Assembly (NCBI RefSeq): GCF_000730165.1
Contig: NZ_CP022110.1
Coordinates: 434,001 to 498,000 of the forward strand
Source: Nitrospirillum viridazoti CBAmc
GTDB lineage: Bacteria; Pseudomonadota; Alphaproteobacteria; Azospirillales; Azospirillaceae
Direction of reading: 5' to 3'
DNA: 64,000 nt
The notes under the pieces: model-generated
Database searches by the model: none
What the model saw: the letters and a program-made list of their open reading frames with translations, nothing else
What the model was told of the DNA's origin: nothing
Part shown: positions 1-64,000 of the stretch, piece by piece
Numbering within the stretch: position 1 is the first letter of the stretch
How the letters are laid out: the number at the start of each line of letters is the position of its first letter
Made by a program: the position numbers and the translations under genes

Positions 1-1
1 C

Positions 2-2320
2 ACGGACACCAGCCAGGGTACGGTCAACGGCCAGTCGGATGGCGACTGGTCCAATTTCGTCACGCTGCAGAAGACGACGGTCATTTATGACGGCCAGGGT
101 CGCAAGACGTGGGACGTGCTGAAGGACGCTGGCGGGAATGAGCTGGTGACGACGGCATACGGCTATGATGCGGCCAACAACCTGATCTGGACGACACGGC
201 CCATGAAGGGCACCGGCGACGACCGGTGGATCAACTACGGCTATGACGCCGTGGGGCGGTTGACGCAGGTGAAGGATACCAGCAACCAGATCATCTCCGG
301 CACCAGTTACACTGCCAACGGCCTGAAGGCGACGATGGTGGACGGCAATAACCACACCACCAGCTACACCTATGACGGCTTCAACAACCTGACGCTGGTG
401 ACCTATCCGGCGGTGAACGGCACGGCCTTCACCGATGCCTACAGTTACGACAATAATTCCCGGATGACGTCGTGGCGGCAGCGGGACAATCAGACGACGA
501 TGGGATACACGCGCGACGCCCTGGAACAGGTGACGAACCGGAGCGTCGGGAACTTCAACTACAGCTATGACAATCTGGGTCACGTGACGCAGGCGACGGC
601 GGACGGCAAGGCGTCGGTGACCACCGTCTATGACGCGCTGGGCCGGTTGACCAGCCAGACGACGGACGGGCGCAAGGTCTCCGCGCAATATGATGCCGCC
701 GGCCGCCTCCAGCGGTTGATTTGGCCGGACGGAACCTACGCCGACTACAGCTATGACGCGACGGGGGCGATGACCGGCATCTCGGTCAACGGCAACTGGG
801 TGCAGAGCTACAGCTATGATGACTTGGGCCGGCGGCAATCGACGACGCGGGCCAACGGGGTGACGAGCGTCTATTGTTTCGACAGCGCGTCGCGGCTGAC
901 GTTCCTGGATCTCGGCGGAACCGCCGGCCAGTGCAGTGACAGCTCCCCCCGCCTGACGTCGCTGAGCTTCGGTTACAATCTGGCGGGCCAGATCCTTAAA
1001 AGGACGAATTCCAACGCGGCCTATGATGGCACAGTGCCGATGAACGGCACGACCAACTACGCCAACAACGAATTGAACCAGACAACCTCCGTTTCGGGTC
1101 CGTCCGGCACCTCATCGCTGACTTATGGCCCTCGGGGCAATCTGTACACTTATGGGGCGACCACGACGGCCCATGACGCCGATAGCCAGATGGCCAGCGT
1201 GTCGCCAGCCACCAGCCTGGGCTACGACGCCATGGGGCGCCTATCCCAGGTCGGCCAATCGTCGACCACGCGCTTCCTGTACTTCGGCAATCGCCTGGTG
1301 GCGGAGTACGACAGCTCGGGCAACGTGCTGCGCCGCTATATCCCGGGCGCCGCCACGGACGAGACCGCCGTATGGTACGAAGGGCCGGCCATGGGCGTGG
1401 GCCGCTGGCTGATCCCGGATGAGCGTGGCTCGGTGGTGGCGGTGACGGACGGCGGCGGCACCGTGCTGGCCGTCAACACCTATGATGAATACGGCCGCTC
1501 GGGCGCGGGCAACATGGGCCGCTTCCAGTACACCGGCCAGGCCTACCTGGCGGAAGTCGGAGTGTACTACTACAAGGCCCGCATGTATCTTCCTGGCCTT
1601 GGCAAGTTCGCGGAGGCTGATCCGACCGGCTATGCCGCCAGCATGAATGTTTATGCCTACGTCGGCGGTGATCCGATCAACAACGTTGATCCTACGGGAT
1701 TGGACTGTGAATCGGCCGCGTTCGGTATAATGGAATGTGAAGTCACCGCGCAAAGACCGGTTCGCCCATTTTTCCCGACCCTTGATCCCAATGGGATGGG
1801 AAATGTCCTCGCGGATATACACAAGACTTCACTTTCCATGGCGCTACCCGGTGCGGGGATACGGGGCGTCGTGATGGCGTGGAGGGGGCTGGGCATTGTT
1901 GGAAGCGCGGCGAGGTTCCCCCAAATCGCGTCCATGGCTCAAACGGCCGGCGAGGCTGAGGCGCCTGCCGAAGCCGCCATTGAGGAGATAGTTGTCACCG
2001 CGACAAAAAGCGCCGGGCAGTTGGGCAGGGACGGTGAGGCGGCGGTACGGAGTGTGTATGATATTGGGAGCAAACCTCGCTCCATTCTTATGAATGGACG
2101 CGCACGTATTCCTGACGGAATGACACAAGAAGCCCTCAGTGAAGTGAAGAACGTATCTAAGTTGAACTTTACGCAGCAGATACGAGATTATCTGAGTTAT
2201 TCCCAAGAAAATGGAATGACATTTGATTTGTACACGAGAAGCGACACGGCTATATCGGGTTCTTTGCAGAACGCGATTGACGCGGGTCTTATTAATCACC
2301 TGATAATACCGGGGTTCTGA
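2..2320 (+). CDS. Rhs-repeat polymorphic toxin, C-terminal part (5' truncated by window)
   Basis: The reading frame is already open at base 2, so the true start lies upstream; a GTG at 116 is only an internal codon. The protein is made of YD repeats (many GYDA, SYDD and YDALGR motifs) that build the Rhs shell, followed by the Rhs core near 1560-1700 (YYYKARMY, then DPTGL). After the core comes a variable region and a C-terminal toxin tip (about 2010-2320) with IPDG, then EVKNV, then QIRDYL. That D...ExK layout is what I know from restriction-endonuclease-fold toxins of the Tox-REase-7 type, so a DNase or nuclease activity is inferred. Rhs proteins deliver such tips into competitor cells through secretion systems. 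The last 300 bases are clearly more AT-rich than the repeat region. The stop overlaps the next start by one base (TGATG), the usual toxin-immunity arrangement. Confidence 0.88.
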   Translation, partial: TDTSQGTVNGQSDGDWSNFVTLQKTTVIYDGQGRKTWDVLKDAGGNELVTTAYGYDAANNLIWTTRPMKGTGDDRWINYGYDAVGRLTQVKDTSNQIISGTSYTANGLKATMVDGNNHTTSYTYDGFNNLTLVTYPAVNGTAFTDAYSYDNNSRMTSWRQRDNQTTMGYTRDALEQVTNRSVGNFNYSYDNLGHVTQATADGKASVTTVYDALGRLTSQTTDGRKVSAQYDAAGRLQRLIWPDGTYADYSYDATGAMTGISVNGNWVQSYSYDDLGRRQSTTRANGVTSVYCFDSASRLTFLDLGGTAGQCSDSSPRLTSLSFGYNLAGQILKRTNSNAAYDGTVPMNGTTNYANNELNQTTSVSGPSGTSSLTYGPRGNLYTYGATTTAHDADSQMASVSPATSLGYDAMGRLSQVGQSSTTRFLYFGNRLVAEYDSSGNVLRRYIPGAATDETAVWYEGPAMGVGRWLIPDERGSVVAVTDGGGTVLAVNTYDEYGRSGAGNMGRFQYTGQAYLAEVGVYYYKARMYLPGLGKFAEADPTGYAASMNVYAYVGGDPINNVDPTGLDCESAAFGIMECEVTAQRPVRPFFPTLDPNGMGNVLADIHKTSLSMALPGAGIRGVVMAWRGLGIVGSAARFPQIASMAQTAGEAEAPAEAAIEEIVVTATKSAGQLGRDGEAAVRSVYDIGSKPRSILMNGRARIPDGMTQEALSEVKNVSKLNFTQQIRDYLSYSQENGMTFDLYTRSDTAISGSLQNAIDAGLINHLIIPGF

Positions 2321-2994
2321 TGAAAGAAAAGTCAAGGCAGAACCGTCCACCATTGACTGATGGCGAACTGGAGAGAATTACGGCGAATGATTTTCTTCGA
2401 TTGAAATTAACTGACGATGAAATGTTAAGGCTTCGTGCTATAAATCAAAAAAAAAGAGAGGAAATTTCCGAACGCACAAAAAGACTTCGAATTGAACAAG
2501 ATCCGATAATCAATGATCTAAAGGATGTTGGATTTGAAGTTGAAAGTGTATGGGACTTCCTGAGCGCAAAGACTGCTTATCAAGCTGCAATACCGGTGCT
2601 GTTAAGGCATCTGACGTTGCCTTATTCGGATAGAATCAAGGAGGGTATTGCTAGATCTCTTGCGGTTCCCGATCCCAAAGTAAAAGAAAATTGGCCGATG
2701 CTAGTTAAGGAGTATCGTAATGCGGCGATGGGCCAAGGTGTCATTGCGCGAGGTGAGACGAAGGAATATCACCTTGGCACCAAGGATGGGTTGGCCTGTG
2801 TATTAGCTGTTGCTGTGACAGATCAAACTCTTCCAGAGCTAATCGCCTTGGCGGAAGATCGCACCCAGGGTGAAAGCCGGATTTTGCTTCTTTCTGCTTT
2901 GCGGGATTCTAAAAATCCTATCGCAAAGCAGGCAATCGAAAGGCTCCGGAACGATCCGCAGCTTTCTAAGGAGATTAGCTCCTGGCGAAAGTGA
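2320..2994 (+). CDS. Putative immunity protein for the Rhs toxin
   Basis: This 224-residue protein starts one base inside the stop codon of the Rhs gene, so the two are translationally coupled. Position directly behind a polymorphic toxin tip is the main reason to call it an immunity protein. It is charged, has no signal peptide or membrane segment, and its middle and C-terminal half looks like short paired alpha helices of HEAT-like type (LLRHLTLPYSD, then LPELIALAEDR, then LLSALRDSKNP). I do not recognise a named immunity family. The gene is strikingly AT-rich against its neighbours, with many AAA, GAA and ATT codons, which suggests acquisition together with the toxin tip. It would be expected to bind the nuclease tip in the cytoplasm and prevent self-intoxication. 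Confidence 0.7.
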   Translation: MKEKSRQNRPPLTDGELERITANDFLRLKLTDDEMLRLRAINQKKREEISERTKRLRIEQDPIINDLKDVGFEVESVWDFLSAKTAYQAAIPVLLRHLTLPYSDRIKEGIARSLAVPDPKVKENWPMLVKEYRNAAMGQGVIARGETKEYHLGTKDGLACVLAVAVTDQTLPELIALAEDRTQGESRILLLSALRDSKNPIAKQAIERLRNDPQLSKEISSWRK

Positions 2995-3078
2995 GTTGGG
3001 CCATTGGCCGGACGTGGGGCGCCGCCGTTCATCTGCCTGTGAGCTGACTGCCCCAATCCCCGATGAGATAAGGCCGTC

Positions 3079-3522
3079 TCACGGCCGGTGATACGTCACC
3101 ACCCACATGACGCCGACGGCCACCGCTACCAGGCAGGCCAGCATCCAGGTGCGGATGGGGATGGCCACCTTTTCGCTGGGGCCTTTACCCTTCTTGGGCT
3201 TGGTCGCGCGTTCCGACCCCGCCACCACCGTGGGCTTGGGCCGGCCCGTGCCCTTGTAGGGGTCGTGCAGTTCCACCAGGCGCCAGTCGTAGTTGGACAG
3301 CGCCTCCTCACTCTCGAAATCCACCTGGATCAGCCGGACATAGCCCCGGCCGTGGCTGCGCACCGCTTCGCTGAATTCCCGCTTGCCGGCCGACAGATTG
3401 TCGACCAGGGCCAGGGTTTCCCATTTCTTGCCCTGGGGCTTCTGCACCGCGAATTTGCGCTGGCTTTCCAAGGCTTGCTCTCCATTGGCCGAGCCATGGT
3501 CCGGCTCCGCGTTCCCAGCCAT
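3079..3522 (-). CDS. Hypothetical protein with one C-terminal membrane anchor
   Basis: This 147-residue protein is read from the ATG at 3522 (MAGNAEPDHG); an upstream in-frame extension has low-complexity, unlikely content. The first 115 residues are hydrophilic and include a Lys/Gly-rich stretch (KPKKGKG). They are followed by one hydrophobic helix (WMLACLVAVAVGVMWVV) and only a few residues after it, which is the layout of a tail-anchored inner-membrane protein facing the cytoplasm. The part reading GRGYVRLIQVDFESEEAL is the best-ordered section. I do not recognise a family. It is divergently transcribed from regB and converges on the Rhs immunity gene. Confidence 0.6.
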   Translation of the reverse strand: MAGNAEPDHGSANGEQALESQRKFAVQKPQGKKWETLALVDNLSAGKREFSEAVRSHGRGYVRLIQVDFESEEALSNYDWRLVELHDPYKGTGRPKPTVVAGSERATKPKKGKGPSEKVAIPIRTWMLACLVAVAVGVMWVVTYHRP

Positions 3523-3660
3523 TATCAATGCCGCGCGCCTGGGGGCAAGGGCCTGCGCGGGGCCCGTCGATGGCGACAGGTGCGACGCCCTGGCCCGTGC
3601 GCTATAGCTTGACGCCCGGCATGGTTGCCGTTGGCCTATCCAGGCCAATCTTCACCCAGG

Positions 3661-5049
3661 ATGGTCAGGTCGATGACGCGGCAGGCGTGGACAGCAACGA
3701 CGGATGACGGCACGGCTGACGCGCGGCCGGAGGGGGGACGCTGGGCCGCCGCCCGCATCAACCTGCGCACGCTCAACACCATCCGCTGGATCGCCATTGC
3801 CGGCCAGACCGTCACCCTGTTGACGGTGGAGGATCTGGTCGGCATCGACATCCCCCTGCTGCCCGCCCTGGCGGTGACGGCGGTGTCGCTGCTGATCAAC
3901 CTCTACGCCATCGCCCGGCGCCGGCGCAGCCCCTTCCTGACCGAACGGGGTGCCGTGCTGTTCCTGGGCTATGACACGGTGCAGCTGACCGTGCTGCTGA
4001 TGCTGACCGGCGGGTTGGAAAATCCCTTCGCCGTGCTGGTGCTGGCGCCCTTGATGGTGGGGGCCAGCATGCTGGGACGCCGGCTGGTCACGGGGCTGAC
4101 CACGCTGACCACGGCCTGCCTCACCCTGGTCTGGGCCCTGGCCATGCCCCTGTCCTGGCCGGCCAGCAACGGCGTCACCCTGTCGCCCATCTATCTGGGG
4201 GGCATCTGGGCGGCCCTGACACTGTCCGCCATCTTCATCGCCACCTACGTCTACAAGGTGGCGCAGTCCGGCCGCGACCTGTCGCAGGCCCTGATCGCCA
4301 GCCAGGTGTCGCTGGCCCGGGCGCAGAAGGCCTCCGCCCTGGGCGCGCTGGCGGCGGCGGCGGCGCATGAGCTGGGCAGCCCGCTGGGCACCATCGCCGT
4401 GGTGGCCAAGGAACTGGCCCGCGACATGCCGCCCGACAGCCCCTGGGTGGAGGATATCCAGCTTCTGCAGAGCCAGTCGGACCGCTGCCGCGTCATCCTG
4501 GCCGACCTGGCCCGCCGCCCGGACGCGGAGGGGGAGATGGAGCCCTACGCCCCCCTGGGCCCCGTGCAGGTGATCGAGGCGGTGGCCGCCCCCCACCGCC
4601 GGGCGGACGTGACCCTGGACATCACCGTGACCGGGGCGGAGGAGGGCGCGCCCTCCCCCCTGCCGCTGTCGCCCGAGCTGCAGCACGGCCTGGGCAACAT
4701 CCTTCAGAACGCCATGCAGTTCGCCACCACCCGGGTGGACGTGACCCTGCATTGCGATCCCTCCGCCCTGGTTCTGACCGTGGCCGACGACGGCCCCGGC
4801 TTCCCCGTCAGCCTGCTGGAGCGCCTGGGCGAACCCTATGTTTCCGACCGGGATGAGCGGCTGGAGCAGGTGCCGGTACGCGCCGGCGGCGGTGGCACCA
4901 TGGGGCTGGGCCTGTTCATCGCCCAGATCCTGCTGGAACGCACCGGCGCCGTCGTCTCCTACGCCAACGGTCGGCCGGGCAGCACGCCCGTGGGCGCCGG
5001 CGCCCATGTCACCGTGAACTGGAGCGGGCCGCTGCCGGCGGCCCAGTGA
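3661..5049 (+). CDS. regB: Redox-sensing histidine kinase RegB (PrrB/ActS)
   Basis: RegB is a membrane histidine kinase that senses quinone pool redox state and phosphorylates RegA, controlling respiration, nitrogen and carbon fixation genes. From the ATG at 3661 the protein has 462 residues; a TTG at 3625 and an ATG at 3673 are alternative starts. The N-terminal half holds about six membrane helices with the quinone-site motif GGLENPF at residues 117-123. The H-box is AAAHELGSPLGTI with the phospho-histidine at about 236. A cysteine follows exactly 40 residues later (DRCRVIL, about 276), the same spacing as His225/Cys265 of the Rhodobacter enzyme, so the thiol redox switch looks conserved. 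The ATP-binding boxes NILQNAMQFA, DDGPGFP and GLGLFIA are all present. The regulator gene follows 250 bases downstream. Confidence 0.93.
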   Translation: MVRSMTRQAWTATTDDGTADARPEGGRWAAARINLRTLNTIRWIAIAGQTVTLLTVEDLVGIDIPLLPALAVTAVSLLINLYAIARRRRSPFLTERGAVLFLGYDTVQLTVLLMLTGGLENPFAVLVLAPLMVGASMLGRRLVTGLTTLTTACLTLVWALAMPLSWPASNGVTLSPIYLGGIWAALTLSAIFIATYVYKVAQSGRDLSQALIASQVSLARAQKASALGALAAAAAHELGSPLGTIAVVAKELARDMPPDSPWVEDIQLLQSQSDRCRVILADLARRPDAEGEMEPYAPLGPVQVIEAVAAPHRRADVTLDITVTGAEEGAPSPLPLSPELQHGLGNILQNAMQFATTRVDVTLHCDPSALVLTVADDGPGFPVSLLERLGEPYVSDRDERLEQVPVRAGGGGTMGLGLFIAQILLERTGAVVSYANGRPGSTPVGAGAHVTVNWSGPLPAAQ

Positions 5050-5142
5050 CGGGGCTGGCCAAGACGAGGCCGCCAGCCGCCGGAACGGCGCAAAAGAATG
5101 GGAAACCTTCGTATGGTGGACAATCGCGTATTGCCGCCCTTG

Positions 5143-5166
5143 GATGGACATAATCCCATGTCCATC
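5143..5166. promoter_or_regulatory. Inverted repeat in the regB-regA gap
   Basis: Arms of nine bases (GATGGACAT and ATGTCCATC) surround a six-base AATCCC spacer about 135 bases before regA. There is no T-run, so it is more likely a protein-binding site or mRNA hairpin than a terminator. The rest of the 250-base gap shows no gene. Confidence 0.4.
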
Positions 5167-5299
5167 TCTCCGGCCATCACGGGGCGTCCTTTTGCCGCGT
5201 GTCGGAATCGCACGGAAGTGTTCAAACACGGCGTAGTAAGGTCGTTGGTAAGTTTGCAACCGTCCTGCGGCATGGCCGGAAAATAAGGGGTTTTCGAGA

Positions 5300-5881
5300 A
5301 TGAACGTTGAGACCGGTGACGTGATCGATCCCATGCGCCTCGGCTTCACCGGGGACGCGTCGCGCAGCCTGCTGGTGGTGGACGATGACGCCCCCTTCCG
5401 CATCCGCCTGGCCCGCGCGCTGGAAAAGCGCGGCTTCGACGTGGTGGCGGTGGACAGCGTGGCCCTGGGCGTGGACGTGGCGCAGGAAGCGGCCCCCCGC
5501 TACGCCGTGGTGGACTTGCGGCTGGGGGACGGCAGCGGCCTGGATGTGGTGAAGGCCCTGCGCGACGCCCGGCCTGAGGCGCGCATCGTCATGCTGACCG
5601 GCTACGGCAACATCGCCACCGCCGTGGCGGCCGTGAAGGCCGGCGCCGTCGACTACCTGCCCAAGCCTGCGGACGCCGACGCGGTCGAGGCCGCCCTGCT
5701 GACCGACGGCCCCCTGCCGCCGCCGCCGGAACATCCCATGTCGGCCGACCGCGTCCGCTGGGAACACATCCAGCGGGTGTTCGAGCAGTGCGACCGCAAC
5801 GTCTCGGAAACCGCGCGCCGCTTGAAGATGCACCGCCGCACCCTGCAGCGCATCCTGAACAAGCACGCGCCCAGGACCTGA
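5300..5881 (+). CDS. regA: Redox response regulator RegA (PrrA/ActR)
   Basis: This 193-residue regulator is the partner of RegB. The receiver domain covers about residues 20-135 with the acidic pocket DDD at 28-30, phospho-acceptor Asp72 in VVDLRLGDG, Thr100 in MLTGYG and Lys122 in YLPKPAD. A proline-rich linker (PLPPPPEHP) leads to a short Fis-type helix-turn-helix at about 155-190 (NVSETARRLKMHRRTLQRIL), which is the very conserved DNA-binding part of this family. Phosphorylated RegA activates or represses many energy-metabolism promoters in alphaproteobacteria. In several relatives senC/prrC lies next to this pair; it is not seen here. The gene ends just before a perfect inverted repeat shared with the convergent antiporter gene. 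Confidence 0.93.
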   Translation: MNVETGDVIDPMRLGFTGDASRSLLVVDDDAPFRIRLARALEKRGFDVVAVDSVALGVDVAQEAAPRYAVVDLRLGDGSGLDVVKALRDARPEARIVMLTGYGNIATAVAAVKAGAVDYLPKPADADAVEAALLTDGPLPPPPEHPMSADRVRWEHIQRVFEQCDRNVSETARRLKMHRRTLQRILNKHAPRT

Positions 5882-5903
5882 GCGCGCGGCATACAGGCCC
5901 CGG

Positions 5904-5940
5904 CTGAAAGGGCTCAGGCGCTGCGCCTGAGCCCTTTCAG
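5904..5940. terminator. Perfect 18-bp inverted repeat, bidirectional terminator
   Basis: CTGAAAGGGCTCAGGCGC, a single T, then the exact reverse complement. It sits between the convergent regA and antiporter genes and includes the last codons and stop of the antiporter gene. The A/T-flanked ends (GAAAG, CTTTC) give it a weak U-tract in either direction. Confidence 0.65.
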
Positions 5941-7668
5941 GCCCTGGCGCAGGCGCGTCCAGGGGCGTTCATTGGGCGTCAGGTCGATGCCGACTTCGGT
6001 CACCCGGGTCTCGTCCATGGACGCCACGATCAGCGCGACCTCGCCCACCTTCAGGCGCACGCCGACGGAGGCTCGGCGTCCCAGGCGGCGGGCCAGATGC
6101 TCGCCGATGGCGATGTCGCCATCGACGTGTGGGGCCTCGAACCCATAAAGCCCGGCCACGGTGGCCAGGGGCGTGTCGCCCTTGACCTGGAAATCGCCCA
6201 GCCCGGCGGCGCGGCGGCCGTGGTCGCGACGACCGAACAGGCGTTCCATGGCCGTCAGGGCCGCCGGCTCGCCCAGCACCAGCACGGCGTCGCCGGGGTA
6301 GAGCACGCGCACCTCTTCCGGCGCCACGGGGTGGCCCTCGCGGATCATGGCCAGCACCCGCACGGATTCCGGCACCACCAGCCGGCCCAGGCCGCGCACC
6401 GCCGCCTCGCTCTCCGGCGCCACGGTCAGCATGGCCAGTTGCTGCGGCCCATCCACCGGCAGGTCGATGTCGGCGCGGCCGGGCGGTTCGGGATCGGCCG
6501 GGATCTCCACGTCCAGCAGGCGCGCCGCCGGGCCGATGGTCCAGCCCTGGGCCAGCAGGGACAGCAGGACCACGGCGAAGGCGATGCCGAAATAGGTTTC
6601 GGCCCCCGGCAATCCGGACAGCACCGGCAGCAGGCCCAGGAAGATGGGCACCGCGCCGCGCAGGCCGACCCAGGAGATGAACAGCCGCTCGTTCCAGGCG
6701 AAGCCGAAGAAGGACAGGCACAGGGTGACGGCCAGGGGCCGCGCCACCAGGATCAGCGCCACCGCCACCACCAGGGCCGGCAGCGCCACGCGCACCAGCG
6801 TATCGGGCGAGACCAGCACGCCCAGCATGAGGAACAGGGAGATCTGGCTCAGCCAGGCCAGCCCATCGTGGAAACGCTCAATGATCTGCCGCGCCTTGAC
6901 CCGGCGGTTGCCCATGATGAAGCCGGCGAGATAGACGGCCAGGAAGCCGGAGGCGCCGATGGTCTGGGTGGCGCCGAAGATGAACAGGGTGCCGGCCAGC
7001 GCCAGGATGGGGTAGAGGCCGGCCGACAACTCCAGCCGGTTGATGATGGCCGACAGGGCGAAGCCGCCGGCGACACCGATGATGCCGCCGCCGCCCATCT
7101 CCAGCGCGAACTGGCCCAGTTGCGCCCAGCCGAAGCCGGCCCCCTGCACGGCGTGAATGGACAGGAGGGTCAGGAACACGGCCATGGGGTCGTTCAGGCC
7201 CGACTCCACCTCCAGCAGGGCCGAGACGCGGGGGCGCAGGCGCAGGCCCCGCTGGTGCAGCAGCAGGAACACGGCGGCCGCGTCGGTGGAGGCGACGATG
7301 CTGCCGATGAGGAAGCCCTGGGCCCAGCCCACGCCCAGCAGCCAGCGCGCCACCACGCAGGTGACGCCGGCCGTGACCAGCACGCCGGCGGTGGACAGCA
7401 CCAGGGCCGGCCAGCGCGCCAACTTGAACACCGCCTTGGGCGTGCGCAGCCCGCCGTCGAATAGGATGACGGCAATGGCGATGGACCCGACCAGCGAGGC
7501 CAGGCGGTAGTCGTTGAACTGGAAATTGGCCAGCTTGTCGACGGCGATGCCCAGCGCCAGGAACACCAGCAGCAGGGGCGCGCCGATGCGGGAGGAGGCG
7601 CGGCCGGCCAGGATGGCCAGCATCAGCAGCGACCCGAGCGCGAAGATGATGGTGTCGACGTGATGCAC
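5914..7668 (-). CDS. nhaP2: Potassium/proton antiporter, CPA1 family (NhaP2/CvrA type)
   Basis: This 584-residue inner-membrane protein exchanges K+ (or Na+) for H+. The first 390 residues form about 12 membrane helices and carry the family signatures VASTDAAAVFLLL and ESGLNDPMAVFL, whose acidic residues form the ion path. The soluble tail has a TrkA-C/RCK-C-like domain (about 405-490, VRVLAMIREGHPVAPEEV) and a last domain of CorC/HlyC-associated type (about 500-575, GEHLARRLGRRASVGVRL). This three-part layout is that of the NhaP2/CvrA antiporters. The start is the ATG at 7668. It stands alone: regA converges on it and a 216-base gap separates it from the DUF488 gene upstream. Confidence 0.88.
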   Translation of the reverse strand: MHHVDTIIFALGSLLMLAILAGRASSRIGAPLLLVFLALGIAVDKLANFQFNDYRLASLVGSIAIAVILFDGGLRTPKAVFKLARWPALVLSTAGVLVTAGVTCVVARWLLGVGWAQGFLIGSIVASTDAAAVFLLLHQRGLRLRPRVSALLEVESGLNDPMAVFLTLLSIHAVQGAGFGWAQLGQFALEMGGGGIIGVAGGFALSAIINRLELSAGLYPILALAGTLFIFGATQTIGASGFLAVYLAGFIMGNRRVKARQIIERFHDGLAWLSQISLFLMLGVLVSPDTLVRVALPALVVAVALILVARPLAVTLCLSFFGFAWNERLFISWVGLRGAVPIFLGLLPVLSGLPGAETYFGIAFAVVLLSLLAQGWTIGPAARLLDVEIPADPEPPGRADIDLPVDGPQQLAMLTVAPESEAAVRGLGRLVVPESVRVLAMIREGHPVAPEEVRVLYPGDAVLVLGEPAALTAMERLFGRRDHGRRAAGLGDFQVKGDTPLATVAGLYGFEAPHVDGDIAIGEHLARRLGRRASVGVRLKVGEVALIVASMDETRVTEVGIDLTPNERPWTRLRQGLKGLRRSA

Positions 7669-7884
7669 TGGCCGACTTGCTCCCCCCGGGCGGCCGCTTA
7701 CGGCGCCCTGTTGACCCGAACCGCCTGAGGCTTACCCTAGCCCCAAGCCCTTGGACTAGCTGTCCGTTGGGCCAGCGTCCCCTTCAGGGGTCCCATCCGC
7801 CGGCCACCTGGTTCTTCTCGCCGCCCATTGTGTCCGCCATGCGGCGCCGGCTGGTAAATTTGGGGGCGGCGGATCCGTGGCGGG

Positions 7885-8340
7885 CTAGAAGGCGGCGTCC
7901 ACCGCCAGGTGGTGCACGTCAAAGCCCCAGCCCGCCGCCATGTCGGCCGCGACGCGGGAGCGGTGGCAGATGTGCGGGTCATCCTCCAGGCACAGCAGAC
8001 AGGCGGGGCCCTGGTTCAGCGCCGTGGCAGCGGCCACGCCCAGTTCATACTGCGCCTCCGGCCGGGCCAGCGCCTGATCGACGATGGACCAGAACAGCGG
8101 CTGGTCGCCGGCGCGGCCGGCCAACCGCCCCTCCTTGGGCGTGCCCAGCGCCTTCAGGTGCAGGTACTCGATGCCGGCTTGGCGCAGGGCCGCCGACAGC
8201 GGGCCCTTGGAAAAGCCGGCGCGGCGCGACAACGGCAGCTCGCGCACGTCGATCAGCGTGCGCACGCCGGCCCGCACCAGGCGCTCCACCAGCGCCGGCT
8301 GGCCCGCCTTCTCATACCCTATGGTGAACAGCTCGGGCAT
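7885..8340 (-). CDS. DUF488 family protein
   Basis: The protein is 151 residues long from the ATG at 8340, which has AAGGAG eight bases upstream; a TTG 18 bases earlier overlaps that ribosome site and is rejected. Family motifs are plain: FTIGYEK at the start, RTLIDVRELPLSRRAGFSK in the middle, and CLEDDPHICHRSRVA near the end. DUF488 proteins are small soluble proteins of unknown biochemical function; the Cys/His-containing last motif hints at metal or anion binding, but that is inference. It is transcribed away from the insertion sequence, whose left end lies about 90 bases upstream of its start, so its promoter region may have been disturbed by the insertion. Confidence 0.85.
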   Translation of the reverse strand: MPELFTIGYEKAGQPALVERLVRAGVRTLIDVRELPLSRRAGFSKGPLSAALRQAGIEYLHLKALGTPKEGRLAGRAGDQPLFWSIVDQALARPEAQYELGVAAATALNQGPACLLCLEDDPHICHRSRVAADMAAGWGFDVHHLAVDAAF

Positions 8341-8423
8341 GGGCGATGCTCCTTGCAATAAGTGGAAAAAGGTTTCCAGAAGTATGGGCGTCCTTCAACC
8401 GGAGCAAGGGTTGATGAGGGCTG

Positions 8424-8433
8424 ACCTGTTAGC
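8424..8433. repeat. Left target-site duplication of the ISAs1-type element
   Basis: ACCTGTTAGC lies directly against the left inverted repeat. The same ten bases follow the right end at 9665-9674. Confidence 0.92.
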
Positions 8434-9664
8434 CAGGGGAATCGCTTGAAGGGGGTTATGCGGACTGTGTGATGACGGCGTGAAGGTATTGGGTATCCCA
8501 TGCGGCGGATTTTCTTCGGACTTTGAGGCTGTGCTTATCCTTTGCGCCGCGCAGGAGGTTCAAGGCCATGTGTCGGATGGTTGCCATGTTGTGGGGGCCG
8601 TTGCCGGATCTGAGACGGCTCAAGTCTTCATGGAAGACGACATCGAGGACCCAGTGGAGCCGGTTTTCGATATGCCAGTGGGCTCGGACGGCATGAGCGA
8701 AGAGGCGCGTGTCGAGTTTTTGAGATGACAGGTAGTATCGGCGTTCCCGGCTGGTTTTGCCGTCACGCTCGATCTCGGCTTCGACCATGGCGATGGCCTT
8801 GAGGCCGGGGAAGCGGGGCTCGCCGGGGAAGCGGCGGTCTGTGGTAAGCCAGTCAACTTCGTGGCTGACGACATGGCGGCGCACCTCGATGCGGCCGTGC
8901 TCGCCATCGGTCGTGTCGAACGTGTCGGCGGCAGGCAGATCGTCGAAGTGGCGGATGACCTCGCTGTGCAGGTTGGGCCAGTTCTCTTTGATGGCCAGCA
9001 GGTAATCGGCGCCTTTATCGAGAATCTTCTGGGCGATCTTGGTCTGGCAGCCCATCGCATCGATGGTGACGAGCGCCCCGGTCAACGCCAAGCGGTCGAG
9101 CAGCAACGGAATGGCCGTAATCTCATTCGACTTGGCCTCGCAAGCTTGCTGGCCCAGCACCAAGCGCTGCCGGCTGGCCCAGGCTGAAACGAGATGCAGC
9201 GGATTGCGATCCTTCGCCCGGTCATGCGTCCGCCGCGAGGTCTTACCGTCGATCGCGACGATGTCGGGCTCGGCCTCGCGTAGCCCCTCGACCCAGTCGC
9301 CGAAGCATCGCGCAAAAAGATCGCCGTCGAGCGCGTTGAGGATGTCGTTCAGCGTATCGTGGCTCGGAATCCCGCCCGCATAGGGCAAAAACCGCCGCAG
9401 GAAATCCCGGTTCATCGTGCCCCAGCGCCGAATCTCGACGAAATCCTCAGCCCCCGCGATCGTTGCGCAGAGCACCACAAGCAGAATCTCCGGCAGTGGA
9501 TAAATGACCTTCCAGGATTGCCGCGGATCGCTGAGCGCCGCAAAATGGTCGAGAAGCGAACCGGCCATCGAGAACTCCAGATCAATGGAGCCTCCTACGA
9601 ATCACAGATCGCCACCGCTCCGAAAGCCCCGTCTTGTCAAGACCCGCTTCAAGCGATTGCCGTG
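8434..9664 (-). mobile_element. Complete ISAs1-family insertion sequence, 1231 bp
   Basis: The element is bounded by 23-bp terminal inverted repeats that match at 20 positions: left 8434-8456 and right 9642-9664, both starting CA and sharing the core AATCGCTTGAAG. Both ends abut the identical ten bases ACCTGTTAGC, the expected duplication size for this family. The single transposase gene fills it and its stop codon touches the left repeat. Ends, duplication and transposase are all intact, so the insertion looks recent and possibly mobile. It landed in the gap between a DUF488 gene and the DarTG pair, with no recognisable gene broken. Confidence 0.95.
8456..9568 (-). CDS. ISAs1 family DDE transposase
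   Basis: The 370-residue protein begins MAGSLLDHFAALSDPR, the typical N-terminal block of ISAs1-type transposases (DDE_Tnp_1 associated region), followed by the catalytic core. The triad can be placed at Asp107 (VAIDGKT), Asp170 (VTIDAMGCQ) and Glu301 (HWHIENRLHW); the HWxxEN motif is characteristic. No frameshift or stop interrupts it, and the length is that of full-size family members. It catalyses excision and insertion of the surrounding element. Its GC content and codon use are close to those of the host genes, slightly less GC-rich. Confidence 0.96.
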   Translation of the reverse strand: MAGSLLDHFAALSDPRQSWKVIYPLPEILLVVLCATIAGAEDFVEIRRWGTMNRDFLRRFLPYAGGIPSHDTLNDILNALDGDLFARCFGDWVEGLREAEPDIVAIDGKTSRRTHDRAKDRNPLHLVSAWASRQRLVLGQQACEAKSNEITAIPLLLDRLALTGALVTIDAMGCQTKIAQKILDKGADYLLAIKENWPNLHSEVIRHFDDLPAADTFDTTDGEHGRIEVRRHVVSHEVDWLTTDRRFPGEPRFPGLKAIAMVEAEIERDGKTSRERRYYLSSQKLDTRLFAHAVRAHWHIENRLHWVLDVVFHEDLSRLRSGNGPHNMATIRHMALNLLRGAKDKHSLKVRRKSAAWDTQYLHAVITQSA

Positions 9665-9674
9665 ACCTGTTAGC
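9665..9674. repeat. Right target-site duplication of the ISAs1-type element
   Basis: ACCTGTTAGC follows the right inverted repeat without a gap, identical to 8424-8433. Between here and darT (9893) no gene is convincing. Confidence 0.92.
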
Positions 9675-9892
9675 GCCACCATTGCCTGAAAGAGAGATTT
9701 GACCGTAAATGACAAAGTGGAAATGCAGCGGAATAGGGCCATGGAAACGATACCAATGTGGGAGGCGAAAAGCGCTTTTGGCCCAGTGATTGATTGCCCG
9801 TGTCTTTGGCGCCTCTGCCGCCAAGGCCGAAGCCATGGCCGTCGCCCTCTCAGCTGAGGTGTTCAGCGTGTCACTAGAAGGGGGGCCGGGCA

Positions 9893-10537
9893 GTGGCGCT
9901 TAACCTGACCCCGGAGCGGGGCTTATTGTTTCGCATCACCCATGTCTCCAATTTGCCCTGGTTGCTGGCAAACGGGCTGCATTGTGCCAATGGCGCTGCC
10001 AACGATCCGAATTTCGTTGCTATCGGCAACCCCGACTTGATTGGCAAGCGCACCCATCGCCAGGTACCTATCCCTCCCGGCGGAACGTTGGCCGATTACG
10101 TTCCCTTTTACTTTACACCGAAATCGCCGATGCTTTTCAATATCAAGACGGGATACAATGGCATTATCTGCCGCTCCAATCAGGAAATTGCAATCCTAGT
10201 CTCATCCTGCCAGATTATGAATAGCAATGGTGTATCTATGTTGTTCACAGATCGTCACGCCTATACGGCGACGGCGACATGGAGCAATAATCATGCCGAT
10301 CTGCAACACATGATTGACTGGGATATACTCAATCGGCATGACTTTTCTCGCAATGACAGCTATCCCGATAAGATGGAACGTTATCAAGCAGAAGCTCTTG
10401 CCCATAAGCACGTTCCGCCGGATGCGCTGCTGGGCATCGGCTGCGTGTCGGAGACGGTAAAGCCCGCTATCGAGGCGAGCGTTCAAGCGGCAAGTCGAGC
10501 ACTCCAGGTGATCGTTCGTCCAGGGTGGTATTTCTGA
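9893..10537 (+). CDS. darT: DarT toxin, DNA ADP-ribosyltransferase
   Basis: DarT (DUF4433) uses NAD+ to ADP-ribosylate thymidine or guanosine in single-stranded DNA, blocking replication; DarTG pairs are known as growth regulators and anti-phage systems. This 214-residue protein shows the family blocks in order: FRITHVSNLPWLLANGLHC at residues 13-31, the loop VPFYFTPKSPMLFNI at 70-84, and MERYQAEAL at 161-169 whose second glutamate (Glu167) matches the catalytic glutamate. The GTG start at 9893 is preceded by AAGGGGGG. Its stop overlaps the darG start by one base. GC content is lower than in the housekeeping genes that follow, consistent with horizontal acquisition. Confidence 0.93.
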   Translation: MALNLTPERGLLFRITHVSNLPWLLANGLHCANGAANDPNFVAIGNPDLIGKRTHRQVPIPPGGTLADYVPFYFTPKSPMLFNIKTGYNGIICRSNQEIAILVSSCQIMNSNGVSMLFTDRHAYTATATWSNNHADLQHMIDWDILNRHDFSRNDSYPDKMERYQAEALAHKHVPPDALLGIGCVSETVKPAIEASVQAASRALQVIVRPGWYF

Positions 10538-11613
10538 TGATTCGCTACACTCAAGGCAATCTGCTCGCAGCCGACACGCAAGCGCTGGTGAACACCGTCA
10601 ACACGGTGGGCGTTAGCGGTAAGGGCATCGCACTGATGTTCAAGGAAAGCTACCCTGAAAACTTCCGGGCCTATGAAGCAGTCAGTAAGGCAGGTCAACT
10701 CGCCCCTGGCGGTCTGTTTATCACCGAGCGGGAAGACATGCTCGGTCCGCGCTTCATTGTTAATTTTGCGACCAAGAAACATTGGCGTCATCCCTCCAAG
10801 CTGGAATGGATTGAGCATGGACTGACCATACTTAGGGAGGAGATCAAGGCGCGCGGCATCCGTTCCATCGCCATTCCGCCACTAGGTGCTGGCAACGGCG
10901 GGCTCGAATGGAACAATGTGAAGCCATTGATTGTGAAGGCACTGGCTGATCTCGATTGTGAGGTCGTCGTCTATGAGCCGACCCAGACCTATCAAAATGT
11001 CGTGAAGCGCAACGGCGTCGAGAAGCTGACTCCAGCGCGGGCGCTAATGGCCGAGATGATCCGGCGCTACGAAGTGCTGGGGTTTGATTGTTCGATCCTC
11101 GAAGCTCAGAAGCTTGCTTGGTTTCTAAGCGGTGCAATACAGCGTCTGAGCTTGCCCAACCTAATCGCAGACGATTTCGTAGCCAATCGCTACGGCCCCT
11201 ATTCGGACAAGGTCCGACACTTGTTGGATGGCTTGGACGGCAGCTACCTGACGTGCGAGCGCCGGGTAGCGGATGCCCGGCCATTCGACCCAATTCGATT
11301 CCAGCACAATCGGCAAGACAGAATAACCGTGTATCTGACGTCGCCCGAGGCCAACCTTTACCGACCAGCGCTGGACGCCGCTAGCAAGATCATCGACGGA
11401 TTCCAGTCACCCCATGGTCTGGAGCTTCTCGCGACGGTTGATTGGCTCAACCGTGAATCGCACATAGCATTGAAAAGTGACGCTATGATGTCAGCTATTG
11501 CCTCTTGGCCTGGCCCAGAAGGGGCAGCCCAGCGCAAAGCCAGAGTTTTCACACAGCATCATGTGAATGCAGCAGTCGATCACTTGCAGAGCATTCAATC
11601 CGAAGCAACGTAG
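10537..11613 (+). CDS. darG: DarG antitoxin, macrodomain DNA ADP-ribosylglycohydrolase
   Basis: DarG removes the ADP-ribose that DarT places on DNA and also binds DarT directly. From the ATG at 10537, which overlaps the darT stop, the protein has 358 residues. The macrodomain covers about residues 1-155 with TQGNLLAADTQALVNTVN, GVSGKGIALMFK and PPLGAGNGGLEW, the ADP-ribose-binding loops. A lysine in NFATKKHW fits the conserved catalytic-loop lysine. The remaining 200 residues (from LTPARALMAEMIRRYE) form the DarT-neutralising domain of the usual two-domain DarG. A GTG 12 bases upstream is in frame but has no reason to be used. Both partners look intact. Confidence 0.93.
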   Translation: MIRYTQGNLLAADTQALVNTVNTVGVSGKGIALMFKESYPENFRAYEAVSKAGQLAPGGLFITEREDMLGPRFIVNFATKKHWRHPSKLEWIEHGLTILREEIKARGIRSIAIPPLGAGNGGLEWNNVKPLIVKALADLDCEVVVYEPTQTYQNVVKRNGVEKLTPARALMAEMIRRYEVLGFDCSILEAQKLAWFLSGAIQRLSLPNLIADDFVANRYGPYSDKVRHLLDGLDGSYLTCERRVADARPFDPIRFQHNRQDRITVYLTSPEANLYRPALDAASKIIDGFQSPHGLELLATVDWLNRESHIALKSDAMMSAIASWPGPEGAAQRKARVFTQHHVNAAVDHLQSIQSEAT

Positions 11614-11806
11614 TTACGGACCTCTATTTCGGGCTGGCTTTCAAGGAGTCCCCGCGTTTTTGGGAGACGCCCCCCGCGCCGATGCGGGCATCATGCCGCG
11701 CTCGGCCCTTGCCATATGCCCTACCTCCGTGTACAAACCGCGCTTCATTTTGGCGGCGAGGCCGGGCCGAAAGGTCCAGGGCATGCCCACCCGCTCAAGT
11801 GAATCC

Positions 11807-11827
11807 ACCGCCGTCCTTCGGGGCGGT
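11807..11827 (+). promoter_or_regulatory. Hairpin in the rpmI leader
   Basis: ACCGCC and GGCGGT pair around a nine-base loop, followed by TATTCTTTC, 23 bases before the rpmI start. It could be a weak terminator or a leader element; in several bacteria the L35-L20 operon is autoregulated by L20 through its leader. The rest of 11614-11849 shows no gene. Confidence 0.3.
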
Positions 11828-11849
11828 TATTCTTTCGTGAGGAACCAAA

Positions 11850-12050
11850 ATGCCCAAGCTGAAGAATCACAGCGGGACGAAGAAGCGGTTCAAGCTGACC
11901 GCCTCCGGTCTCGTTCGCGCCCAGGCCGCCGGCAAGCGCCACGGCATGCGCAAGCGTCCGCAGAAGATGAAGCGGAACGCCCGCGGCATGATGACCCTGT
12001 CCAAGCAGGACGGTATCATCATCACCAAGAATTTCATCCGGGTACCGTAA
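11850..12050 (+). CDS. rpmI: Large ribosomal subunit protein bL35
   Basis: The 66-residue basic protein begins [20 protein letters not shown] and contains GKRHGMRKR, the hallmark of bL35. GAGG lies seven bases before the ATG. It assembles early into the 50S subunit with bL20, whose gene follows after 13 bases. In most bacteria infC (initiation factor 3) sits directly upstream; here that place is taken by darTG, so infC must lie elsewhere or be separated by the acquired segment. Confidence 0.97.
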
Positions 12051-12063
12051 GGAGGGCTGAACC

Positions 12064-12426
12064 ATGGCTCGCGTTAAGCGGGGCGTGACCACCCACGCCC
12101 GTCACAAGAAGATCCTGAAGCTGGCCAAGGGCTACCGGGGTCGTTCCAACAACTGCTTCCGTATCGCGATCGAGAAGGTCGAGAAGGCGCTGCGTTACGC
12201 CTATCGCGACCGTCGCGCCAAGAAGCGTAACTTCCGCGCCCTGTGGATCCAGCGCATCAACGCCGGTGCCCGCATCCACGGCCTGACCTACAGCCAGTTC
12301 ATGCACGGCCTGAAGCGCGCCGCCATCGACGTTGACCGCAAGGTCCTCGCCGACATCGCCGCGCGCGAGCCGGAGGCGTTTAAGGTCCTGGTCGATCAAG
12401 CCCAGGCCGCTCTCAAGGCCGCTTGA
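12064..12426 (+). CDS. rplT: Large ribosomal subunit protein bL20
   Basis: A 120-residue, highly basic protein of standard length, beginning [20 protein letters not shown] and containing [13 protein letters not shown] and LWIQRINAG. bL20 binds 23S rRNA early in 50S assembly and can repress its own operon. AAGGAGGG precedes the start. A strong intrinsic terminator follows, so rpmI-rplT is a separate transcript from pheS-pheT. Confidence 0.98.
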
Positions 12427-12456
12427 TCCTACCCGGATCAACGGTACTGATAAGAA

Positions 12457-12490
12457 GGGGAGCAGGCCCGGCGGGCCCGCTCCCCTTTTT
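12457..12490 (+). terminator. Intrinsic terminator after rplT
   Basis: GGGGAGC pairs with GCTCCCC around an inner GGCCCG/CGGGCC stem, followed by TTTTT. Confidence 0.9.
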
Positions 12491-12504
12491 GTTTTGTGCC
12501 CCCC

Positions 12505-12620
12505 CAAGCGCCGGGCGCCGGCATCCGCCGGCTTGGCTTCCTCGCTCCGCCCTGCGGTACTCGCTGCGGGGCCGGCGGTCGCCGGCCACAACGGCACGGG
12601 CCAAAGCCCCGCGCCGTTGG
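12505..12620 (+). repeat. Dispersed structured repeat, copy A
   Basis: Three hairpins in order: GCCGGC-ATCC-GCCGGC at 12517-12532, then a conserved linker with TTGGCTTCCTCGCT and GCCCTGCGGT, then GCCGGC-GGTC-GCCGGC, then a longer stem closed by CAACGGC and GCCGTTG. The same order with different but still pairing stems is found at 39801-39915, and partly at 41373-41470 and 61828-61943 on the other strand. It fills the gap between the rplT terminator and pheS. Confidence 0.8.
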
Positions 12621-12689
12621 TAGTATCCGCCCCCAAGATTGCCCCACTGCCCACCGACCCACTGCCCACCGAGAAGACGGATCGTCGCG

Positions 12690-13766
12690 ATGAACATCCT
12701 CGACAGCCTCAAGGCCGACCTGCTGGCCGCCGCTGCCGCCGCCCCCGACCTGGCCGCCCTGGAAGAGGTGCGCGTGGACGCCCTGGGCAAGAAGGGCCGC
12801 ATCACCGGCCTGATGAAGGACATGGGATCGCTGACGCCGGATGAGCGGCGGGAACGCGGCCAGGCCCTGAACGCCGTGAAGGAAGAGATCAGCCAGGCGC
12901 TGGACGCCCGCCGCCAGGTGCTGAAGGCCGAAGCCCTGGCGCAAAAGCTGGAGGCGGAGCGCATCGACGTCAGCCTGCCGGCCCGCCCCGAGGTCGAAGG
13001 CCGCGTCCACCCGATCAGCCAGACGGTGGAGGAGATGATCGCCATCTTCGCCGACATGGGCTTCAGCGTGGCGGAGGGGCCGGACATCGAGACCGACTTC
13101 AACAACTTCACCGCCTTGAACATCCCGCCGGAGCATCCGGCCCGCCAGATGCACGACACCTTCTACCTGCCCAACGGGCCGGACGGGGGCACCCGCGTGC
13201 TGCGCACCCACACCAGCCCGGTGCAGATCCGCACCATGCTGGCGGGGGAACCGCCCATCCGCATCATCGCGCCCGGCCGCACCTACCGGTCCGACTACGA
13301 CCAGACCCACACCCCCATGTTCCACCAGATCGAAGGCCTGGTGATCGGCGAGAACATCCACATGGGCCACCTGAAGGGCACGCTGCTGGAGTTCTGCCGC
13401 GCCTTCTTCCAGGTGGACGACCTGCCCCTGCGCTTCCGCCCCAGCTTCTTCCCCTTCACCGAACCGTCGGCGGAGGTGGACATCGGCTGCTCACGCAAGG
13501 GCGGCGAGCTGAAGCTGGGCAACTACGGCGATTGGCTGGAGATCCTGGGCTGCGGCATGGTCCACCCCAAGGTGCTGGAGAACTGCGGTATCGACAGCAC
13601 CCGCTGGCAGGGCTTCGCCTTCGGCATGGGCATCGAGCGCGTGGCCATGCTGAAGTACGGCATCCCCGACCTGCGCACCTTCTTCGAGGCCGACCTGCGC
13701 TGGCTGAAGCACTACGGCTTCGTGCCGCTGGACGTGCCCAGCCTGGCCCAAGGTCTCACCCGATAA
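12690..13766 (+). CDS. pheS: Phenylalanine-tRNA ligase alpha subunit
   Basis: PheS is the catalytic subunit of the alpha2-beta2 enzyme that charges tRNA-Phe. From the ATG at 12690 ([12 protein letters not shown]) it has 358 residues; a TTG 51 bases upstream would add a low-complexity tail. An N-terminal coiled-coil arm (about residues 1-90) binds the tRNA. The class II core shows motif 2 ([20 protein letters not shown]) and motif 3 ([14 protein letters not shown]). The pheT gene follows 66 bases downstream in the same direction and they are surely co-transcribed. Confidence 0.97.
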
Positions 13767-13832
13767 CCCACCCTTAAAGAGCGGCAGCCGGCCTTGAGGC
13801 CTGGCGCCCCACCCGAAGAACGGCAGGTAGCG

Positions 13833-16226
13833 ATGAAGTTCACTCTTTCCTGGCTGAAGCAGCACCTTGAAACCGACGCTCCGCTGGACGTCATCACCGA
13901 CAAGCTGACCGCCCTGGGCCTGGAGGTCGAGGGTGTGGAGGATACCGGCAAGGCTCTGGCGCCCTTCGTCATCGCCAAGGTTCTGTCGGCGGAAAAGCAT
14001 CCCAACGCCGACAAGCTGCGCGTCGCCATGGTCGACACCGGCAAGGGCGAGCCCGTCCAGGTGGTGTGTGGCGCCCCTAACTGCCGCGCCGGCATCACCG
14101 TGGTGTTCGCCAGCCCGGGCGCCGTCGTCCCGGCCACGGGCGACACGCTGAAGGTCGGCGCCATCCGCGGTGTGGAAAGCCGGGGCATGCTGTGCTCCGA
14201 GCGCGAGCTGAACCTGTCGGATGAGCACAACGGCATCATTGAGCTGCCGGAGGAGGCGCCGGTGGGCACCAGCTTCGCCGCCTGGCGCAAGCTGGACGAT
14301 GCCGTCATCGAGATCTCGCTGACGCCCGACCGCGTGGATTGCGCCGGTGTCTACGGCATCGCCCGCGATCTCGCCGCCGCCGGCCTCGGCACGCTGAAGC
14401 CCCTGGACACCGCGCCTGCGCCCGGTGTCTTCCCCGCGCCCGTGAAGGTGGCGCTGGAAACGGCGGCCTGCCCGCAATTCGCCGCCCGCGTGGTGCGCGG
14501 CGTGCGCAACGGCCCCAGCCCGCAGTGGCTGCAGGACAAGCTGACCGCCGTGGGCCTGCGCCCCATCTCGGCCCTGGTGGACATCACCAACCTGATGACC
14601 CTGGACCAAGTGCGGCCCCTGCATGTCTTCGACGCCGCCAAGGTCCAGGGCGACCTGACCGTGCGTGAGAGCACGGCGGGTGAAACCCTGCTGGCCCTCA
14701 ACGGCAAGGAATACGTCCTGCCCGCCGGCCTGACCGTCATCGCCGACGCCAGCGGCGCCGTCCTGTCCCTGGGTGGCATCATGGGGGGGGAGAGCACCGG
14801 CGTGTCGGAGACGACCACCAACGTCATCATCGAGGCGGCGCTGTTCGAGCCCGCCAAGGTGGCGGAAGCCGGCCGCGCCCTGCAGATCGACAGCGACGCC
14901 CGCTATCGCTTCGAGCGCGGCGTGGACCCGGCCAGCGTCGTCAGCGGCATTGAGCAGGCAACGCGTCTGGTGCTGGAACTCTGCGGCGGTGAGGCCGGCG
15001 AGGTCTTCGTGGCCGGTGCCGAGCCCGCCTGGCGCCGTCCCCTGACCTTGCGGCCGGCCCGCGTGGCTCATCTGGGCGGCGTGGACGTTCCGGAGACCGA
15101 CCAGGTGCGCATCCTGACGGCCCTGGGCTTCGAGACCAGCCAAAAGGACGGCCTGATCCACGCCGTGCCGCCGTCCTGGCGCGCCGACGTGCATGGCGAG
15201 GCCGACCTGGTGGAGGAGGTGCTGCGCATCCACGGCTTCGACGCCATCCCCACCACCAGCCTGCCGCGCGACGAGGGCCTGCCCAAGGTCGCCGTCACGC
15301 CCAAGCAGCGCCGCACCGCCACCGTGCGCCGCCTGCTGGCCAGCCGGGGCATGCTGGAGGCCATCACCTGGTCCTTCCTGGCGCCGGAGACGGCCAAGCT
15401 GTTCGGCGGTGCGCCGGATGAGCTGGCCCTGCTGAACCCCATCAGCGCCGACCTGGCCATCATGCGCCCGTCGGTTCTGGCCAACCTGGCGGCCGCCGCC
15501 GGCCGCAACGCCGCGCGCGGCTATGCCGACCTGGCGCTGTTCGAGGTGGGCCCCGCCTTCCGCGACGGCAGCGAGAAGGGCCAGGACCTGATCGCCGCCG
15601 GCGTGCGCGCCGGCCTGGCCGTGGCCCGCCACTGGGCCAAGGGCACCCGCCCTGTGGACGCCTATGACGCCAAGGCCGACGCCATCGCGGCGCTGGAGGC
15701 CGCCGGCGCCCCCACCGCCAACCTGGTCGTCTCCACCGACGCGCCCGGCTGGTACCACCCGGGCCGCTCCGGCTGCCTGCGGCTGGGCCCCACCGTGCTG
15801 GCCCGCTTCGGTGAACTGCACCCGGCGGTGCTGGAGGCCCTGGACCTGACCGGCCCGCTGGTGGCGTTCGAGGTATTCCTGGACCTGATCCCGCAACCGA
15901 AGAAGAAGGGCGGGACGGAGAAGCCGAAGCTGGAGCTGTCGGCCTTCCAGCCCATCAGCCGCGACTTCGCCTTCGTGGTGGAGGCCGGCGTGGAGGCGGA
16001 TCGCCTGATCCGCGCCGCCAAGGGGGCCGACAAGGCCCTGATCACCGGCGTGCAGCTGTTTGACGTCTATCAGGGGCCCGGAGTCGAAACCGGCTTCAAG
16101 TCCATCGCGCTGTCGGTCACTTTGCAACCGGTGGACAAAACCTTGACGGATGCGGAAATCGAGGCCGTGGCCGCCAAAGTCGTCGCCGCCGTCACCAAAG
16201 CGACGGGTGCCGTGTTGCGCGGCTGA
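13833..16226 (+). CDS. pheT: Phenylalanine-tRNA ligase beta subunit
   Basis: The 797-residue protein begins MKFTLSWLKQHLET at 13833; an upstream TTG extension is rejected. Domains in order are an EMAP/OB tRNA-binding domain at about 39-150 (VLSAEKHPNADKLRVA, ICGAPN-like VCGAPNCRAG), the B3/B4 editing region that clears mischarged Tyr, the B5 domain, and the C-terminal FDX-ACB anticodon-binding domain at about 700-797 (FQPISRDFAFVVE). All are of normal length. It pairs with PheS; an intrinsic terminator ends the operon. A long open frame on the opposite strand is a codon-bias shadow. Confidence 0.97.
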   Translation: MKFTLSWLKQHLETDAPLDVITDKLTALGLEVEGVEDTGKALAPFVIAKVLSAEKHPNADKLRVAMVDTGKGEPVQVVCGAPNCRAGITVVFASPGAVVPATGDTLKVGAIRGVESRGMLCSERELNLSDEHNGIIELPEEAPVGTSFAAWRKLDDAVIEISLTPDRVDCAGVYGIARDLAAAGLGTLKPLDTAPAPGVFPAPVKVALETAACPQFAARVVRGVRNGPSPQWLQDKLTAVGLRPISALVDITNLMTLDQVRPLHVFDAAKVQGDLTVRESTAGETLLALNGKEYVLPAGLTVIADASGAVLSLGGIMGGESTGVSETTTNVIIEAALFEPAKVAEAGRALQIDSDARYRFERGVDPASVVSGIEQATRLVLELCGGEAGEVFVAGAEPAWRRPLTLRPARVAHLGGVDVPETDQVRILTALGFETSQKDGLIHAVPPSWRADVHGEADLVEEVLRIHGFDAIPTTSLPRDEGLPKVAVTPKQRRTATVRRLLASRGMLEAITWSFLAPETAKLFGGAPDELALLNPISADLAIMRPSVLANLAAAAGRNAARGYADLALFEVGPAFRDGSEKGQDLIAAGVRAGLAVARHWAKGTRPVDAYDAKADAIAALEAAGAPTANLVVSTDAPGWYHPGRSGCLRLGPTVLARFGELHPAVLEALDLTGPLVAFEVFLDLIPQPKKKGGTEKPKLELSAFQPISRDFAFVVEAGVEADRLIRAAKGADKALITGVQLFDVYQGPGVETGFKSIALSVTLQPVDKTLTDAEIEAVAAKVVAAVTKATGAVLRG

Positions 16227-16249
16227 CACAGAGCCCGCGCGCTTGCAGT

Positions 16250-16286
16250 AGGCGCCCCTTGGCTTTCAAGGGGCGCCTTTCCTTTT
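16250..16286 (+). terminator. Intrinsic terminator after pheT
   Basis: AGGCGCCCCTT and AAGGGGCGCCT form an 11-bp stem with loop GGCTTTC, followed by TTCCTTTT. Confidence 0.88.
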
Positions 16287-16351
16287 AACCAACTTATTGT
16301 GAATTTTAGACTACTTTAACCACTTGCACCGCCCGTGCCCCCGTCCCTTAC

Positions 16352-16367
16352 TATCTTTCGAAAGATA
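16352..16367. promoter_or_regulatory. Perfect 16-bp palindrome upstream of a chemoreceptor gene
   Basis: TATCTTTCGAAAGATA lies 59 bases before the chemoreceptor start in an otherwise gene-free gap. A perfect dyad of this length so close to a start suggests an operator for a dimeric regulator; which one is unknown to me. Confidence 0.5.
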
Positions 16368-16426
16368 AAAAGCGGAAACTGACGCCTGCGCTTATGGGTG
16401 TCACCCGTTGGGGGAGGACAGACGGC

Positions 16427-18115
16427 ATGAAGTTTTTCCGGGATCTGCCCATCATCCAGAAGCTGCTGCTGCCCCTGATCCTGATGGGTCTGGTGACGCT
16501 CGGCACCTCCCTCTACACCCTGTCGCAGATGAACACGGGTGCTGTGCAATACCAGCACCTGCTGCGCGGCGAGGCGGAGGCCCTGAAGGCCATCGACCGG
16601 GCCAATGGCGCCGCCGCCAACATCGGCCGCATCAGCTACATGATGCTGGCGGAGACCGACAAGTTCATCATCGACAGCATGAAGGATGAGATCGGGCAGC
16701 AGGCCAGCGACCTTGCCAAATACCTGGATAGTGTCGCCCGCCTGAACCCAGGCTCCAAGGACGACCTGGCCATGGCCCGGGACGAGTTCAAGGCCATGAT
16801 GAAGTTCGCGGAAGAGGCGCGCGAACAGATGCTGGCGGGCAACACCAAGGCCGGCGCGTCCACCTTGACCGATGAGTTCGACATCCGCCTGTCCAAGCTG
16901 CTGGACCGGCTGACCGTCATCACCAAGGCGGTGGACGAGAATTTGAGCAAGGGCGAGGCCGCCGCCAAGGCCCGCAACGAACGCACCTACTGGGTGACGC
17001 TGGCGGGCGGCCTGTCGGGCGCCGTGCTGATCATGGCGCTGGCGCTGTGGATCGCCTGGGCCAGTGTGTCCCGCCCGCTGAAGCGCATCGTCGACACCAT
17101 GACCGCGCTGGCCGACGGCGACCAGAACGTGGAGGTGCGGGCGACCGACCGGCGGGATGAGATCGGCGCCACCGTGCGGGCGCTGCGCATCTTCCAGCGC
17201 ACCATGGTGGAGGCCGACACCCTGCGTCATGAGCAGGAGACGATGAAGGCCCAGGCCCAGGCCGAACGCCTCGCCGCCTTGGCCCAGCTGGCCGATGAGT
17301 TCGAGGCCAGCATGAACCAGGTGGTGGAAGGGGTGGCCGGCGCTGCTGACCGCATGCAGGGCAACGCCAAGGGCCTGTCGGCCATTGCCGAGCAGACCAA
17401 CCACCAGACGCTGGCGGTCGCCGGCGCGGCGGAGGCCGCGGCCGGCAACGTCAACACCGTGGCAGCGGCGGCCGAACAGCTGTCCGCCAGCATCCAGGAG
17501 ATCGGCCGGCGGGTGGAGGAGTCCTCGCAGATCGCCCAGAACGCCGTGGTGGAGGCGGAGCGCAGCAACCACACTGTGAGCGGCCTGGTGGAGGCGGCGC
17601 GCAAGATCGGCGACGTGGTGCGCCTGATCAGCGATATCGCCAGCCAGACCAACCTGCTGGCCCTGAACGCCACTATCGAGGCGGCGCGGGCGGGTGAGGC
17701 TGGCAAGGGCTTTGCTGTCGTGGCCAGCGAAGTGAAGACCCTGGCGACGCAGACGGCCAAGGCGACGGAGGAGATCAGCGCCCAGATCGGCGAGATCCAG
17801 GCCGTGGCCGGCAGCGCCGCCGGCGCCATCCACGGTGTCAGCGGCACCATCGGCCGCATCAGCGACATCGTCACCACCATCGCCGCGGCGGTGGAGCAGC
17901 AGGGTGCCGCCACCAACGAGATCGCCAGCAGCGTGGCCCAGGCCGCCGCCGGCACATCCGACGTGTCGAGCACCATTGGCCAGGTGACCCGCGCCGCCAG
18001 TGAGACCGGCACCATGGCCGTGGACGTGCTGCACGCTGCCCAGGACCTGGTCAGCCAGTCCGATCACCTGCGCCACCAGGTGGCGGGCTTCCTGACCAAG
18101 GTGCGCGCGGGCTGA
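16427..18115 (+). CDS. Methyl-accepting chemotaxis protein
   Basis: This 562-residue receptor starts at the ATG at 16427, which has GGGGGAGG nine bases upstream; an ATG at 16394 is less likely. It has a membrane helix at about 12-32, a periplasmic ligand domain of about 155 residues that looks helical (four-helix-bundle type), a second helix at about 185-210, a HAMP domain (about 211-265), and the cytoplasmic signalling domain with the conserved tip [19 protein letters not shown]. It would pass an unidentified chemical signal to CheA/CheW. The gene stands alone and converges on the DUF1223 gene; no che genes are nearby. Its tip is very similar to that of the globin-coupled receptor at 59374. 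Confidence 0.93.
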   Translation: MKFFRDLPIIQKLLLPLILMGLVTLGTSLYTLSQMNTGAVQYQHLLRGEAEALKAIDRANGAAANIGRISYMMLAETDKFIIDSMKDEIGQQASDLAKYLDSVARLNPGSKDDLAMARDEFKAMMKFAEEAREQMLAGNTKAGASTLTDEFDIRLSKLLDRLTVITKAVDENLSKGEAAAKARNERTYWVTLAGGLSGAVLIMALALWIAWASVSRPLKRIVDTMTALADGDQNVEVRATDRRDEIGATVRALRIFQRTMVEADTLRHEQETMKAQAQAERLAALAQLADEFEASMNQVVEGVAGAADRMQGNAKGLSAIAEQTNHQTLAVAGAAEAAAGNVNTVAAAAEQLSASIQEIGRRVEESSQIAQNAVVEAERSNHTVSGLVEAARKIGDVVRLISDIASQTNLLALNATIEAARAGEAGKGFAVVASEVKTLATQTAKATEEISAQIGEIQAVAGSAAGAIHGVSGTIGRISDIVTTIAAAVEQQGAATNEIASSVAQAAAGTSDVSSTIGQVTRAASETGTMAVDVLHAAQDLVSQSDHLRHQVAGFLTKVRAG

Positions 18116-18122
18116 GCCCCGT

Positions 18123-18845
18123 TCACCCCGGCGTCTGGTCCCCTGGCGCCTGGCTCAGGATGGCGGCGGACAGGATGCGCCCATCCGGTGCCTGCAGCAG
18201 AACCGCGACACGTTCCCCCGCCGGCAGAGGCTGGCGGACTTCCACCGCGTCTCCCCGCCATTGCCCGGCCGGGGTGAGCGACCGGACGATATTGGATTCC
18301 AGCAGGGTGCGGCCGCTGTTCTCGCCCCGCCCGATGGGGGTGCGGTGTTGCGGGTCATACCCCACCACCAGGATGTCACCCTGCTGTCCCTTGCCCGCGC
18401 CTACGGAAATGACCAGGCCATCTTCCCCGCGCGCGACCTGCAGGCCGACCGGCGCCGCTTGCCGCCGCATGGCGTCGGCGATTTCGGCCAGGCCCCGCGC
18501 GCGGTCGGAACCGACGAAGGCGCGTTCGCCGTTCACCACCATCTCCGGCGTGTAGACCTGGCCGCCGCCCAGGCTGCGCGCATACCACCGCTGCCGCGCC
18601 GTGGCAGCTTCGAATGAATAGGGATCCCGCCAGCCCAGGCCATTCCAGTAGGTCACGTGGAAAGCCAGGGGCAGCACGTCCCGGCGGTCCTGCGCCAGGT
18701 CGGTGAGGAAGGCATCAGCGGGCGGGCAGGATGAGCAACCCTGCGACGTGAACAATTCCACCACCACCGGCCCCGCCGCCAGCGCGGGCGTCGAGATCGG
18801 GAGGCCCAGGCTGAATGCCAGGAAAAGCAAGCCGGTACGACGCAT
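18123..18845 (-). CDS. Secreted DUF1223 thioredoxin-like protein
   Basis: From the ATG at 18845, preceded by AAGGGAAGGGG, the 240-residue protein has a signal peptide ending near ALAAG. Mature sequence begins PVVVELFTSQGCSSCPPAD, where the CxxC pair resembles a thioredoxin-type active site at the end of the first strand. The block VLPLAFHVTYWNGLGWRDP and QVYTPEMVVNG are typical of DUF1223. The family is periplasmic and its function is not established; a thiol-redox role is inference from the CxxC. The stop lies seven bases from the stop of the convergent chemoreceptor gene. Confidence 0.85.
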   Translation of the reverse strand: MRRTGLLFLAFSLGLPISTPALAAGPVVVELFTSQGCSSCPPADAFLTDLAQDRRDVLPLAFHVTYWNGLGWRDPYSFEAATARQRWYARSLGGGQVYTPEMVVNGERAFVGSDRARGLAEIADAMRRQAAPVGLQVARGEDGLVISVGAGKGQQGDILVVGYDPQHRTPIGRGENSGRTLLESNIVRSLTPAGQWRGDAVEVRQPLPAGERVAVLLQAPDGRILSAAILSQAPGDQTPG

Positions 18846-19011
18846 TCTTTCGCCCCTTCCCTTGTCCACGCCGCGAGCATGGCATCCCCCAATGTGGGAA
18901 GTGCCTGGTGGCCCCGCCAGGGCGGCGCGGCGAACGGCCGCCGCTTCCGGCCTGGACCATGCGTTCCAGTGGGGGCACAGTCGGCACCAATGGTAAATGG
19001 GGGAGGGACCG

Positions 19012-19683
19012 ATGGCGGTGACACTGGCCTTTGACGTCTACGGCACGCTGATCGACACCCATGGGCTGGTGGCCATGCTGAGGGGCATGGTGGGCGACCG
19101 CGCGGCGGACTTCTCCCGCACCTGGCGGGAGCGGCAGCTGGAATACGCCTTCCGCCGCGCCCTGATGCAGAACTACGTGCCCTTCAGCGCCTGTACCGCC
19201 CAGGCCCTCGACCACACCTGCGCCCTGTACAAAACGCCGCTGAGCCCGGACCAGCGGACGGCCCTGCTGGACGCCTACCGCACCTTGCCGGCCTTCGCCG
19301 ACGTGGCGGACGGGCTGGCCCGCTTGCGTGCGGCCGACTTCCGCCTCTACGCCTTTTCCAATGGCGCCGCCGACGCGGTGCGCACCCTGCTGGACGCCGC
19401 TGGCATCAGCGGCCTGTTCCAGGGTGTGGTCAGCACGGACGACCTGTGCTCGTTCAAACCCAGCCCCGCCGTCTACAGCCATTTCCTGCGGGCGGCGGGG
19501 GCCACGCATGCCGAGACCTGGCTGGTCTCCAGTAACCCTTTCGATGTCATCGGCGCCCTTTCCGCCGGCTGGCGCGCCGCCTGGGTGCGGCGGTCGCCTG
19601 AGGCGCTGTTCGACCCCTGGGGCATCCCGCCGACGGTGACCGTTCCGGACTTGCGCGACCTGGCGGCGGCCATCGCGGCTTAA
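19012..19683 (+). CDS. Haloacid dehalogenase type II (HAD superfamily)
   Basis: The 223-residue enzyme starts at the ATG at 19012, with GGGGGAGG just upstream. The HAD motifs are in place: nucleophile Asp8 in FDVYGTLIDTHG, motif II in YAFSNGAADAV, and the lysine in SFKPSPAVYSHF followed by the motif IV region SSNPFDVIGA. The DxYGT start and the WRERQLEYAFRRALM stretch match (S)-2-haloacid dehalogenases, which hydrolyse 2-halo acids to 2-hydroxy acids. The natural substrate in this organism is unknown and other small acids are possible. It is divergent from the DUF1223 gene and precedes lepA by about 100 bases. Confidence 0.85.
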   Translation: MAVTLAFDVYGTLIDTHGLVAMLRGMVGDRAADFSRTWRERQLEYAFRRALMQNYVPFSACTAQALDHTCALYKTPLSPDQRTALLDAYRTLPAFADVADGLARLRAADFRLYAFSNGAADAVRTLLDAAGISGLFQGVVSTDDLCSFKPSPAVYSHFLRAAGATHAETWLVSSNPFDVIGALSAGWRAAWVRRSPEALFDPWGIPPTVTVPDLRDLAAAIAA

Positions 19684-19779
19684 GTTGCCCAGTCGCACAT
19701 GAACGCCCCGCCAACCCCGCGGTTGCGCCGGAACGCGGGGCATCCTATGGTCGCGGGAATTTTCCCAGACCGGCCCGTC

Positions 19780-21582
19780 ATGACCGACCTTTCGCACATC
19801 CGCAATTTCTCCATCATCGCCCATATCGACCACGGCAAATCGACCCTGGCCGATCGCCTGATCCAGTATTGCGGCGGCCTGGACGCCCGCGAAATGCGCG
19901 AGCAGGTGCTCGACAGCATGGATATCGAGCGCGAGCGCGGCATCACCATCAAGGCGCAGACCGTGCGCCTGACCTACAAGGCCGATGACGGGAAGACCTA
20001 TCAGCTGAACCTGATGGACACGCCCGGCCACGTGGACTTCGCCTATGAGGTCTCGCGCTCGCTGGCCGCGTGCGAGGGCTCGCTGTTGGTGGTCGACGCC
20101 TCGCAGGGGGTTGAGGCGCAGACGCTGGCCAACGTCTACCAGGCCATCGACCACAACCATGAGATCGTCCCGGTCCTGAACAAGATCGACCTGCCGGCGG
20201 CCGAACCCGACCGCATCAAGCAGCAGATCGAGGATGTGATCGGCCTGGACGCCAGCAATGCCGTCATGATCTCGGCCAAGACCGGCCTGAACATCAAGGA
20301 CGTGCTGGAGGCCATCGTCACCCGCCTGCCGCCGCCCAAGGGTGACCTGGAGGCGCCGCTGAAGGCCCTGGTGGTCGACAGCTGGTACGACCCCTACCTG
20401 GGCGTGGTCATTCTGGTGCGGGTGGTCGATGGCGAGCTGAAGGTCGGCCAGAAGATCCGCATGATGGCCACCGGGGCCACGAAGGAAGCCGACCGCGTCG
20501 GCCACTTCACGCCCAAGGCCGTGCAGTCCGGCCGCCTGGGCCCGGGCGAGATGGGCTTCATCACCGCCGGCATCAAGGACATCCGCGAGACCAAGGTCGG
20601 CGACACCATCACCGAGGAGCGCCGCCCGGCCGCCGAGCCGCTGGAAGGCTTCAAGCCCAGCGTGCCGGTGGTGTTCTGCGGCCTGTTCCCGACCGACGCG
20701 GCGGAGTTCGAGCATTTGCGCGAGAGCCTGGGCAAGCTGGCCCTGAACGATGCCAGCTTCCAGTTCGAGGCGGAGACGTCGGCCGCCTTGGGCTTCGGCT
20801 TCCGCTGCGGCTTCTTAGGGTTGCTGCACCTGGAGATCATCCAGGAACGCCTGGAGCGCGAGTTCAACCTGGACCTGATCACGACGGCGCCCAGCGTCAT
20901 CTACAAGGTTCACATGACCGACAAGTCGGTCATCGACATGCACAACCCGGCCGACATGCCGGACCCCATCCGCATCGACCACATCGATGAGCCGTGGATC
21001 CGCGCCACCATCATGCTGCCCGACGAGTACCTGGGCGGCATCCTGGCGCTGTGCACCGAGCGGCGCGGCCAGCAGATCGACCTGACCTATGTCGGCGGTC
21101 GCGCCATGCTGGTCTACAAGCTGCCGCTGAACGAGGTGGTGTTCGACTTCTACGACCGACTGAAGTCCATCAGCCGCGGCTATGCCAGCTTCGACTACCA
21201 GATGGACGGGTACGAGACCGGCGACCTGGTCAAGATGTCCATCCTGGTGAACGCGGAGCCGGTGGACGCCCTGTCCACCATTGTCCACCGCAGCCAAGCC
21301 GAGCATCGCGGCCGCCTGCTGTGCGAGCGCCTAAAGGAGCTGATCCCGCGCCAGCTGTTCAAGATCGCCGTGCAGGCCGCCATCGGCAGCCGTGTCATCG
21401 CCCGCGAGACCATCAGCGCCATGCGCAAGGACGTACTGGCCAAGTGCTACGGCGGCGACATCAGCCGCAAGCGCAAGCTGCTGGACAAGCAGAAGGAAGG
21501 CAAGAAGCGCATGCGGCAGTTCGGCGAGGTCGAAATCCCGCAGAGCGCCTTCATCGCCGCCCTCAAGATGGGTGACGGCTGA
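19780..21582 (+). CDS. lepA: Elongation factor 4 (LepA)
   Basis: LepA is a ribosome-dependent GTPase with roles in back-translocation and 30S biogenesis. The canonical start [19 protein letters not shown] is at 19780, giving 600 residues; the frame is open 81 bases further but that part does not resemble the family. G motifs are [17 protein letters not shown] and [10 protein letters not shown]; domain II, the EF-G-like domains III and V, and the unique C-terminal domain ([19 protein letters not shown]) follow. The length is standard. A stem-loop terminator ends the gene. Confidence 0.97.
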
Positions 21583-21612
21583 CCCAGCCGATATCAAGGT
21601 TTGAGGAACCAC

Positions 21613-21643
21613 ACCGGCCGACCCTTCAGGGGCGGCCGGTTTG
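21613..21643 (+). terminator. Terminator after lepA
   Basis: ACCGGCCG and CGGCCGGT form an 8-bp outer stem, with GGGG/CCC inside, followed by TTTG. The U-tract is short. Confidence 0.65.
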
Positions 21644-21647
21644 CATT

Positions 21648-22004
21648 TCAGGGGCTGTCGTCCCATGGAACATGCTGTTCCACGTCCATGGCATCGTGAA
21701 GAACACGCACAATTCCAACCACACCAGGTTCCAGACGGTAGAGCAGCAGATGGCGGGGATTGTGAACGGCCTCGCCAGCCACATGCGCTCTTTCCCGGCT
21801 GTGCCGTAGATGATAGGTCCAGCCGCGTAGCTCCGGCCGCGCAACACTACCGAACCGATGCGGTGCCGCGGCGATGTCGCGAATGGCTTGGACTATGAGC
21901 GCTTCATATCGCAGCCGCGCCAAATTCCCGAAGGTCTGATTCGAATGTGCCAAGATGGCCCGGATATCCGCACGGGCCAGTGGCGCAATCCGTTAGCGCA
22001 GCAT
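21648..22004 (-). pseudogene. parE: ParE/RelE-type toxin with stop at codon 4
   Basis: The natural start is the ATG at 22004, four bases after the parD stop. Reading on in that frame gives Met-Leu-Arg and then TAA (21993-21995), after which the frame stays open as RIAPLARADIRAILAHSNQ through LLLYRLEPGVVGIVRVLHD to the stop at 21648. The sequence after the stop is a good ParE-type ribosome or gyrase toxin (start xLAPLARADI, end with the IVRVLHD strand). One base change (TTA to TAA) would explain it. Start at an in-frame ATT (21989) would give a nearly full protein, and TTG at 21953 a product without the first strand and helix. I therefore call it probably inactive, with a rare-start alternative. 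Confidence 0.65.
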
Positions 22005-22008
22005 GCCG

Positions 22009-22287
22009 TCAGTGCCCGCCAGCGGCTTCTCTGCCAAGCACAGCTATGTATTCTTCCAAGTCACCGTCCATAACCTCATCGAACCGCCCTTCATCCAGCT
22101 CGCGGTGGCCGGCTTCCGCCGCCTCCCGCAACGCCTTCAGCTTGGCCTCATGTTGTGCTTCCTCTCGTTCGATGAGTCTCAGGCCGGCACGAAGGACCTC
22201 GCTGGCGTTCTGGTAACGGCCAGATCGCACCAAGTCCTCGATGACTTGTTCATGGTGATCGGTCAGCACCACGTTGCGCGTTGGCAT
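22009..22287 (-). CDS. parD: ParD-family type II antitoxin
   Basis: The start chosen is the second ATG at 22287, six bases after GGAGG; the first ATG at 22293 touches that site. The 92-residue protein begins MPTRNVVLTDHHEQVIEDLV, a ribbon-helix-helix DNA-binding domain, followed by SGRYQNASEVLRAGLRLIE and a charged helical tail (REAAEAGHRELDEGRFDE) that wraps the toxin. ParD neutralises ParE and, with it, represses the operon. A perfect palindrome 45 bases upstream is the likely operator. The antitoxin looks intact although its toxin partner carries an early stop. Confidence 0.88.
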   Translation of the reverse strand: MPTRNVVLTDHHEQVIEDLVRSGRYQNASEVLRAGLRLIEREEAQHEAKLKALREAAEAGHRELDEGRFDEVMDGDLEEYIAVLGREAAGGH

Positions 22288-22331
22288 CGGCATCCTCCAG
22301 CGAAGAATTCACGATCCAAAGCCTAACGCCG

Positions 22332-22350
22332 ATTGGCATACTATGCCAAT
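22332..22350. promoter_or_regulatory. Putative ParD operator palindrome
   Basis: ATTGGCATACTATGCCAAT is a perfect 9-1-9 dyad located 45 bases upstream of parD and just past the end of the histidine kinase gene. Ribbon-helix-helix antitoxins bind such sites for autorepression. Confidence 0.6.
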
Positions 22351-22357
22351 CTCGGAT

Positions 22358-24109
22358 TCACCCCAGCGGGAACCGCAGGGTGAACCGCGTGCCCGGCGTG
22401 GTCGCCTCGTAAAGGAAACTGCCGCGCAGCTGGCGGGTGAAGGCGTCGATCAGCAGCAGGCCCAGGCTCTTGCGGCCGGTTCCGGTGGCGGTGTCGGGCA
22501 TGCCCACGCCATCGTCGGCGACGGTCAGCACACCCTCATCCCCCTCCCGCCGCAGGGTCACGGCCAGGGTGCCGGCGCGGCCTTCGGGGTAGGCGTGCTT
22601 GAAGGCGTTGGACAGCACCTCGTTCAGCACCAGGGTCACGGGCACGGACGCCGTCAGGTCGCTCTCCAGCGGCGTGAGGTCCAGCACCACGGACACGCGG
22701 CGCGGCCCGCCCGCCGCGTGTCCCTCGCCTTGGTGGATGTTGTCGACCTCGCACGTCAGGGCGGTGATCACCCGGTCCAGCTGCACCACGTCGACGTCTG
22801 ACGCGTGGTGCAGCTGCTCGTGCAGGATGCCCATGGCGTGGATGCGGCGCAGGGCGTCGTTCAGGGCGGGGCGCAGCGCCGGGTTCATGCCGGCCTGAAG
22901 CTGCAGCAGGCTGGAGACGACCTGCAGATTGTTCTTCACCCGGTGGTGGGTGTCGCGCAGCAGCATCTCGCGTTCCGCCAGCGCGCGGTCCAGGTGGCGG
23001 GTGCGGTCGGCCACCCGCGCCTCCAGCAGGGTATTGGCATGGCGCAGGATCCGGTCGGCGCGCGCCAGGTCGCGTGACCGGCGGATGGCGATCCAGGCCA
23101 CCAGCATCAGCGCCAGCGAGGCCGGAACGGCCACGGCGGCGTAGATCAGGGCCCTGTCTTCCCATTCCTTGGCGATGCTGTCCGTGGTGATGCCATAAAG
23201 GACATACAGCGGCAGGTTGGGAACCTTGCGCCGGGCGTACAGCCGCCGCACCCCATCGATGGGAGAGGACAGAATGAAGGTGCCGGTGGCGTCTACCGGC
23301 GTCTTGAGCAGCTCGGGATAGAAGCCCTGCTGCAGGTCGCCGTCGGCGGGGGCGGGCTCGCGCAGCAGCACGGCACCATCCTCGCGCACCAGCATCATGG
23401 TCTTGGGATCGGCCGAGAACAGCGACCGGTAGAAGGCGATGAAATAGTCCGGCTTCAGCGACAGCTGGGCAACGCCGTTGAAACGGCCGTCCCGCGTTTC
23501 CATGCGCTGGCTGATGGGCAGGAAGGCTGCGCCGGAGATGCGGCCGCGCAACTGCTGCCCGATGAAGATGCCGGCGCCCGGCTTCAGTTGGGCGCGGAAA
23601 TACTCCCGGTCGCTGACATCCAGCGCCGGCGTGGGCCACTGCACCGTGTTCACGCGGATGATGCCGGTGGGGTCCACCACCCACACGCTCTCCAGCTCAG
23701 GAGAGGCCTGCCAGATTTCCCGCAAGCGGTCGTAGAAACGGCTGTCGCCGGCGATGTCCTTCCAGCCGGCGTCGTCCACCAGGCGCTCGACATAGCGCAA
23801 GCTGGTGGCGTGAATGCTGAAGATCTTGCCCGCATGCTCTTCCAGCACGTGGGTCACGTCCACCACCTGCTCACGGGAGTCGTCCCAGACGCGGCGGTGA
23901 TGGTCCCAGGCGGCCCAGGCGAAGACCAGCAGGGTCAGCACCAGGCTCATGACCAGCAGGGCCGCCACGGGGCGACCGGCGGACGGGATCAGGGGAACGG
24001 CGGTTGCGTCGGAATTGACGGCGCCATCCGGGGCCGGGACGCCGCCAGCCAGAAGATCAGGGAGAGAGGCGCCGGCCGAAGCAGTATGGTCTGGCGCGGA
24101 GGCGTTCAT
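22358..24109 (-). CDS. Cache-domain sensor histidine kinase, HisKA_2 type
   Basis: The 583-residue kinase has a Pro/Ala-rich cytoplasmic lead of about 45 residues, a membrane helix (VAALLVMSLVLTLLVFAWAAW), a periplasmic double-Cache sensor region of about 260 residues (SVWVVDPTGIIRVNT, ISQRMETRDGRFNGVAQLSL), a second helix near residues 325-345 and a coiled linker. The kinase core is of the HisKA_2/HWE-like class: the H-box is LLRDTHHRVKNNLQVVSSLL and the ATP lid part is DDGVGMPD. Such kinases often signal to PhyR-type or stand-alone regulators. No regulator gene lies next to it. The ligand is unknown; Cache domains usually bind small organic acids or amino acids. Confidence 0.88.
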   Translation of the reverse strand: MNASAPDHTASAGASLPDLLAGGVPAPDGAVNSDATAVPLIPSAGRPVAALLVMSLVLTLLVFAWAAWDHHRRVWDDSREQVVDVTHVLEEHAGKIFSIHATSLRYVERLVDDAGWKDIAGDSRFYDRLREIWQASPELESVWVVDPTGIIRVNTVQWPTPALDVSDREYFRAQLKPGAGIFIGQQLRGRISGAAFLPISQRMETRDGRFNGVAQLSLKPDYFIAFYRSLFSADPKTMMLVREDGAVLLREPAPADGDLQQGFYPELLKTPVDATGTFILSSPIDGVRRLYARRKVPNLPLYVLYGITTDSIAKEWEDRALIYAAVAVPASLALMLVAWIAIRRSRDLARADRILRHANTLLEARVADRTRHLDRALAEREMLLRDTHHRVKNNLQVVSSLLQLQAGMNPALRPALNDALRRIHAMGILHEQLHHASDVDVVQLDRVITALTCEVDNIHQGEGHAAGGPRRVSVVLDLTPLESDLTASVPVTLVLNEVLSNAFKHAYPEGRAGTLAVTLRREGDEGVLTVADDGVGMPDTATGTGRKSLGLLLIDAFTRQLRGSFLYEATTPGTRFTLRFPLG

Positions 24110-24274
24110 ACGGGCTGCCCTGGTCCTACTAGGCCCAGGTTACCGCATGCTTCGCGGCCCTGGGCTTACCCCATCGGTCATCGCCATCCCTGAACACCCG
24201 CCCTTCAAGAATAGGGGCGGGGTGGAAGGGGGGATGCTCCCTGATACGGACCATCTCCCCTGTCCCTGCCGCCG

Positions 24275-25861
24275 TCAGTGACGGAAATGACGCATGCCGG
24301 TAAATACCATGGCCAGGCCGCGCTCGTCCGCAGCGTCGATCACTTCCTGGTCACGCATGGAGCCGCCGGGCTGGATGACGGCCGTCACCCCGGCTTCCGC
24401 CGCCGCGATCAGGCCGTCGGCGAAGGGGAAGAAGGCGTCGGACGCCACCACGCTGCCCTTGGTGCCCGGCTCGGCCAGGCCCGCGGCCTCCGCCGCCTCC
24501 CGGCTTTTGATGGCCGCGATGCGGCTGCTGTCGACTCGGCTCATCTGGCCGGCGCCGACACCCACCGTGGCCAGGTCCTTGGCATAGACGATGGCGTTGG
24601 ACTTCACATGCTTGCCCACGCGGAAGGCGAACAGCAGGTCGGCCAGCTCCTTCGGGGTGGGACCGCGCTTGGTCACCACCTTCAGGTTGGCCGGCAGCAC
24701 GCGGCCGTCATCGCGGCTCTGCGCCAGGAAGCCGCCGGCCACGGTCTTGATCAGGGTGCCGGGCTGGGCCGGGTTGGGCAGGTCACCGGTCAGCAGCACG
24801 CGCAGGTTCTTCTTGCCCGCCAGCACGGCGCGGGCGGACTCATCCGCGTCGGGGGCGATCACCACCTCGGCGAACAGCCGGGATATGGCCTCGGCGGTCA
24901 CGGCATCCAGGGTGCGGTTGGCGGCGATGATGCCGCCGAAGGCGGACACGGGGTCGCAGGCCAGGGCACGGGCGTAGGCGGTGGGCAGGCCATCGCCCTC
25001 GGCCACGCCGCAGGGGTTGGCGTGCTTGATGATGGCGATGGCCGGGCGGTCGAACTCGGCCACCAGCTCGAACGCCGCGTCGGTGTCGTTCAGGTTGTTG
25101 TACGACAGCTCCTTGCCCTGCAACTGGGTGGCGGTGGCGATGCCGGGGCGGCGCTCCCCCGTCACGTAGAAGGCGGCGGTCTGGTGCGGGTTCTCGCCAT
25201 AGCGCAGGGTCTGGCGCAGGGTGCCGGACACGGTCACGCTCTCCGGCCAGGTCTGGCCCAGGCGGTTGGCGAACCAGGCACCGATGGCGGCGTCGTAGGC
25301 GCCGGTACGGGCATAGGCCTTGGCCGCCAGGCGCCGGCGCAGGTCCAGGGTGGTTTGGCCGTCATGGGCCGCCAGCTCGGCCAGCAGCGGGGCATAGTCG
25401 GACGGGTCGGTCACCACCGCCACGAAATCGTGGTTCTTGGCCGCACCCCGGATCAGGCTGGGGCCGCCGATGTCGATGTTTTCGATGCAGGTTTCGAAGT
25501 CGGCGCCCTTCGCCACCGTGGCCTCGAAGGGATAAAGGTTCACCACCACCAGGTCGATGCCGGGGATGTCGTGGGTGTTCATGGCGGCCACGTGCCCCTC
25601 GTCATCGCGGCGGGCCAGGATGCCGCCGTGGATGCGCGGGTGCAGGGTCTTCACCCGGCCGTCCATCATCTCGGGGAAGCCGGTGTGGTCGCCCACCTCG
25701 GTCACGGGCACGCCGGCCTCGGCCAGGCGCTGGGCGGAACCGCCGGTGGACAGGATGTGCACGCCGCGCGCGGCCAGGGCCTGGCCCAGCTCGATCAGGC
25801 CGGTCTTGTCGGACACGGAGATGAGGGCGCGGCGCAGGGGAACGAGATCGGGGCTGGTCAT
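24275..25861 (-). CDS. purH: Bifunctional AICAR transformylase / IMP cyclohydrolase
   Basis: PurH carries out the last two steps of IMP synthesis: formylation of AICAR with 10-formyl-THF, then ring closure. The 528-residue protein has the N-terminal MGS-like cyclohydrolase domain ([39 protein letters not shown]) and the C-terminal transformylase domain with the catalytic KHANPCG motif and [10 protein letters not shown]. The start is ATG at 25861. It lies downstream of the rsmB-rpe-heparinase genes in the same direction but behind a terminator, so it is probably a separate transcript. Confidence 0.97.
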
Positions 25862-25884
25862 GATGGCAATCCGGCTTGGATGGA

Positions 25885-25922
25885 CTTGGGGAAAAGAGAA
25901 AGCCCGGCAGCAAGCCGGGCTT
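25885..25922 (-). terminator. Intrinsic terminator after the heparinase gene
   Basis: AAGCCCGGC and GCCGGGCTT (25900-25922) form a 9-bp stem with a five-base loop; on the minus strand it is followed by TTTCTCTTTTCC. It separates the heparinase gene from purH. Confidence 0.8.
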
Positions 25923-25945
25923 AGGGGAAATTCAGACAGGAGCGG

Positions 25946-27598
25946 TCAAGGGTCGGCACCCTCGGCCTTCTTCTCGCGGCGCAGGGCCCACTTCACGGTG
26001 GCGCCGCCGGGGGCGGTCGTGCCGCGCACGGTCACCTGCAGGGTGCCGCGCGGCTCGGGCCCATCGCCCAGATAGACGCTTTCCTCCAGCCCCACCGTGC
26101 CGCCCGACAGGCGCAGGCGCCAGCCGGCGCCCGACGGCAGGCGCAGCAGCACGCCGTCGCCGCCCTGGGACAGGCTGGCATGTACGCCCGGATGCAGGTG
26201 GAAGCGCAGGGTGTAGGACTGCCCGCCGGACCCGCCTTCCAGCTTGTCCTCGCCGCGCAGATCCTCGCCATTCTCGGCCAGGTACAGGCGCCGGTGGTGG
26301 ATCAGGCCGAAGCCGTCGCGATAGCCGTCATGCGCGGCCTCCACCAGGACGGCGCCGCCCGTCTCGCGCCGCTTGGCCTCCACCGGATGCGGGCGGCGGC
26401 CCAGGCCGCCATCCTCGCGCACGGAGGCGGAGTTGGTGTCGGCCACCACCAGGGTGGAATGGGCGGCGGTGGAGGCCAAGGCCCCGCGCCAGGCGCCGGT
26501 CTCGGACGGGTGGCTGCCGCAGTTCACGATCAGGCGCTCGCGCCCCACGCTCATCTCGAACGACAGGCTGCCGGCGTGCGCCCGGGCGTCCAGGCCGGAC
26601 GGCGGTGGCGCGCCGGCGTCGAACAGCACGCAGGCGCGGCCCGCCGCCAGCCGCTCGAACCCCACATGGGGGGCGGAGCGCAGGGGCCGGCCGCGGGCGT
26701 CGGCCTGGCTGAGCACCGTGTCGATGAAGGCAGGGTCTTCCGCCCAGCCACCGTTGAACAGGGCCAGGCCGCCGTCGCCATGGCGGAAGAAGCGCAGGGT
26801 GGGCGTCAGGCGGTCGATGGAGTGCTGCACGGCGTCGGGCATGTCGGCCCGCGCGGCGCGCAGCACGCCCCGGATATCAATCAGGTGGCGCAGGACCTGC
26901 AATTGCAGGGAAGGGCTGCGCTGCACATGGCCACCGTCGGGCATGACCTGGCGGGTCAGCTCGCGGTTCAGCAGCCACAGGGCGCGCTGGGCGGTACGGC
27001 CCCGGCCCGGCAGGCAGAAGCCGCCATAGACCAGACCCTTGATGCCCAGGATCAGATCCACGCCCCGCAGACGGCCGGGCACCAGCCGGGCCAAGTGGCG
27101 GATCTGGCGGGACAGGCTGTCGAACACGCGGGCGCGCAGGCCGTCGTCGGCGCTGGCCAGGAAGAAGTCGTGGGCGGCGATCCAGGCGACGATGCGCTGG
27201 GCCGTCACCTCCGGCGCCCAGGCCACGGCATGCCAGGAGGAAAAGCCGTCCAGCCAGCTGGTGACCAGCACGCGGGCCTGGCGGCGCGCGGCATCGCCCC
27301 CGGCGGCCTTCAGGTGGCGCAGCCAGTCGAAGCCGTGCAGGGCCGTCAGCCAGGCGGAACCGGCGGAAAGGTCCAGCCAGGGCGGCAGATCGGCCTGGCG
27401 CTCCTCGCCCGCGAAGGCGAAACGGCCGGCCAGTAGCGCCTCTCCCTGGCGGGGGTCGCCCGGCCAAGGGTCGCCCGGCACCACGCCCAGCGCCTGGGGG
27501 GCGCGGCTTTTCAGCAGCACGCCGTATAGTGGCGTCCGGTAGACCAGCGCGCCAGGGCCGGCGCGGAACCGTCTCATGCCGGAAGTGACACGGGCCAT
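25946..27598 (-). CDS. Heparinase II/III family protein
   Basis: The 550-residue protein has a helical toroid-like N-terminal half (SWLDGFSSWHAVAWAPEVTAQRIVAW) and a C-terminal beta-sandwich domain of the heparinase II/III type (AAHSTLVVADTNSASV, YRDGFGLIHHRRLYL). Many alphaproteobacteria carry this gene between rpe and purH, where it has no known polysaccharide substrate; cell-wall or exopolysaccharide action is guesswork. No signal peptide is evident, so its location is unclear. It starts 15 bases after the rpe stop and is likely the last gene of the rsmB-rpe transcript. Confidence 0.85.
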   Translation of the reverse strand: MARVTSGMRRFRAGPGALVYRTPLYGVLLKSRAPQALGVVPGDPWPGDPRQGEALLAGRFAFAGEERQADLPPWLDLSAGSAWLTALHGFDWLRHLKAAGGDAARRQARVLVTSWLDGFSSWHAVAWAPEVTAQRIVAWIAAHDFFLASADDGLRARVFDSLSRQIRHLARLVPGRLRGVDLILGIKGLVYGGFCLPGRGRTAQRALWLLNRELTRQVMPDGGHVQRSPSLQLQVLRHLIDIRGVLRAARADMPDAVQHSIDRLTPTLRFFRHGDGGLALFNGGWAEDPAFIDTVLSQADARGRPLRSAPHVGFERLAAGRACVLFDAGAPPPSGLDARAHAGSLSFEMSVGRERLIVNCGSHPSETGAWRGALASTAAHSTLVVADTNSASVREDGGLGRRPHPVEAKRRETGGAVLVEAAHDGYRDGFGLIHHRRLYLAENGEDLRGEDKLEGGSGGQSYTLRFHLHPGVHASLSQGGDGVLLRLPSGAGWRLRLSGGTVGLEESVYLGDGPEPRGTLQVTVRGTTAPGGATVKWALRREKKAEGADP

Positions 27599-27613
27599 GC
27601 GCCGTTTGACCCC

Positions 27614-28294
27614 TTAGACCAGCGGGCCGCGCAGGCGGCGGATGTTGTCGGCATAGGCCTCAGGGCCGCCCTGGAAGGTGGCGGTGCCGGCCACCAGCAC
27701 GTCCGCGCCGGCGGATATCGCCACAGGCGCCATTTCGGCGTTGATGCCGCCGTCGACCTCAAGGTCGATGACACGGGATGTGCCGGCGGTCACGGCGTCG
27801 ATGCGCTGGCGGATGGCCCGGATCTTGTCCTTCTGGCTGTTGATGAAGGACTGGCCGCCGAAGCCGGGGTTGACCGACATGACCAGGATCATGTCGACGT
27901 CGTCCATGATGTAATCCAGGACCGAGACGGGCGTCGCCGGGTTCAGCGCCACGCCGGCCTTCTTCCCCAGGCTGCGGATCAGTTGCAGCGTGCGGTGGGT
28001 GTGGGCGCCGGCCTCGGGGTGCACGGTGATGATGTCGGCGCCGGCCTTGGCGAAGGCGGTGACGAAATTGTCCACCGGCGAAATCATCAGGTGCACGTCG
28101 AACACCTTGGCCGAATGCGGGCGCAGGGCCTGCACCACCATGGGGCCGATGGTCAGGTTGGGCACGAAATGCCCGTCCATGACGTCGATATGGATGTAGT
28201 CGGCGCCGGCAGCGTCCACCGCCCGCACCTCGGCGCCCAGGTTGGCGAAGTCGGCCGACAGGATGGAGGGGGCGATGCGTACCGGCTGCTGCAT
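27614..28294 (-). CDS. rpe: Ribulose-phosphate 3-epimerase
   Basis: Rpe interconverts ribulose 5-phosphate and xylulose 5-phosphate in the pentose phosphate and Calvin pathways. From the ATG at 28294 ([16 protein letters not shown]) it has 226 residues; a TTG 36 bases upstream is less likely. Active-site blocks are all present: [34 protein letters not shown] and LEVDGGIN, with the two catalytic aspartates and metal-binding histidines of the TIM barrel. rsmB lies 58 bases upstream. Confidence 0.97.
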
Positions 28295-28352
28295 GATGAC
28301 TTTCGTTCCTATCGACTCAATGGCTATCAACTCAGGGAGGCTTTGCCAACCG

Positions 28353-29669
28353 CTAGGCGGTGCGGCGCAGGCGGGTCATGAAGAATCCATCGAGGCCGCC
28401 CAGCTCAGCCCAGTGGCCGGGCGTGGTGCGCACGTCGCCGCTGTCGGTCACCAGGGGGGCCAGCGACGTCGCGTCGGCATCCGCACTGTAAGCGAGGTCC
28501 ACGGGGATGACGGGCTCCACCATCACGTCCAGGCGGCGCGACAGCAGCTTGGACAACTGCTCCTCGCCTTCCTCCGGCTGCAGGGAGCAGGTGCAGTAGA
28601 CCACCAGGCCGCCGGGCTTCACCATGTCGATGGCGCGGTCCAGCAGGCGGCGCTGCACGCCCGACAGGCGGCCCACGTCTTCCGGCGTCTTCAGCCGCGC
28701 CACGTCGGGATGGCGGCGGATGGTGCCGGTGGCGCTGCACGGCGCATCCAGCAGCACGGCGTCGACCGGTTCGTCCGGCTGCCACCTGGTGGCGTCGGCC
28801 ACCGCCGTGGCGACCGACAAGCCCAGGCGTTCCATGTTGCGCGACAGCCGGTCCAGCCGGGGGGCGGAGCGGTCGATCGCCATCACCTTGGCGCCGGCGG
28901 CGGCCAGCTGGGCCGTCTTGCCGCCCGGAGCCGCGCATAGGTCGATGACGGTCAGGCCGGCAACATCGCCCAGCAGGCGGGCGGGCAGGGCGGCGGCGGC
29001 GTCCTGCACCCACCAGGCGCCCTCATTGAAGCCCGGCAGCTCGGTGACTGATCCGCCGGCGGCACGGCGTAGGGTGCCGGTGGGCAGCACCGTCGCTTCC
29101 AGCCTTTCCGCCCAGGCGTGCGGGTCGCCCTTCACCGTGATGTCCAGCGGCGCCTCCACCAGGTGGGCGTCGACGATGGCGCGGGTATGGCCGGTGCCGT
29201 AGTGCTGGCGCCAGGCCAGCCACAGCCAGTCGGGCGTGTTCAGGCGGCCGGCGTCCTGGGCGGCCAGCAGGTCGGCGCCCTCGCGCGCCAGGCGGCGCAG
29301 CACGGCGTTGATCAGGCCCTTCATGCCGGCCAGGCCCTTGGCCACGGCCAGTTCCACGCCCGTGTCCACGGCGGCGTGGGCGGGGGTGCCTAGGAACAGC
29401 AGCTGGGCGGCGGAGACGCGCAGGATATCCAGCACGCCGGCCTTGGGCAGATCCGGCCGGGCCAGCAGCGACAGGACCACGGCGTCGATCTGGCCCAGGC
29501 GGCGGATGACGGTGGCGGTCAGCAGGCGGACGAAGGCACGGTCGCGCGGCTCCAGGCCGGGCAGGCCCCGGTGCTGGTCCAATGCGTCATCCAGCGGCAC
29601 GCGGCGGCGCAGCACGCTTTCCAAGAGATCCAGGACCACCCGGCGGGCGGCCAGCGTTTCGGTATTCAT
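28353..29669 (-). CDS. rsmB: 16S rRNA m5C methyltransferase RsmB
   Basis: The 438-residue enzyme has a NusB-like RNA-binding domain (about 1-140, [16 protein letters not shown]) and an AdoMet-dependent methyltransferase domain with [16 protein letters not shown], the motif IV cysteine in [10 protein letters not shown] and the catalytic cysteine in [13 protein letters not shown]. This two-cysteine arrangement makes 5-methylcytosine; RsmB acts at C967 of 16S rRNA. The frame starts at ATG 29669 and is the head of the rsmB-rpe-heparinase group. It is divergent from the small DUF1674 gene. Confidence 0.93.
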
Positions 29670-29817
29670 GGGGGCGGGGTGTACCCCGGAACGGGCCCGC
29701 TGTCACCGGCCCCTTTCGGCCACCCGCCCCCCGTTTCCGGCATGGATTCGGATGAGAAGGTCTGGCCCCCGGCAAAAGCCCTTGGCGGCGGTGGGCGGCG
29801 GAGCCAATTATACCCCC

Positions 29818-30042
29818 ATGAGCAAGCTGCCCCCCCTGCCAGAGCCCCCTATGCCCGAGCCCAAGGCGCCCACGTTCAGGACTCACGTGGCCCCCACGGC
29901 ATCGGTGCCCGAACCCGCCCCCGAAGCCATCAAGGCCGAGGCCGCGAAACCCGAACCCGTGCGCGAGATCGGCGGCCCCACCGGGCCCGAACCCACCCGC
30001 TACGGCGACTGGGAACGCAAGGGCCGCTGTAGCGATTTCTAA
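29818..30042 (+). CDS. DUF1674 protein, SDHAF4-like succinate dehydrogenase assembly factor
   Basis: A 74-residue protein from the ATG at 29818. It has a Pro/Glu-rich disordered start and ends GPEPTRYGDWERKGRCSDF, the highly conserved tail of DUF1674. The mitochondrial relative SDHAF4 binds flavinylated SdhA and protects it before complex II is assembled; the same role in bacteria is inferred from homology. It lies alone between the divergent rsmB and the convergent pip gene. Confidence 0.87.
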   Translation: MSKLPPLPEPPMPEPKAPTFRTHVAPTASVPEPAPEAIKAEAAKPEPVREIGGPTGPEPTRYGDWERKGRCSDF

Positions 30043-30063
30043 ACCGGTGGTGCCCCCGGGGTT

Positions 30064-31011
30064 TCAGAGGGTCTTGAACCGCTCCGTCGCCTGCACCAAG
30101 GCGGAGCGGATGCCCGGTTCCATGGCGCTGTGGCCCGCGTCCGGCACGACGATGTAGTCGGCTTCGGGCCAGGCGCGGTGTAGCTCGTCCGCCGTGCGGA
30201 TGGGGCAGACCACGTCGTAGCGGCCCTGGACGATGATGGCCGGGATGTGCCGGATGCGGTCGATGTTTTCCAGCAGGGCCGCTTCCGGCGACAGCTTGTT
30301 GTTGCGGAAGTAGTGCGCCTCCATGCGCGCCAGGCCCAGGGCGTGGTTGTCCTCGCCCGACGCCGACACCAGCTCCGGGCTGGGCAGCAGGGTGGAACAT
30401 GCGCCCTCGTACACGCTCCACACCCGGGCGGCGGCCATGCGGGTCTGCGGATCGGCGGAGGTCAGGCGGCGGTAGTACGCCTCCAGCAGGTCGCCCCGCT
30501 CATTCACCGGGATGTGGGCCACGAAGGTGGACCAGGCCTCGGGGAAGAAGGTGCGCATGTCGTAAAGGAACCAGTCGATCTCCTGCTGGCGCATCAGGAA
30601 GATGCCGCGCAGGACCAGGCCCTTCACCCGTTCCGGATGAGCCTGGGCGTAGGCCAGCGCCAAGGTGGACCCCCAGGAGCCGCCGAACACCAGCCAACGG
30701 TCGATCTCCAGCACCGAGCGCAATAGTTCCAGATCCGAAATGAGATCCGGAATGCCGTTCTCGCGGATTTCACCCAAGGGGGCGGACCGGCCGGCGCCGC
30801 GCTGGTCCAGGATGACGATGCGGTAGTGCCGGGGGTCGAAGAAGCGGCGGTGCGTGGGCGAGGCGCCGGCACCGGGGCCGCCATGCAGGAAGACCACAGG
30901 CGCGCCGTCGGGGTTGCCGGCTTCCTCCCAGTAGATGGTATGCAGGCCGCTGACGGCCAGCGTGCCTGTCCGGTAGGGTTCCAGGGGTGGGAAGAGATCG
31001 CCGCGCGCCAT
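30064..31011 (-). CDS. pip: Proline iminopeptidase
   Basis: An alpha/beta-hydrolase of 315 residues that removes N-terminal proline from peptides. The start is the ATG at 31011 (MARGDLFPPLEPYRTG), the family's usual beginning; an open 147-base extension upstream is rejected. Motifs are the oxyanion loop HGGPGAGASP, DQRGAGRS, the nucleophile elbow GGSWGSTLALAYA, the acid in GRYDVVCP and the histidine in DAGHSAMEPG. It is probably cytoplasmic. Divergent from the hemoglobin gene. Confidence 0.94.
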   Translation of the reverse strand: MARGDLFPPLEPYRTGTLAVSGLHTIYWEEAGNPDGAPVVFLHGGPGAGASPTHRRFFDPRHYRIVILDQRGAGRSAPLGEIRENGIPDLISDLELLRSVLEIDRWLVFGGSWGSTLALAYAQAHPERVKGLVLRGIFLMRQQEIDWFLYDMRTFFPEAWSTFVAHIPVNERGDLLEAYYRRLTSADPQTRMAAARVWSVYEGACSTLLPSPELVSASGEDNHALGLARMEAHYFRNNKLSPEAALLENIDRIRHIPAIIVQGRYDVVCPIRTADELHRAWPEADYIVVPDAGHSAMEPGIRSALVQATERFKTL

Positions 31012-31132
31012 GGGTCGGTACACCAGATTGCTCGAATTAGGGCCGAAGTGTAGGCCAAGGCTGGCCCCCAGCGCAAACCCAACCAAGCCCGGCCGGTTCC
31101 GCCCGGCCTGTTTTGCGGGAGTTTTTACAGCG

Positions 31133-31543
31133 ATGTCACAACCATTTGCCGCCTTCACGGAAGAGTCGCTGACCGTCCTGGTGCGGACTTTCTACGACCG
31201 GGCGCGTCAGGATGCGCTGCTGGGTCCGGTCTTCGAGGGTGCCGTCGGCACCACCGAGGAGGCATGGGACCGCCACCGCGCGCGCATTGTGGATTTCTGG
31301 TCCTCCGTCCTGCTGTCCACCGGCCGTTACGAGGGCCGGCCCATGGTGGTGCACGCCGGCCTGCCCATGATCGGGCCGGATCACTTCCGCCGCTGGCTGG
31401 CCCTGTTCCAGGAGACGGCCCGGGGCCTGTTCACGGCGGAGGCGGCGGACCGCCTGGCGGAGGTCAGCGCCCGCATCGGCCGCAGCCTGCAGATGGGCCT
31501 GGCGGTGGCCCGGGGCAAGGACGCGGGCGCCTACCTGCGCTAG
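31133..31543 (+). CDS. Group III truncated hemoglobin
   Basis: A 136-residue single-domain globin from the ATG at 31133. The sequence IVDFWSSVLLSTGRYEGRPM, then His74 in VVHAGLPM as the likely proximal heme ligand, then FRRWLALFQETA, matches group III truncated hemoglobins. These bind O2 or NO; roles in NO detoxification or microaerobic growth are proposed for the family. A GC-rich hairpin (GGCCGG/CCGGCC at 31091-31108) followed by TGTTTTGC lies in its leader. It is divergent from pip and stands near other oxygen-linked genes. Confidence 0.88.
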   Translation: MSQPFAAFTEESLTVLVRTFYDRARQDALLGPVFEGAVGTTEEAWDRHRARIVDFWSSVLLSTGRYEGRPMVVHAGLPMIGPDHFRRWLALFQETARGLFTAEAADRLAEVSARIGRSLQMGLAVARGKDAGAYLR

Positions 31544-31590
31544 GGGCCGGCGTTGGCCGTGACGAAGGCGTCGGGGGTGTCCTCCGTCGC

Positions 31591-32559
31591 TCACGGATCC
31601 GACGCGGCCGGCGCCGCGTCGCCCCCGTCCTTGTCTTCCTTCCGGCCGCGGACCGGGCGGCGGCGCGGCCAGCGGCCATCGGTGGTGATGATCTGGTCGG
31701 GGTTGGTGACGCGGATCATGGGGCCGTTGTGCTCCTCCACCCAGCCGCGCACCTCCACCAATCGGTCCTTCAGATCCAGCGGGCTCAGGTGGTGGGCGCG
31801 GAAGGCGGCCATGTCGCGGCGATCGATCTCCACCGTGAAGTCGGTGCGCCGGTCGGCGCCGAAGTTGAGGTAGACGCGATCGCGGGCGTCGGCCGCGTCC
31901 AGCACGCGGCCGGTGACAATGGCGTAGCGGCCCTGGGCCCGGAAGGCTGTTTCGGGGTCGCGCACGGCGTAGAAGCCGTCGGCCCACAGGCCCAGCTGGC
32001 CTTCGCGGGCGTGATCCTCCGCCCGGCGCAGGGCGGCCAAGCCCCGGGGCGCGTCGGGGTGGGGCGCCAGTTCCGCCCACCCCTGGCGCAGCAGGGCGTC
32101 CTGCACCCACACCAGGCGGCGCCCGTCGCGCACCATCAGGTGGGCCAGGACGCGGCCGTAGCGGTCATGGTCCACCCCGCCCAGCATCAGGTTGACCGTG
32201 CGGTTCAGCACCAGCGCCTCCAGCGCATGCCGCGACTCCTCCGCCAGGGGCCAGGCTGTGCGGCCGGCATTCTCATCCTGGGAACTGCCGGCGTGGGCGG
32301 TGCGCGCGGCCTTGGTTGCCCCCGTTTTGGGTGCCAGGATGCCGGCCAGGCGAACGACCCGGCCGTCGCGCAGGGTGACGGTGTCGCCGCTGAGCACGCC
32401 AATGACCACGCCGTTGCCGGCGGGGATAAGGCCGTGGGCACCCTTCGCGGCGCGTTCCTTGTGCGGCTTATGGTGCTCCCTATGCGTCCGGGCCTCGGCC
32501 GGCTGGAGGGCCGCCGTCAGGATCAGCAGTGGCAACAGGGCGAGTCGCCAAGCGTGCAT
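31591..32559 (-). CDS. Secreted thermonuclease-family protein with extra C-terminal domain
   Basis: From the ATG at 32559 the 322-residue protein has a signal peptide (LALLPLLILTAALQPAEA). The staphylococcal-nuclease-like domain spans about 50-190: VIGVLSGDTVTLRDG, VVRLAGILAP, DRYGRVLAHLMV and GWAELAPHPD, retaining the Asp and Arg positions of the SNase core. After LGLWADGFYAV a second region of about 90 residues (GRYAIVTGRVLDAADARDRV, then VEVRGWVEEHNGPMIRV) looks like an OB-type fold common to larger periplasmic SNase-like proteins. Nuclease activity is inferred, not certain. It converges on the hemoglobin gene. Confidence 0.85.
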   Translation of the reverse strand: MHAWRLALLPLLILTAALQPAEARTHREHHKPHKERAAKGAHGLIPAGNGVVIGVLSGDTVTLRDGRVVRLAGILAPKTGATKAARTAHAGSSQDENAGRTAWPLAEESRHALEALVLNRTVNLMLGGVDHDRYGRVLAHLMVRDGRRLVWVQDALLRQGWAELAPHPDAPRGLAALRRAEDHAREGQLGLWADGFYAVRDPETAFRAQGRYAIVTGRVLDAADARDRVYLNFGADRRTDFTVEIDRRDMAAFRAHHLSPLDLKDRLVEVRGWVEEHNGPMIRVTNPDQIITTDGRWPRRRPVRGRKEDKDGGDAAPAASDP

Positions 32560-33139
32560 CGCGATGGGCTTCCGGCAACCAGGGCGCGATGACGATACGG
32601 CACGGGGGATGTGAAGAAAAGAGACGGCGCGGACCACCTGGATCCGCGCCGTTGCATAGTTTACGCGTTCTGCCAGAACCGATTGATGGCACGGCCGCGT
32701 ATGCCGGTGATGGGGCGTCAGGTGTTCCTGCCTCTCCAGGGTCGCCTCGACCCTGGGCTGTCAGGGACGCGAAGCCGAAAACGCTGAGTAGGCAAATTCC
32801 GTCGGTTCCACCGTCTGCGGTCCCTTACCGGGGTTGTTCTGCGAGACATGCCAACCTCTGCAAGGTGTGGGCCAGGGTGCGGCGTGTCGTCGCGTTAACT
32901 GTTTATTGGCCTTTTCCGGCCATTTTCGCCCAGGTCGCGCTCTGACGCGGAATTACCCTCGGCGCAGAGCATTAGCAAATCGATGCATTATGTATTGCTT
33001 AATGCAATATGCGTCGCATCACAGCGCCCCGTTTGCACTATGCAATATGCTAAGTAGGAATTAGGCCCATACCGGCGGCAGGGGGGCCTGCACGCTTGCC
33101 GCAGTTGCCGTCGGCCTGCCCGACGGCTACCGTGCGGTC
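32560..33139. other. 580-base gene-free region between the thermonuclease and cyclase genes
   Basis: No convincing gene or tRNA is seen. Its last 200 bases are AT-rich compared with surroundings and carry two dyads containing GCAAT/ATTGC (listed separately), as expected for a promoter region of the cyclase gene. Confidence 0.6.
32993..33045. promoter_or_regulatory. Paired dyads upstream of the adenylate cyclase gene
   Basis: TATTGC-TTAAT-GCAATA at 32993-33009 and TTGCA-CTA-TGCAA at 33033-33045. The sequence ATGCAATATGC also occurs as a direct repeat (33002-33012 and 33040-33050). The pair lies about 95-145 bases before the cyclase start and may be an operator region. Confidence 0.45.
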
Positions 33140-35122
33140 ATGAGCGAAACGACACAGGCCCTGGAAAGGCCGGCGGGCGGATGTCCCATCCGGCGGTCCG
33201 CCGTGCGAGTCTCCATCGCCACCGCGCTGCTGCTGGGTTTCGGCACGTTGGTCCTGGTGGCGGTGGCCAGCGTTCTGATCCTGGGCTTCAGTACCTCCAC
33301 CCGCAACACTGCGGCGCTGCTGACCGACAAGGTCATCCTGGCCATGGACGGGATGACGGTGCGGGTGCGCGCCCAGCTGGACCCGGCGCAATACCAGGCG
33401 GAATTCCTGGTGGCGTCCATCCAGCGGGGGGAGATCGACACCAGCGATGAGACGCGGCTGGGCCAGAACCTGCGCTCTGCCCTTGCTGCCTCGCCCCAGA
33501 TCACCGCGGTCAGCTTCCTGTCGGCCGACAGCCACTGGACCGTGGCGCGCCGCACGGGCCCCAACGACGCTGAAGTCATCACCATGCCGCCGCCGCCCAA
33601 CAGCGATTTCCTGATGCAGGAAATGAAGGCGGCGCCCGTCGCCCGCTGGGTGGACCCCGTATGGTCGGAGGAGGAGGGCACCAGCTTCCTCACCGTGCGC
33701 GCGCCGGTCCGGTCCAAGAGCGGCAAGTTCCTGGGCGCCGTGCTGGTGGGCGTCAGCTTCGCCGACCTGTCGGGCTTCCTGGGCGAACTGGACAGCAGCC
33801 AGGGTGTCACCGCCTTCATCCTGTTCGACGCCGACCACGTGCTGGCCCATCCGGCCCTGATTGGCCGCACCTTCAACTTGGCCGGCCGCAACCCGCCCCT
33901 GCCCACGCTGTCCGACTTGGGTGATCCCGTAGCCGCCGGCATCTGGCAGCGGCAGCCACCCGGCCGCGTGGTGGCCCGCGACGGCATGGGCGGCAAGCTG
34001 CGCGACCTGGATTTCCGCCAGGCCAGCGTCGGCGACGTCGACTACGTCTACCTGCTGCGCGACCTCAGCGGCTACGGCGCCCAGAACTGGACCCTGGTCA
34101 TGGCCCTGCCGCAGCGCGAGGTGGACCAGGAAATCCGCCGCGTGCGCTGGTTCGGCCTGGGCGGCGTCGCCATCCTGCTGGTGTCGGTCGCCCTCAGCCT
34201 GATCCTGGGCAAGACCATCAGCCGACAGATCCGGGGCCTGTCGCACGCGGCGTCGTCGCTGCGCGACCTCGACTTCCACGCCGTGCCCTACCTGCCCGAC
34301 AGCCGCCTGCGCGAACTGTCGGATGCCGCCGCCGCCTTCAACACCATGCTGACCGGCCTGCGCTGGTTCGAGTCCTACGTGCCCAAGGCCCTGGTGCTGC
34401 GCCTTATCCGCCGGGGTGACCACGCCGGCTCGATCTTGTCAGAGGAGCGTGACGTCACCGTCATGTTCACCGACATCAAGGGCTTCAGCACCCTCGCCCA
34501 GAACATGACCCCGGCGCAGACCGCCTCGCTGCTGAACGAGCATTTCACGCTGCTGTCCGCCTGCATCGAGGCCGAGGGCGGCACGGTGGACAAGTTCATC
34601 GGCGACGCCGTCATGGCCTTCTGGGGCGCGCCGGACGAACAGGCGGACCATGCCGCGCGCGCCCTGCGCGCCGCCGCCGCCATCAACCGCTGCATCCGCC
34701 AGAGCTATGATGAGGCGGTGGCCCAGGGCCGGCCCGCCATACGCCTGCGCGTCGGCATCCATTCCGGCCCGGTGGTCGTGGGCAACATCGGCACCAGCAG
34801 CCGCATCAACTACACCATCGTGGGCGATACGGTGAACGCCGCCGCCCGGCTGGAGGCGCTGGGCGCCGACCTGGCCGACCCGGCCGCCGCCTGCATCGTG
34901 CTGGCCAGCGCCGACACGGTGGACGCCGCCGCCGACTGCGGCGTGCCCATGACCGACGTGGGCGAGTTCAGCCTGCGCGGCCGCACCGGCCAGGTACGGG
35001 TTTGGCAGCTGGCCGACGGCCTGCACGGTCCCCGGGAGCCCGTGGGGCCCACGGGCCAGACCATCGGCGAACCGGGCTTGGAACCGGCCTGCCCCCAACT
35101 GCCCATCACCACCCCGTCTTAA
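33140..35122 (+). CDS. Membrane adenylate cyclase with Cache sensor and HAMP
   Basis: The 660-residue protein has a membrane helix at about 25-48, a periplasmic Cache-type sensor of about 285 residues (ITAVSFLSADSHWTVARR, FLGAVLVGVSFADLSGFL), a second helix near 340-362, a HAMP region, and a class III cyclase domain at about 435-625. Metal-binding aspartates are in VMFTDIKGFS and FIGDAVMAFWG. The base-selecting pair is Lys (GGTVDKFIG) and Asp (TIVGDTVNAAARLE), the combination of ATP-using enzymes, so cAMP is the expected product. The ligand is unknown. The ATG at 33140 is preceded by the gap with paired dyads. Confidence 0.92.
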   Translation: MSETTQALERPAGGCPIRRSAVRVSIATALLLGFGTLVLVAVASVLILGFSTSTRNTAALLTDKVILAMDGMTVRVRAQLDPAQYQAEFLVASIQRGEIDTSDETRLGQNLRSALAASPQITAVSFLSADSHWTVARRTGPNDAEVITMPPPPNSDFLMQEMKAAPVARWVDPVWSEEEGTSFLTVRAPVRSKSGKFLGAVLVGVSFADLSGFLGELDSSQGVTAFILFDADHVLAHPALIGRTFNLAGRNPPLPTLSDLGDPVAAGIWQRQPPGRVVARDGMGGKLRDLDFRQASVGDVDYVYLLRDLSGYGAQNWTLVMALPQREVDQEIRRVRWFGLGGVAILLVSVALSLILGKTISRQIRGLSHAASSLRDLDFHAVPYLPDSRLRELSDAAAAFNTMLTGLRWFESYVPKALVLRLIRRGDHAGSILSEERDVTVMFTDIKGFSTLAQNMTPAQTASLLNEHFTLLSACIEAEGGTVDKFIGDAVMAFWGAPDEQADHAARALRAAAAINRCIRQSYDEAVAQGRPAIRLRVGIHSGPVVVGNIGTSSRINYTIVGDTVNAAARLEALGADLADPAAACIVLASADTVDAAADCGVPMTDVGEFSLRGRTGQVRVWQLADGLHGPREPVGPTGQTIGEPGLEPACPQLPITTPS

Positions 35123-35223
35123 ATTTTTATGACGGGTGGGGGAAAGTCCCCCGCCGGCGCATCCACCCCCTAGTATCCCGGCGCCGCCCCACCCCGAGGC
35201 GGCCGTTGAGGGATGCACCTCCA

Positions 35224-35841
35224 GTGGATGACGCCCCCGTGCAGGATCGACACGACGCGATCACCCGGCCGCAGGACGGGCCACAACGCGCGCCCTACAG
35301 CGACGCCCCCCATAGCGACGTCCCCTTCAGCGACGAGAGGGCGCGGTGGCTGGCCACCCACATCCTGCCGCATGAGCATGGGCTCAGGGCTTGGCTGCGG
35401 TCGAAGTCCTTCCTGGGCTTCGATGCCGATGACGTGGTGCAGGAAACCTACGCCATCCTGGTGGCCAAGGCCTGTGTCGCCGGGATCGAGAACCCGCGCG
35501 CCTACGCCTTCCAGACCGCCTATTCCGTCGTGCTGCGCCTGGTGCGCCAATCACGCGTGGTGCCCATCGCCGCCGTGGCCGACCTGTCGACACTGGAGGC
35601 GGTGGTGGACGCCCCCTCGCCGGAAGAGGTGACGTCGGCGCGCCAGCAACTGCGCCTGATCCAGGACGCCATCGCCGACCTGCCGCGCCAGACCCGCCGC
35701 GCCTTCGTCATGCGCCGGGTGGAAGGCCTGCCGCAGCAGGAGATCGCGCGGCGTATGCGCCTGTCGGAAAACACCGTGGAAAAGCACATCACCCGGGGAC
35801 TGAAGTTGCTGGCGGAGCGCTTCGGCCGGGGCGAACGGTGA
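35224..35841 (+). CDS. FecI-type ECF sigma factor
   Basis: No in-frame ATG precedes the conserved part; the GTG at 35224 gives 205 residues, with GAGGG about 11 bases before it (GTG at 35239 is an alternative). Sigma region 2 is seen in LGFDADDVVQETYAILVAKA and IENPRAYAFQTAYSV, region 4 in DLPRQTRRAFVMRRVEG and QEIARRMRLSENTVEKHI. This matches the FecI group, which is controlled by a FecR-like membrane protein encoded next. It would direct transcription of the TonB receptor gene at 37047. The gene opens the surface-signalling unit. Confidence 0.9.
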   Translation: MDDAPVQDRHDAITRPQDGPQRAPYSDAPHSDVPFSDERARWLATHILPHEHGLRAWLRSKSFLGFDADDVVQETYAILVAKACVAGIENPRAYAFQTAYSVVLRLVRQSRVVPIAAVADLSTLEAVVDAPSPEEVTSARQQLRLIQDAIADLPRQTRRAFVMRRVEGLPQQEIARRMRLSENTVEKHITRGLKLLAERFGRGER

Positions 35842-35854
35842 TCGGTTGGCAAGG

Positions 35855-36889
35855 ATGAGCGTGAGCGTAAGACAAACCGCCGGGGCGATCGACCTGGCCG
35901 CCACCGCCTGGGTGGCCCGGATGGACGCACGCGCCCTGACCGCCGATGAACGGGGGGAGCTTGAGGCCTGGCTGGCCGCCGATCCCCGCCATCTTGGCGC
36001 ACTGGCCCGCGCCCGCGCCCTGCTGCTGAGCCGGCGGGACCTGGCGCCCGCCCCGGTCGAGGAGGCTGCTCCCCGCGACCGCGCGCCCCTTCACAGCCGC
36101 CGTCGCCTGCTGGCGGCGGCGGCCAGCGTGGCCGGCCTGGCGGCGCTGGGCGCGGGGATGCGCCAGCCGGCGGCCCGGCAGACCTACAGCTCCGCCGTGG
36201 GCGAGGTGCGGCACATCCCGCTGGATGACGGCTCCACCCTCACGCTGAACACCGACTCGTCCGTCACCCTGGCCTACACCGCCGGCCGGCGGCTGCTGTA
36301 CCTGGACCGGGGCGAGGCGTTTTTCGACGTGACTCCCGTTTCCGATTGCCCCTTTGTCGTCCGCAGCCCGCTGGCCCAGCTGGCCACCACCGGCGGCGCC
36401 TGCTGCGCCCGCCTGAACGGCGACGGCGTCATGACCGTGGCCGTGCTGTCGGGCAAGGTGGCGGTGGAAGGCGCGCCCTCGCCCCTCGCGGAAACGCTGG
36501 ACCGTGTCACCGGCCGCGACTGGACCCTGCGCCTGGGATCGCGGGACGCCGTGCTGGTGAGCGGCGGGCAGGAGGTCAGCGTGCGCCCCGGCGGCGCCGG
36601 GCGCGGCAGCCTGGTCAGTTTCGAGGCGGTGGCCCCCGGCGCCCTCGACCGTGCCCTGATGTGGCGGGAAGGGCGCCTGGCCTTCGAGGGCGAGACGCTG
36701 GCCCAGGCGGCGGCGCAGTTCGCCCGCTATTCCCATCGGCGCATCGTGCTGGCCAGCGACCGGCTGGCGCAGCGCCATATCTCCGGCCTGTTCCAGGCCA
36801 CCGATCTGGACGGCTTCGCCCGGGCTGTGGCCGTCGGCTTCAGCGCCAAGTATCGGGAAGAGGGTGATTCCATAGTTCTTTATGATTGA
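35855..36889 (+). CDS. FecR-family anti-sigma / signal transducer
   Basis: The 344-residue protein starts 13 bases after the sigma gene. The N-terminal cytoplasmic part (about 1-85) contains AATAWVARMDARALTADERG and LAADPRHLGALARA, the anti-sigma domain (DUF4880). One membrane helix follows (RRRLLAAAASVAGLAALGAGM). The periplasmic FecR domain has GEVRHIPLDDGSTLTLNTDS and RGEAFFDVT, ending in an STN-like part (LAQAAAQFARYSHRRIVLA) that contacts the TonB receptor. On ligand uptake it is expected to release or activate the ECF sigma factor. Confidence 0.92.
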   Translation: MSVSVRQTAGAIDLAATAWVARMDARALTADERGELEAWLAADPRHLGALARARALLLSRRDLAPAPVEEAAPRDRAPLHSRRRLLAAAASVAGLAALGAGMRQPAARQTYSSAVGEVRHIPLDDGSTLTLNTDSSVTLAYTAGRRLLYLDRGEAFFDVTPVSDCPFVVRSPLAQLATTGGACCARLNGDGVMTVAVLSGKVAVEGAPSPLAETLDRVTGRDWTLRLGSRDAVLVSGGQEVSVRPGGAGRGSLVSFEAVAPGALDRALMWREGRLAFEGETLAQAAAQFARYSHRRIVLASDRLAQRHISGLFQATDLDGFARAVAVGFSAKYREEGDSIVLYD

Positions 36890-37046
36890 GTCAGCCGTGG
36901 CCAATTCGCGGCGCCTCCAGTTTGCCTGTTAAACTTAAATGACGCAGTGGCGGAAATATAACCCTACCGATCTCTCCCCAGTATGAATGCGGAAACGAGT
37001 GCGATAGGCGGCAACGACTAGCCGAATCGCCCACAATTGTTGGGGA

Positions 37047-39755
37047 ATGATCGTCATGATTAAGAAATATGGCAGTTTCTTTGCTCTGTGCAGCACGGCG
37101 TTGATGGGGTGGGCGGTTCCGGCCTGGGCGCAGAGCGCGCACTTCGACCTGGCGGCCCAGCCGGCCGTCCGCTCCATCCCGCTGTTCGCCCAGCAGGCGG
37201 GCATCCAGATCCTGGCGCCCACCGACCAGCTGGACGGCATCTCCACGGCGGCGCTTCAGGGCGACCTGGACCGACAGCAGGCCCTGGCGCGCCTGTTGAA
37301 GGGCACGCCCCTGGTGGTGGCGTCGGACGATGGCCACACCGTGGTGCTGAAGCTGGCGCCCACGCCGGTTTCCACCGGCGCCCCGGCACGCAAGGCCCAG
37401 GCGGCGCCCGCGCCGGCCGAGGTGCAGGTGGCGGACGCCGCCGGCGGCAGCCTGGACGAGGTGGTGGTCACCGGCACCCGTGATCGTGGCCGCACCCAGT
37501 TCACCACCATGACCCCGGTCGACGTGCTATCGGCCAAGGACCTGCAGGACGGCGCCTCCAACCAGCTGCTGGAGAACCTGACCCAGGTCATTCCCGGCTT
37601 CAACGTGCAGAAGCTGCCCAGCTCCGACGGCGGTCAGTTCATCCGCCCGGCCCATCTGCGCGGCCTGTCCCCCGACCAGACCCTGGTGCTGATCAACGGC
37701 AAGCGCTTCCACCGCACCGCCTACCTGGGCACGCGCGGTGCCCAGGGCCCGGATCTGGCGCAGATCCCGGACTTCGCCATCGGCCGGGTCGAGGTGCTGC
37801 GCGACGGCGCCTCGGCCCAGTACGGGTCCGACGCCATCGCCGGCGTCATCAACATCCAGCTGGATGACAGGCCCGGCGTCTACGGCTACATGCAGGGCTC
37901 ACAGTACTACGCCGGCGACGGCACCACCTGGAACGGCGGCCTGCGGGGCGCCACGGAGATCGGTGACGGTGGCCACCTCATGGCCACGGCCGAATGGTCG
38001 GACGGCACGCTGACCTCGCGCACCCACCAGCGCGACGACGCCAAGGCTTTCCAGGCAGCCAACCCGCAGCTGACCATCGCCAACCCGGTGCAGCGCTGGG
38101 GCCGGCCGGACGAGAGCAGCTACCACTACGCCGTGGACGGCCTGCTGCCCGTGGGCGCCGTGGAGCTCTATGGCTTCATGACCATCGCCACGGGCGAGGG
38201 CATGAACGACATCAACTGGCGCATCCCCGACCCCAAGAGCAATGCCAGCGTCTACGGCCTGGCGCCCAAGGTCTTTCCCGGCTGGGACCTGCGCAGCGTT
38301 TATCCCGATGGCTTCACGCCCAAGGAAGGCATCAAGTACACTGACTACCAGGCCGCCTGGGGCGCCCGGGGCCATATCGGCAGCGACCTGGACTGGGACC
38401 TGAGCGGGACCTACGGCGAGAATGAGAGCCGGTTTTTCCTGAACAACTCCATCAACGCCTCCCTGGGCCCGACCAGCCCCTACAACTTCAACCTGGGTAC
38501 CCAGCGGCAGGATGAGTTCAACCTGAACGCCGACGGCGTCTATCGCCTGGACGCCGGCCTGGATGAGCCGCTGAACATCGCCTTCGGCGCCGAGCGCCGG
38601 CTGGAGATTTACACGGTGGAAGCCGGCGACACGGCCTCGTACCAGGTGGGGCCGGGCGCGGCCGCGGGCCTGGCCTCGGGCGCCAACGGCTTTCCCGGTT
38701 TCAGCAATCTGCAGGCCGGGTCCTGGTACCAGACCAGCTACGCCGGCTATCTGGACATGGAGGCCAAGCTGACGCCGGATTGGACCGTGGGCGCGGCCGG
38801 CCGCTACGAGACCTATTCCGGGTTCGGCGACAAGATGACCTACAAGGCCTCCACCCGGTATGAGATCACGCCGGACCTGGCCCTGCGCGCCTCCTACTCC
38901 ACCGGCTTCCGGGCGCCCACGCCGGGCCAGATCAACTCGCTCAGCACCTCGCAGGGGCTGGACACCAAGACCCTGCAGCTGTTCACCAGCGGCCGCCTGT
39001 CGCCGGACAACCCGCTGGCCGTGGCCCTGGGCGCCAAGCCGCTGAGCCCTGAAACGTCGCGGAACTACAGCCTGGGGGCGGTGTGGCGTACGGATGTGGG
39101 CCTGTCGGGCTCCGTCGATGCCTATCAGGTGGATGTGGACCACCGCTTCTCCAGCTCCCCCACCATCAACCTGACGGCGGCGCAGAAGGCGCAACTGGTG
39201 GCCCAGGGCGTGCCCGGGGCGGACAACTTCACCTCGGTCTATTGGTTCACCAACGACTTCAACACCCGCACCCAGGGCCTGGACGTGGTGCTGGACTATA
39301 CCCAGCCGGTGTTCGATACGGCCCGGATCGACATGAAGCTGGCCTACAACCACAACCTGACCATGGTGACGGGCGGCAGCCTGAACGCCAACCCCACGCA
39401 GAAGGTGCTGTATGAACAGGGCCTGCCCAAGAACAACATCACCGGCAGCCTGACCTACAGCGACAACCCCTTCGATTACCAGGTGCGCGTCCGCTACTAC
39501 GGCGGCTGGACGGACAGCAGCGGCAATTCCACCGGCGACATCTTCCAGACCTTCGACGGCATCACCTTCGTTGACCTGTCGGTGACCTACCACATCACCG
39601 ACAATCTGGCGGTCAAGGTGGCGGGCGAGAACATCTTCGACACCTATCCGGCCAAGGCCGTCTACCAGGCCAGCCGCGGCATCGAATATTCGCGCAACGC
39701 CCCTTACGACACCTACGGCGGCCGCTACTACGTCCGCTTCAACGCCGCCTTCTGA
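37047..39755 (+). CDS. TonB-dependent receptor with STN signalling domain
   Basis: A 902-residue outer-membrane receptor; the second ATG at 37056 has better spacing from GGGGA and is an alternative start. It has a signal peptide ending AWAQS, an STN domain (about 32-105, QPAVRSIPLFAQQAGIQI) for talking to FecR, a TonB box LDEVVVTGTR at 136-145, a plug domain (LRGLSPDQTLVLINGKR, GSDAIAGVINIQ) and a 22-strand barrel ending with aromatic Phe (YYVRFNAAF). The ligand cannot be told from sequence; siderophores, cobalamin or peptides are all possible. The 157-base leader has GGAAAT at 36952-36957, like the -35 element of FecI promoters. A strong hairpin follows the gene. Confidence 0.93.
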   Translation: MIVMIKKYGSFFALCSTALMGWAVPAWAQSAHFDLAAQPAVRSIPLFAQQAGIQILAPTDQLDGISTAALQGDLDRQQALARLLKGTPLVVASDDGHTVVLKLAPTPVSTGAPARKAQAAPAPAEVQVADAAGGSLDEVVVTGTRDRGRTQFTTMTPVDVLSAKDLQDGASNQLLENLTQVIPGFNVQKLPSSDGGQFIRPAHLRGLSPDQTLVLINGKRFHRTAYLGTRGAQGPDLAQIPDFAIGRVEVLRDGASAQYGSDAIAGVINIQLDDRPGVYGYMQGSQYYAGDGTTWNGGLRGATEIGDGGHLMATAEWSDGTLTSRTHQRDDAKAFQAANPQLTIANPVQRWGRPDESSYHYAVDGLLPVGAVELYGFMTIATGEGMNDINWRIPDPKSNASVYGLAPKVFPGWDLRSVYPDGFTPKEGIKYTDYQAAWGARGHIGSDLDWDLSGTYGENESRFFLNNSINASLGPTSPYNFNLGTQRQDEFNLNADGVYRLDAGLDEPLNIAFGAERRLEIYTVEAGDTASYQVGPGAAAGLASGANGFPGFSNLQAGSWYQTSYAGYLDMEAKLTPDWTVGAAGRYETYSGFGDKMTYKASTRYEITPDLALRASYSTGFRAPTPGQINSLSTSQGLDTKTLQLFTSGRLSPDNPLAVALGAKPLSPETSRNYSLGAVWRTDVGLSGSVDAYQVDVDHRFSSSPTINLTAAQKAQLVAQGVPGADNFTSVYWFTNDFNTRTQGLDVVLDYTQPVFDTARIDMKLAYNHNLTMVTGGSLNANPTQKVLYEQGLPKNNITGSLTYSDNPFDYQVRVRYYGGWTDSSGNSTGDIFQTFDGITFVDLSVTYHITDNLAVKVAGENIFDTYPAKAVYQASRGIEYSRNAPYDTYGGRYYVRFNAAF

Positions 39756-39769
39756 ACCTTAAACGCGTA

Positions 39770-39795
39770 GCCTTTGATCGTGACCGATCAAAGGC
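39770..39795 (+). terminator. Hairpin after the TonB receptor gene
   Basis: GCCTTTGATCG, loop TGAC, CGATCAAAGGC: a perfect 11-bp stem 15 bases past the stop. There is no U-tract, so it may work as an mRNA 3' stabiliser or a Rho-assisted terminator. Confidence 0.5.
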
Positions 39796-39800
39796 CCCTC

Positions 39801-39915
39801 AGTCGCCGGGCGCTGCCATCCGGCAGCTTGGCTTCCTCGCTCCGCCCTGCGGTGCTCGCTCCGGCGGACGCGGTCGCGTCCTACAGCGGCACGAGTCAAA
39901 GCCTTGTGCCGCTGG
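39801..39915 (+). repeat. Dispersed structured repeat, copy B
   Basis: Hairpins in order: GCTGCC-ATCC-GGCAGC at 39812-39827, linker with TTGGCTTCCTCGCT and GCCCTGCGGTGCTCGCT, GGACGC-GGTC-GCGTCC, and a long stem CAGCGGCAC/GTGCCGCTG. Compared with copy A the stems have changed on both sides while loops ATCC and GGTC and the linker are kept. Confidence 0.82.
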
Positions 39916-39989
39916 TATTAGCGAGTCTTGTTTTGCACGGGGTGCCGTCCCGACCTCCCATCCGGGGCGGCACCCAGGGAGTGGTTTTC

Positions 39990-41306
39990 ATGCGTCGACG
40001 CACCCTGCTTCAAGCCGCCCTGGCCGGCGGTGCCGGTGGCCTGCTCAGTGGATCCGCCATGCCGGTGTCGGCCCAGCAGACAGGCCCCGTGGCGGGCCCC
40101 TTGCCCAGCCCGCTGGCTCCCGGCGCCGCCCCGCCGGCGGCGGATGACGAGGCCGGTTGGGCCGCCGTAGCGGCCGCCTACCCCGCCCGGCTGCAGACCG
40201 GCATCATCAACCTGGAATACGGCGCCTTCGGCCAGATGCCGCTGGCCATCCAGGCGGCGTATGAGCGCTACACCGTCAAGGTGAACCAGGAAGGCGCCAC
40301 CTTCGTGCGCCGGGATTTCGTCGGCTATTACCAGACGCTGCGCCAGCGCATCGCCGCCATGGTGCATGCCGACGCGGGCGAGATCGTCATCACCCGCAAC
40401 GCCACCGAATCGCTGCAGGCGGTCATCGGCGGCTATGCCCGGCTCAAGCCCGGCGACGCCGTCTTGATGAGCGATCATGACTATGACAGCGCGCGCATGG
40501 CGGCGTCCTGGCTGGAACGGCGGCGGGGCGTCACGGTCATCAGCATCAACCTGCCGTATCCGGCGACGCACCAGAACCTGATCGACGCCTACGACCAGGC
40601 GCTGGCCGCCCATCCCAGCGTGCGGCTGATGCTGCTGACCCATCTCAGCCACCGCGACGGCCTGCGCCAGCCGGTGCGCGAGATCGTGGCCATGGCCCGC
40701 CAGCGGGGCGTGGACGTGGTGGTGGACAGCGCCCAGGCCTGGGGCCAGGGTCCCGTGGACGTGCACGGCGACGGCATCGACTTTGCCGTCTTCAACCTGC
40801 ACAAATGGATCGGCGCCCCCCTGGGTGTCGGTGCCCTCTACATCCGCAAGGACCGCATCGCCGACATCGAGCCCTTCATGGGCGAGGAACCGTCGGAGCG
40901 CGACCCCATCCTGGGCCGCGTGCACACCGGCATGGCCAACTTCGCGGCGCAGATGGCGGCCATCGACGCGCTGGACTTCCACCAGGCCCTGGGCACGCCC
41001 ATCGTCGGCGCCCGCCTGCGCCATCTGCGCGACCTGTGGGCCCTGCCGGCGCGGGAGCTGGCCAAGATCGAGGTGCTGACCCCCGACGACCCCCGCCTGT
41101 GCGCCGGTATGACCAGCTTCCGGGTGAAGGGCCAGACCACGCCGGCGGCCAACACCTCGCTGGCCGCGCACCTGCTGGAAAAGCACGGCCTGTTCACCGT
41201 GGTGCGTACCGGCCTGGCCGGCGGCGCCTGCCTGCGCGTCACCCCCGGCTTCAGCACCACGCCGGCCGATATGGCGGCTTTGGTGAGTGCGCTGAAGGAA
41301 ATCTGA
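39990..41306 (+). CDS. Tat-exported class V PLP enzyme (isopenicillin N epimerase / PvdN-like)
   Basis: From the ATG at 39990 the 438-residue protein starts with a twin-arginine-type signal (MRRRTLLQAALAGGAGGLL, cut near VSAQ), so it should act folded in the periplasm. The fold-type I PLP domain shows RNATESLQAVIGGY (phosphate site), DVVVDSAQAWGQ with Asp246, and FNLHKWIGAPLGVG with the cofactor lysine Lys272. This subgroup is annotated as isopenicillin N epimerase or class V aminotransferase; the best studied periplasmic member is PvdN, which modifies the pyoverdine siderophore. Its position right after a FecIR/TonB-receptor unit suggests it modifies the imported or exported ligand. That link is inference; the reaction here is unknown. 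Confidence 0.85.
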   Translation: MRRRTLLQAALAGGAGGLLSGSAMPVSAQQTGPVAGPLPSPLAPGAAPPAADDEAGWAAVAAAYPARLQTGIINLEYGAFGQMPLAIQAAYERYTVKVNQEGATFVRRDFVGYYQTLRQRIAAMVHADAGEIVITRNATESLQAVIGGYARLKPGDAVLMSDHDYDSARMAASWLERRRGVTVISINLPYPATHQNLIDAYDQALAAHPSVRLMLLTHLSHRDGLRQPVREIVAMARQRGVDVVVDSAQAWGQGPVDVHGDGIDFAVFNLHKWIGAPLGVGALYIRKDRIADIEPFMGEEPSERDPILGRVHTGMANFAAQMAAIDALDFHQALGTPIVGARLRHLRDLWALPARELAKIEVLTPDDPRLCAGMTSFRVKGQTTPAANTSLAAHLLEKHGLFTVVRTGLAGGACLRVTPGFSTTPADMAALVSALKEI

Positions 41307-41320
41307 GGGGCTCAAACGGA

Positions 41321-41357
41321 AACCCCGGGCCACCGCTGCCGCGTGTGGTCCGGGGTT
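41321..41357 (+). terminator. Hairpin after the PLP enzyme gene
   Basis: AACCCCGGGCCAC pairs with GTGGTCCGGGGTT with one mismatch in 13, loop of 11 bases, 15 bases past the stop; no U-tract. Confidence 0.5.
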
Positions 41358-41372
41358 GGAGCGTAGCGACTA

Positions 41373-41470
41373 GGCCGCGACGGCGGCCGCCGGAGCCTTT
41401 CGGGGAACGGAGTGGACTGAAAGGCGAGGATGAGCCAAGGGGCGTATGCCCCGCCGGCGTTTGAGGCGAA
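41373..41470 (-). repeat. Dispersed structured repeat, divergent copy D
   Basis: Read on the minus strand: CGCCTCAAACGCCGGC, GGGGC-ATAC-GCCCC, CTTGGCT, a diverged linker, then GGCCGC-CGTC-GCGGCC. It keeps both short hairpins of the other copies but has a rearranged middle. It ends seven bases before the rpoH stop codon. Confidence 0.65.
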
Positions 41471-41476
41471 CTTAAA

Positions 41477-42361
41477 CTAAGCCTCCACGAACAGCTCTTC
41501 CGGCCGGCCGACGTGGCGCATGATGCTCTGGCGCAGCTTGCCCATGGCGCGGTGTTCCAGCTGGCGCACACGTTCCTTGCTGACGCCCAGGGTGTGGCCC
41601 AGTTCCTCCAGCGTCGCCCCGTCCTCGCGCAGGCGGCGGGCGGCGATGATGGTGCGTTCGCGGGGCGACAGAGTATCCATAGCCTCGCTCAGCCAGGCGG
41701 TGCGGCTGCGGCTGTCCTTCAGCCCGATGACGATCTGTTCGGGCGAGGGGCCGTCGTCGGCCAGGAAGTCCTGCCATTCGCCGCCGTCCTCGCTCAGCGG
41801 GTGGTTCAGCGACTGGTCGGTGGCGGTCAGGCGGATTTCCATGGTCTCCACCTCATGCTCGCTCACGTCCAGTTCCTCCGCCACGCTGCGGCGGCCCTCG
41901 GCGGTCAGTGAGGTGGCGGAGGGGTTGTTGTCGATGCGGGCGCGCAGGCGGCGCAGGTTGAAGAACAGCGACTTCTGCCCCGCCGTGGTGCCGGTGCGCA
42001 CGATGGACCAGTTGCGCAGCACGAATTCCTGGATGGTGGAGCGGATCCACCAGGCGGCGTAGGTGGAGAAGCGCACCTCCCGCTCCGGCTCGAAGCGGCT
42101 GGCGGCCTGCATCAGGCCCAGGTTGCCCTCCTGCACCAGGTCGCCCAGGGGCAGGCCGTAGTTGCGGAAGCGGCTGGCCACGGCCACGACCAGGCGGGTA
42201 TGGGACGAAACCAGGGCGTGCAGCGCCTTTTCGTCCCGGCTCTGCTGCCAGCGGCGGGCCAGCTCGAACTCATGGTCCCGGCTCAGCAGCGGCGCCTTCA
42301 TGGACGCCTTGATGAAGGACAGGTTGGCCTTCTGGGTGTGAGGATCGTCGATGTGCGCCAT
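41477..42361 (-). CDS. rpoH: RNA polymerase sigma factor RpoH (sigma-32)
   Basis: The 294-residue protein starts at the ATG at 42361, which has GGAGGGG just before it; an in-frame ATG 12 bases upstream overlaps that site. It shows sigma region 2 (LVVAVASRFRNYGLPLGDLV, ASRFEPEREVRFSTYAAWW), the RpoH box QKSLFFNLRRLRARI, and region 4 (SPRERTIIAARRL, LGVSKERVRQLEHRAMGKL). RpoH directs heat-shock transcription. Alphaproteobacteria often have several; no second copy is seen here. A small CCTTGG/CCAAGG hairpin lies in the leader. Confidence 0.94.
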   Translation of the reverse strand: MAHIDDPHTQKANLSFIKASMKAPLLSRDHEFELARRWQQSRDEKALHALVSSHTRLVVAVASRFRNYGLPLGDLVQEGNLGLMQAASRFEPEREVRFSTYAAWWIRSTIQEFVLRNWSIVRTGTTAGQKSLFFNLRRLRARIDNNPSATSLTAEGRRSVAEELDVSEHEVETMEIRLTATDQSLNHPLSEDGGEWQDFLADDGPSPEQIVIGLKDSRSRTAWLSEAMDTLSPRERTIIAARRLREDGATLEELGHTLGVSKERVRQLEHRAMGKLRQSIMRHVGRPEELFVEA

Positions 42362-43075
42362 GCTCCCCTCCATCTTGGCAGTCCCGGCATCGACCTCTGC
42401 CGGCGGCCTTGGTATTGCGCCAAGGCTTCCGTCAGCGTCGGTCCCGGATGGGGCGCCCCGGTGGCCTATTCCTCCGGGTCAACACCCCACGTGGATTTGC
42501 GGGATCGGTGAGACAGTAATGACCGATCGGAGCACTGAAATATCGCGGGAAAAAGTCGATCACCCACAGGGCATAACCCAAGCTTGCCTTAGGCTGGCCC
42601 AGGTCCTAGGCGTCTATTACCACCACCAAAGGGTCTAATTTCTCTAATTTGATATAATCGGGCGTCATCGACCGGGCTTATTCGGGGGATAGCCGGCCCT
42701 GCCAATAGGCCCTTCGTCACCCTGGCGGAGGGCGTAGGCGCACGGCCTAGCTTCCGCTTCTGTTAACATTGGACCCCTGGTATTGGAATGGTCTTGGCTG
42801 TGCCATGTTAACAGGCGGCGGGAAGACGGTCGGCCGCCCCAAAGCATTGCCCAGGCTGGCGGAAACCCTGGGGCCGGGCGATATGTCGCACGTCCTGTGG
42901 TTGAGGACTCCGCAGTGCCGCAGCGGGGCGTGGTGGCGCGGTGCCGTCCAGCCTCGGGTGCGGCCTATGCCTTCCGGCAAAGAGCGGGGCGCGGGTGCGA
43001 CGCGCCGACGGCGCGGGAGAACCGGACCCCTATCTCTTTCGATCAATGGCCGGCCCGCATCGGGGAACAGGGGGA
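42362..43075. other. 714-base gene-free region between rpoH and nrdJ
   Basis: Open frames here look random and none resembles a known protein. The middle (42600-42660) is AT-rich and includes GATATAATC, a possible -10 element. Two TGTTAACA octamers lie at 42761 and 42805. This region carries the rpoH promoter and possibly an unannotated RNA, which I cannot show. Confidence 0.5.
42760..42813. promoter_or_regulatory. Two palindromic TGTTAACA octamers 44 bases apart
   Basis: CTGTTAACAT at 42760-42769 and ATGTTAACAG at 42804-42813. Together they form an inverted repeat; each core is itself a palindrome, and their centres are four helical turns apart, as in sites for cooperative regulator binding. 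Confidence 0.45.
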
Positions 43076-45445
43076 TCAGCCGCAGCGGGAATAGCCGCAG
43101 GACAGGCAGGTGTCGCACCCTTCCTGGTGCACCAGGCTGGCCTGGCCGCAGCGGGGGCATTGGGCCGGCGGTTGCCGGTTCTCGGCAGCCGTTTCCGCCG
43201 GGGCGGGTGTGCCGGCCGCATCCTCGTGCACCGCGGGCAGGCCGCTGGGGCGCATCAGGAATCCGGTCTCCAGCATGTGCCGCTCGATGACCTCGCCAAT
43301 GGCGGCCAGCAGGGAGGGGACGTAGCGGCCCTTCATCCACTGTCCACCGCGCGGATCGAACACGGCCTTCAATTCCTCCACCACGAAGGCGACGTCGCCG
43401 CCCCGCCGGAACACGGCGGAGATCATGCGGGTCAGTGCCACCGTCCAGGCGTAGTGCTCCATGTTCTTGGAGTTGATGAAGACCTCGAACGGCCGCCGCC
43501 GCTCCTCGATCACGATGTCGTTGATGGTGATGTATAGGGCGTGATCGCTGCCCGGCCAGCGCACCTTGTAGGTCGCCCCCACCAGCGTCTCCGGCCGGTC
43601 CAGGGGTACCGCGCCACTGGCGGCGGGCACCGGAGTCGCCGTGGGGGCAGCAGGAGGCGGTGAGGTGTCGGCCGCGGGTGCGGACAGCACCGACCCGGTG
43701 ATGGCGTTGGGGCGGTAGGTGGTGCAGCCCTTGCAGCCCAGGTCGTAGGCCTGCAGGTAGACGTCCTTGAACGTCTCGAAATCCAAATCCGCCGGGCAGT
43801 TGATGGTCTTGGAGATGGAGCTGTCGACCTCGCCCTGCGCCGCCGCCTGCATCACCAGGTGGGCGGCGGGGGGCAGGCTGCCGGCGTCGACGAAACTGTC
43901 GGGCAGGGGCGCGTCGCGGCCGAAGGTCTGGCGGAAGCGGTGGTAGGCATAGTCCGCCACCCGCTCGATCTTGCGGCTGCCGTCGGGCTGCAGGACGGCG
44001 CGGTCGTATTCCCAGGTGAACACGGGCTCGATGCCCGAGGACACGTTGCCCGCCAGCAGGGAGATGGTGCCCGTGGGCGCGATGGAGGTCAGCAGGGCGT
44101 TGCGCACGCCGTGGCGCTCCACGGCCGCGCGGGTCACATCGTCCAGGCCCCGGATCATGGGACGGGTCAGGTATTGCTCCCGATCATAGAGGGGGAAGGC
44201 GCCCTTCTCCGCCGCCAGGCCGGCGCTGGCGCGGTAGGCGTGGCGGCGCACGGCGCCCAGCCATTGCCGCGTCAGATCCACCGCCTTCTGCGTGCCATAG
44301 CGCACGCCGCACAGGATGAGGGCGTCGGCCAGCCCGGTCACGCCCAGCCCGACGCGGCGTTTGGCCTGCGCCTCCTGATGTTGCGCGGGCAGGGGAAAAC
44401 GCGAGACGTCGATGGCGTTGTCCAGCATGCGCACCGCCACCGGCACCAGGCGCGCCAGGCGGTCCAGATCAAGGCGCGCGTCGGGGGTGAAGCCGTCCAC
44501 CACCAGGGCCGCCAGGTTGACGGAGCCCAGCAGGCAGGCGCCGTACGGCGGCAGCGGCTGCTCCCCGCAGGGGTTGGTGGCGCTGATGACCTCCACCCCG
44601 CCCAGGTTGTTCTGGGCGTTGATGCGGTCGATGAAGATGACGCCGGGCTCGGCATAATCGTAGGTGGCCCGCATGATGCGGTCCCATAGCTCGCGCGCCC
44701 GGACCGTGCGCCAGACCTTGCCCTCGAACACCAGCTCCCAGGGGCCGTCCTCGCGCACCGCCGTGATGAAGGGGTCGGTCACCAGGACCGACAGGTTGAA
44801 CATGCGCAGGCGGCCGGGATCGCGCTTGGCGTCGATGAACGACTCGATGTCCGGGTGGTCGCAGCGCAGGGTGGCCATCATGGCGCCCCGGCGGTTGCCG
44901 GCGCTCATGATGGTGCGGCACATGGCGTCCCATACATCCATGAACGAGATAGGGCCGGAGGCATCCGCCCCCACGCCAGCCACCGGCGCCCCCCGGGGCC
45001 GCAGGGTGGAGAAGTCATAGCCGATGCCGCCGCCCTGCTGCAGGGTCAGCGCCGCTTCGCGCAAACCGGCGAAGATGCCGCCCATGTCGTCGGGCACCGT
45101 GCCCATGACGAAGCAGTTGAACAGGGTGACGCTGCGCCCGGTGCCGGCCCCCGCCAGGATGCGGCCGGCCGGCAGGAAGGCGAAATCCTTCAGGGCTTCG
45201 TAAAACTGGGGTTCCCACAGGGCGGGGTCGCGCTCCGCCTCCGCCAGGGCCTTGGCCACGCGGCGCCAACTGTCATCCACGGTTTGGTCGATGGGGGCGC
45301 CGTCCGGTTGCTTGAACCGGTACTTCATGTCCCAGACCTGGGCCGAGATGGCCGGCCAGTCGGAAAACGTCTGGGAGTCGCCAAGCGTCTCGGAGGGAGC
45401 GTCCGCCCCGGGGACTGTCGTCGCCTGACCTTCACGCCCGACCAT
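43076..45445 (-). CDS. nrdJ: Adenosylcobalamin-dependent (class II) ribonucleotide reductase
   Basis: NrdJ makes deoxyribonucleotides using coenzyme B12 as radical source, so it works with or without oxygen. From ATG 45445, preceded by GGAGGG, it has 789 residues. Signatures include FLPAGRILAGAG, TLFNCFVMG, GGGIGYDFSTLRPRG, the active-site strand NPCGEQPLPPYGACLLG and SIAPTGTISLLAGN. A Pro/Ala-rich linker (about 605-635) leads to a C-terminal segment (DUF3320-like tail region of this subfamily, RRPFEVFINSKNMEHY) and a final four-cysteine zinc ribbon (CPRCG ... CDTCLSCGYSRCG). No cobalamin riboswitch precedes it, but a good promoter does. The cobalamin adenosyltransferase at 58512 could supply its cofactor. 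Confidence 0.95.
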   Translation of the reverse strand: MVGREGQATTVPGADAPSETLGDSQTFSDWPAISAQVWDMKYRFKQPDGAPIDQTVDDSWRRVAKALAEAERDPALWEPQFYEALKDFAFLPAGRILAGAGTGRSVTLFNCFVMGTVPDDMGGIFAGLREAALTLQQGGGIGYDFSTLRPRGAPVAGVGADASGPISFMDVWDAMCRTIMSAGNRRGAMMATLRCDHPDIESFIDAKRDPGRLRMFNLSVLVTDPFITAVREDGPWELVFEGKVWRTVRARELWDRIMRATYDYAEPGVIFIDRINAQNNLGGVEVISATNPCGEQPLPPYGACLLGSVNLAALVVDGFTPDARLDLDRLARLVPVAVRMLDNAIDVSRFPLPAQHQEAQAKRRVGLGVTGLADALILCGVRYGTQKAVDLTRQWLGAVRRHAYRASAGLAAEKGAFPLYDREQYLTRPMIRGLDDVTRAAVERHGVRNALLTSIAPTGTISLLAGNVSSGIEPVFTWEYDRAVLQPDGSRKIERVADYAYHRFRQTFGRDAPLPDSFVDAGSLPPAAHLVMQAAAQGEVDSSISKTINCPADLDFETFKDVYLQAYDLGCKGCTTYRPNAITGSVLSAPAADTSPPPAAPTATPVPAASGAVPLDRPETLVGATYKVRWPGSDHALYITINDIVIEERRRPFEVFINSKNMEHYAWTVALTRMISAVFRRGGDVAFVVEELKAVFDPRGGQWMKGRYVPSLLAAIGEVIERHMLETGFLMRPSGLPAVHEDAAGTPAPAETAAENRQPPAQCPRCGQASLVHQEGCDTCLSCGYSRCG

Positions 45446-45480
45446 GCGCACCCTCCGGTCCCGGATGATTGCTCCGGTGA

Positions 45481-45509
45481 AGGGTAGGCCGGGGACCGGG
45501 GGCGGTCAA
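45481..45509 (-). promoter_or_regulatory. Housekeeping-type promoter for nrdJ
   Basis: On the minus strand TTGACC, a 17-base spacer, then TACCCT, ending 36 bases before the nrdJ start. The -35 is near consensus, the -10 is the weaker form common in alphaproteobacteria. Confidence 0.6.
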
Positions 45510-45540
45510 TCGCGCCCCAAGCTTATGCTGAAAGGCCCGT

Positions 45541-46320
45541 TCAGCCGGCGGCGGCGGGCACCTCGACCAGGGGCGGGGCGTTGGGCGGGCGCTCCGTCGC
45601 CGGACCGCCGGCGGCCATGACCAGGCGGTCGGTCGCCGGCTCCAGCACCGCTTCCAGGCGGGCCAGCGCCTGGTCCTTGGACAGGCCGGGGGCGATGGGC
45701 GGCAGGAACTCGATGACGATGGTGCCGGGGCGGCGCAGGAACTTGTGGCGCGGCCAGAACAGACCGGAATTCAGCGCCATGGGCACCAGCGGGATGTCCA
45801 GCGCCTCATACAGCAGGGCGATGCCGACCTTGTAAGGCCGCCAGGCGCCCACGGCGGTGCGGGTGCCCTGGGGGAAGATGACGATGGGCCGGCCCTCGGC
45901 CACACGCTCCCGGGCGCCGCGCAGCAGCGACTGGATGGCGGCGCCGCGCTTGCCCCGGTCCACGGCGATCATGCGCGCCTTGGCGGCATACCAGCCCCAG
46001 ATGGGGATGTAGGTCAGCTCCTTCTTCAGGACGATGGCGGGATCGTCCATCAGCAGGTGCAGTTTCATCGTCTCCCACATCGACTGGTGCTTGGCCCCCA
46101 CCAGGAAGGCGCCGGTCTTGGGCAGGTGCTCCAGCCCGCGCACCTCGTACTTCAGGCCGATGATGGTGCGTTCCCAGAAGTTCAGGGTGCGCATGTAGCC
46201 GCGGATGGCCCAGATCATGGTGCGATGGGGCACCACCAAGGTCCACAGCAGGCCGAAGCACCAGAGCATCGTCCAGATGTAGAAGACGATGTTGAAGACC
46301 AGGGATCGCAGAACCAGCAT
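45541..46320 (-). CDS. plsC: 1-acyl-glycerol-3-phosphate acyltransferase (PlsC)
   Basis: The 259-residue protein makes phosphatidic acid from lysophosphatidic acid. It has an N-terminal membrane helix (FYIWTMLWCFGLLWTLVV), the catalytic block AKHQSMWETM (His with Glu in place of the more usual Asp, normal in this subgroup), motif II near MIAVDRGKRGAA, motif III IVIFPQGTRTA and motif IV VPMALNSGLFW. It is on the inner-membrane surface. It follows ydcF and ftsX in the same direction, a common alphaproteobacterial order. Confidence 0.92.
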   Translation of the reverse strand: MLVLRSLVFNIVFYIWTMLWCFGLLWTLVVPHRTMIWAIRGYMRTLNFWERTIIGLKYEVRGLEHLPKTGAFLVGAKHQSMWETMKLHLLMDDPAIVLKKELTYIPIWGWYAAKARMIAVDRGKRGAAIQSLLRGARERVAEGRPIVIFPQGTRTAVGAWRPYKVGIALLYEALDIPLVPMALNSGLFWPRHKFLRRPGTIVIEFLPPIAPGLSKDQALARLEAVLEPATDRLVMAAGGPATERPPNAPPLVEVPAAAG

Positions 46321-46425
46321 CGCCCGTAACCGTCATGACCAGGGTTGATGGGTGCAGGGATAGTGCCTGCGGGCCGGCCTGTCCACTCTCCCCCTAGCTT
46401 TGAAGGCCCAGGCTTCGAAAGGTGG

Positions 46426-47076
46426 TCAGAGGCCCAGGGCGTGGCGCAGGAAGGCCACCAGGTACTTGTCGTATTCGCTGACGATCAGGCCGGCGGTGCC
46501 GCGCCAGTGCCACCAGCCGTCCAGGCGCACGTTGGGCGGTTGCACCGCGTGGGGCACGATGCGGGCGTCGGGCAGGGCGTGGCGAAACTCCACCAGGCTG
46601 CGCGGCATGTGATAGTTGGCGGTGACCAGGCGCAGGGAATGGAAGCCTTCCGCCTGCATCCACCGCGCCGTTTCCGCCGCGTTGCCCACCGTGTCGTCGG
46701 CGCTGTAGCCCAGCACCACGCAGCATTCCAGGGCCGAGGGCGTCGCCTGCGACATGCGCAGCAGGGCCCGCACGTCCACCCCGCGATAGACGCCGGAGAT
46801 GAACAGTTTCCGTGCCCGTCCGGCGGCCAGCAGGTCGAACCCGGCCTCCAGCCGCTCGCTGCCCCCCGTCAGCACGACGATGGCGTCGGTGGCCGCGGTC
46901 TCTTCCTCCGGGGCGCGGGGGATGTGGGCGGCGAAGGTCAGCAGGCCCCCCAGCCACAGCGCGCCCAAGGCGGCCCCCACGCCCGTCAGGCGGCGCAGGC
47001 GCGTCCACAGCAGGGCGCCAGGTCCCGCCAGGGCAGGCGGTTCCGCCTGCGGCAGGGGCGCCCCCGGCAAGGTCAC
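46426..47076 (-). CDS. YdcF family (DUF218) protein
   Basis: The GTG at 47076 overlaps the ftsX stop (GTGA), so the two are translationally coupled; this gives 216 residues. A membrane helix near residues 28-47 (LTGVGAALGALWLGGLLTFAA) is followed by the DUF218 domain: DAIVVLTGGSERLEAGFDLL, KLFISGVYRGV, TVGNAAETARWMQ and RLVTANYHMPRSLVEF. The family (YdcF, SanA, ElyC) is linked to envelope and peptidoglycan maintenance, but the reaction is unknown. A neighbour of ftsX and plsC, it fits an envelope role. Confidence 0.87.
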   Translation of the reverse strand: MTLPGAPLPQAEPPALAGPGALLWTRLRRLTGVGAALGALWLGGLLTFAAHIPRAPEEETAATDAIVVLTGGSERLEAGFDLLAAGRARKLFISGVYRGVDVRALLRMSQATPSALECCVVLGYSADDTVGNAAETARWMQAEGFHSLRLVTANYHMPRSLVEFRHALPDARIVPHAVQPPNVRLDGWWHWRGTAGLIVSEYDKYLVAFLRHALGL

Positions 47077-47972
47077 GGCAGCCGCTCCAGCGCGCGCAGC
47101 ACGGTCAGCCGCGCGCTGATGGCGGCCAGGGCGCCGGCCACCACCGGCACGGCCGCCAGCACCAGCCATTGCAGGGGGGCGAGCGTCAGGGGCGGCAACA
47201 GCGTGCCCTCCACCGTACGGGACAGCAGCGACAGCACGGCCAGGGTGACCAGCGCCACGGTCGTGCCGCCCACGCCGCCGGTCAGCGACAGGCGCAGGAT
47301 GTGGCGCTGGAACTGACCGGCCACATGGCTGTCGGTGGCGCCCATGACGTGCAGCAGGTCGACCTCGTCCTGATGCATCGCCAGGCCGGCCTTGGCGGCG
47401 AACACCACCACAGCCACGGCGGCCCCGCCGATCAGGGCCACGATGACCAGGGCCACGGCCTCCACCAGGCGGGCCAGGCGGCGCAGATCGCGCAGCCACA
47501 CGCCCGGCTCCTCTACCGATGTGCCGGGTACGGCGGCGGCCAGGCGCTGGCGCAAGGCGGTGACGTCCACGGCCGGGCCGGCGGTGACGTCGATCAGCGC
47601 GGGCAGGGGCAGGTCCTGCAACAGGGCGCCGTCGCCCAGCCAGGGCTCCACCAGGCGGGCGGCATCGGCCATAGGCACGGGGCGGGCATTGATGATGCCG
47701 GGCACGCCGCCCAGCGCGTGCAGCACCATCTGCACCCGCTCATCCAGCGGGGCGGGGGTGCCGTCGCCCTTCTTCACATCCCCCACCGGGCTGACCTGGA
47801 TGGTCAGGCTGCCGTCCAGGCCGCTGTCCCAGCGCTGCGCCCACCCGGACAGCAGTTGCGCCGCCGCCACCGCCAGGGTGGACAGGAAGACCATCAGGGC
47901 GATCAGCCAGGGCAGAAATCGGCCCGTGGCATCGCGGCGTAGGGACAGGACGGCGGGGCCGCGCCGGCTCAT
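47073..47972 (-). CDS. ftsX: Cell division protein FtsX
   Basis: The 299-residue protein has the FtsX layout: a cytoplasmic start, one helix (FLPWLIALMVFLSTLAVAAAQ), a periplasmic loop of about 120 residues with VPMADAARLVEPWLG, then three helices in the permease domain (ALVIVALIGGAAVAVVVF, GGVGGTTVALVTLAVLSLL, LVLAAVPVVAGALAAI) with LLHVMGATDSHVAGQF between. FtsX works with the ATPase FtsE to activate cell-wall hydrolases at the septum. The ftsE gene that normally lies directly upstream is missing: the next 240 bases hold no ATPase and then a divergent gene begins. Confidence 0.88.
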   Translation of the reverse strand: MSRRGPAVLSLRRDATGRFLPWLIALMVFLSTLAVAAAQLLSGWAQRWDSGLDGSLTIQVSPVGDVKKGDGTPAPLDERVQMVLHALGGVPGIINARPVPMADAARLVEPWLGDGALLQDLPLPALIDVTAGPAVDVTALRQRLAAAVPGTSVEEPGVWLRDLRRLARLVEAVALVIVALIGGAAVAVVVFAAKAGLAMHQDEVDLLHVMGATDSHVAGQFQRHILRLSLTGGVGGTTVALVTLAVLSLLSRTVEGTLLPPLTLAPLQWLVLAAVPVVAGALAAISARLTVLRALERLP

Positions 47973-48216
47973 GGGGACTGCCTCTCCAAGGGAATGGGCC
48001 AGGGTATGGTATCGGTCCTAGTGATGGCACGGCGGGGTGGCAGGCGTCCAGCGCGTCGGCCGGGTGGCGCCGGGGCTGCGGCATCAGCGCCGCCTGCCAG
48101 AACGGGATAGGCCGTTTCGCCGTCGGGGCCAAGGCCGGGGCCCACCTTGCGCATCCCCGACCTTTTCGTTTAAGTCTAAGGCGCCTCTTAAGGATTTCGG
48201 CCTGGCCCTGCCTCCC

Positions 48217-49008
48217 ATGATAACAACCTGCCCGTCCTGCGCCACGCGCTTCCGGGTCGACGACGCCTTGCTGGGGCGGGGTCGCCGCGTGCGGTGCAGC
48301 GCCTGCGGTTCCGTCTGGCACCAGGTGCCGGAAACGGCCGGCCGCCCGGCGGTGGCCGCGCCGCCGGCGGATGACGATGACGACTGGATGTCGTCCGCCC
48401 CGTCGTCGTCCTCCTTCGCCGACCTGGCCGCGGCCATGGAGCGGGAGACGGCCTATGACGCCCTGACCATGGTGGAGGACGAGGCCCCAGCCCCAGCTCC
48501 CCTGTCGCTGGGCCGCCTGCGCCAGCCCTCATCCACGTTGGCGATCCCGGAACCGGAGGAGAAGCCTCGGCGCCTGTTCGCGGCCGTGCGCTGGGGCGTC
48601 CTGGCCGTGGTCATCGCCGGCGGCATCACCGGCCTGGCGGTCGAGCGCGACGCCGTGGTCGACGCCTGGCCCGCCGCCGCCCGCCTGTACGACGCCTTCG
48701 GCTTCGGCGTGGAACCGCCCGGCACCGGGCTGGAGATGGTGGACAGCAAGACGGAATTCCGCGACGTGGAAGGCACGTCCATGCTGTTCGTCGATATCAC
48801 CGTGCAGAACAAGTCCGACCGGCAGCGCGACGTGCCGGATCTCATGGCCTCCGCCCTCGGCGCCGACGGCAAGCCCTTCCAGCGCTGGCGCATGCAGCCC
48901 AAGGCCCGCCGGCTGTTCCCGGGCGAGAAGACGGTCTACCACGGCAACATCGTGGAAAAGGGCGGCCAGGCCGCACAGATCCGCCCGGAATTCGTGCTGC
49001 CGAACTGA
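48217..49008 (+). CDS. MJ0042-type zinc-ribbon membrane protein
   Basis: The 263-residue protein starts MITTCPSCATRFRVDDALLG with two CxxC pairs (CPSC, CSAC), the MJ0042 zinc ribbon. A disordered acidic linker (DDDDDW) is followed by one helix (VRWGVLAVVIAGGITGLAV) and a C-terminal domain of about 100 residues (DUF3426: VDITVQNKSDRQRDVPDL, KARRLFPGEKTVYHGNIV). It is a common neighbour of ftsE/ftsX in alphaproteobacteria. Function is unknown. The ATG at 48217 is chosen because the cysteine ribbon starts there. Confidence 0.88.
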   Translation: MITTCPSCATRFRVDDALLGRGRRVRCSACGSVWHQVPETAGRPAVAAPPADDDDDWMSSAPSSSSFADLAAAMERETAYDALTMVEDEAPAPAPLSLGRLRQPSSTLAIPEPEEKPRRLFAAVRWGVLAVVIAGGITGLAVERDAVVDAWPAAARLYDAFGFGVEPPGTGLEMVDSKTEFRDVEGTSMLFVDITVQNKSDRQRDVPDLMASALGADGKPFQRWRMQPKARRLFPGEKTVYHGNIVEKGGQAAQIRPEFVLPN

Positions 49009-49017
49009 GGTGATTCC

Positions 49018-51801
49018 TCAGAACCGCTTCAGCAGGCGGTCGATGTAATCCAATTCTTCCTTGGGGCGGCCGGCCTCGCTGGCACGGCGGCGCAGTTCTT
49101 CCAGGATCTCGCGGGCGCGCTGCAGATCGCCGTGGTCGGGGATCTTGACGCTGTCGGTGCTGGTGGCGCCCTGGCCCGTCATCTGGTGGCCCAGGGGGTC
49201 GGTGTTCTGGCCCCGGCCGTTGGTGGCGTTGCGGGGGGCGACGCGGGTACCCCGGCCCATCTGGCGGGCCATCTGCTGCGCCATGCCCTTCAACCCGTCC
49301 TGCAGGGCCTCCAGCGCCCGGCCTTGGGCCTCCACCGCGTCCTCGGGTGATCCTTCCGACAGGGCGCGGCCGGCCTGGCCCATGGCGCGGTCGGCCTTGT
49401 CCAGAGGGGATGGCGCCTGGCCGGGGCCCTGGCCGCCACCGTTGCCGTTCTCCTGCCCGCCGGGCTGGTCCTGGCCCTCTTGGCCATCCGGCTGTCCCTC
49501 ATCCGACTGCTGGCCAGCCTGTTGTCCTTGCTGCTGCATCAGGGCCTGCAGCTCGCGGCGCAGAGCGTCCTGCTGCTTGGCCAGGTCGCGGGCCGTCGCC
49601 TCGGCCGAGGGGTCGCGCGGCGGCTGGCGGGGGGCGGCTCCCTGGCGGTTGGGGGTGGAGCGGTTGGGGCCGTCGCCCCGGGTGTTGGGTTGCGGTGGGC
49701 TGTCTTCAGGTTCGCCCCGGTCACCCTGGCGGAAGGTCTGGTCCATCAGTTCGCGCTGGCGCTTGGTCAGGTCCTGCAGCTTTTCCAGCATCTGCAGGTT
49801 CTGGCGCATCTGCTGCTGCTCGGCCTCCGTCGGCGGCTTCTGCGGGCCGGTCTGGACGCTTTCCATCAGATCCTGCATCTGGTCCAGCATCTTGCGCGCG
49901 GCGTCGCGGGCGCCGGTCTGGGCCATCTGCTCCAGCTGTTCCATCATCTGGCCCATGTCGATGGTCTGGCCATTCTGGTCGTCCGGCGGCGGGGCGCCGT
50001 TCTGGCCCTGCTGCTGGTCGCTCTTTTCCGCCAGCGCCTGCATGTAGCGGTTCAGCGCCGACTTCAGCGCGTCCAGGTCACGGCGGATTTCCGCTTCCGG
50101 CGCGTTGCGGTCCAGAGCGTCGGCCAGGCGCTGGCGGGCGTCGCGCAGTTCCGTCTCCGCCGAGGCCAGGCTGCCGTCCTCGATCTTCAGCGCCGTGTCC
50201 CACAACAGGTCGGCCACGTCGGTCAGCGACCGTCCGTCGTCGTTCAGGCCCAGGTGCCGGGCGGCGGCGTACAGCGCCATGAACACAGTGGGATCGCCGG
50301 CATAGCCATCCAGCTCTCCCGCCAGGCCCAGCAGGGCGCTGGCGGCGGGCTTGCGCGCCTCCTCCCCCTGGTCCAGCAGGGCGCGGCGCTGGGCGATCAC
50401 GGCCTTGGCCGTGGGGTTGTTGAACACCCGTTCCGGCAGGGTGGTGGTCTGGGTGTCGCTGGTTGCCGTCTGGCCGGCGGTGTCGGTGGCCGTCAGCTGG
50501 ATGGTCACAGGCTGCCCCGCCCAGGGGCTGGCCGTCAGGTCGAAATAGCCGCTGGCGTTGGCCACCACCGGCGTGCCGGCGGCGGACGCCTCGCGGCTGG
50601 GCCGGGCGGGCACGGGCAGGGTCAGGACCAGGGGTTCCACCGTCGTGCCTTCCGCGCGCGTGGTGGGGGTCACGGTGGCGGTGACGCTGGCGATGCCGTA
50701 GTCGTCGGCGGCGGTATAGTCCAGCCGCAGGGCATAGCGCTCGGTGGCGCTGGGTTTTTCGCGGAAGGCGATGGCGGGCGGGTCGTCGGCGACGATGCGG
50801 ATGGGCCAGCTGCCCAGGGTACGGCCCCGGTCGGCGACGGTGATGCGCTGGCCCTTGGTCACGGTGCGGCTGGTCTGGAAGCCGCCGGTCGCGGCCGCAT
50901 CCAATGCCACGGCGTCCTCATCCAGCGACAGCGTGGGCGCGCGATGGTGGGGCCCCAGGCGCGCGGTGACGGTGGCGCCCGCCGGCACGGAAATCGCGCC
51001 CTTGATGTCAACGGCGCCGTCGCCCTGGGGCGCCTTGCCCCGGCGGGTCAGGAACTGCGGCGGCAGGCCGGTCGATTCCGGCGGGGTGATCCAGACATCC
51101 AGGTCGGCCTCGGCACCGACGGGCGGCGCCTCGAACCCCGGATCCAGCGCCTCGATCAGGCGGGGGCGCCAATCACCCCAGGCCATGACGGCGGCGACGG
51201 CCAGCAGCAGCACGGCGACATGCCGCAAGGCCCAGGGGTCGCGGTTGGGCAGATCCAGGGCGGGCCAGCCGACGCGCACCCCGGCCAGGGCGCGGCGGGC
51301 CCGGTCCTGCGCGGCGGCCCACAGAGTGGCGGCGGGGCCGGCCTGGTCCACGGGCGTGTCGATCAGCAGGTCGAAGGGGCGATGGCGCAGGTTGTTGTCC
51401 CGCTCCAGCCGGCGGAACACGGCGTCGCGGTCGGGCAGGCGCAAACCGCGCAGGCGGCGGACCAGCAGGGCGATGAATGCTGCGGCGAAGGCGGCCAGCG
51501 CCAGGCCATGGGCCCAGGGCGGCAGATGGGGCAGGGCACCGGACCAGGCCAGCGCCAGGCCCAGCATCAAGAGGCCGGGCAGGGGCCACAGCCGCAGGCC
51601 CACCCGCTCCGCCGCCAGCGACAGCCAGGCAGCGCGCAAGGGACGGCGCCAGGGTTTCAGCGGCGGCGGGACCAGGGGCAGGTGCGCGCGGTTGGGCAGG
51701 GACACGACAATGCCCGTGGGCGCGGGGCCCGTGGGCGCGGGCGCGGCGGCATCGGATGCCCGTCGCCCGTCCTTGCGGGAGGTGAGTGCCCTCTCAGCCA
51801 T
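49018..51801 (-). CDS. TIGR02302 (DUF4175) family membrane protein
   Basis: The 927-residue protein belongs to a family found mainly in alphaproteobacteria, usually near lysA. It has three helices in the first 220 residues (LLMLGLALAWSGALPHL, LALAAFAAAFIALLV, VAVLLLAVAAVMAWG), a beta-rich middle section (about 230-470), and a long Gln/Met/Gly-rich helical C-terminal half with MEQLEQM, MQDLMESVQ and QQQGQQAGQQ stretches, ending DYIDRLLKRF. The low-complexity region looks disordered or coiled-coil. No function is established; a periplasmic structural role is a guess. It lies 57 bases behind lysA and probably shares its transcript. Confidence 0.85.
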   Translation of the reverse strand: MAERALTSRKDGRRASDAAAPAPTGPAPTGIVVSLPNRAHLPLVPPPLKPWRRPLRAAWLSLAAERVGLRLWPLPGLLMLGLALAWSGALPHLPPWAHGLALAAFAAAFIALLVRRLRGLRLPDRDAVFRRLERDNNLRHRPFDLLIDTPVDQAGPAATLWAAAQDRARRALAGVRVGWPALDLPNRDPWALRHVAVLLLAVAAVMAWGDWRPRLIEALDPGFEAPPVGAEADLDVWITPPESTGLPPQFLTRRGKAPQGDGAVDIKGAISVPAGATVTARLGPHHRAPTLSLDEDAVALDAAATGGFQTSRTVTKGQRITVADRGRTLGSWPIRIVADDPPAIAFREKPSATERYALRLDYTAADDYGIASVTATVTPTTRAEGTTVEPLVLTLPVPARPSREASAAGTPVVANASGYFDLTASPWAGQPVTIQLTATDTAGQTATSDTQTTTLPERVFNNPTAKAVIAQRRALLDQGEEARKPAASALLGLAGELDGYAGDPTVFMALYAAARHLGLNDDGRSLTDVADLLWDTALKIEDGSLASAETELRDARQRLADALDRNAPEAEIRRDLDALKSALNRYMQALAEKSDQQQGQNGAPPPDDQNGQTIDMGQMMEQLEQMAQTGARDAARKMLDQMQDLMESVQTGPQKPPTEAEQQQMRQNLQMLEKLQDLTKRQRELMDQTFRQGDRGEPEDSPPQPNTRGDGPNRSTPNRQGAAPRQPPRDPSAEATARDLAKQQDALRRELQALMQQQGQQAGQQSDEGQPDGQEGQDQPGGQENGNGGGQGPGQAPSPLDKADRAMGQAGRALSEGSPEDAVEAQGRALEALQDGLKGMAQQMARQMGRGTRVAPRNATNGRGQNTDPLGHQMTGQGATSTDSVKIPDHGDLQRAREILEELRRRASEAGRPKEELDYIDRLLKRF

Positions 51802-51858
51802 GCCGTCGGTGCCCTCTCGGCTGCCGTGTGCCCTTGGGTGGGCCCTATGCCCTGCGCC

Positions 51859-53121
51859 TTAAACGTGGCGCCATTGCGGCGTCACGTCCAGGGCCAGCAT
51901 TTCCTCGAACGTCTGGCGGCGGCGGATGACCGCCCACTGCCCCTCATCCACCAGCACCTCCGCCACCAGGGGGCGGGAGTTGTAGGTGGACGACATGGCG
52001 GCGCCGTAGGCCCCGGCGGTCATGAAGGCCACCAGTTCGCCCTGGGCCACCGGCGGCAGCTCCCGCTGGCGGGCGAAGGTGTCGCCCGTCTCGCAGATGG
52101 GGCCCACCACGTCCATGGGTGAAAGCGGGGCGCCGGCGGCTGGTTCCAACACCGGGCGGATGCCATGATAGGCGTCGTACAGCGTGGGGCGCATCAGGTC
52201 GTTCATGGCCGCGTCCACGATCAGGAAGCGGCGGTGCAGCCCTTCCTTGACGTAGATGACCCGGGCCAGCAGCACGCCGGCGTCGCCCACCAGCGACCGG
52301 CCCGGCTCCAGCGTCAGGCGGCATCCCAGATTGCCTAAGCGCTTGCGCACGATGCCGGCATAGGCGTCATGATCCGGCGCCGCCTCGCCCTTGTAGGGCA
52401 CGCCCAGGCCGCCGCCCAGGTCCAGCCGCTCGATCTTCAGGCCGGCCTCGCGGGTGGCGATCACCAGGTCCGACAGGTGGCCGTAGGCGTCGTCATAGGG
52501 GTTGATGTTCAGCAGCTGCGACCCGATGTGGACGGCATAGCCCTTGGGCGCTAGGCCGGGCAGGCTGCTGGCCTTGGCATAGGCCGCCACGGCGTGGCCC
52601 AGGTCGATGCCGAACTTGTCCTCCTTGCGGCCCGTGGCGATCTTGCCATGGGTGCCGGCGTCCACATCCGGATTGATGCGCAGCGCCACGGGGGCGGTGC
52701 GGCCCAGCTCCGTCGCCACGGCCGACAGAACCTCCAGCTCCGGCAGGCTTTCCACGTTGATCTGGTGGATGCCGGCCACCAACGCCGCCGCCAGCTCGTC
52801 CCGCGTTTTGCCCACGCCGGAGAACACCACCTTTTCCGGCGGCACGCCGGCGGCCAGCGCGCGGCGCATCTCCCCTTCCGACACCACGTCGGCGCCAGCG
52901 CCGAGGCGGGCGAACAGGCTGATGATGGATTGGTTGGAATTGGCCTTGAGGGCGAAGCAGACATCCACCGGATCACGGGCGAAGGCCCGGGTGTAAGCCT
53001 GGTAATTGGCCCGCAGGCGGCTGGCGGCATAGACATAGACGGGGGTGCCGACGGCCTCGGCCAACCGGTCCAGGGGAACGCCGTCGGCGGTCAGCACGCC
53101 GGAAACATAGGAGAAGGCCAT
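51859..53121 (-). CDS. lysA: Diaminopimelate decarboxylase
   Basis: LysA converts meso-diaminopimelate to lysine with PLP. The 420-residue protein shows the PLP lysine in DVCFALKANSNQSII, EGEMRRAL, the glycine-rich phosphate loop LDLGGGLGVPYKGE, and the catalytic CETGDTFARQ block contributed across the dimer. Length and order match the family. The ATG at 53121 is used. It is the third gene of an argH / lipoprotein / lysA series, which is typical for alphaproteobacteria. Confidence 0.97.
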   Translation of the reverse strand: MAFSYVSGVLTADGVPLDRLAEAVGTPVYVYAASRLRANYQAYTRAFARDPVDVCFALKANSNQSIISLFARLGAGADVVSEGEMRRALAAGVPPEKVVFSGVGKTRDELAAALVAGIHQINVESLPELEVLSAVATELGRTAPVALRINPDVDAGTHGKIATGRKEDKFGIDLGHAVAAYAKASSLPGLAPKGYAVHIGSQLLNINPYDDAYGHLSDLVIATREAGLKIERLDLGGGLGVPYKGEAAPDHDAYAGIVRKRLGNLGCRLTLEPGRSLVGDAGVLLARVIYVKEGLHRRFLIVDAAMNDLMRPTLYDAYHGIRPVLEPAAGAPLSPMDVVGPICETGDTFARQRELPPVAQGELVAFMTAGAYGAAMSSTYNSRPLVAEVLVDEGQWAVIRRRQTFEEMLALDVTPQWRHV

Positions 53122-53154
53122 CGAAATCCAAACCGTCGCGTCTGCTGGGGCCCT

Positions 53155-53475
53155 TTACTGGGGCGTTGAGGAACCGGAGGTGGAAGGGGTGGTAGTGCCG
53201 CCCATCATCGGCCCGCTGTTGGTGATGACGGGACTATCCGGCATGACGCCATAGGGCTTGCCGGGCTGAATGGTGGCGGGCGCCCCGGCCGGCTGGTCGG
53301 CCGAGCTGGGCAGCGCCTCCTTCACGTTGGGCTGCGGGTCCAGCTTGGGGTTGGGGTAGAAGTTCAGGGGATGGTCCTCGCCATCCGGCGTGTCCAGGGT
53401 GTGGGCGATCTTGCCGCAGCCCGACAGCGCCAGGGCGGCGGCGGTCAGACCGGCGATCAGCAGAACCTTTTTCAT
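53155..53475 (-). CDS. Small lipoprotein (LptM-like position between argH and lysA)
   Basis: The 106-residue protein starts at ATG 53475 with GAGGG upstream. The signal peptide KKVLLIAGLTAAALALSGCGK has a lipobox LSGC, so Cys24 would be lipidated. The mature part begins HTLDTPDGEDHPLNFYPNPK, low in structure, Pro/Ser/Thr-rich at its end. Small lipoproteins in this position in other proteobacteria include LptM, which helps LPS-transport protein LptD to mature; only the location and size support that comparison here. It starts 11 bases after the argH stop. Confidence 0.8.
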   Translation of the reverse strand: MKKVLLIAGLTAAALALSGCGKIAHTLDTPDGEDHPLNFYPNPKLDPQPNVKEALPSSADQPAGAPATIQPGKPYGVMPDSPVITNSGPMMGGTTTPSTSGSSTPQ

Positions 53476-53486
53476 ATGGCTTACCC

Positions 53487-54929
53487 TCACAGGAACCGTT
53501 CCCGGGCGGCGGCCACGGCCGCGCGCACGCGTTCAGGGGCCGTCCCGCCGAAGCTGGTGCGGCTGGCGACGGAGGCTTCCAGGCTCAGCACGGCATAGAC
53601 CTCCTCGGTGATGCGGGCGTCCACGCCGCGCATGACATCCAATGGTACGTCCGACAGGCCGCAGGCCCGTTCCTCCGCAAGCCGGACGATGCGGCCGGTG
53701 ACATGATGCGCCTCGCGGAAGGGCAGGCCAAGGCGGCGCACCAGCCAGTCGGCCAGGTCGGTGGCGGTGGGGAAGCCCGCCTCCACCGCGCGGCGCATGG
53801 CCGCCGGGTCGGGCGTCATGTCCTGGATCATGCCGGTGGTGGCCGCCAGGCACAGCGCCAGCGTGTCGTCTGCCTCGAACACCGGTTCCTTGTCTTCCTG
53901 CATGTCCTTGGAATAGGCCAGCGGCAGGCCCTTCATGACCACCAGCAGGCCCGACAGGGCGCCGATGACACGGCCGCACTTGGCGCGCACCAGCTCGGCC
54001 GCGTCCGGGTTCTTCTTCTGCGGCATGATGGAGCTGCCGCTGGTGAAGGCGTCCGACAAGCGGATGAAGCGGAACTGGGTCGTGCACCACAGCACGATCT
54101 CTTCCGCCAGGCGCGACAGGTGCATGGCGCAGATGCTGGCGGTGGCCAGATAGTCCAGGGCGAAATCGCGATCGGACACGGCGTCCAGCGAATTGGCCGT
54201 GGGCCGGTCGAAGCCCAGGGCGGCGGCGGTGGCGGCCCGGTCGATGGGATAGGGGGTGCCGGCCAGGGCGGCACTGCCCAGCGGGCATTCGTTCAGGCGG
54301 GCGATGGCGTCGCGTGCCCGGGCGCGGTCACGGCCCAGCATCTCCACATAGGCCAGCAGATGGTGGCCGAAGGTCACCGGCTGGGCCGTCTGCAGGTGGG
54401 TGAAGCCCGGCATGATGGTGTCGACATGGCGCTCGGCCTGTTCGATCAGGGCCGCCTGCAGCGCCTTCATGTCGCCGTCCAGGCGCTGCAGGGCGCCGCG
54501 CACCCACAGCTTGAAGTCGGTCGCCACCTGGTCGTTGCGCGAGCGTGCGGTGTGCAGGCGGCCGGCCGGTTCGCCGATCAGTTCCTTCAGGCGGGACTCC
54601 ACGTTCATGTGGATGTCCTCATGCTCGGTCTTGAAGACGAAGCGGCCGTCGCGGATCTCCTCGGCCACCTGGTCCAGGCCCGTCAGGATGGCGTCGGCGT
54701 CGTCCTGGGTGATGATGCCCTGGGCCGCCAGCATGGCGGCGTGCGCCTTGGACCCGGCGATGTCCTGCGCCCACAGCTTCTTGTCGAAGCCGATGGACAC
54801 GTTGATGCGCTCCATGATCTCCGACGGGCCACGGCTGAAGCGGCCGCCCCACAGCTCGTTCACCGCGCCGCCTGCTGCGGCATTCTGGTCGGGCGTGGCG
54901 TTTTCCGGGGTCGCGGGAGTTGACGTCAT
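53487..54929 (-). CDS. argH: Argininosuccinate lyase
   Basis: ArgH splits argininosuccinate to arginine and fumarate. From ATG 54929 ([10 protein letters not shown]) it has 480 residues; the frame is open upstream into the tlpA gene region but that is not family-like. The core starts [18 protein letters not shown], contains [30 protein letters not shown] and the flexible catalytic loop [12 protein letters not shown] with its serine. Divergent from tlpA; it leads the argH-lipoprotein-lysA group. Confidence 0.97.
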
Positions 54930-54986
54930 CGGGGGTCGGGGACCAATTGTAGCGGGGCCGGCGTAGGGGCCCGGTGAACGAGGGTG

Positions 54987-55568
54987 ATGGCAAGAATGGC
55001 GATTTTGCGGTTTCTCGCAAGGATTGGCGTGGTCGCGTCGGTCGTTTTCTGCGCTGGTGCGGCATGCGCGGCCGGTAATGCGGCCCCTGTCCTGAAGGGC
55101 GGCATCACCCCCTTCACCGAAACGCCGGACCATCCGCAGGTTCCCGACCTGGCGCTGACCCGCCCCGACGGCAGCGGCATCCACCTATCGGACCTCAAGG
55201 GTCATCTGGTGCTGCTGAACCTGTGGGCCACCTGGTGCGCCCCCTGCGTCCAGGAACTGCCGTCGCTGGACAAGCTGCAGGGCACCATGGGTGACACCTC
55301 CGGAGGCAAGGGGGGCTTTGAGGTCGTGGCCCTGTCGCTGGACCGGGGCGGTGCGCGCGTGGTGACGCCCTTCATCCAGAACCATGGCATCACCCACCTG
55401 TCGACCTGGCTGGACCCCAAGAGCACGGCCATGTCGGTGCTGAAGCCCCGCGGCCTGCCCACCACCCTGCTGATCGACGCCCAGGGGCGCGAGATCGGCC
55501 GCCTGGAAGGCGACGCCGACTGGAATTCGCCCGAGGCGCAGGCCCTGATCAAGTTTTATAAGAAATAA
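54987..55568 (+). CDS. tlpA: TlpA-family thiol-disulfide protein
   Basis: The 193-residue exported thioredoxin-like protein has a signal peptide ([20 protein letters not shown]) and the active site [19 protein letters not shown]; the cis-proline loop is [10 protein letters not shown]. TlpA-type proteins reduce cysteines in the periplasm, for instance in cytochrome c or Cu-site assembly. ATGs at 54987 and 54996 are both possible starts. It is divergent from argH, a common arrangement in this group. A strong terminator follows. Confidence 0.92.
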
Positions 55569-55570
55569 AA

Positions 55571-55608
55571 AAACCCGCCTCCCCTGCGAAGGGGGGCGGG
55601 CTTTTTGT
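55571..55608. terminator. Intrinsic terminator between tlpA and the dehydrogenase gene
   Basis: CCCGCCTCCCC and GGGGGGCGGG pair around TGCGAA, preceded by AAAAAAA and followed by CTTTTTG, so it can act in both directions between the convergent genes. Confidence 0.88.
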
Positions 55609-55635
55609 TGAAGTGAGCTTAGCGCCTGGGGCCCC

Positions 55636-56508
55636 CTAACGGGTGGGCCTGGGCGTATCGCCGGAATAGTCGTAGAAGCCGCGGCCCACCTTGCGGCCCA
55701 GCCAGCCCGCCTCGACATACTTCACCAGCAGCGGGCAGGGCCGGTACTTGCTGTCGGCCAGGCCCTCGTACAGCACCTGCATCACCGACAGGCAGGTGTC
55801 CAGGCCGATGAAGTCCGCCAGTTCCAGCGGTCCCATGGGGTGGTTGGCGCCCAGCTTCATGGCGGTGTCGATGGCCTCGACCGAGCCTACGCCCTCATAC
55901 AGGGTGTAGACCGCCTCGTTGATCATGGGCTGCAGCACGCGGTTGACGATGAAGGCGGGGAAGTCCTCCGACACGGCGGGGGTCTTGCCCAGCTTGAACG
56001 TCAGTTCGCGGATGGCCTGATAGGTTTCCTCATCCGTGGCGATGCCCCGGATGATCTCCACCAGCTGCATCACCGGCACTGGGTTCATGAAGTGCATGCC
56101 GATGAACTTGTGCGGCCGGTCGGTGCAGGCGGCCAGCCGGGTGATGGAGATGGACGAGGTGTTGGTGGCCACCAGCGCGTCGGCCTTCAGGTGCGGCACC
56201 AGATCCTTGAAGATGCCGCGCTTGATGTCCTCGTTCTCGGTAGCGGCCTCGATCACCAGGTCGCAATCGGCCAGCGTCGACATCTCCGTGCCGGTGGAGA
56301 TGCGGGCCAGGGCCTCATCCTTTTCCAGCTCGGTGATCTTGCCCTTTGAGACTTGACGGTCGAGGTTCTTCTCAAGGGCCTGCATGGCCCGAGAGAGCGA
56401 CTCCGGGCTGGTGTCCATCAGCCGGACCGTATGGCCGGACAGCGATGTCACGTGGGCGATGCCCGTGCCCATCTGCCCCGAACCGATGATGCCGATCGTG
56501 CGTATCAT
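55636..56508 (-). CDS. 3-hydroxybutyryl-CoA dehydrogenase
   Basis: The 290-residue NAD(P)-dependent enzyme oxidises 3-hydroxyacyl-CoA in fatty-acid or butyrate/PHB metabolism. The Rossmann motif is GIIGSGQMGTGIAHV; the family signature is FIGMHFMNPVPVMQLVEII with the catalytic histidine, and the C-terminal helical domain has FPAFIVNRVLQPMINEAV and NHPMGPLELADFIGLD. Length is standard. It follows etfB-etfA by 94 bases in the same direction, an order shared by many alphaproteobacteria (gene often called hbdA or paaH). Confidence 0.94.
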   Translation of the reverse strand: MIRTIGIIGSGQMGTGIAHVTSLSGHTVRLMDTSPESLSRAMQALEKNLDRQVSKGKITELEKDEALARISTGTEMSTLADCDLVIEAATENEDIKRGIFKDLVPHLKADALVATNTSSISITRLAACTDRPHKFIGMHFMNPVPVMQLVEIIRGIATDEETYQAIRELTFKLGKTPAVSEDFPAFIVNRVLQPMINEAVYTLYEGVGSVEAIDTAMKLGANHPMGPLELADFIGLDTCLSVMQVLYEGLADSKYRPCPLLVKYVEAGWLGRKVGRGFYDYSGDTPRPTR

Positions 56509-56602
56509 GGTGTCTGTCCTTGCAAGGCCACCCTGGCGGGGTCCCCCGATACTGCCAGGGGACCCTTAACAAGAGGTAGATTAGGGTGCTGAACGGGCTG
56601 AA

Positions 56603-57565
56603 TCAGCCCGCCTTGCCCAGTTCCGAGGTCAACTCAGGCACGGCCTTGAACAGGTCGGCGACCAGGCCGTAGTCGGCGATCTGGAAGATCGGCGCCTCCT
56701 CGTCCTTGTTGATGGCGACGATGACCTTGCTGTCCTTCATGCCGGCCAGGTGCTGGATGGCGCCCGAGATGCCCACGGCGATATAGAGCTCCGGCGCCAC
56801 GATCTTGCCCGTCTGCCCGACCTGGTAGTCGTTGGGCACGAAGCCGGCGTCCACCGCCGCGCGCGACGCGCCCACGGCCGCCCCCAGCTTGTCGGCCAGG
56901 GCCTCCAGCAGGGGGAAGTTGTCGCCCGACTGCATGCCCCGGCCGCCCGAGACGATCACCCGGGCCGACGTCAGCTCCGGCCGCTCGGACTTCGATACCT
57001 CCTGGCTCACGAACTTGGACAGGCCGGCATCAGCAGCGCCAGCGGCGGCCTCGACGGCTGCGCTGCCGCCCGTGGCGGCCACCGCCTCGAACGCCGTGCC
57101 GCGCACCGTCGCCACCTTCACCGGGTCCGACGACTGCACGGTGGCGATGGCGTTGCCGGCGTAGATGGGCCGGGTGAAGGTATCGGGGCTTTCCACGCCG
57201 GTGATGTCGCTGATCTGCGCCACGTCCAGCAGGGCCGCGACGCGCGGCGCCACGTTCTTGCCGAAGGTGGTGCTGGGGGCCAGCACGTGGCTGTAGCCGC
57301 CGCTCTTGACCAGGCCCACCACCAGCGGGGCCACGTTCTCCGCCAGGCCGTGCGCCAGCTCGGCGGCGTCCGCCGTCAGCACCTTGGCGACACCGGCGAC
57401 CTTGGCCGTTGCCTCGGCCACGGCACCCACGCCCTGCCCCCCGTCACTGTATCCAAGCACCAGCACATGCACATCGCCGCCCAGTTTGGATGCGGCACCC
57501 AGGGTGGTCAGCGTCGGGACCTTCACACCCTCCACCGAGGGCTCAGCGATAACAAGAGTCGTCAT
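56603..57565 (-). CDS. etfA: Electron transfer flavoprotein alpha subunit
   Basis: The 320-residue subunit binds FAD in its C-terminal domain ([15 protein letters not shown], then [38 protein letters not shown]). With EtfB it carries electrons from acyl-CoA dehydrogenases to ETF-quinone oxidoreductase. The start lies two bases after the etfB stop, so the subunits are translated together. Confidence 0.97.
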
Positions 57566-57567
57566 GG

Positions 57568-58317
57568 TCAGATCACCCGCGCTTCGGTCTTCAGCTTGGC
57601 CACCAGCTCCTGGACGGAGCCCACCTTCACACCCCCGGCCCGCTTCGGCGGCTCCGCCACCTTCAGCGTCTTCAGGCGCGGCGTCAGGTCTACGCCCAAG
57701 CTGGCGGCGTCCACCGTCTCCAAGGGCTTCTTCTTGGCCTTCATGATGTTGGGCAGCGAGGCGTAGCGCGGCTCGTTCAGGCGCAGGTCGGTGGTCACCA
57801 CCGCCGGCAGCTTCAGCTCCACCGTCTCCAGCCCGCCGTCGATCTCGCGAGTGACAGCAATGGTACCTTCAGCCGGCACCACCTTGCTGGCGAAGGTGCC
57901 CTGGGCCCAGCCCAGCAGGGCCGCCAGCATCTGGCCGGTCTGGTTGGCGTCGTCGTCGATGGCCTGCTTGCCCAGGATGACCAGGCCCGGCTGTTCCTTC
58001 TCCGCCAGCGCCTTCAGCGCCTTGGCCACGCCCAGCGACTGCGTCTCCGCGTCATTCTGCACCAGGATGGCGCGATCCGCCCCCATGGCCAAAGCCGTGC
58101 GCAGCGTCTCTTGCGCCTGCGTCGGGCCCACGCTCACCACCACGATCTCGGTGGCCTTGCCCGCCTCTTTCAGGCGCACAGCCTCCTCAACCGCGATCTC
58201 GTCGAACGGGTTCATCGACATCTTGACGTTGGCCGTCTCCACACCCGTGCCGTCCGCCTTCACGCGAACCTTCACGTTGTAGTCAACGACCCGCTTGACC
58301 GCGACCAGTATCTTCAT
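57568..58317 (-). CDS. etfB: Electron transfer flavoprotein beta subunit
   Basis: The 249-residue subunit begins [19 protein letters not shown] and includes [26 protein letters not shown] and [20 protein letters not shown], with the C-terminal arm typical of the family. It binds AMP and contacts partner dehydrogenases. First gene of the etfB-etfA-dehydrogenase transcript; a near-consensus promoter lies about 120 bases upstream. Confidence 0.97.
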
Positions 58318-58441
58318 GTCTCAAGCCATCCTTTGGCACTTCTTGGAGGGCGCCCGCCCGGTGTGACGCTCCACCCTCGATCTGGCGGGTTCTGGTTATT
58401 TTCCCCGTCCGGCGGATCGAGCCATACGGACGTGGTCGGCA

Positions 58442-58470
58442 AAAATAGGATTGTCCCACAAAGCTGTCAA
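58442..58470 (-). promoter_or_regulatory. Consensus-like promoter for etfBA
   Basis: On the minus strand TTGACA, a 17-base spacer and TATTTT, about 125 bases before etfB. It is the best sigma-70-type match in the window. Confidence 0.68.
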
Positions 58471-58480
58471 CGCTGCCCTG

Positions 58481-58491
58481 TTGCACTGCAA
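58481..58491. promoter_or_regulatory. TTGCACTGCAA palindrome upstream of the etfBA promoter
   Basis: A perfect 5-1-5 dyad ten bases upstream of the -35 element. It resembles TGC-N-GCA sites of regulators such as PhaR of PHB metabolism, which would suit the downstream genes, but this identification is speculative. Confidence 0.4.
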
Positions 58492-58511
58492 TATGGCCTA
58501 AACCCAAGGGT

Positions 58512-59087
58512 TTAACGACCCTCACGGTTGGCGCCGGGCACCCATAGGACGTCGCCGGCCCCCCTGTCATTGACATGGCGCGACAGCACGAACAGAAAAT
58601 CTGAAAGTCTATTCAGGTACTTGAAGGCCGCCGGGTTCACCGGTTCCCGCTCCGCCAGGCTGGCCACCAGCCGCTCCGCCCGGCGGGTGACGGTGCGGGC
58701 CTGGTGCAAAAAGGCGGCGGCGGGGGTGCCGCCCGGCAGGATGAAGGAGGACAGCGGCGTCAGGTCGGCGTTCAGCGCGTCGATCTCCCGCTCCAGCCGG
58801 TCGACTTGGGCATCGACGATGCGCAGGGGGGGGTATTTGGGGTTTTCCTGCTCCGGCGTGCACAGATCGGCGCCCAGGTCGAACAGGTCGTTTTGAATGC
58901 GGGACAAATAAGTGTCCGCCGTCGTTCCGGCGGTGTGCAGGCGGGCCAAGCCGATGGCGGCGTTGGCCTCGTCCACCGTGCCATAGGCCTCAACCCGCAG
59001 GTCGTGCTTGGCCACGCGGCGGCCATCCCCCAGCGAGGTCTGGCCCGTGTCGCCACCCCGTGTGTAAATGCGGGTCAGTGTGACCAT
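58512..59087 (-). CDS. PduO-type cob(I)alamin adenosyltransferase
   Basis: The 191-residue enzyme transfers adenosyl from ATP to cob(I)alamin, giving coenzyme B12. The ATP-binding N-terminal block TRIYTRGGDTGQTSLGDG is exact for the PduO family; AYGTVDEANAAIGLAR, FILPGGTPAAAFLHQARTV and YLNRLSDFLFVLSRHVN complete it. It may provide cofactor for the class II ribonucleotide reductase at 43076. It starts 16 bases after the small membrane protein gene and is co-directional with etfBA. Confidence 0.94.
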   Translation of the reverse strand: MVTLTRIYTRGGDTGQTSLGDGRRVAKHDLRVEAYGTVDEANAAIGLARLHTAGTTADTYLSRIQNDLFDLGADLCTPEQENPKYPPLRIVDAQVDRLEREIDALNADLTPLSSFILPGGTPAAAFLHQARTVTRRAERLVASLAEREPVNPAAFKYLNRLSDFLFVLSRHVNDRGAGDVLWVPGANREGR

Positions 59088-59103
59088 GCCGCCCCGCGCG
59101 CCG

Positions 59104-59307
59104 TCATGCGTGGTGGCTCAAGGCCAGCGCCGTCAGGATGAACAGCACCACCGCCAGGATCTGCAGGCGGATGCGCCACCACATCAGGCGGTTACCCGTG
59201 GTGCCGGCCTTGTCGCCGCCCCGGGCCATGGTGAACAGGCCCAGGATCAGGACGCCCAGCACGGCCAACATGGTGGCGCCCAGGCAGAAGAAGAGGAACG
59301 TGCCCAT
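59104..59307 (-). CDS. Twin-transmembrane-helix small protein
   Basis: A 67-residue protein made of two hydrophobic helices (TFLFFCLGATMLAVLGVLILGLF-like first segment at 3-25 and LQILAVVLFILTALAL second) with NRLMWWRIR between them. This matches the small HIG1-like twin-helix proteins often encoded next to cobO in alphaproteobacteria. Mitochondrial HIG1 proteins help assemble respiratory complexes; a similar role here is only inferred. Confidence 0.75.
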   Translation of the reverse strand: MGTFLFFCLGATMLAVLGVLILGLFTMARGGDKAGTTGNRLMWWRIRLQILAVVLFILTALALSHHA

Positions 59308-59373
59308 GGCCGCGATTATAGCGTGCGCTGGTGCGCTTGCCCATCGGCTTGGGGGGCCATTCCTCCTCGGGGA

Positions 59374-60744
59374 TCACGCGCTTTCCCGCAAGCGGGCGGC
59401 GAAGGTTTGCGCCCCTTCGCGCAGGCGCTGGGCCTGAAGCCCCAGGTCGCCGGATGACTGGCTCAGACGGCCGGCCGCCGCCCCCGTCTGCCGGGCGGCG
59501 TCGGTCACGTGGCTGATGTTGGCCGAGACGCTGGCGGTGCCTGTGGCCGCCTGGGCGATGCTGCGGGCGATTTCCCGGGTGGCGCTGCTTTGTTCCTCCA
59601 CCGCACTGGCGATGGAGGTCGCGATCTCATCCATGCCGGCGATGACGCTGCCGATCTGGCTGATCGCTGACACCGCTTCTTCCGACACCTGGCGGATGGC
59701 GCTCACCTGGGCGGAAATCTCCTCCGTCGCCTTGGCGGTCTGGGTGGCCAGGGTTTTGACTTCGCCCGCCACGACGGCGAAGCCCTTGCCCGCCTCGCCG
59801 GCCCGCGCCGCCTCGATGGTGGCGTTCAGGGCCAGCAGGTTGGTCTGGCTGGCGATGGTGTTGATCAGGCTCAGCACGTCGCCGATGCGCGCAGCGGCGG
59901 CCACCAGGCCGCGCACCGCGCCGTCGGTGCGCCGGGTCGTTTCCATGGCCTGCGCCGAAATCTTGTTGGATTGCACGACGCGGGCGCTGATCTCGGTGAT
60001 AGAGGCCGACAGTTCCTCGGTGGCGCTGGCCACCGACTGGACATTGCTGGCGGCGCTGCCGGCGGCCGTGTCGGCCTGCGTGCTTTCCGCCAGCGACTGG
60101 TCGGCCGCTTGCGTCAGCAGGCTGGCGTCCTGGCGCAGCCCGCCCACGGCCCCGCCGATGCCATCAATGACGCCGGCCATGGTGTCGGTGAAATTCTGGG
60201 CCAGGCTTTCCAGCACCCGCTGCCGGTCCTTGCGCCCTTCCTCGATATAGACGGAGATGGCCAGATCCATGTCCAGCATGACGGCGCGCAGCAGGGCCTG
60301 TTGCAGGCGGGCCACGTCCAGGCGCGGCCGCAGCCAGGCGAAGGGCCCGCGCCGGTCCATGCGCGTCACCATGGCCAGCAGCTCGCCGGTGATGAAGGCA
60401 TAGCCGCCGATGTACCAGCGCGGCTCCAGCCCCAGGCGGTTGTGGGCGCGGCCGACGCGGATGACGCTGTCCAGGTAGGTGGCGTCGAAGGTGCCGGTCA
60501 CGATGGCCGCCCAATGGCGCATCTGCATGTCCTTCACGTGCGACAGGTGCTTGTCGCCGCCGAAGAGTTTGAAGATCTCCGGCTGGTTCCGCAGCCTGGC
60601 GTAGAACCGGTCCAGAATCGCGGGCAACTCGCGTTCGACATGCGGGCGCAGGCCGCGCAGCGCGTCCCGGGTCGCGGCGTCGATTTCCAGGAAGGCCAGG
60701 CGTTCCTGGAACTGGCGCTGCATGGAGTCGTCGCCGGCGGTCAT
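59374..60744 (-). CDS. Globin-coupled chemoreceptor (aerotaxis sensor)
   Basis: The start is the ATG at 60744, six bases behind AGGAGA, giving 456 residues; an open 174-base extension is not family-like. Residues 10-165 form a sensor globin: [15 protein letters not shown] start, [15 protein letters not shown], and the proximal heme ligand His101 in [19 protein letters not shown]. There is no membrane helix. The C-terminal half is a chemoreceptor signalling domain with tip [19 protein letters not shown]. By analogy with HemAT it senses O2 in the cytoplasm and controls motility. An FNR-type box lies about 130 bases upstream. Confidence 0.92.
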
Positions 60745-60874
60745 GATTTTCTCCTGGTCATATCTGCGGCGCTGGGGAACAGCGTGCGGCCAGGTTAAAA
60801 TCGTGCGGGGTTGATGAATCATCCGTAAAGACAACTGGGGCCCCGGCCCGACCCTAACCTTTTGGCAATAGTAA

Positions 60875-60888
60875 CTGATATAGATCAA
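60875..60888. promoter_or_regulatory. FNR/FixK-type box between the globin receptor and Nudix genes
   Basis: CTGATATAGATCAA matches TTGAT-N4-ATCAA except for one base. It is 131 bases upstream of the globin receptor start and 64 bases upstream of the Nudix start, so either or both could be oxygen-controlled. Confidence 0.55.
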
Positions 60889-60951
60889 CCGGGGCCTTTT
60901 TGCCGCGACGGGCGGCATTGCATCCGTCTCGTGGCCGGGCTAAACCAGGGC

Positions 60952-61812
60952 ATGGCCTTCATCCGACACATCCGGGCGTGCAACACCCACGACGCGACGG
61001 CCTTCCTGCCCTTCGCGGTCAACGGCCGGCCGGTGGGCCATGTGCGTCACGCTTTCGCCGACCGGGTGGCCGGCCTCAGCGACGCCTTCCGCCTGATGGG
61101 CGGAGCGGCGCCCCTGCTGGACCTGCTGCCCCCCGATCCCGCGCGCCGCAGCCAGGCGGTGGCCGAGGTGGTGGCGGTGCTGGTGGCGGAGGGGATGGTG
61201 CCCCCTTTGCGGGGGGAGGATTTCCCGGTGCTGGCGCAGTGGGGCCAGCTGGAACTGCTGAAAATCGATCGGGCGGCCATTCCCGGTTTCGGCGTGCGCG
61301 GCTTCGGCCTGCATGTGAACGGCTATGTGCCCGGCCCGGACGGGCGCATCGAGATGTGGGTGGGGCGCCGCGCCCGCGACCGCGGCGTGGCCCCGGGCAA
61401 GCTGGACAACATGGTGGCGGGCGGTCAGCCGGCCGGCCTCAGCCTGGCGGAAAACCTGGTGAAGGAGGCGCATGAGGAGGCGGGGCTGGACCCCGGCCTG
61501 GCCCGTGCCGCTGTGCCGGTGGGCGCCATCACCTATGTCTTCGACACGGTGGCCGGCCTGCGGCGCGACACCCTGTTCTGCTATGACCTGGCGCTCAGCC
61601 GCGACGTCATCCCGCGCAACACGGACGGCGAGGTCGAGGCCTTCGAGCTTTGGCCCTTGGCCCGCGTGGCCGACAGCGTGCGCACCACCGACGACTGGAA
61701 GTTCAACGTCAACCTGGTGGTGATCGACTTCCTGATCCGCCACGGCCAACTCAGCCCAGATCACGAGCCGGATTACATGGATTTGGTGACGGGTTTGAGG
61801 GCGGTGGATTGA
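60952..61812 (+). CDS. DUF4743/Nudix hydrolase
   Basis: From the ATG at 60952 (MAFIRHIRACNTHD) the 286-residue protein has an N-terminal DUF4743 part (FLPFAVNGRPVGHVRHAFAD) and a Nudix domain. The Nudix box at about 157-179 is GGQPAGLSLAENLVKEAHEE followed by AGL: the first glutamate of the consensus is Leu and the Arg is Lys, while the metal-binding EE pair is kept. This pairing is that of yeast Tnr3-like proteins acting on oxidised thiamine diphosphates; the substrate here is only inferred. It lies behind the FNR-type box and ends next to the tandem repeat copy C. Confidence 0.85.
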   Translation: MAFIRHIRACNTHDATAFLPFAVNGRPVGHVRHAFADRVAGLSDAFRLMGGAAPLLDLLPPDPARRSQAVAEVVAVLVAEGMVPPLRGEDFPVLAQWGQLELLKIDRAAIPGFGVRGFGLHVNGYVPGPDGRIEMWVGRRARDRGVAPGKLDNMVAGGQPAGLSLAENLVKEAHEEAGLDPGLARAAVPVGAITYVFDTVAGLRRDTLFCYDLALSRDVIPRNTDGEVEAFELWPLARVADSVRTTDDWKFNVNLVVIDFLIRHGQLSPDHEPDYMDLVTGLRAVD

Positions 61813-61827
61813 AGCGCGACAGCTTCT

Positions 61828-61943
61828 CCGCCGGCGCTTGAGGCGCCTAAATAGGACGCGACCGCGTCCGCCGGAGCGAGCACCGCAGGGCGCAGCGAGG
61901 ACCAGCCAAGGGGCGGATGCCCCGCCGGCGCTTGAGGCGCCTA
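61828..61943 (-). repeat. Dispersed structured repeat, copy C with a partial tandem head
   Basis: Read on the minus strand: GGCGCCTCAAGCGCCGGC, GGGGC-ATCC-GCCCC, TTGGCT, linker with TCCTCGCT and GCCCTGCGGTGCTCGCT, GGACGC-GGTC-GCGTCC, then the head AGGCGCCTCAAGCGCCGGC again. It fills the whole gap between the convergent Nudix and hypothetical genes and includes the stop codon of the latter. Confidence 0.82.
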
Positions 61944-62420
61944 AAAAAGCGCGTCGATCGCGTCCTGATCCAGCGTGGCCTGTTCGGTGGCGCCGTGGAC
62001 GATGGCGCTGCCCCGGTCCACCAGCTTCTGCAGGCGCTGCCAATAGTCTGTCGCCAGGAAGCCCAGCATCTCCGGCGAATCCTGTTCCGCCTCCAGCGCC
62101 ACCACCGCCTCGGCGATGGTCGCGTCCAGCTCTTCCACCACGCGGTCGAAGGGCTGGCGGTATTCCGGCGGCACATGGTCGTAGGCGTCGATGGCCAGTG
62201 CCGCGAAACCCAGGCCGCTGCCCTCAAAATGCTGCTTGTAGGTCTTGGGGTGCCAGGCGCGGATCTCGTCCAGCATCTCCGGCATGTCGCCCAGCATGGA
62301 TAACAGCATGATCACTTCGTTGAAGTGATTGAAGTAGTCCGTCGACAGCAGGGTGTTGCCGTCTATCGTCGTGTCTTTGACGAGGGTGCGGTAGTGGGCG
62401 AGGGTATCGGCATCAGGCAT
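61941..62420 (-). CDS. Hypothetical helical protein
   Basis: A 159-residue acidic protein from ATG 62420, with no signal peptide or membrane helix. It begins ADTLAHYRTLVKDTTIDGNT and contains NHFNEVIMLLSMLGDMPEML and PFDRVVEELDATIAEAVVALE, all predicted alpha-helical. I do not recognise a family. Regular codon use and clean start support a real gene. The stop codon lies inside the edge of repeat copy C. Confidence 0.7.
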   Translation of the reverse strand: MPDADTLAHYRTLVKDTTIDGNTLLSTDYFNHFNEVIMLLSMLGDMPEMLDEIRAWHPKTYKQHFEGSGLGFAALAIDAYDHVPPEYRQPFDRVVEELDATIAEAVVALEAEQDSPEMLGFLATDYWQRLQKLVDRGSAIVHGATEQATLDQDAIDALF

Positions 62421-62534
62421 GGCGCGTTCTTACCACGGGGCCTTCCGTCTGGGTGGCGAAAAATTCGCTAAAAAGCGAAGCGTGTGCGCATGGCTAGATG
62501 AGCGCGACCCATTCTTGATCAAGTCGATTCCCGA

Positions 62535-63383
62535 TCAAGGCGTTTCCATGCCCAGGCGACGACAGACCTCGGCCGGTGTGGCGCCGCTGTCACGCAAGGC
62601 CGCCAGGCTGGCGGCCCCGTCGCGCTTGGCCAGCCGTTCGCCCCGCTCGTTCATCAACAGGCGGTGGTGGTGCCAGGTGGGCACGTCCAGGTGCAGCAGG
62701 GCTTGCAACAGGCGATGCACGTGCGTCGCCTCCATCAGGTCCCGCCCCCGTGTCACCAGGGTGACGCCCTGCAGGTGGTCGTCCACCGTCACCGCCAGGT
62801 GATAGCTGGTGGCGACGTCGCGGCGGGCCAGCACCACGTCGCCCAGGATGCCCGGCTGGGCCGCCTGGGGGCCGGCCTCGCGGTCGGTCCAGGTCAGCGG
62901 CCCGGTCTGGCGGGCGGCCGCCGCGACATCCAGCCGCAGGGCGTGCGGCGCGTCGGCGGCCAGCAGCTCGGCCCGGCGGCCCGGGTCCATGTGGCGGCAG
63001 GTGCCGGGATAAAGCGGTCCCTCCGGCCCGTGGGGTGCGGCCCCGGCCCGCGCGATCTCGTCCTGGATGTCCTTGCGCGAACAGAAGCAGGGGTACAGCA
63101 CGTCCAGGCCCGCCAGCCGGTCCAGGGCCGCGCGGTAGTCGGCCATATGCTCCGACTGGCGGCGCACCGGCTCCGGCCAACTCAGGCCCAGCCAGCCGAG
63201 GTCGCGGGTGAACGCCTTCTCGAACGCCGGCCGGCAGCGGTTGGGGTCGATGTCCTCGAAGCGCAGCAGGAAGGTACCGCCCGCCTTCTTCGCGGCATGC
63301 CAGCCGAACAGGGCGGAATAGGCGTGGCCCAGATGGGGCAGGCCGGTGGGGCTGGGGGCGAAGCGGGTGACGGGCTGGTCCAT
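62535..63383 (-). CDS. gluQRS: Glutamyl-Q tRNA(Asp) synthetase
   Basis: The 282-residue enzyme is a shortened glutamyl-tRNA synthetase without anticodon-binding domain; it attaches glutamate to queuosine in tRNA-Asp. From ATG 63383 it reads MDQPVTRFAPSPTGLPHLGH, the HIGH-type signature, then LRFEDIDPNRC, and the KMSKS-like RLAKRDGA. The zinc site is formed by CFCSRKD and YPGTCR, specific to this family. An in-frame extension upstream is rejected because the catalytic core starts at once. Confidence 0.94.
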   Translation of the reverse strand: MDQPVTRFAPSPTGLPHLGHAYSALFGWHAAKKAGGTFLLRFEDIDPNRCRPAFEKAFTRDLGWLGLSWPEPVRRQSEHMADYRAALDRLAGLDVLYPCFCSRKDIQDEIARAGAAPHGPEGPLYPGTCRHMDPGRRAELLAADAPHALRLDVAAAARQTGPLTWTDREAGPQAAQPGILGDVVLARRDVATSYHLAVTVDDHLQGVTLVTRGRDLMEATHVHRLLQALLHLDVPTWHHHRLLMNERGERLAKRDGAASLAALRDSGATPAEVCRRLGMETP

Positions 63384-63620
63384 GTCCCCTGATACCATCG
63401 GCGGGCGGCCGTTGCCCATCCCTGCCCCCGTCAGTCCCAGCAGCGTGGGGCCGAGTCGCGCGGGTGGTGCGTGCCGATCGGGTCTACAAAAAGGGGTACG
63501 CCAGGCTATCGGCCCCACATCTTGTGGGTAGCGGTATGACGTTATCGTGAAATAGCGGGCCCCCCACGAAGGCGAGGATTGCCGAGAGAGACGGGAAAGG
63601 CTAATAAGACGGTGATTTCT

Positions 63621-63643
63621 GGCCGTGGGTTCGGCCCGCGGCC
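63621..63643 (+). promoter_or_regulatory. Stable leader hairpin before the HNH gene
   Basis: GGCCGTGGG, loop TTCGG, CCCGCGGCC: nine pairs including one G-T. It lies 22 bases before the likely start and has no U-tract. The remaining 63384-63664 gap shows nothing else clear. Confidence 0.4.
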
Positions 63644-63664
63644 GTCCTCGGGAACGGTGCGGGG

Positions 63665-64000
63665 GTGGTATTGTCTCCACCACTAGACAGTTGTCCGGCC
63701 TTGGTGCTGAACGCCGATTTTCGGCCGCTCAGTTATTTCCCCTTGTCCCTCTGGTCCTGGCAAGACACCGTCAAGGCGGTCTTCCTGGACAGGGTCAATA
63801 TCATTTCCGTCTACGACCGCGTCGTCCGGTCGCCCACGGCGGAAATCCGAATACCCAGCGTCATCAGCTTGAAGGAATACATACCGGCGACGCGAAGGCC
63901 GGCCTTCACCCGCTTCAACGTTTTCCTGCGCGATCACTTCTGTTGTCAGTATTGCGGTGAGCCTTTCCCCACCCAGGAACTGACCTTCGACCACGTCATC
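63665..64000 (+). CDS. HNH endonuclease family protein (3' truncated by window)
   Basis: The frame reads from a GTG at 63665 as VVLSPPLDSCPALVLNADF, then RPLSYFPLSLWSWQDTVKAV, ending in FLRDHFCCQYCGEP ... ELTFDHVI at the window edge. That is the well-conserved bacterial HNH family with a CxxC zinc knuckle and the first His of the HNH site (FDHV). No ATG is available near the conserved start; TTG at 63671 and GTG at 63704 are alternatives. The C-terminal part lies outside the window. Biological role of this family is not settled. Confidence 0.85.
   Translation, partial: MVLSPPLDSCPALVLNADFRPLSYFPLSLWSWQDTVKAVFLDRVNIISVYDRVVRSPTAEIRIPSVISLKEYIPATRRPAFTRFNVFLRDHFCCQYCGEPFPTQELTFDHVI

Follow-up and report, generated by a model that had tools for sequence, protein, structure and literature searches.

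The window analysed here, a 64,000-nucleotide stretch of the Nitrospirillum viridazoti CBAmc genome (contig NZ_CP022110.1, positions 434,001 to 498,000), contains four copies of one dispersed repeat, referred to as A to D, which a sequence-only reading had placed at 12505-12620, 39801-39915, 41373-41470 (minus strand) and 61828-61943 (minus strand) and assigned to a single plan. All four are found at these places, with the stems and loops described by that reading. To its plan are now added an upstream hairpin (HP0), terminal inverted repeats (TIRs) and a duplicated target site of the form TNA. The features are as follows.

12504..12622, plus strand: copy A, between the ribosomal protein L20 and PheS-like genes, without a recognisable HP0 or left end
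12517-12532, 12570-12587 and 12589-12619, plus strand: hairpins HP1, HP2 and HP3 of copy A
39759..39761, plus strand: left target-site duplication of copy B, TTA
39762..39917, plus strand: copy B, full-length element with a degenerate left end, HP0, HP1, linker, HP2, HP3 and the right end GGTA
39770..39795, plus strand: HP0 of copy B, a GCCTTTGATCGTGACCGATCAAAGGC hairpin (from folding; relatives have the same kind of hairpin)
39812..39827, plus strand: HP1 of copy B, GCTGCC-ATCC-GGCAGC (from sequence, pairing table and folding)
39866..39881, plus strand: HP2 of copy B, GGACGC-GGTC-GCGTCC (from sequence, pairing table and folding)
39884..39914, plus strand: HP3 of copy B, CAGCGGCACGAG / CTTGTGCCGCTG, whose 3' arm continues into the right TIR (from folding)
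39918..39920, plus strand: right target-site duplication of copy B, TTA (from the TNA rule)
41371..41465, minus strand: core of copy C, in the gap where an aminotransferase gene and a sigma-factor gene converge; its middle hairpin is of the alternative form, CCTTTC-AGTCCACTCCGTTCCCC-GAAAGG
61852..61936, minus strand: core of copy D, a few nucleotides beyond the point where the minus-strand open frame 61941-62420 stops

Copy A carries the stems GCCGGC-ATCC-GCCGGC and GGCCGGC-GGTC-GCCGGCC, and its third stem, CAACGGC/GCCGTTG, corresponds to CAGCGGC/GCCGCTG in copy B, which bears out the compensating pair change first noticed between these two copies. HP1 of copy C is GGGGC-ATAC-GCCCC, followed by a differing middle linker, and the stems of copy D are GGGGC-ATCC-GCCCC and GGACGC-GGTC-GCGTCC. 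A 24-nt direct repeat (TTTAGGCGCC...GGCGG) accompanies the core of copy D, one unit overlapping the beginning of the core and the other lying immediately behind its end. Elsewhere in the window, apart from the four copies, there is a 193-nt inverted repeat (17606-17798 and 59694-59886, about 42 kb apart) that is 86% complementary.

The complete plan reads TNA-TIR-HP0-CTCA-HP1(loop ATCC)-HPM-HP2(loop NGTC)-HP3-TIR-TNA, and the terminal inverted repeats are imperfect (TACCA.../...TGGTA). It is also seen in other genera, in which TNA and an end of the form TAYCA... are followed by HP0 (of the TTGATCGTGACCGATCAA type in most copies) and CTCA, an outer set of GCC/GGC pairs encloses HP1 (loop ATCC or GTCC), HPM has the loop ATGG or ACGN, HP2 has the loop AGTC, GGTC or CGTC, and the 3' arm of HP3 forms the right end, ...GGTA, before the second TNA. 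HPM is a third internal hairpin in an otherwise equal plan; Nitrospirillum copies have in its place a short conserved linker, CGCCCTGCGG, or a hairpin whose loop is of the AGTCCACTGCGTTCCCC type. Pattern matching divides 93 copies of the N. viridazoti genome into 31 with the linker, 46 with this hairpin and 16 with neither. At loci L037, L066, L072 and L074 of Azospirillum sp. B4, TTGG is replaced by a longer, hairpin-capable stretch, CCCCTATGCGTGTCTTGGGG.

Many copies lack one or both ends. Only 6 of 97 copies in the N. viridazoti genome retain both terminal hairpins, and 55 of 97 have neither under a rule that requires a perfect stem of 8 bp, by which some of the 55 copies scored as end-less still show an imperfect HP3. 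No target-site duplication is visible in these 55 copies, and their origin by transposition is presumed. Their cores are largely intact (49 of the 55 have an HP1 with 5 bp or more, and 46 of the 55 a perfect HP2), and such cores could have a function of their own. Cores also occur in close association: at G000:C1 ~200,900-201,500 (L008, L298), a small head-to-tail array of cores joined by TAGTCGCTACGCTTCCCTCTTATGCCTCA adjoins a copy of the other orientation, and similar close pairs are present in genomes G001, G003 and G005. In A. ramasamyi (G034), terminal hairpins additionally stand alone as 38- and 48-bp palindromes, for instance at C4:398616-398653 and C7:39670-39717.

The repeat is abundant throughout the genus. 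A blastn search of the 7.38-Mb N. viridazoti genome located 41 places (the best 40 of 146 candidates being scored), and a covariance model (R1) built from 34 copies gave at least 149 matches at E<=0.01 among the best 150 of 18,685 candidates, with rough E-values. The search of this genome and related ones with such a model, proposed as a check on the initial reading, returned matches in all seven Nitrospirillum genomes, at least 107 to 150 in each when the best 150 per genome were scored. Across the Azospirillaceae, matches were obtained in at least 48 of 82 genomes and in 7 of 13 genera (best ~54 scored per genome). The conserved-linker pattern is more narrowly distributed: it recovered 67 stretches from the GTDB genome collection, 65 of them in Nitrospirillum or Azospirillum sp. 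B4 and two in one MAG. In the plasmid and phage collections searched, the Nitrospirillum copy had no match; the Azospirillum form of the repeat matched 18 plasmid records. The repeat was undescribed among the top-ranked results of a literature search that covered papers outside subscription.

Several lines of evidence indicate that the repeat is a transposed element. Full-length copies, and only these, have imperfect TACC.../...GGTA ends; the unit has no gene of its own and is too short to hold a transposase gene (156 bp in copy B), and end-to-end pairs of 156 bp are found in A. ramasamyi. Among 243 distinct elements with HP1, 20 of the 21 two-ended copies could be kept for a comparison of their flanks under a strict end rule that ignores N, and the TNA on both sides was equal in 15 of these 20, whereas 20,000 shuffles averaged 6.8 and never exceeded 14; N was mismatched between the flanks in 5 of 20 and complementary rather than equal in 1 of 20. 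In agreement with a target-site duplication, a filled site in A. ramasamyi, GCGGTC-TTA-[element]-TTA-CTTCTG, is matched in three relatives, A. lipoferum 4B, A. oryzae and B510, by an empty GCGGTC-TTA-CTTCTG. This is the one clean junction among three A. ramasamyi sites compared, and its left anchor comprises only six bases because the preceding sequence has diverged. Within Nitrospirillum, copy B is absent from the orthologous place in five of six relatives (G001-G005), where the empty sites show only an approximate TTA, and the sixth (G006) has a copy with the other linker type. Copy A is present in all seven genus genomes, in decayed form in G004 and G005. Such ends, with TIR and TNA duplication, fit a transposon that is inserted through a staggered cut. 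Thus, from the terminal inverted repeats, the TNA duplication and the empty site, we conclude with a probability of about 0.8 that the repeat is a non-autonomous, MITE-like transposable element of roughly 150-185 bp, bounded by imperfect TIRs and made up of four to five hairpins in a row. Mobility of the family is well supported.

The copies are distributed unevenly with respect to genes. According to a simple codon-usage gene caller, none of 102 cores in the N. viridazoti genome lies mostly inside a called gene and none lies between divergent genes, an arrangement that accounts for 8 of the 34 gaps of at least 60 nt in the window. Relative to the element, the neighbouring genes are oriented (-,-) in 49 cases, (+,-) in 36 and (+,+) in 17, and where the gene upstream is on the same strand (n=53), its stop codon precedes the core by a median of 12 nt. 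Seven annotated plasmid copies from Azospirillum are more varied, with two in convergent, three in co-directional and one in divergent gaps and one within a predicted hypothetical protein. Targeting of stop codons was considered and rejected: the TNA coincides with a stop codon in 22 of 60 end tests (16 of 43 right ends and 6 of 17 left ends), where TNA availability predicts a mean share of 0.36, calculated over TNA sites from the stop to +60, a slightly different stretch from that of the stop-codon count. These 60 belong to 138 end tests, the other 78 having no same-side stop in range (55 of 98 right ends, 23 of 40 left ends); the nearest stop was taken where there were several. Insertions within genes would likely be lost, and a stop codon usually has the form TNA itself, TAA or TGA closing 153 of 185 called genes. 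TNA availability together with this presumed loss of harmful insertions would therefore gather copies at the 3' ends of genes without any stop-seeking mechanism.

The protein that moves the element would be encoded elsewhere. Searches for an autonomous partner by the end pattern gave 20 hits in the N. viridazoti genome against 16 in the control, with no inverted pair at a spacing of 0.7-3 kb, a weak search because the hits barely exceed the control; in A. ramasamyi, 83 hits against none in the control included no autonomous partner, and the only end pair spaced about 1 kb apart is a copy of the repeat interrupted by an insertion sequence. At L338 (G034:C1 ~1,448,403-1,449,413), an 852-bp IS5-like element with a TTA duplication sits inside a repeat copy. 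As for a possible derivation from IS5/IS1031 or Harbinger transposons (TNA/TWA target), which would show in shared ends, no TNATACC/GGTATNA pair was found at 30 of 53 PF01609 loci in three genomes, and three groups of PF01609 elements have ends other than those of the repeat. Two candidate partners were discarded on the same ground, namely a 381-aa resident insertion-sequence element with the ends CAGGGGAATCGCTTGAAG / CACGGCAATCGCTTGAAG and an IS5-like element with the ends GAGTGCG/GAGCGCC.

The repeat had initially been likened, as one possibility, to a REP/RAYT element. On such a reading, a RAYT (Y1 HUH) transposase would move a palindrome of the REP/BIME type in the form of single-stranded hairpins. 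Copy number, position at gene ends and variable yet complementary stems do match reports on REPs (PMC2817692; PMC3733652), and TAC or CTAC follows HP2 directly in 35 of 93 N. viridazoti copies, reminiscent of a GTAG tag. However, the proposed search for a RAYT-type transposase yielded no PF01797 (Y1 transposase) match at E<=0.01 in any of the seven genus genomes, whereas 6 of 14 control genomes matched, five of them over the cut-off. CTAC is not kept in other genera, as judged by eye, and the unit consists of several hairpins rather than of a single 20-40-bp palindrome with GTAG beside it. Together with the TIR and the TNA duplication, these results speak against the REP/RAYT likeness, and movement by a RAYT is highly improbable.

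Standard pairing prevails in the hairpins. The observation that stems vary while pairing and loops are kept in hairpins 1 and 2 extends from the window to an alignment of 34 copies, in which 98.0% of 510 cells hold standard pairs; shuffling lowers this share to 75.8%, and sliding the partners by one to three columns lowers it to 30-52%. Both sides have changed at 10 of 15 pairs, and the covariation score of 0.503 compares with 0.115 in shuffles (reached in none of 500) and with at most 0.095 for slid partners; the observed number of pair types was reached in 6 of 500 shuffles. Likewise, in 27 copies from other genera 97.7% of 611 cells pair and both sides have changed at 15 of 23 pairs, a count reached in 2 of 500 shuffles (pair types, 30 of 500). 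Among the copies of the genus, 130 of 149 have a perfect HP1 and 138 of 160 a perfect HP2. The 1,953 pairs of HP1, HP2 and HP3 include 10 G-T, 24 A-C and 18 other mismatches, distributed on the plus strand as 2 G-T and 10 A-C in HP1, 7 and 9 in HP2, and 1 and 5 in HP3; these counts comprise only HP1 of the 6-4-6 form, with orthologous copies counted apart, and leave out candidates with less than 60% pairing (22 HP2 and 4 HP3); only nine HP3 were kept. RNA normally tolerates many G-U pairs, and the scarcity of G-T therefore argues for a constraint or a repair process acting on DNA hairpins, at least in addition to any role as RNA. The palindromy with few G-T pairs points to such a process at least as much as to RNA.

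A rival reading takes the repeat for a structured RNA at the 3' ends of mRNAs, a stabiliser or terminator under selection that would be mobile only incidentally. The pairing and covariation agree with it, as do folding z-scores of -5.6, -4.5 and -9.2 and, in the N. viridazoti genome, the position of the cores shortly after stop codons and never between divergent genes. The orientation of the co-directional copies (49 to 17) and the excess of A-C over G-T on the plus strand (24 to 10) point weakly to the minus strand as the one transcribed together with the upstream gene, and in one copy from another genus (L134, 1584-1617, minus strand) HP0 with the T-run behind it is scored as an intrinsic-terminator-like site. 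On the other hand, G-T and A-C are both rare, copy A has decayed in two relatives and copy B is missing from five, and no Rfam family matches at its gathering score: every Rfam match listed lay well below that of its family, and those to CC3552 and NsiR1 were set aside as chance. An RNA element of this kind is possible, though doubtful.

A comparison of orthologous copies bears on how the stems change within the proposed transposable element. The comparison covers 21 sites and 45 strain pairs, whose flanks are on average 94.4% identical. Arm 1 differs between strains at 12 of these sites and arm 2 at 10; outside the stems, 12 sites show a difference in the two unpaired bases after CTCA, 12 in the first base of loop 2 and 4 in loop 1. 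Only 5 sites differ in their middle type, which counts against wholesale replacement of copies. HP1 and HP2 are unlinked in the N. viridazoti genome, their 26 and 21 alleles forming 66 combinations in 85 copies (mutual information, p=0.70), and none of six field pairs falls below p=0.06 (middle type versus arm 2, p=0.0625). These analyses cover 163 of 198 elements that could be parsed with an HP1 of at least 5 bp; a set parsed for the short linker (61 of 198 elements, 17 pairs at 7 sites) includes 21 N. viridazoti copies, in which most fields are likewise unlinked and one of 13 field pairs lies below 0.05 (a base next to arm 2, p=0.025). The lack of linkage between HP1 and HP2, together with the turnover at orthologous sites, suggests that some paired changes arrive by exchange between copies, and part of the apparent compensatory change is probably hairpin exchange of this kind. 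Hairpins that behave like exchanged cassettes need not have passed through two successive mutations, and their exchange would leave orthologous copies with different but mostly palindromic stems, as observed. Reassortment of hairpins between copies is supported, and the argument that compensatory change signals selection on a folded nucleic acid stands only in part: the element is dispersed, of a mobile type and foldable, with pairing kept through changes on both sides, whereas the inference to selection is weakened by the turnover of stems and unpaired bases and by the independence of HP1 and HP2. That stem alleles are mostly perfect palindromes still calls for a structural constraint.

Covariation would require neither selection nor exchange between copies if template switching copied one arm onto the other inside a hairpin (quasi-palindrome correction). 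The few intermediate mismatches, the predominance of C-G to G-C flips and the orthologous pair L004 and L060, whose 86-nt cores are identical apart from stem 1, one base of loop 2 and the final base, are what such a process would leave. Yet the commoner stem alleles recur at many sites, the polymorphic unpaired positions turn over as often as the stems (12 of 21 in both fields), a turnover that point mutation could also produce instead of exchange, and in copy A the difference between G003 and G002 forms one contiguous tract across HP2. Template switching is accordingly a distinctly unlikely explanation. More tentatively, the element might be defined by its hairpin architecture and not by its sequence, in that a factor reads the fixed loops (ATCC, ATGG and NGTC) on almost any GC-rich paired stems, the hairpins serving as swappable cassettes and the shape being kept while the sequence is continuously reshuffled; this proposal appears rather unlikely.

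The MITE-like reading can be summarised as a sequence of putative steps. A DDE-type transposase encoded elsewhere would make a 3-nt staggered cut, old copies would shed their ends and persist as an HP1-linker-HP2 core, and gene-conversion-like exchange between copies would swap hairpins. What the Azospirillaceae have here is a mobile-repeat family for which a target, ends and an empty site can be proposed. The family also offers a caution, in that covariation among dispersed repeats need not reflect RNA selection when whole hairpins may be exchanged. With many copies in closely related genomes, how palindromic repeats stay palindromic while changing their sequence becomes directly testable.

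Known small repeats offer several points of comparison. The ERIC elements and RU-1 and RU-2 of enterobacteria are MITE-like intergenic repeats of about 100-170 bp, to which the Azospirillaceae repeat is similar in description rather than by comparison of sequences; the target of ERIC is TA, in contrast to TNA here. The pneumococcal BOX and RUP are small interspersed chromosomal repeats that are modular, hairpin-forming and presumed non-autonomous. Compared with them, again by description and not by sequence, the repeat has another host and a TNA duplication, and in its chain of hairpins the loops are fixed while the stems can be interchanged. The 852-bp IS5-like element of A. ramasamyi encodes a DDE transposase, uses mostly TTA/TAA targets and resides in a repeat-rich genome, but it ends in GAGTGCGTAACA / GAGCGCCTAACA, unlike TACC, and TCA and TGA serve as further targets of the repeat.

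REPs and REPINs with their RAYT share palindromic units, variable complementary stems and high copy number with the repeat, and REP stems are described as staying complementary while their sequence changes (PMC2817692). Unlike them, the repeat has no RAYT found in the genus genomes and no consistent GTAG tag, and it has TIRs, a TNA duplication and a multi-hairpin unit. The alphaproteobacterial CGTC REPs, which include A. lipoferum among their hosts, are described as single palindromes of 20-40 bp with a terminal unpaired CGTC, an 8-9-bp stem opening with AT and a CCA-like tail, with no dedicated transposase known (PMC3733652). They share with the repeat an alphaproteobacterial distribution, heterogeneous stems and loops and the lack of a known transposase, but the repeat is a chain of hairpins with TIRs, a distinction that follows the published description rather than a comparison of consensus sequences (PMC3733652). 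As a miniature hairpin-chain element with a TNA target duplication, the repeat is a new family of the ERIC, BOX, RUP and MITE kind, placed beside ERIC, BOX and RUP by its organisation and not by sequence comparison.
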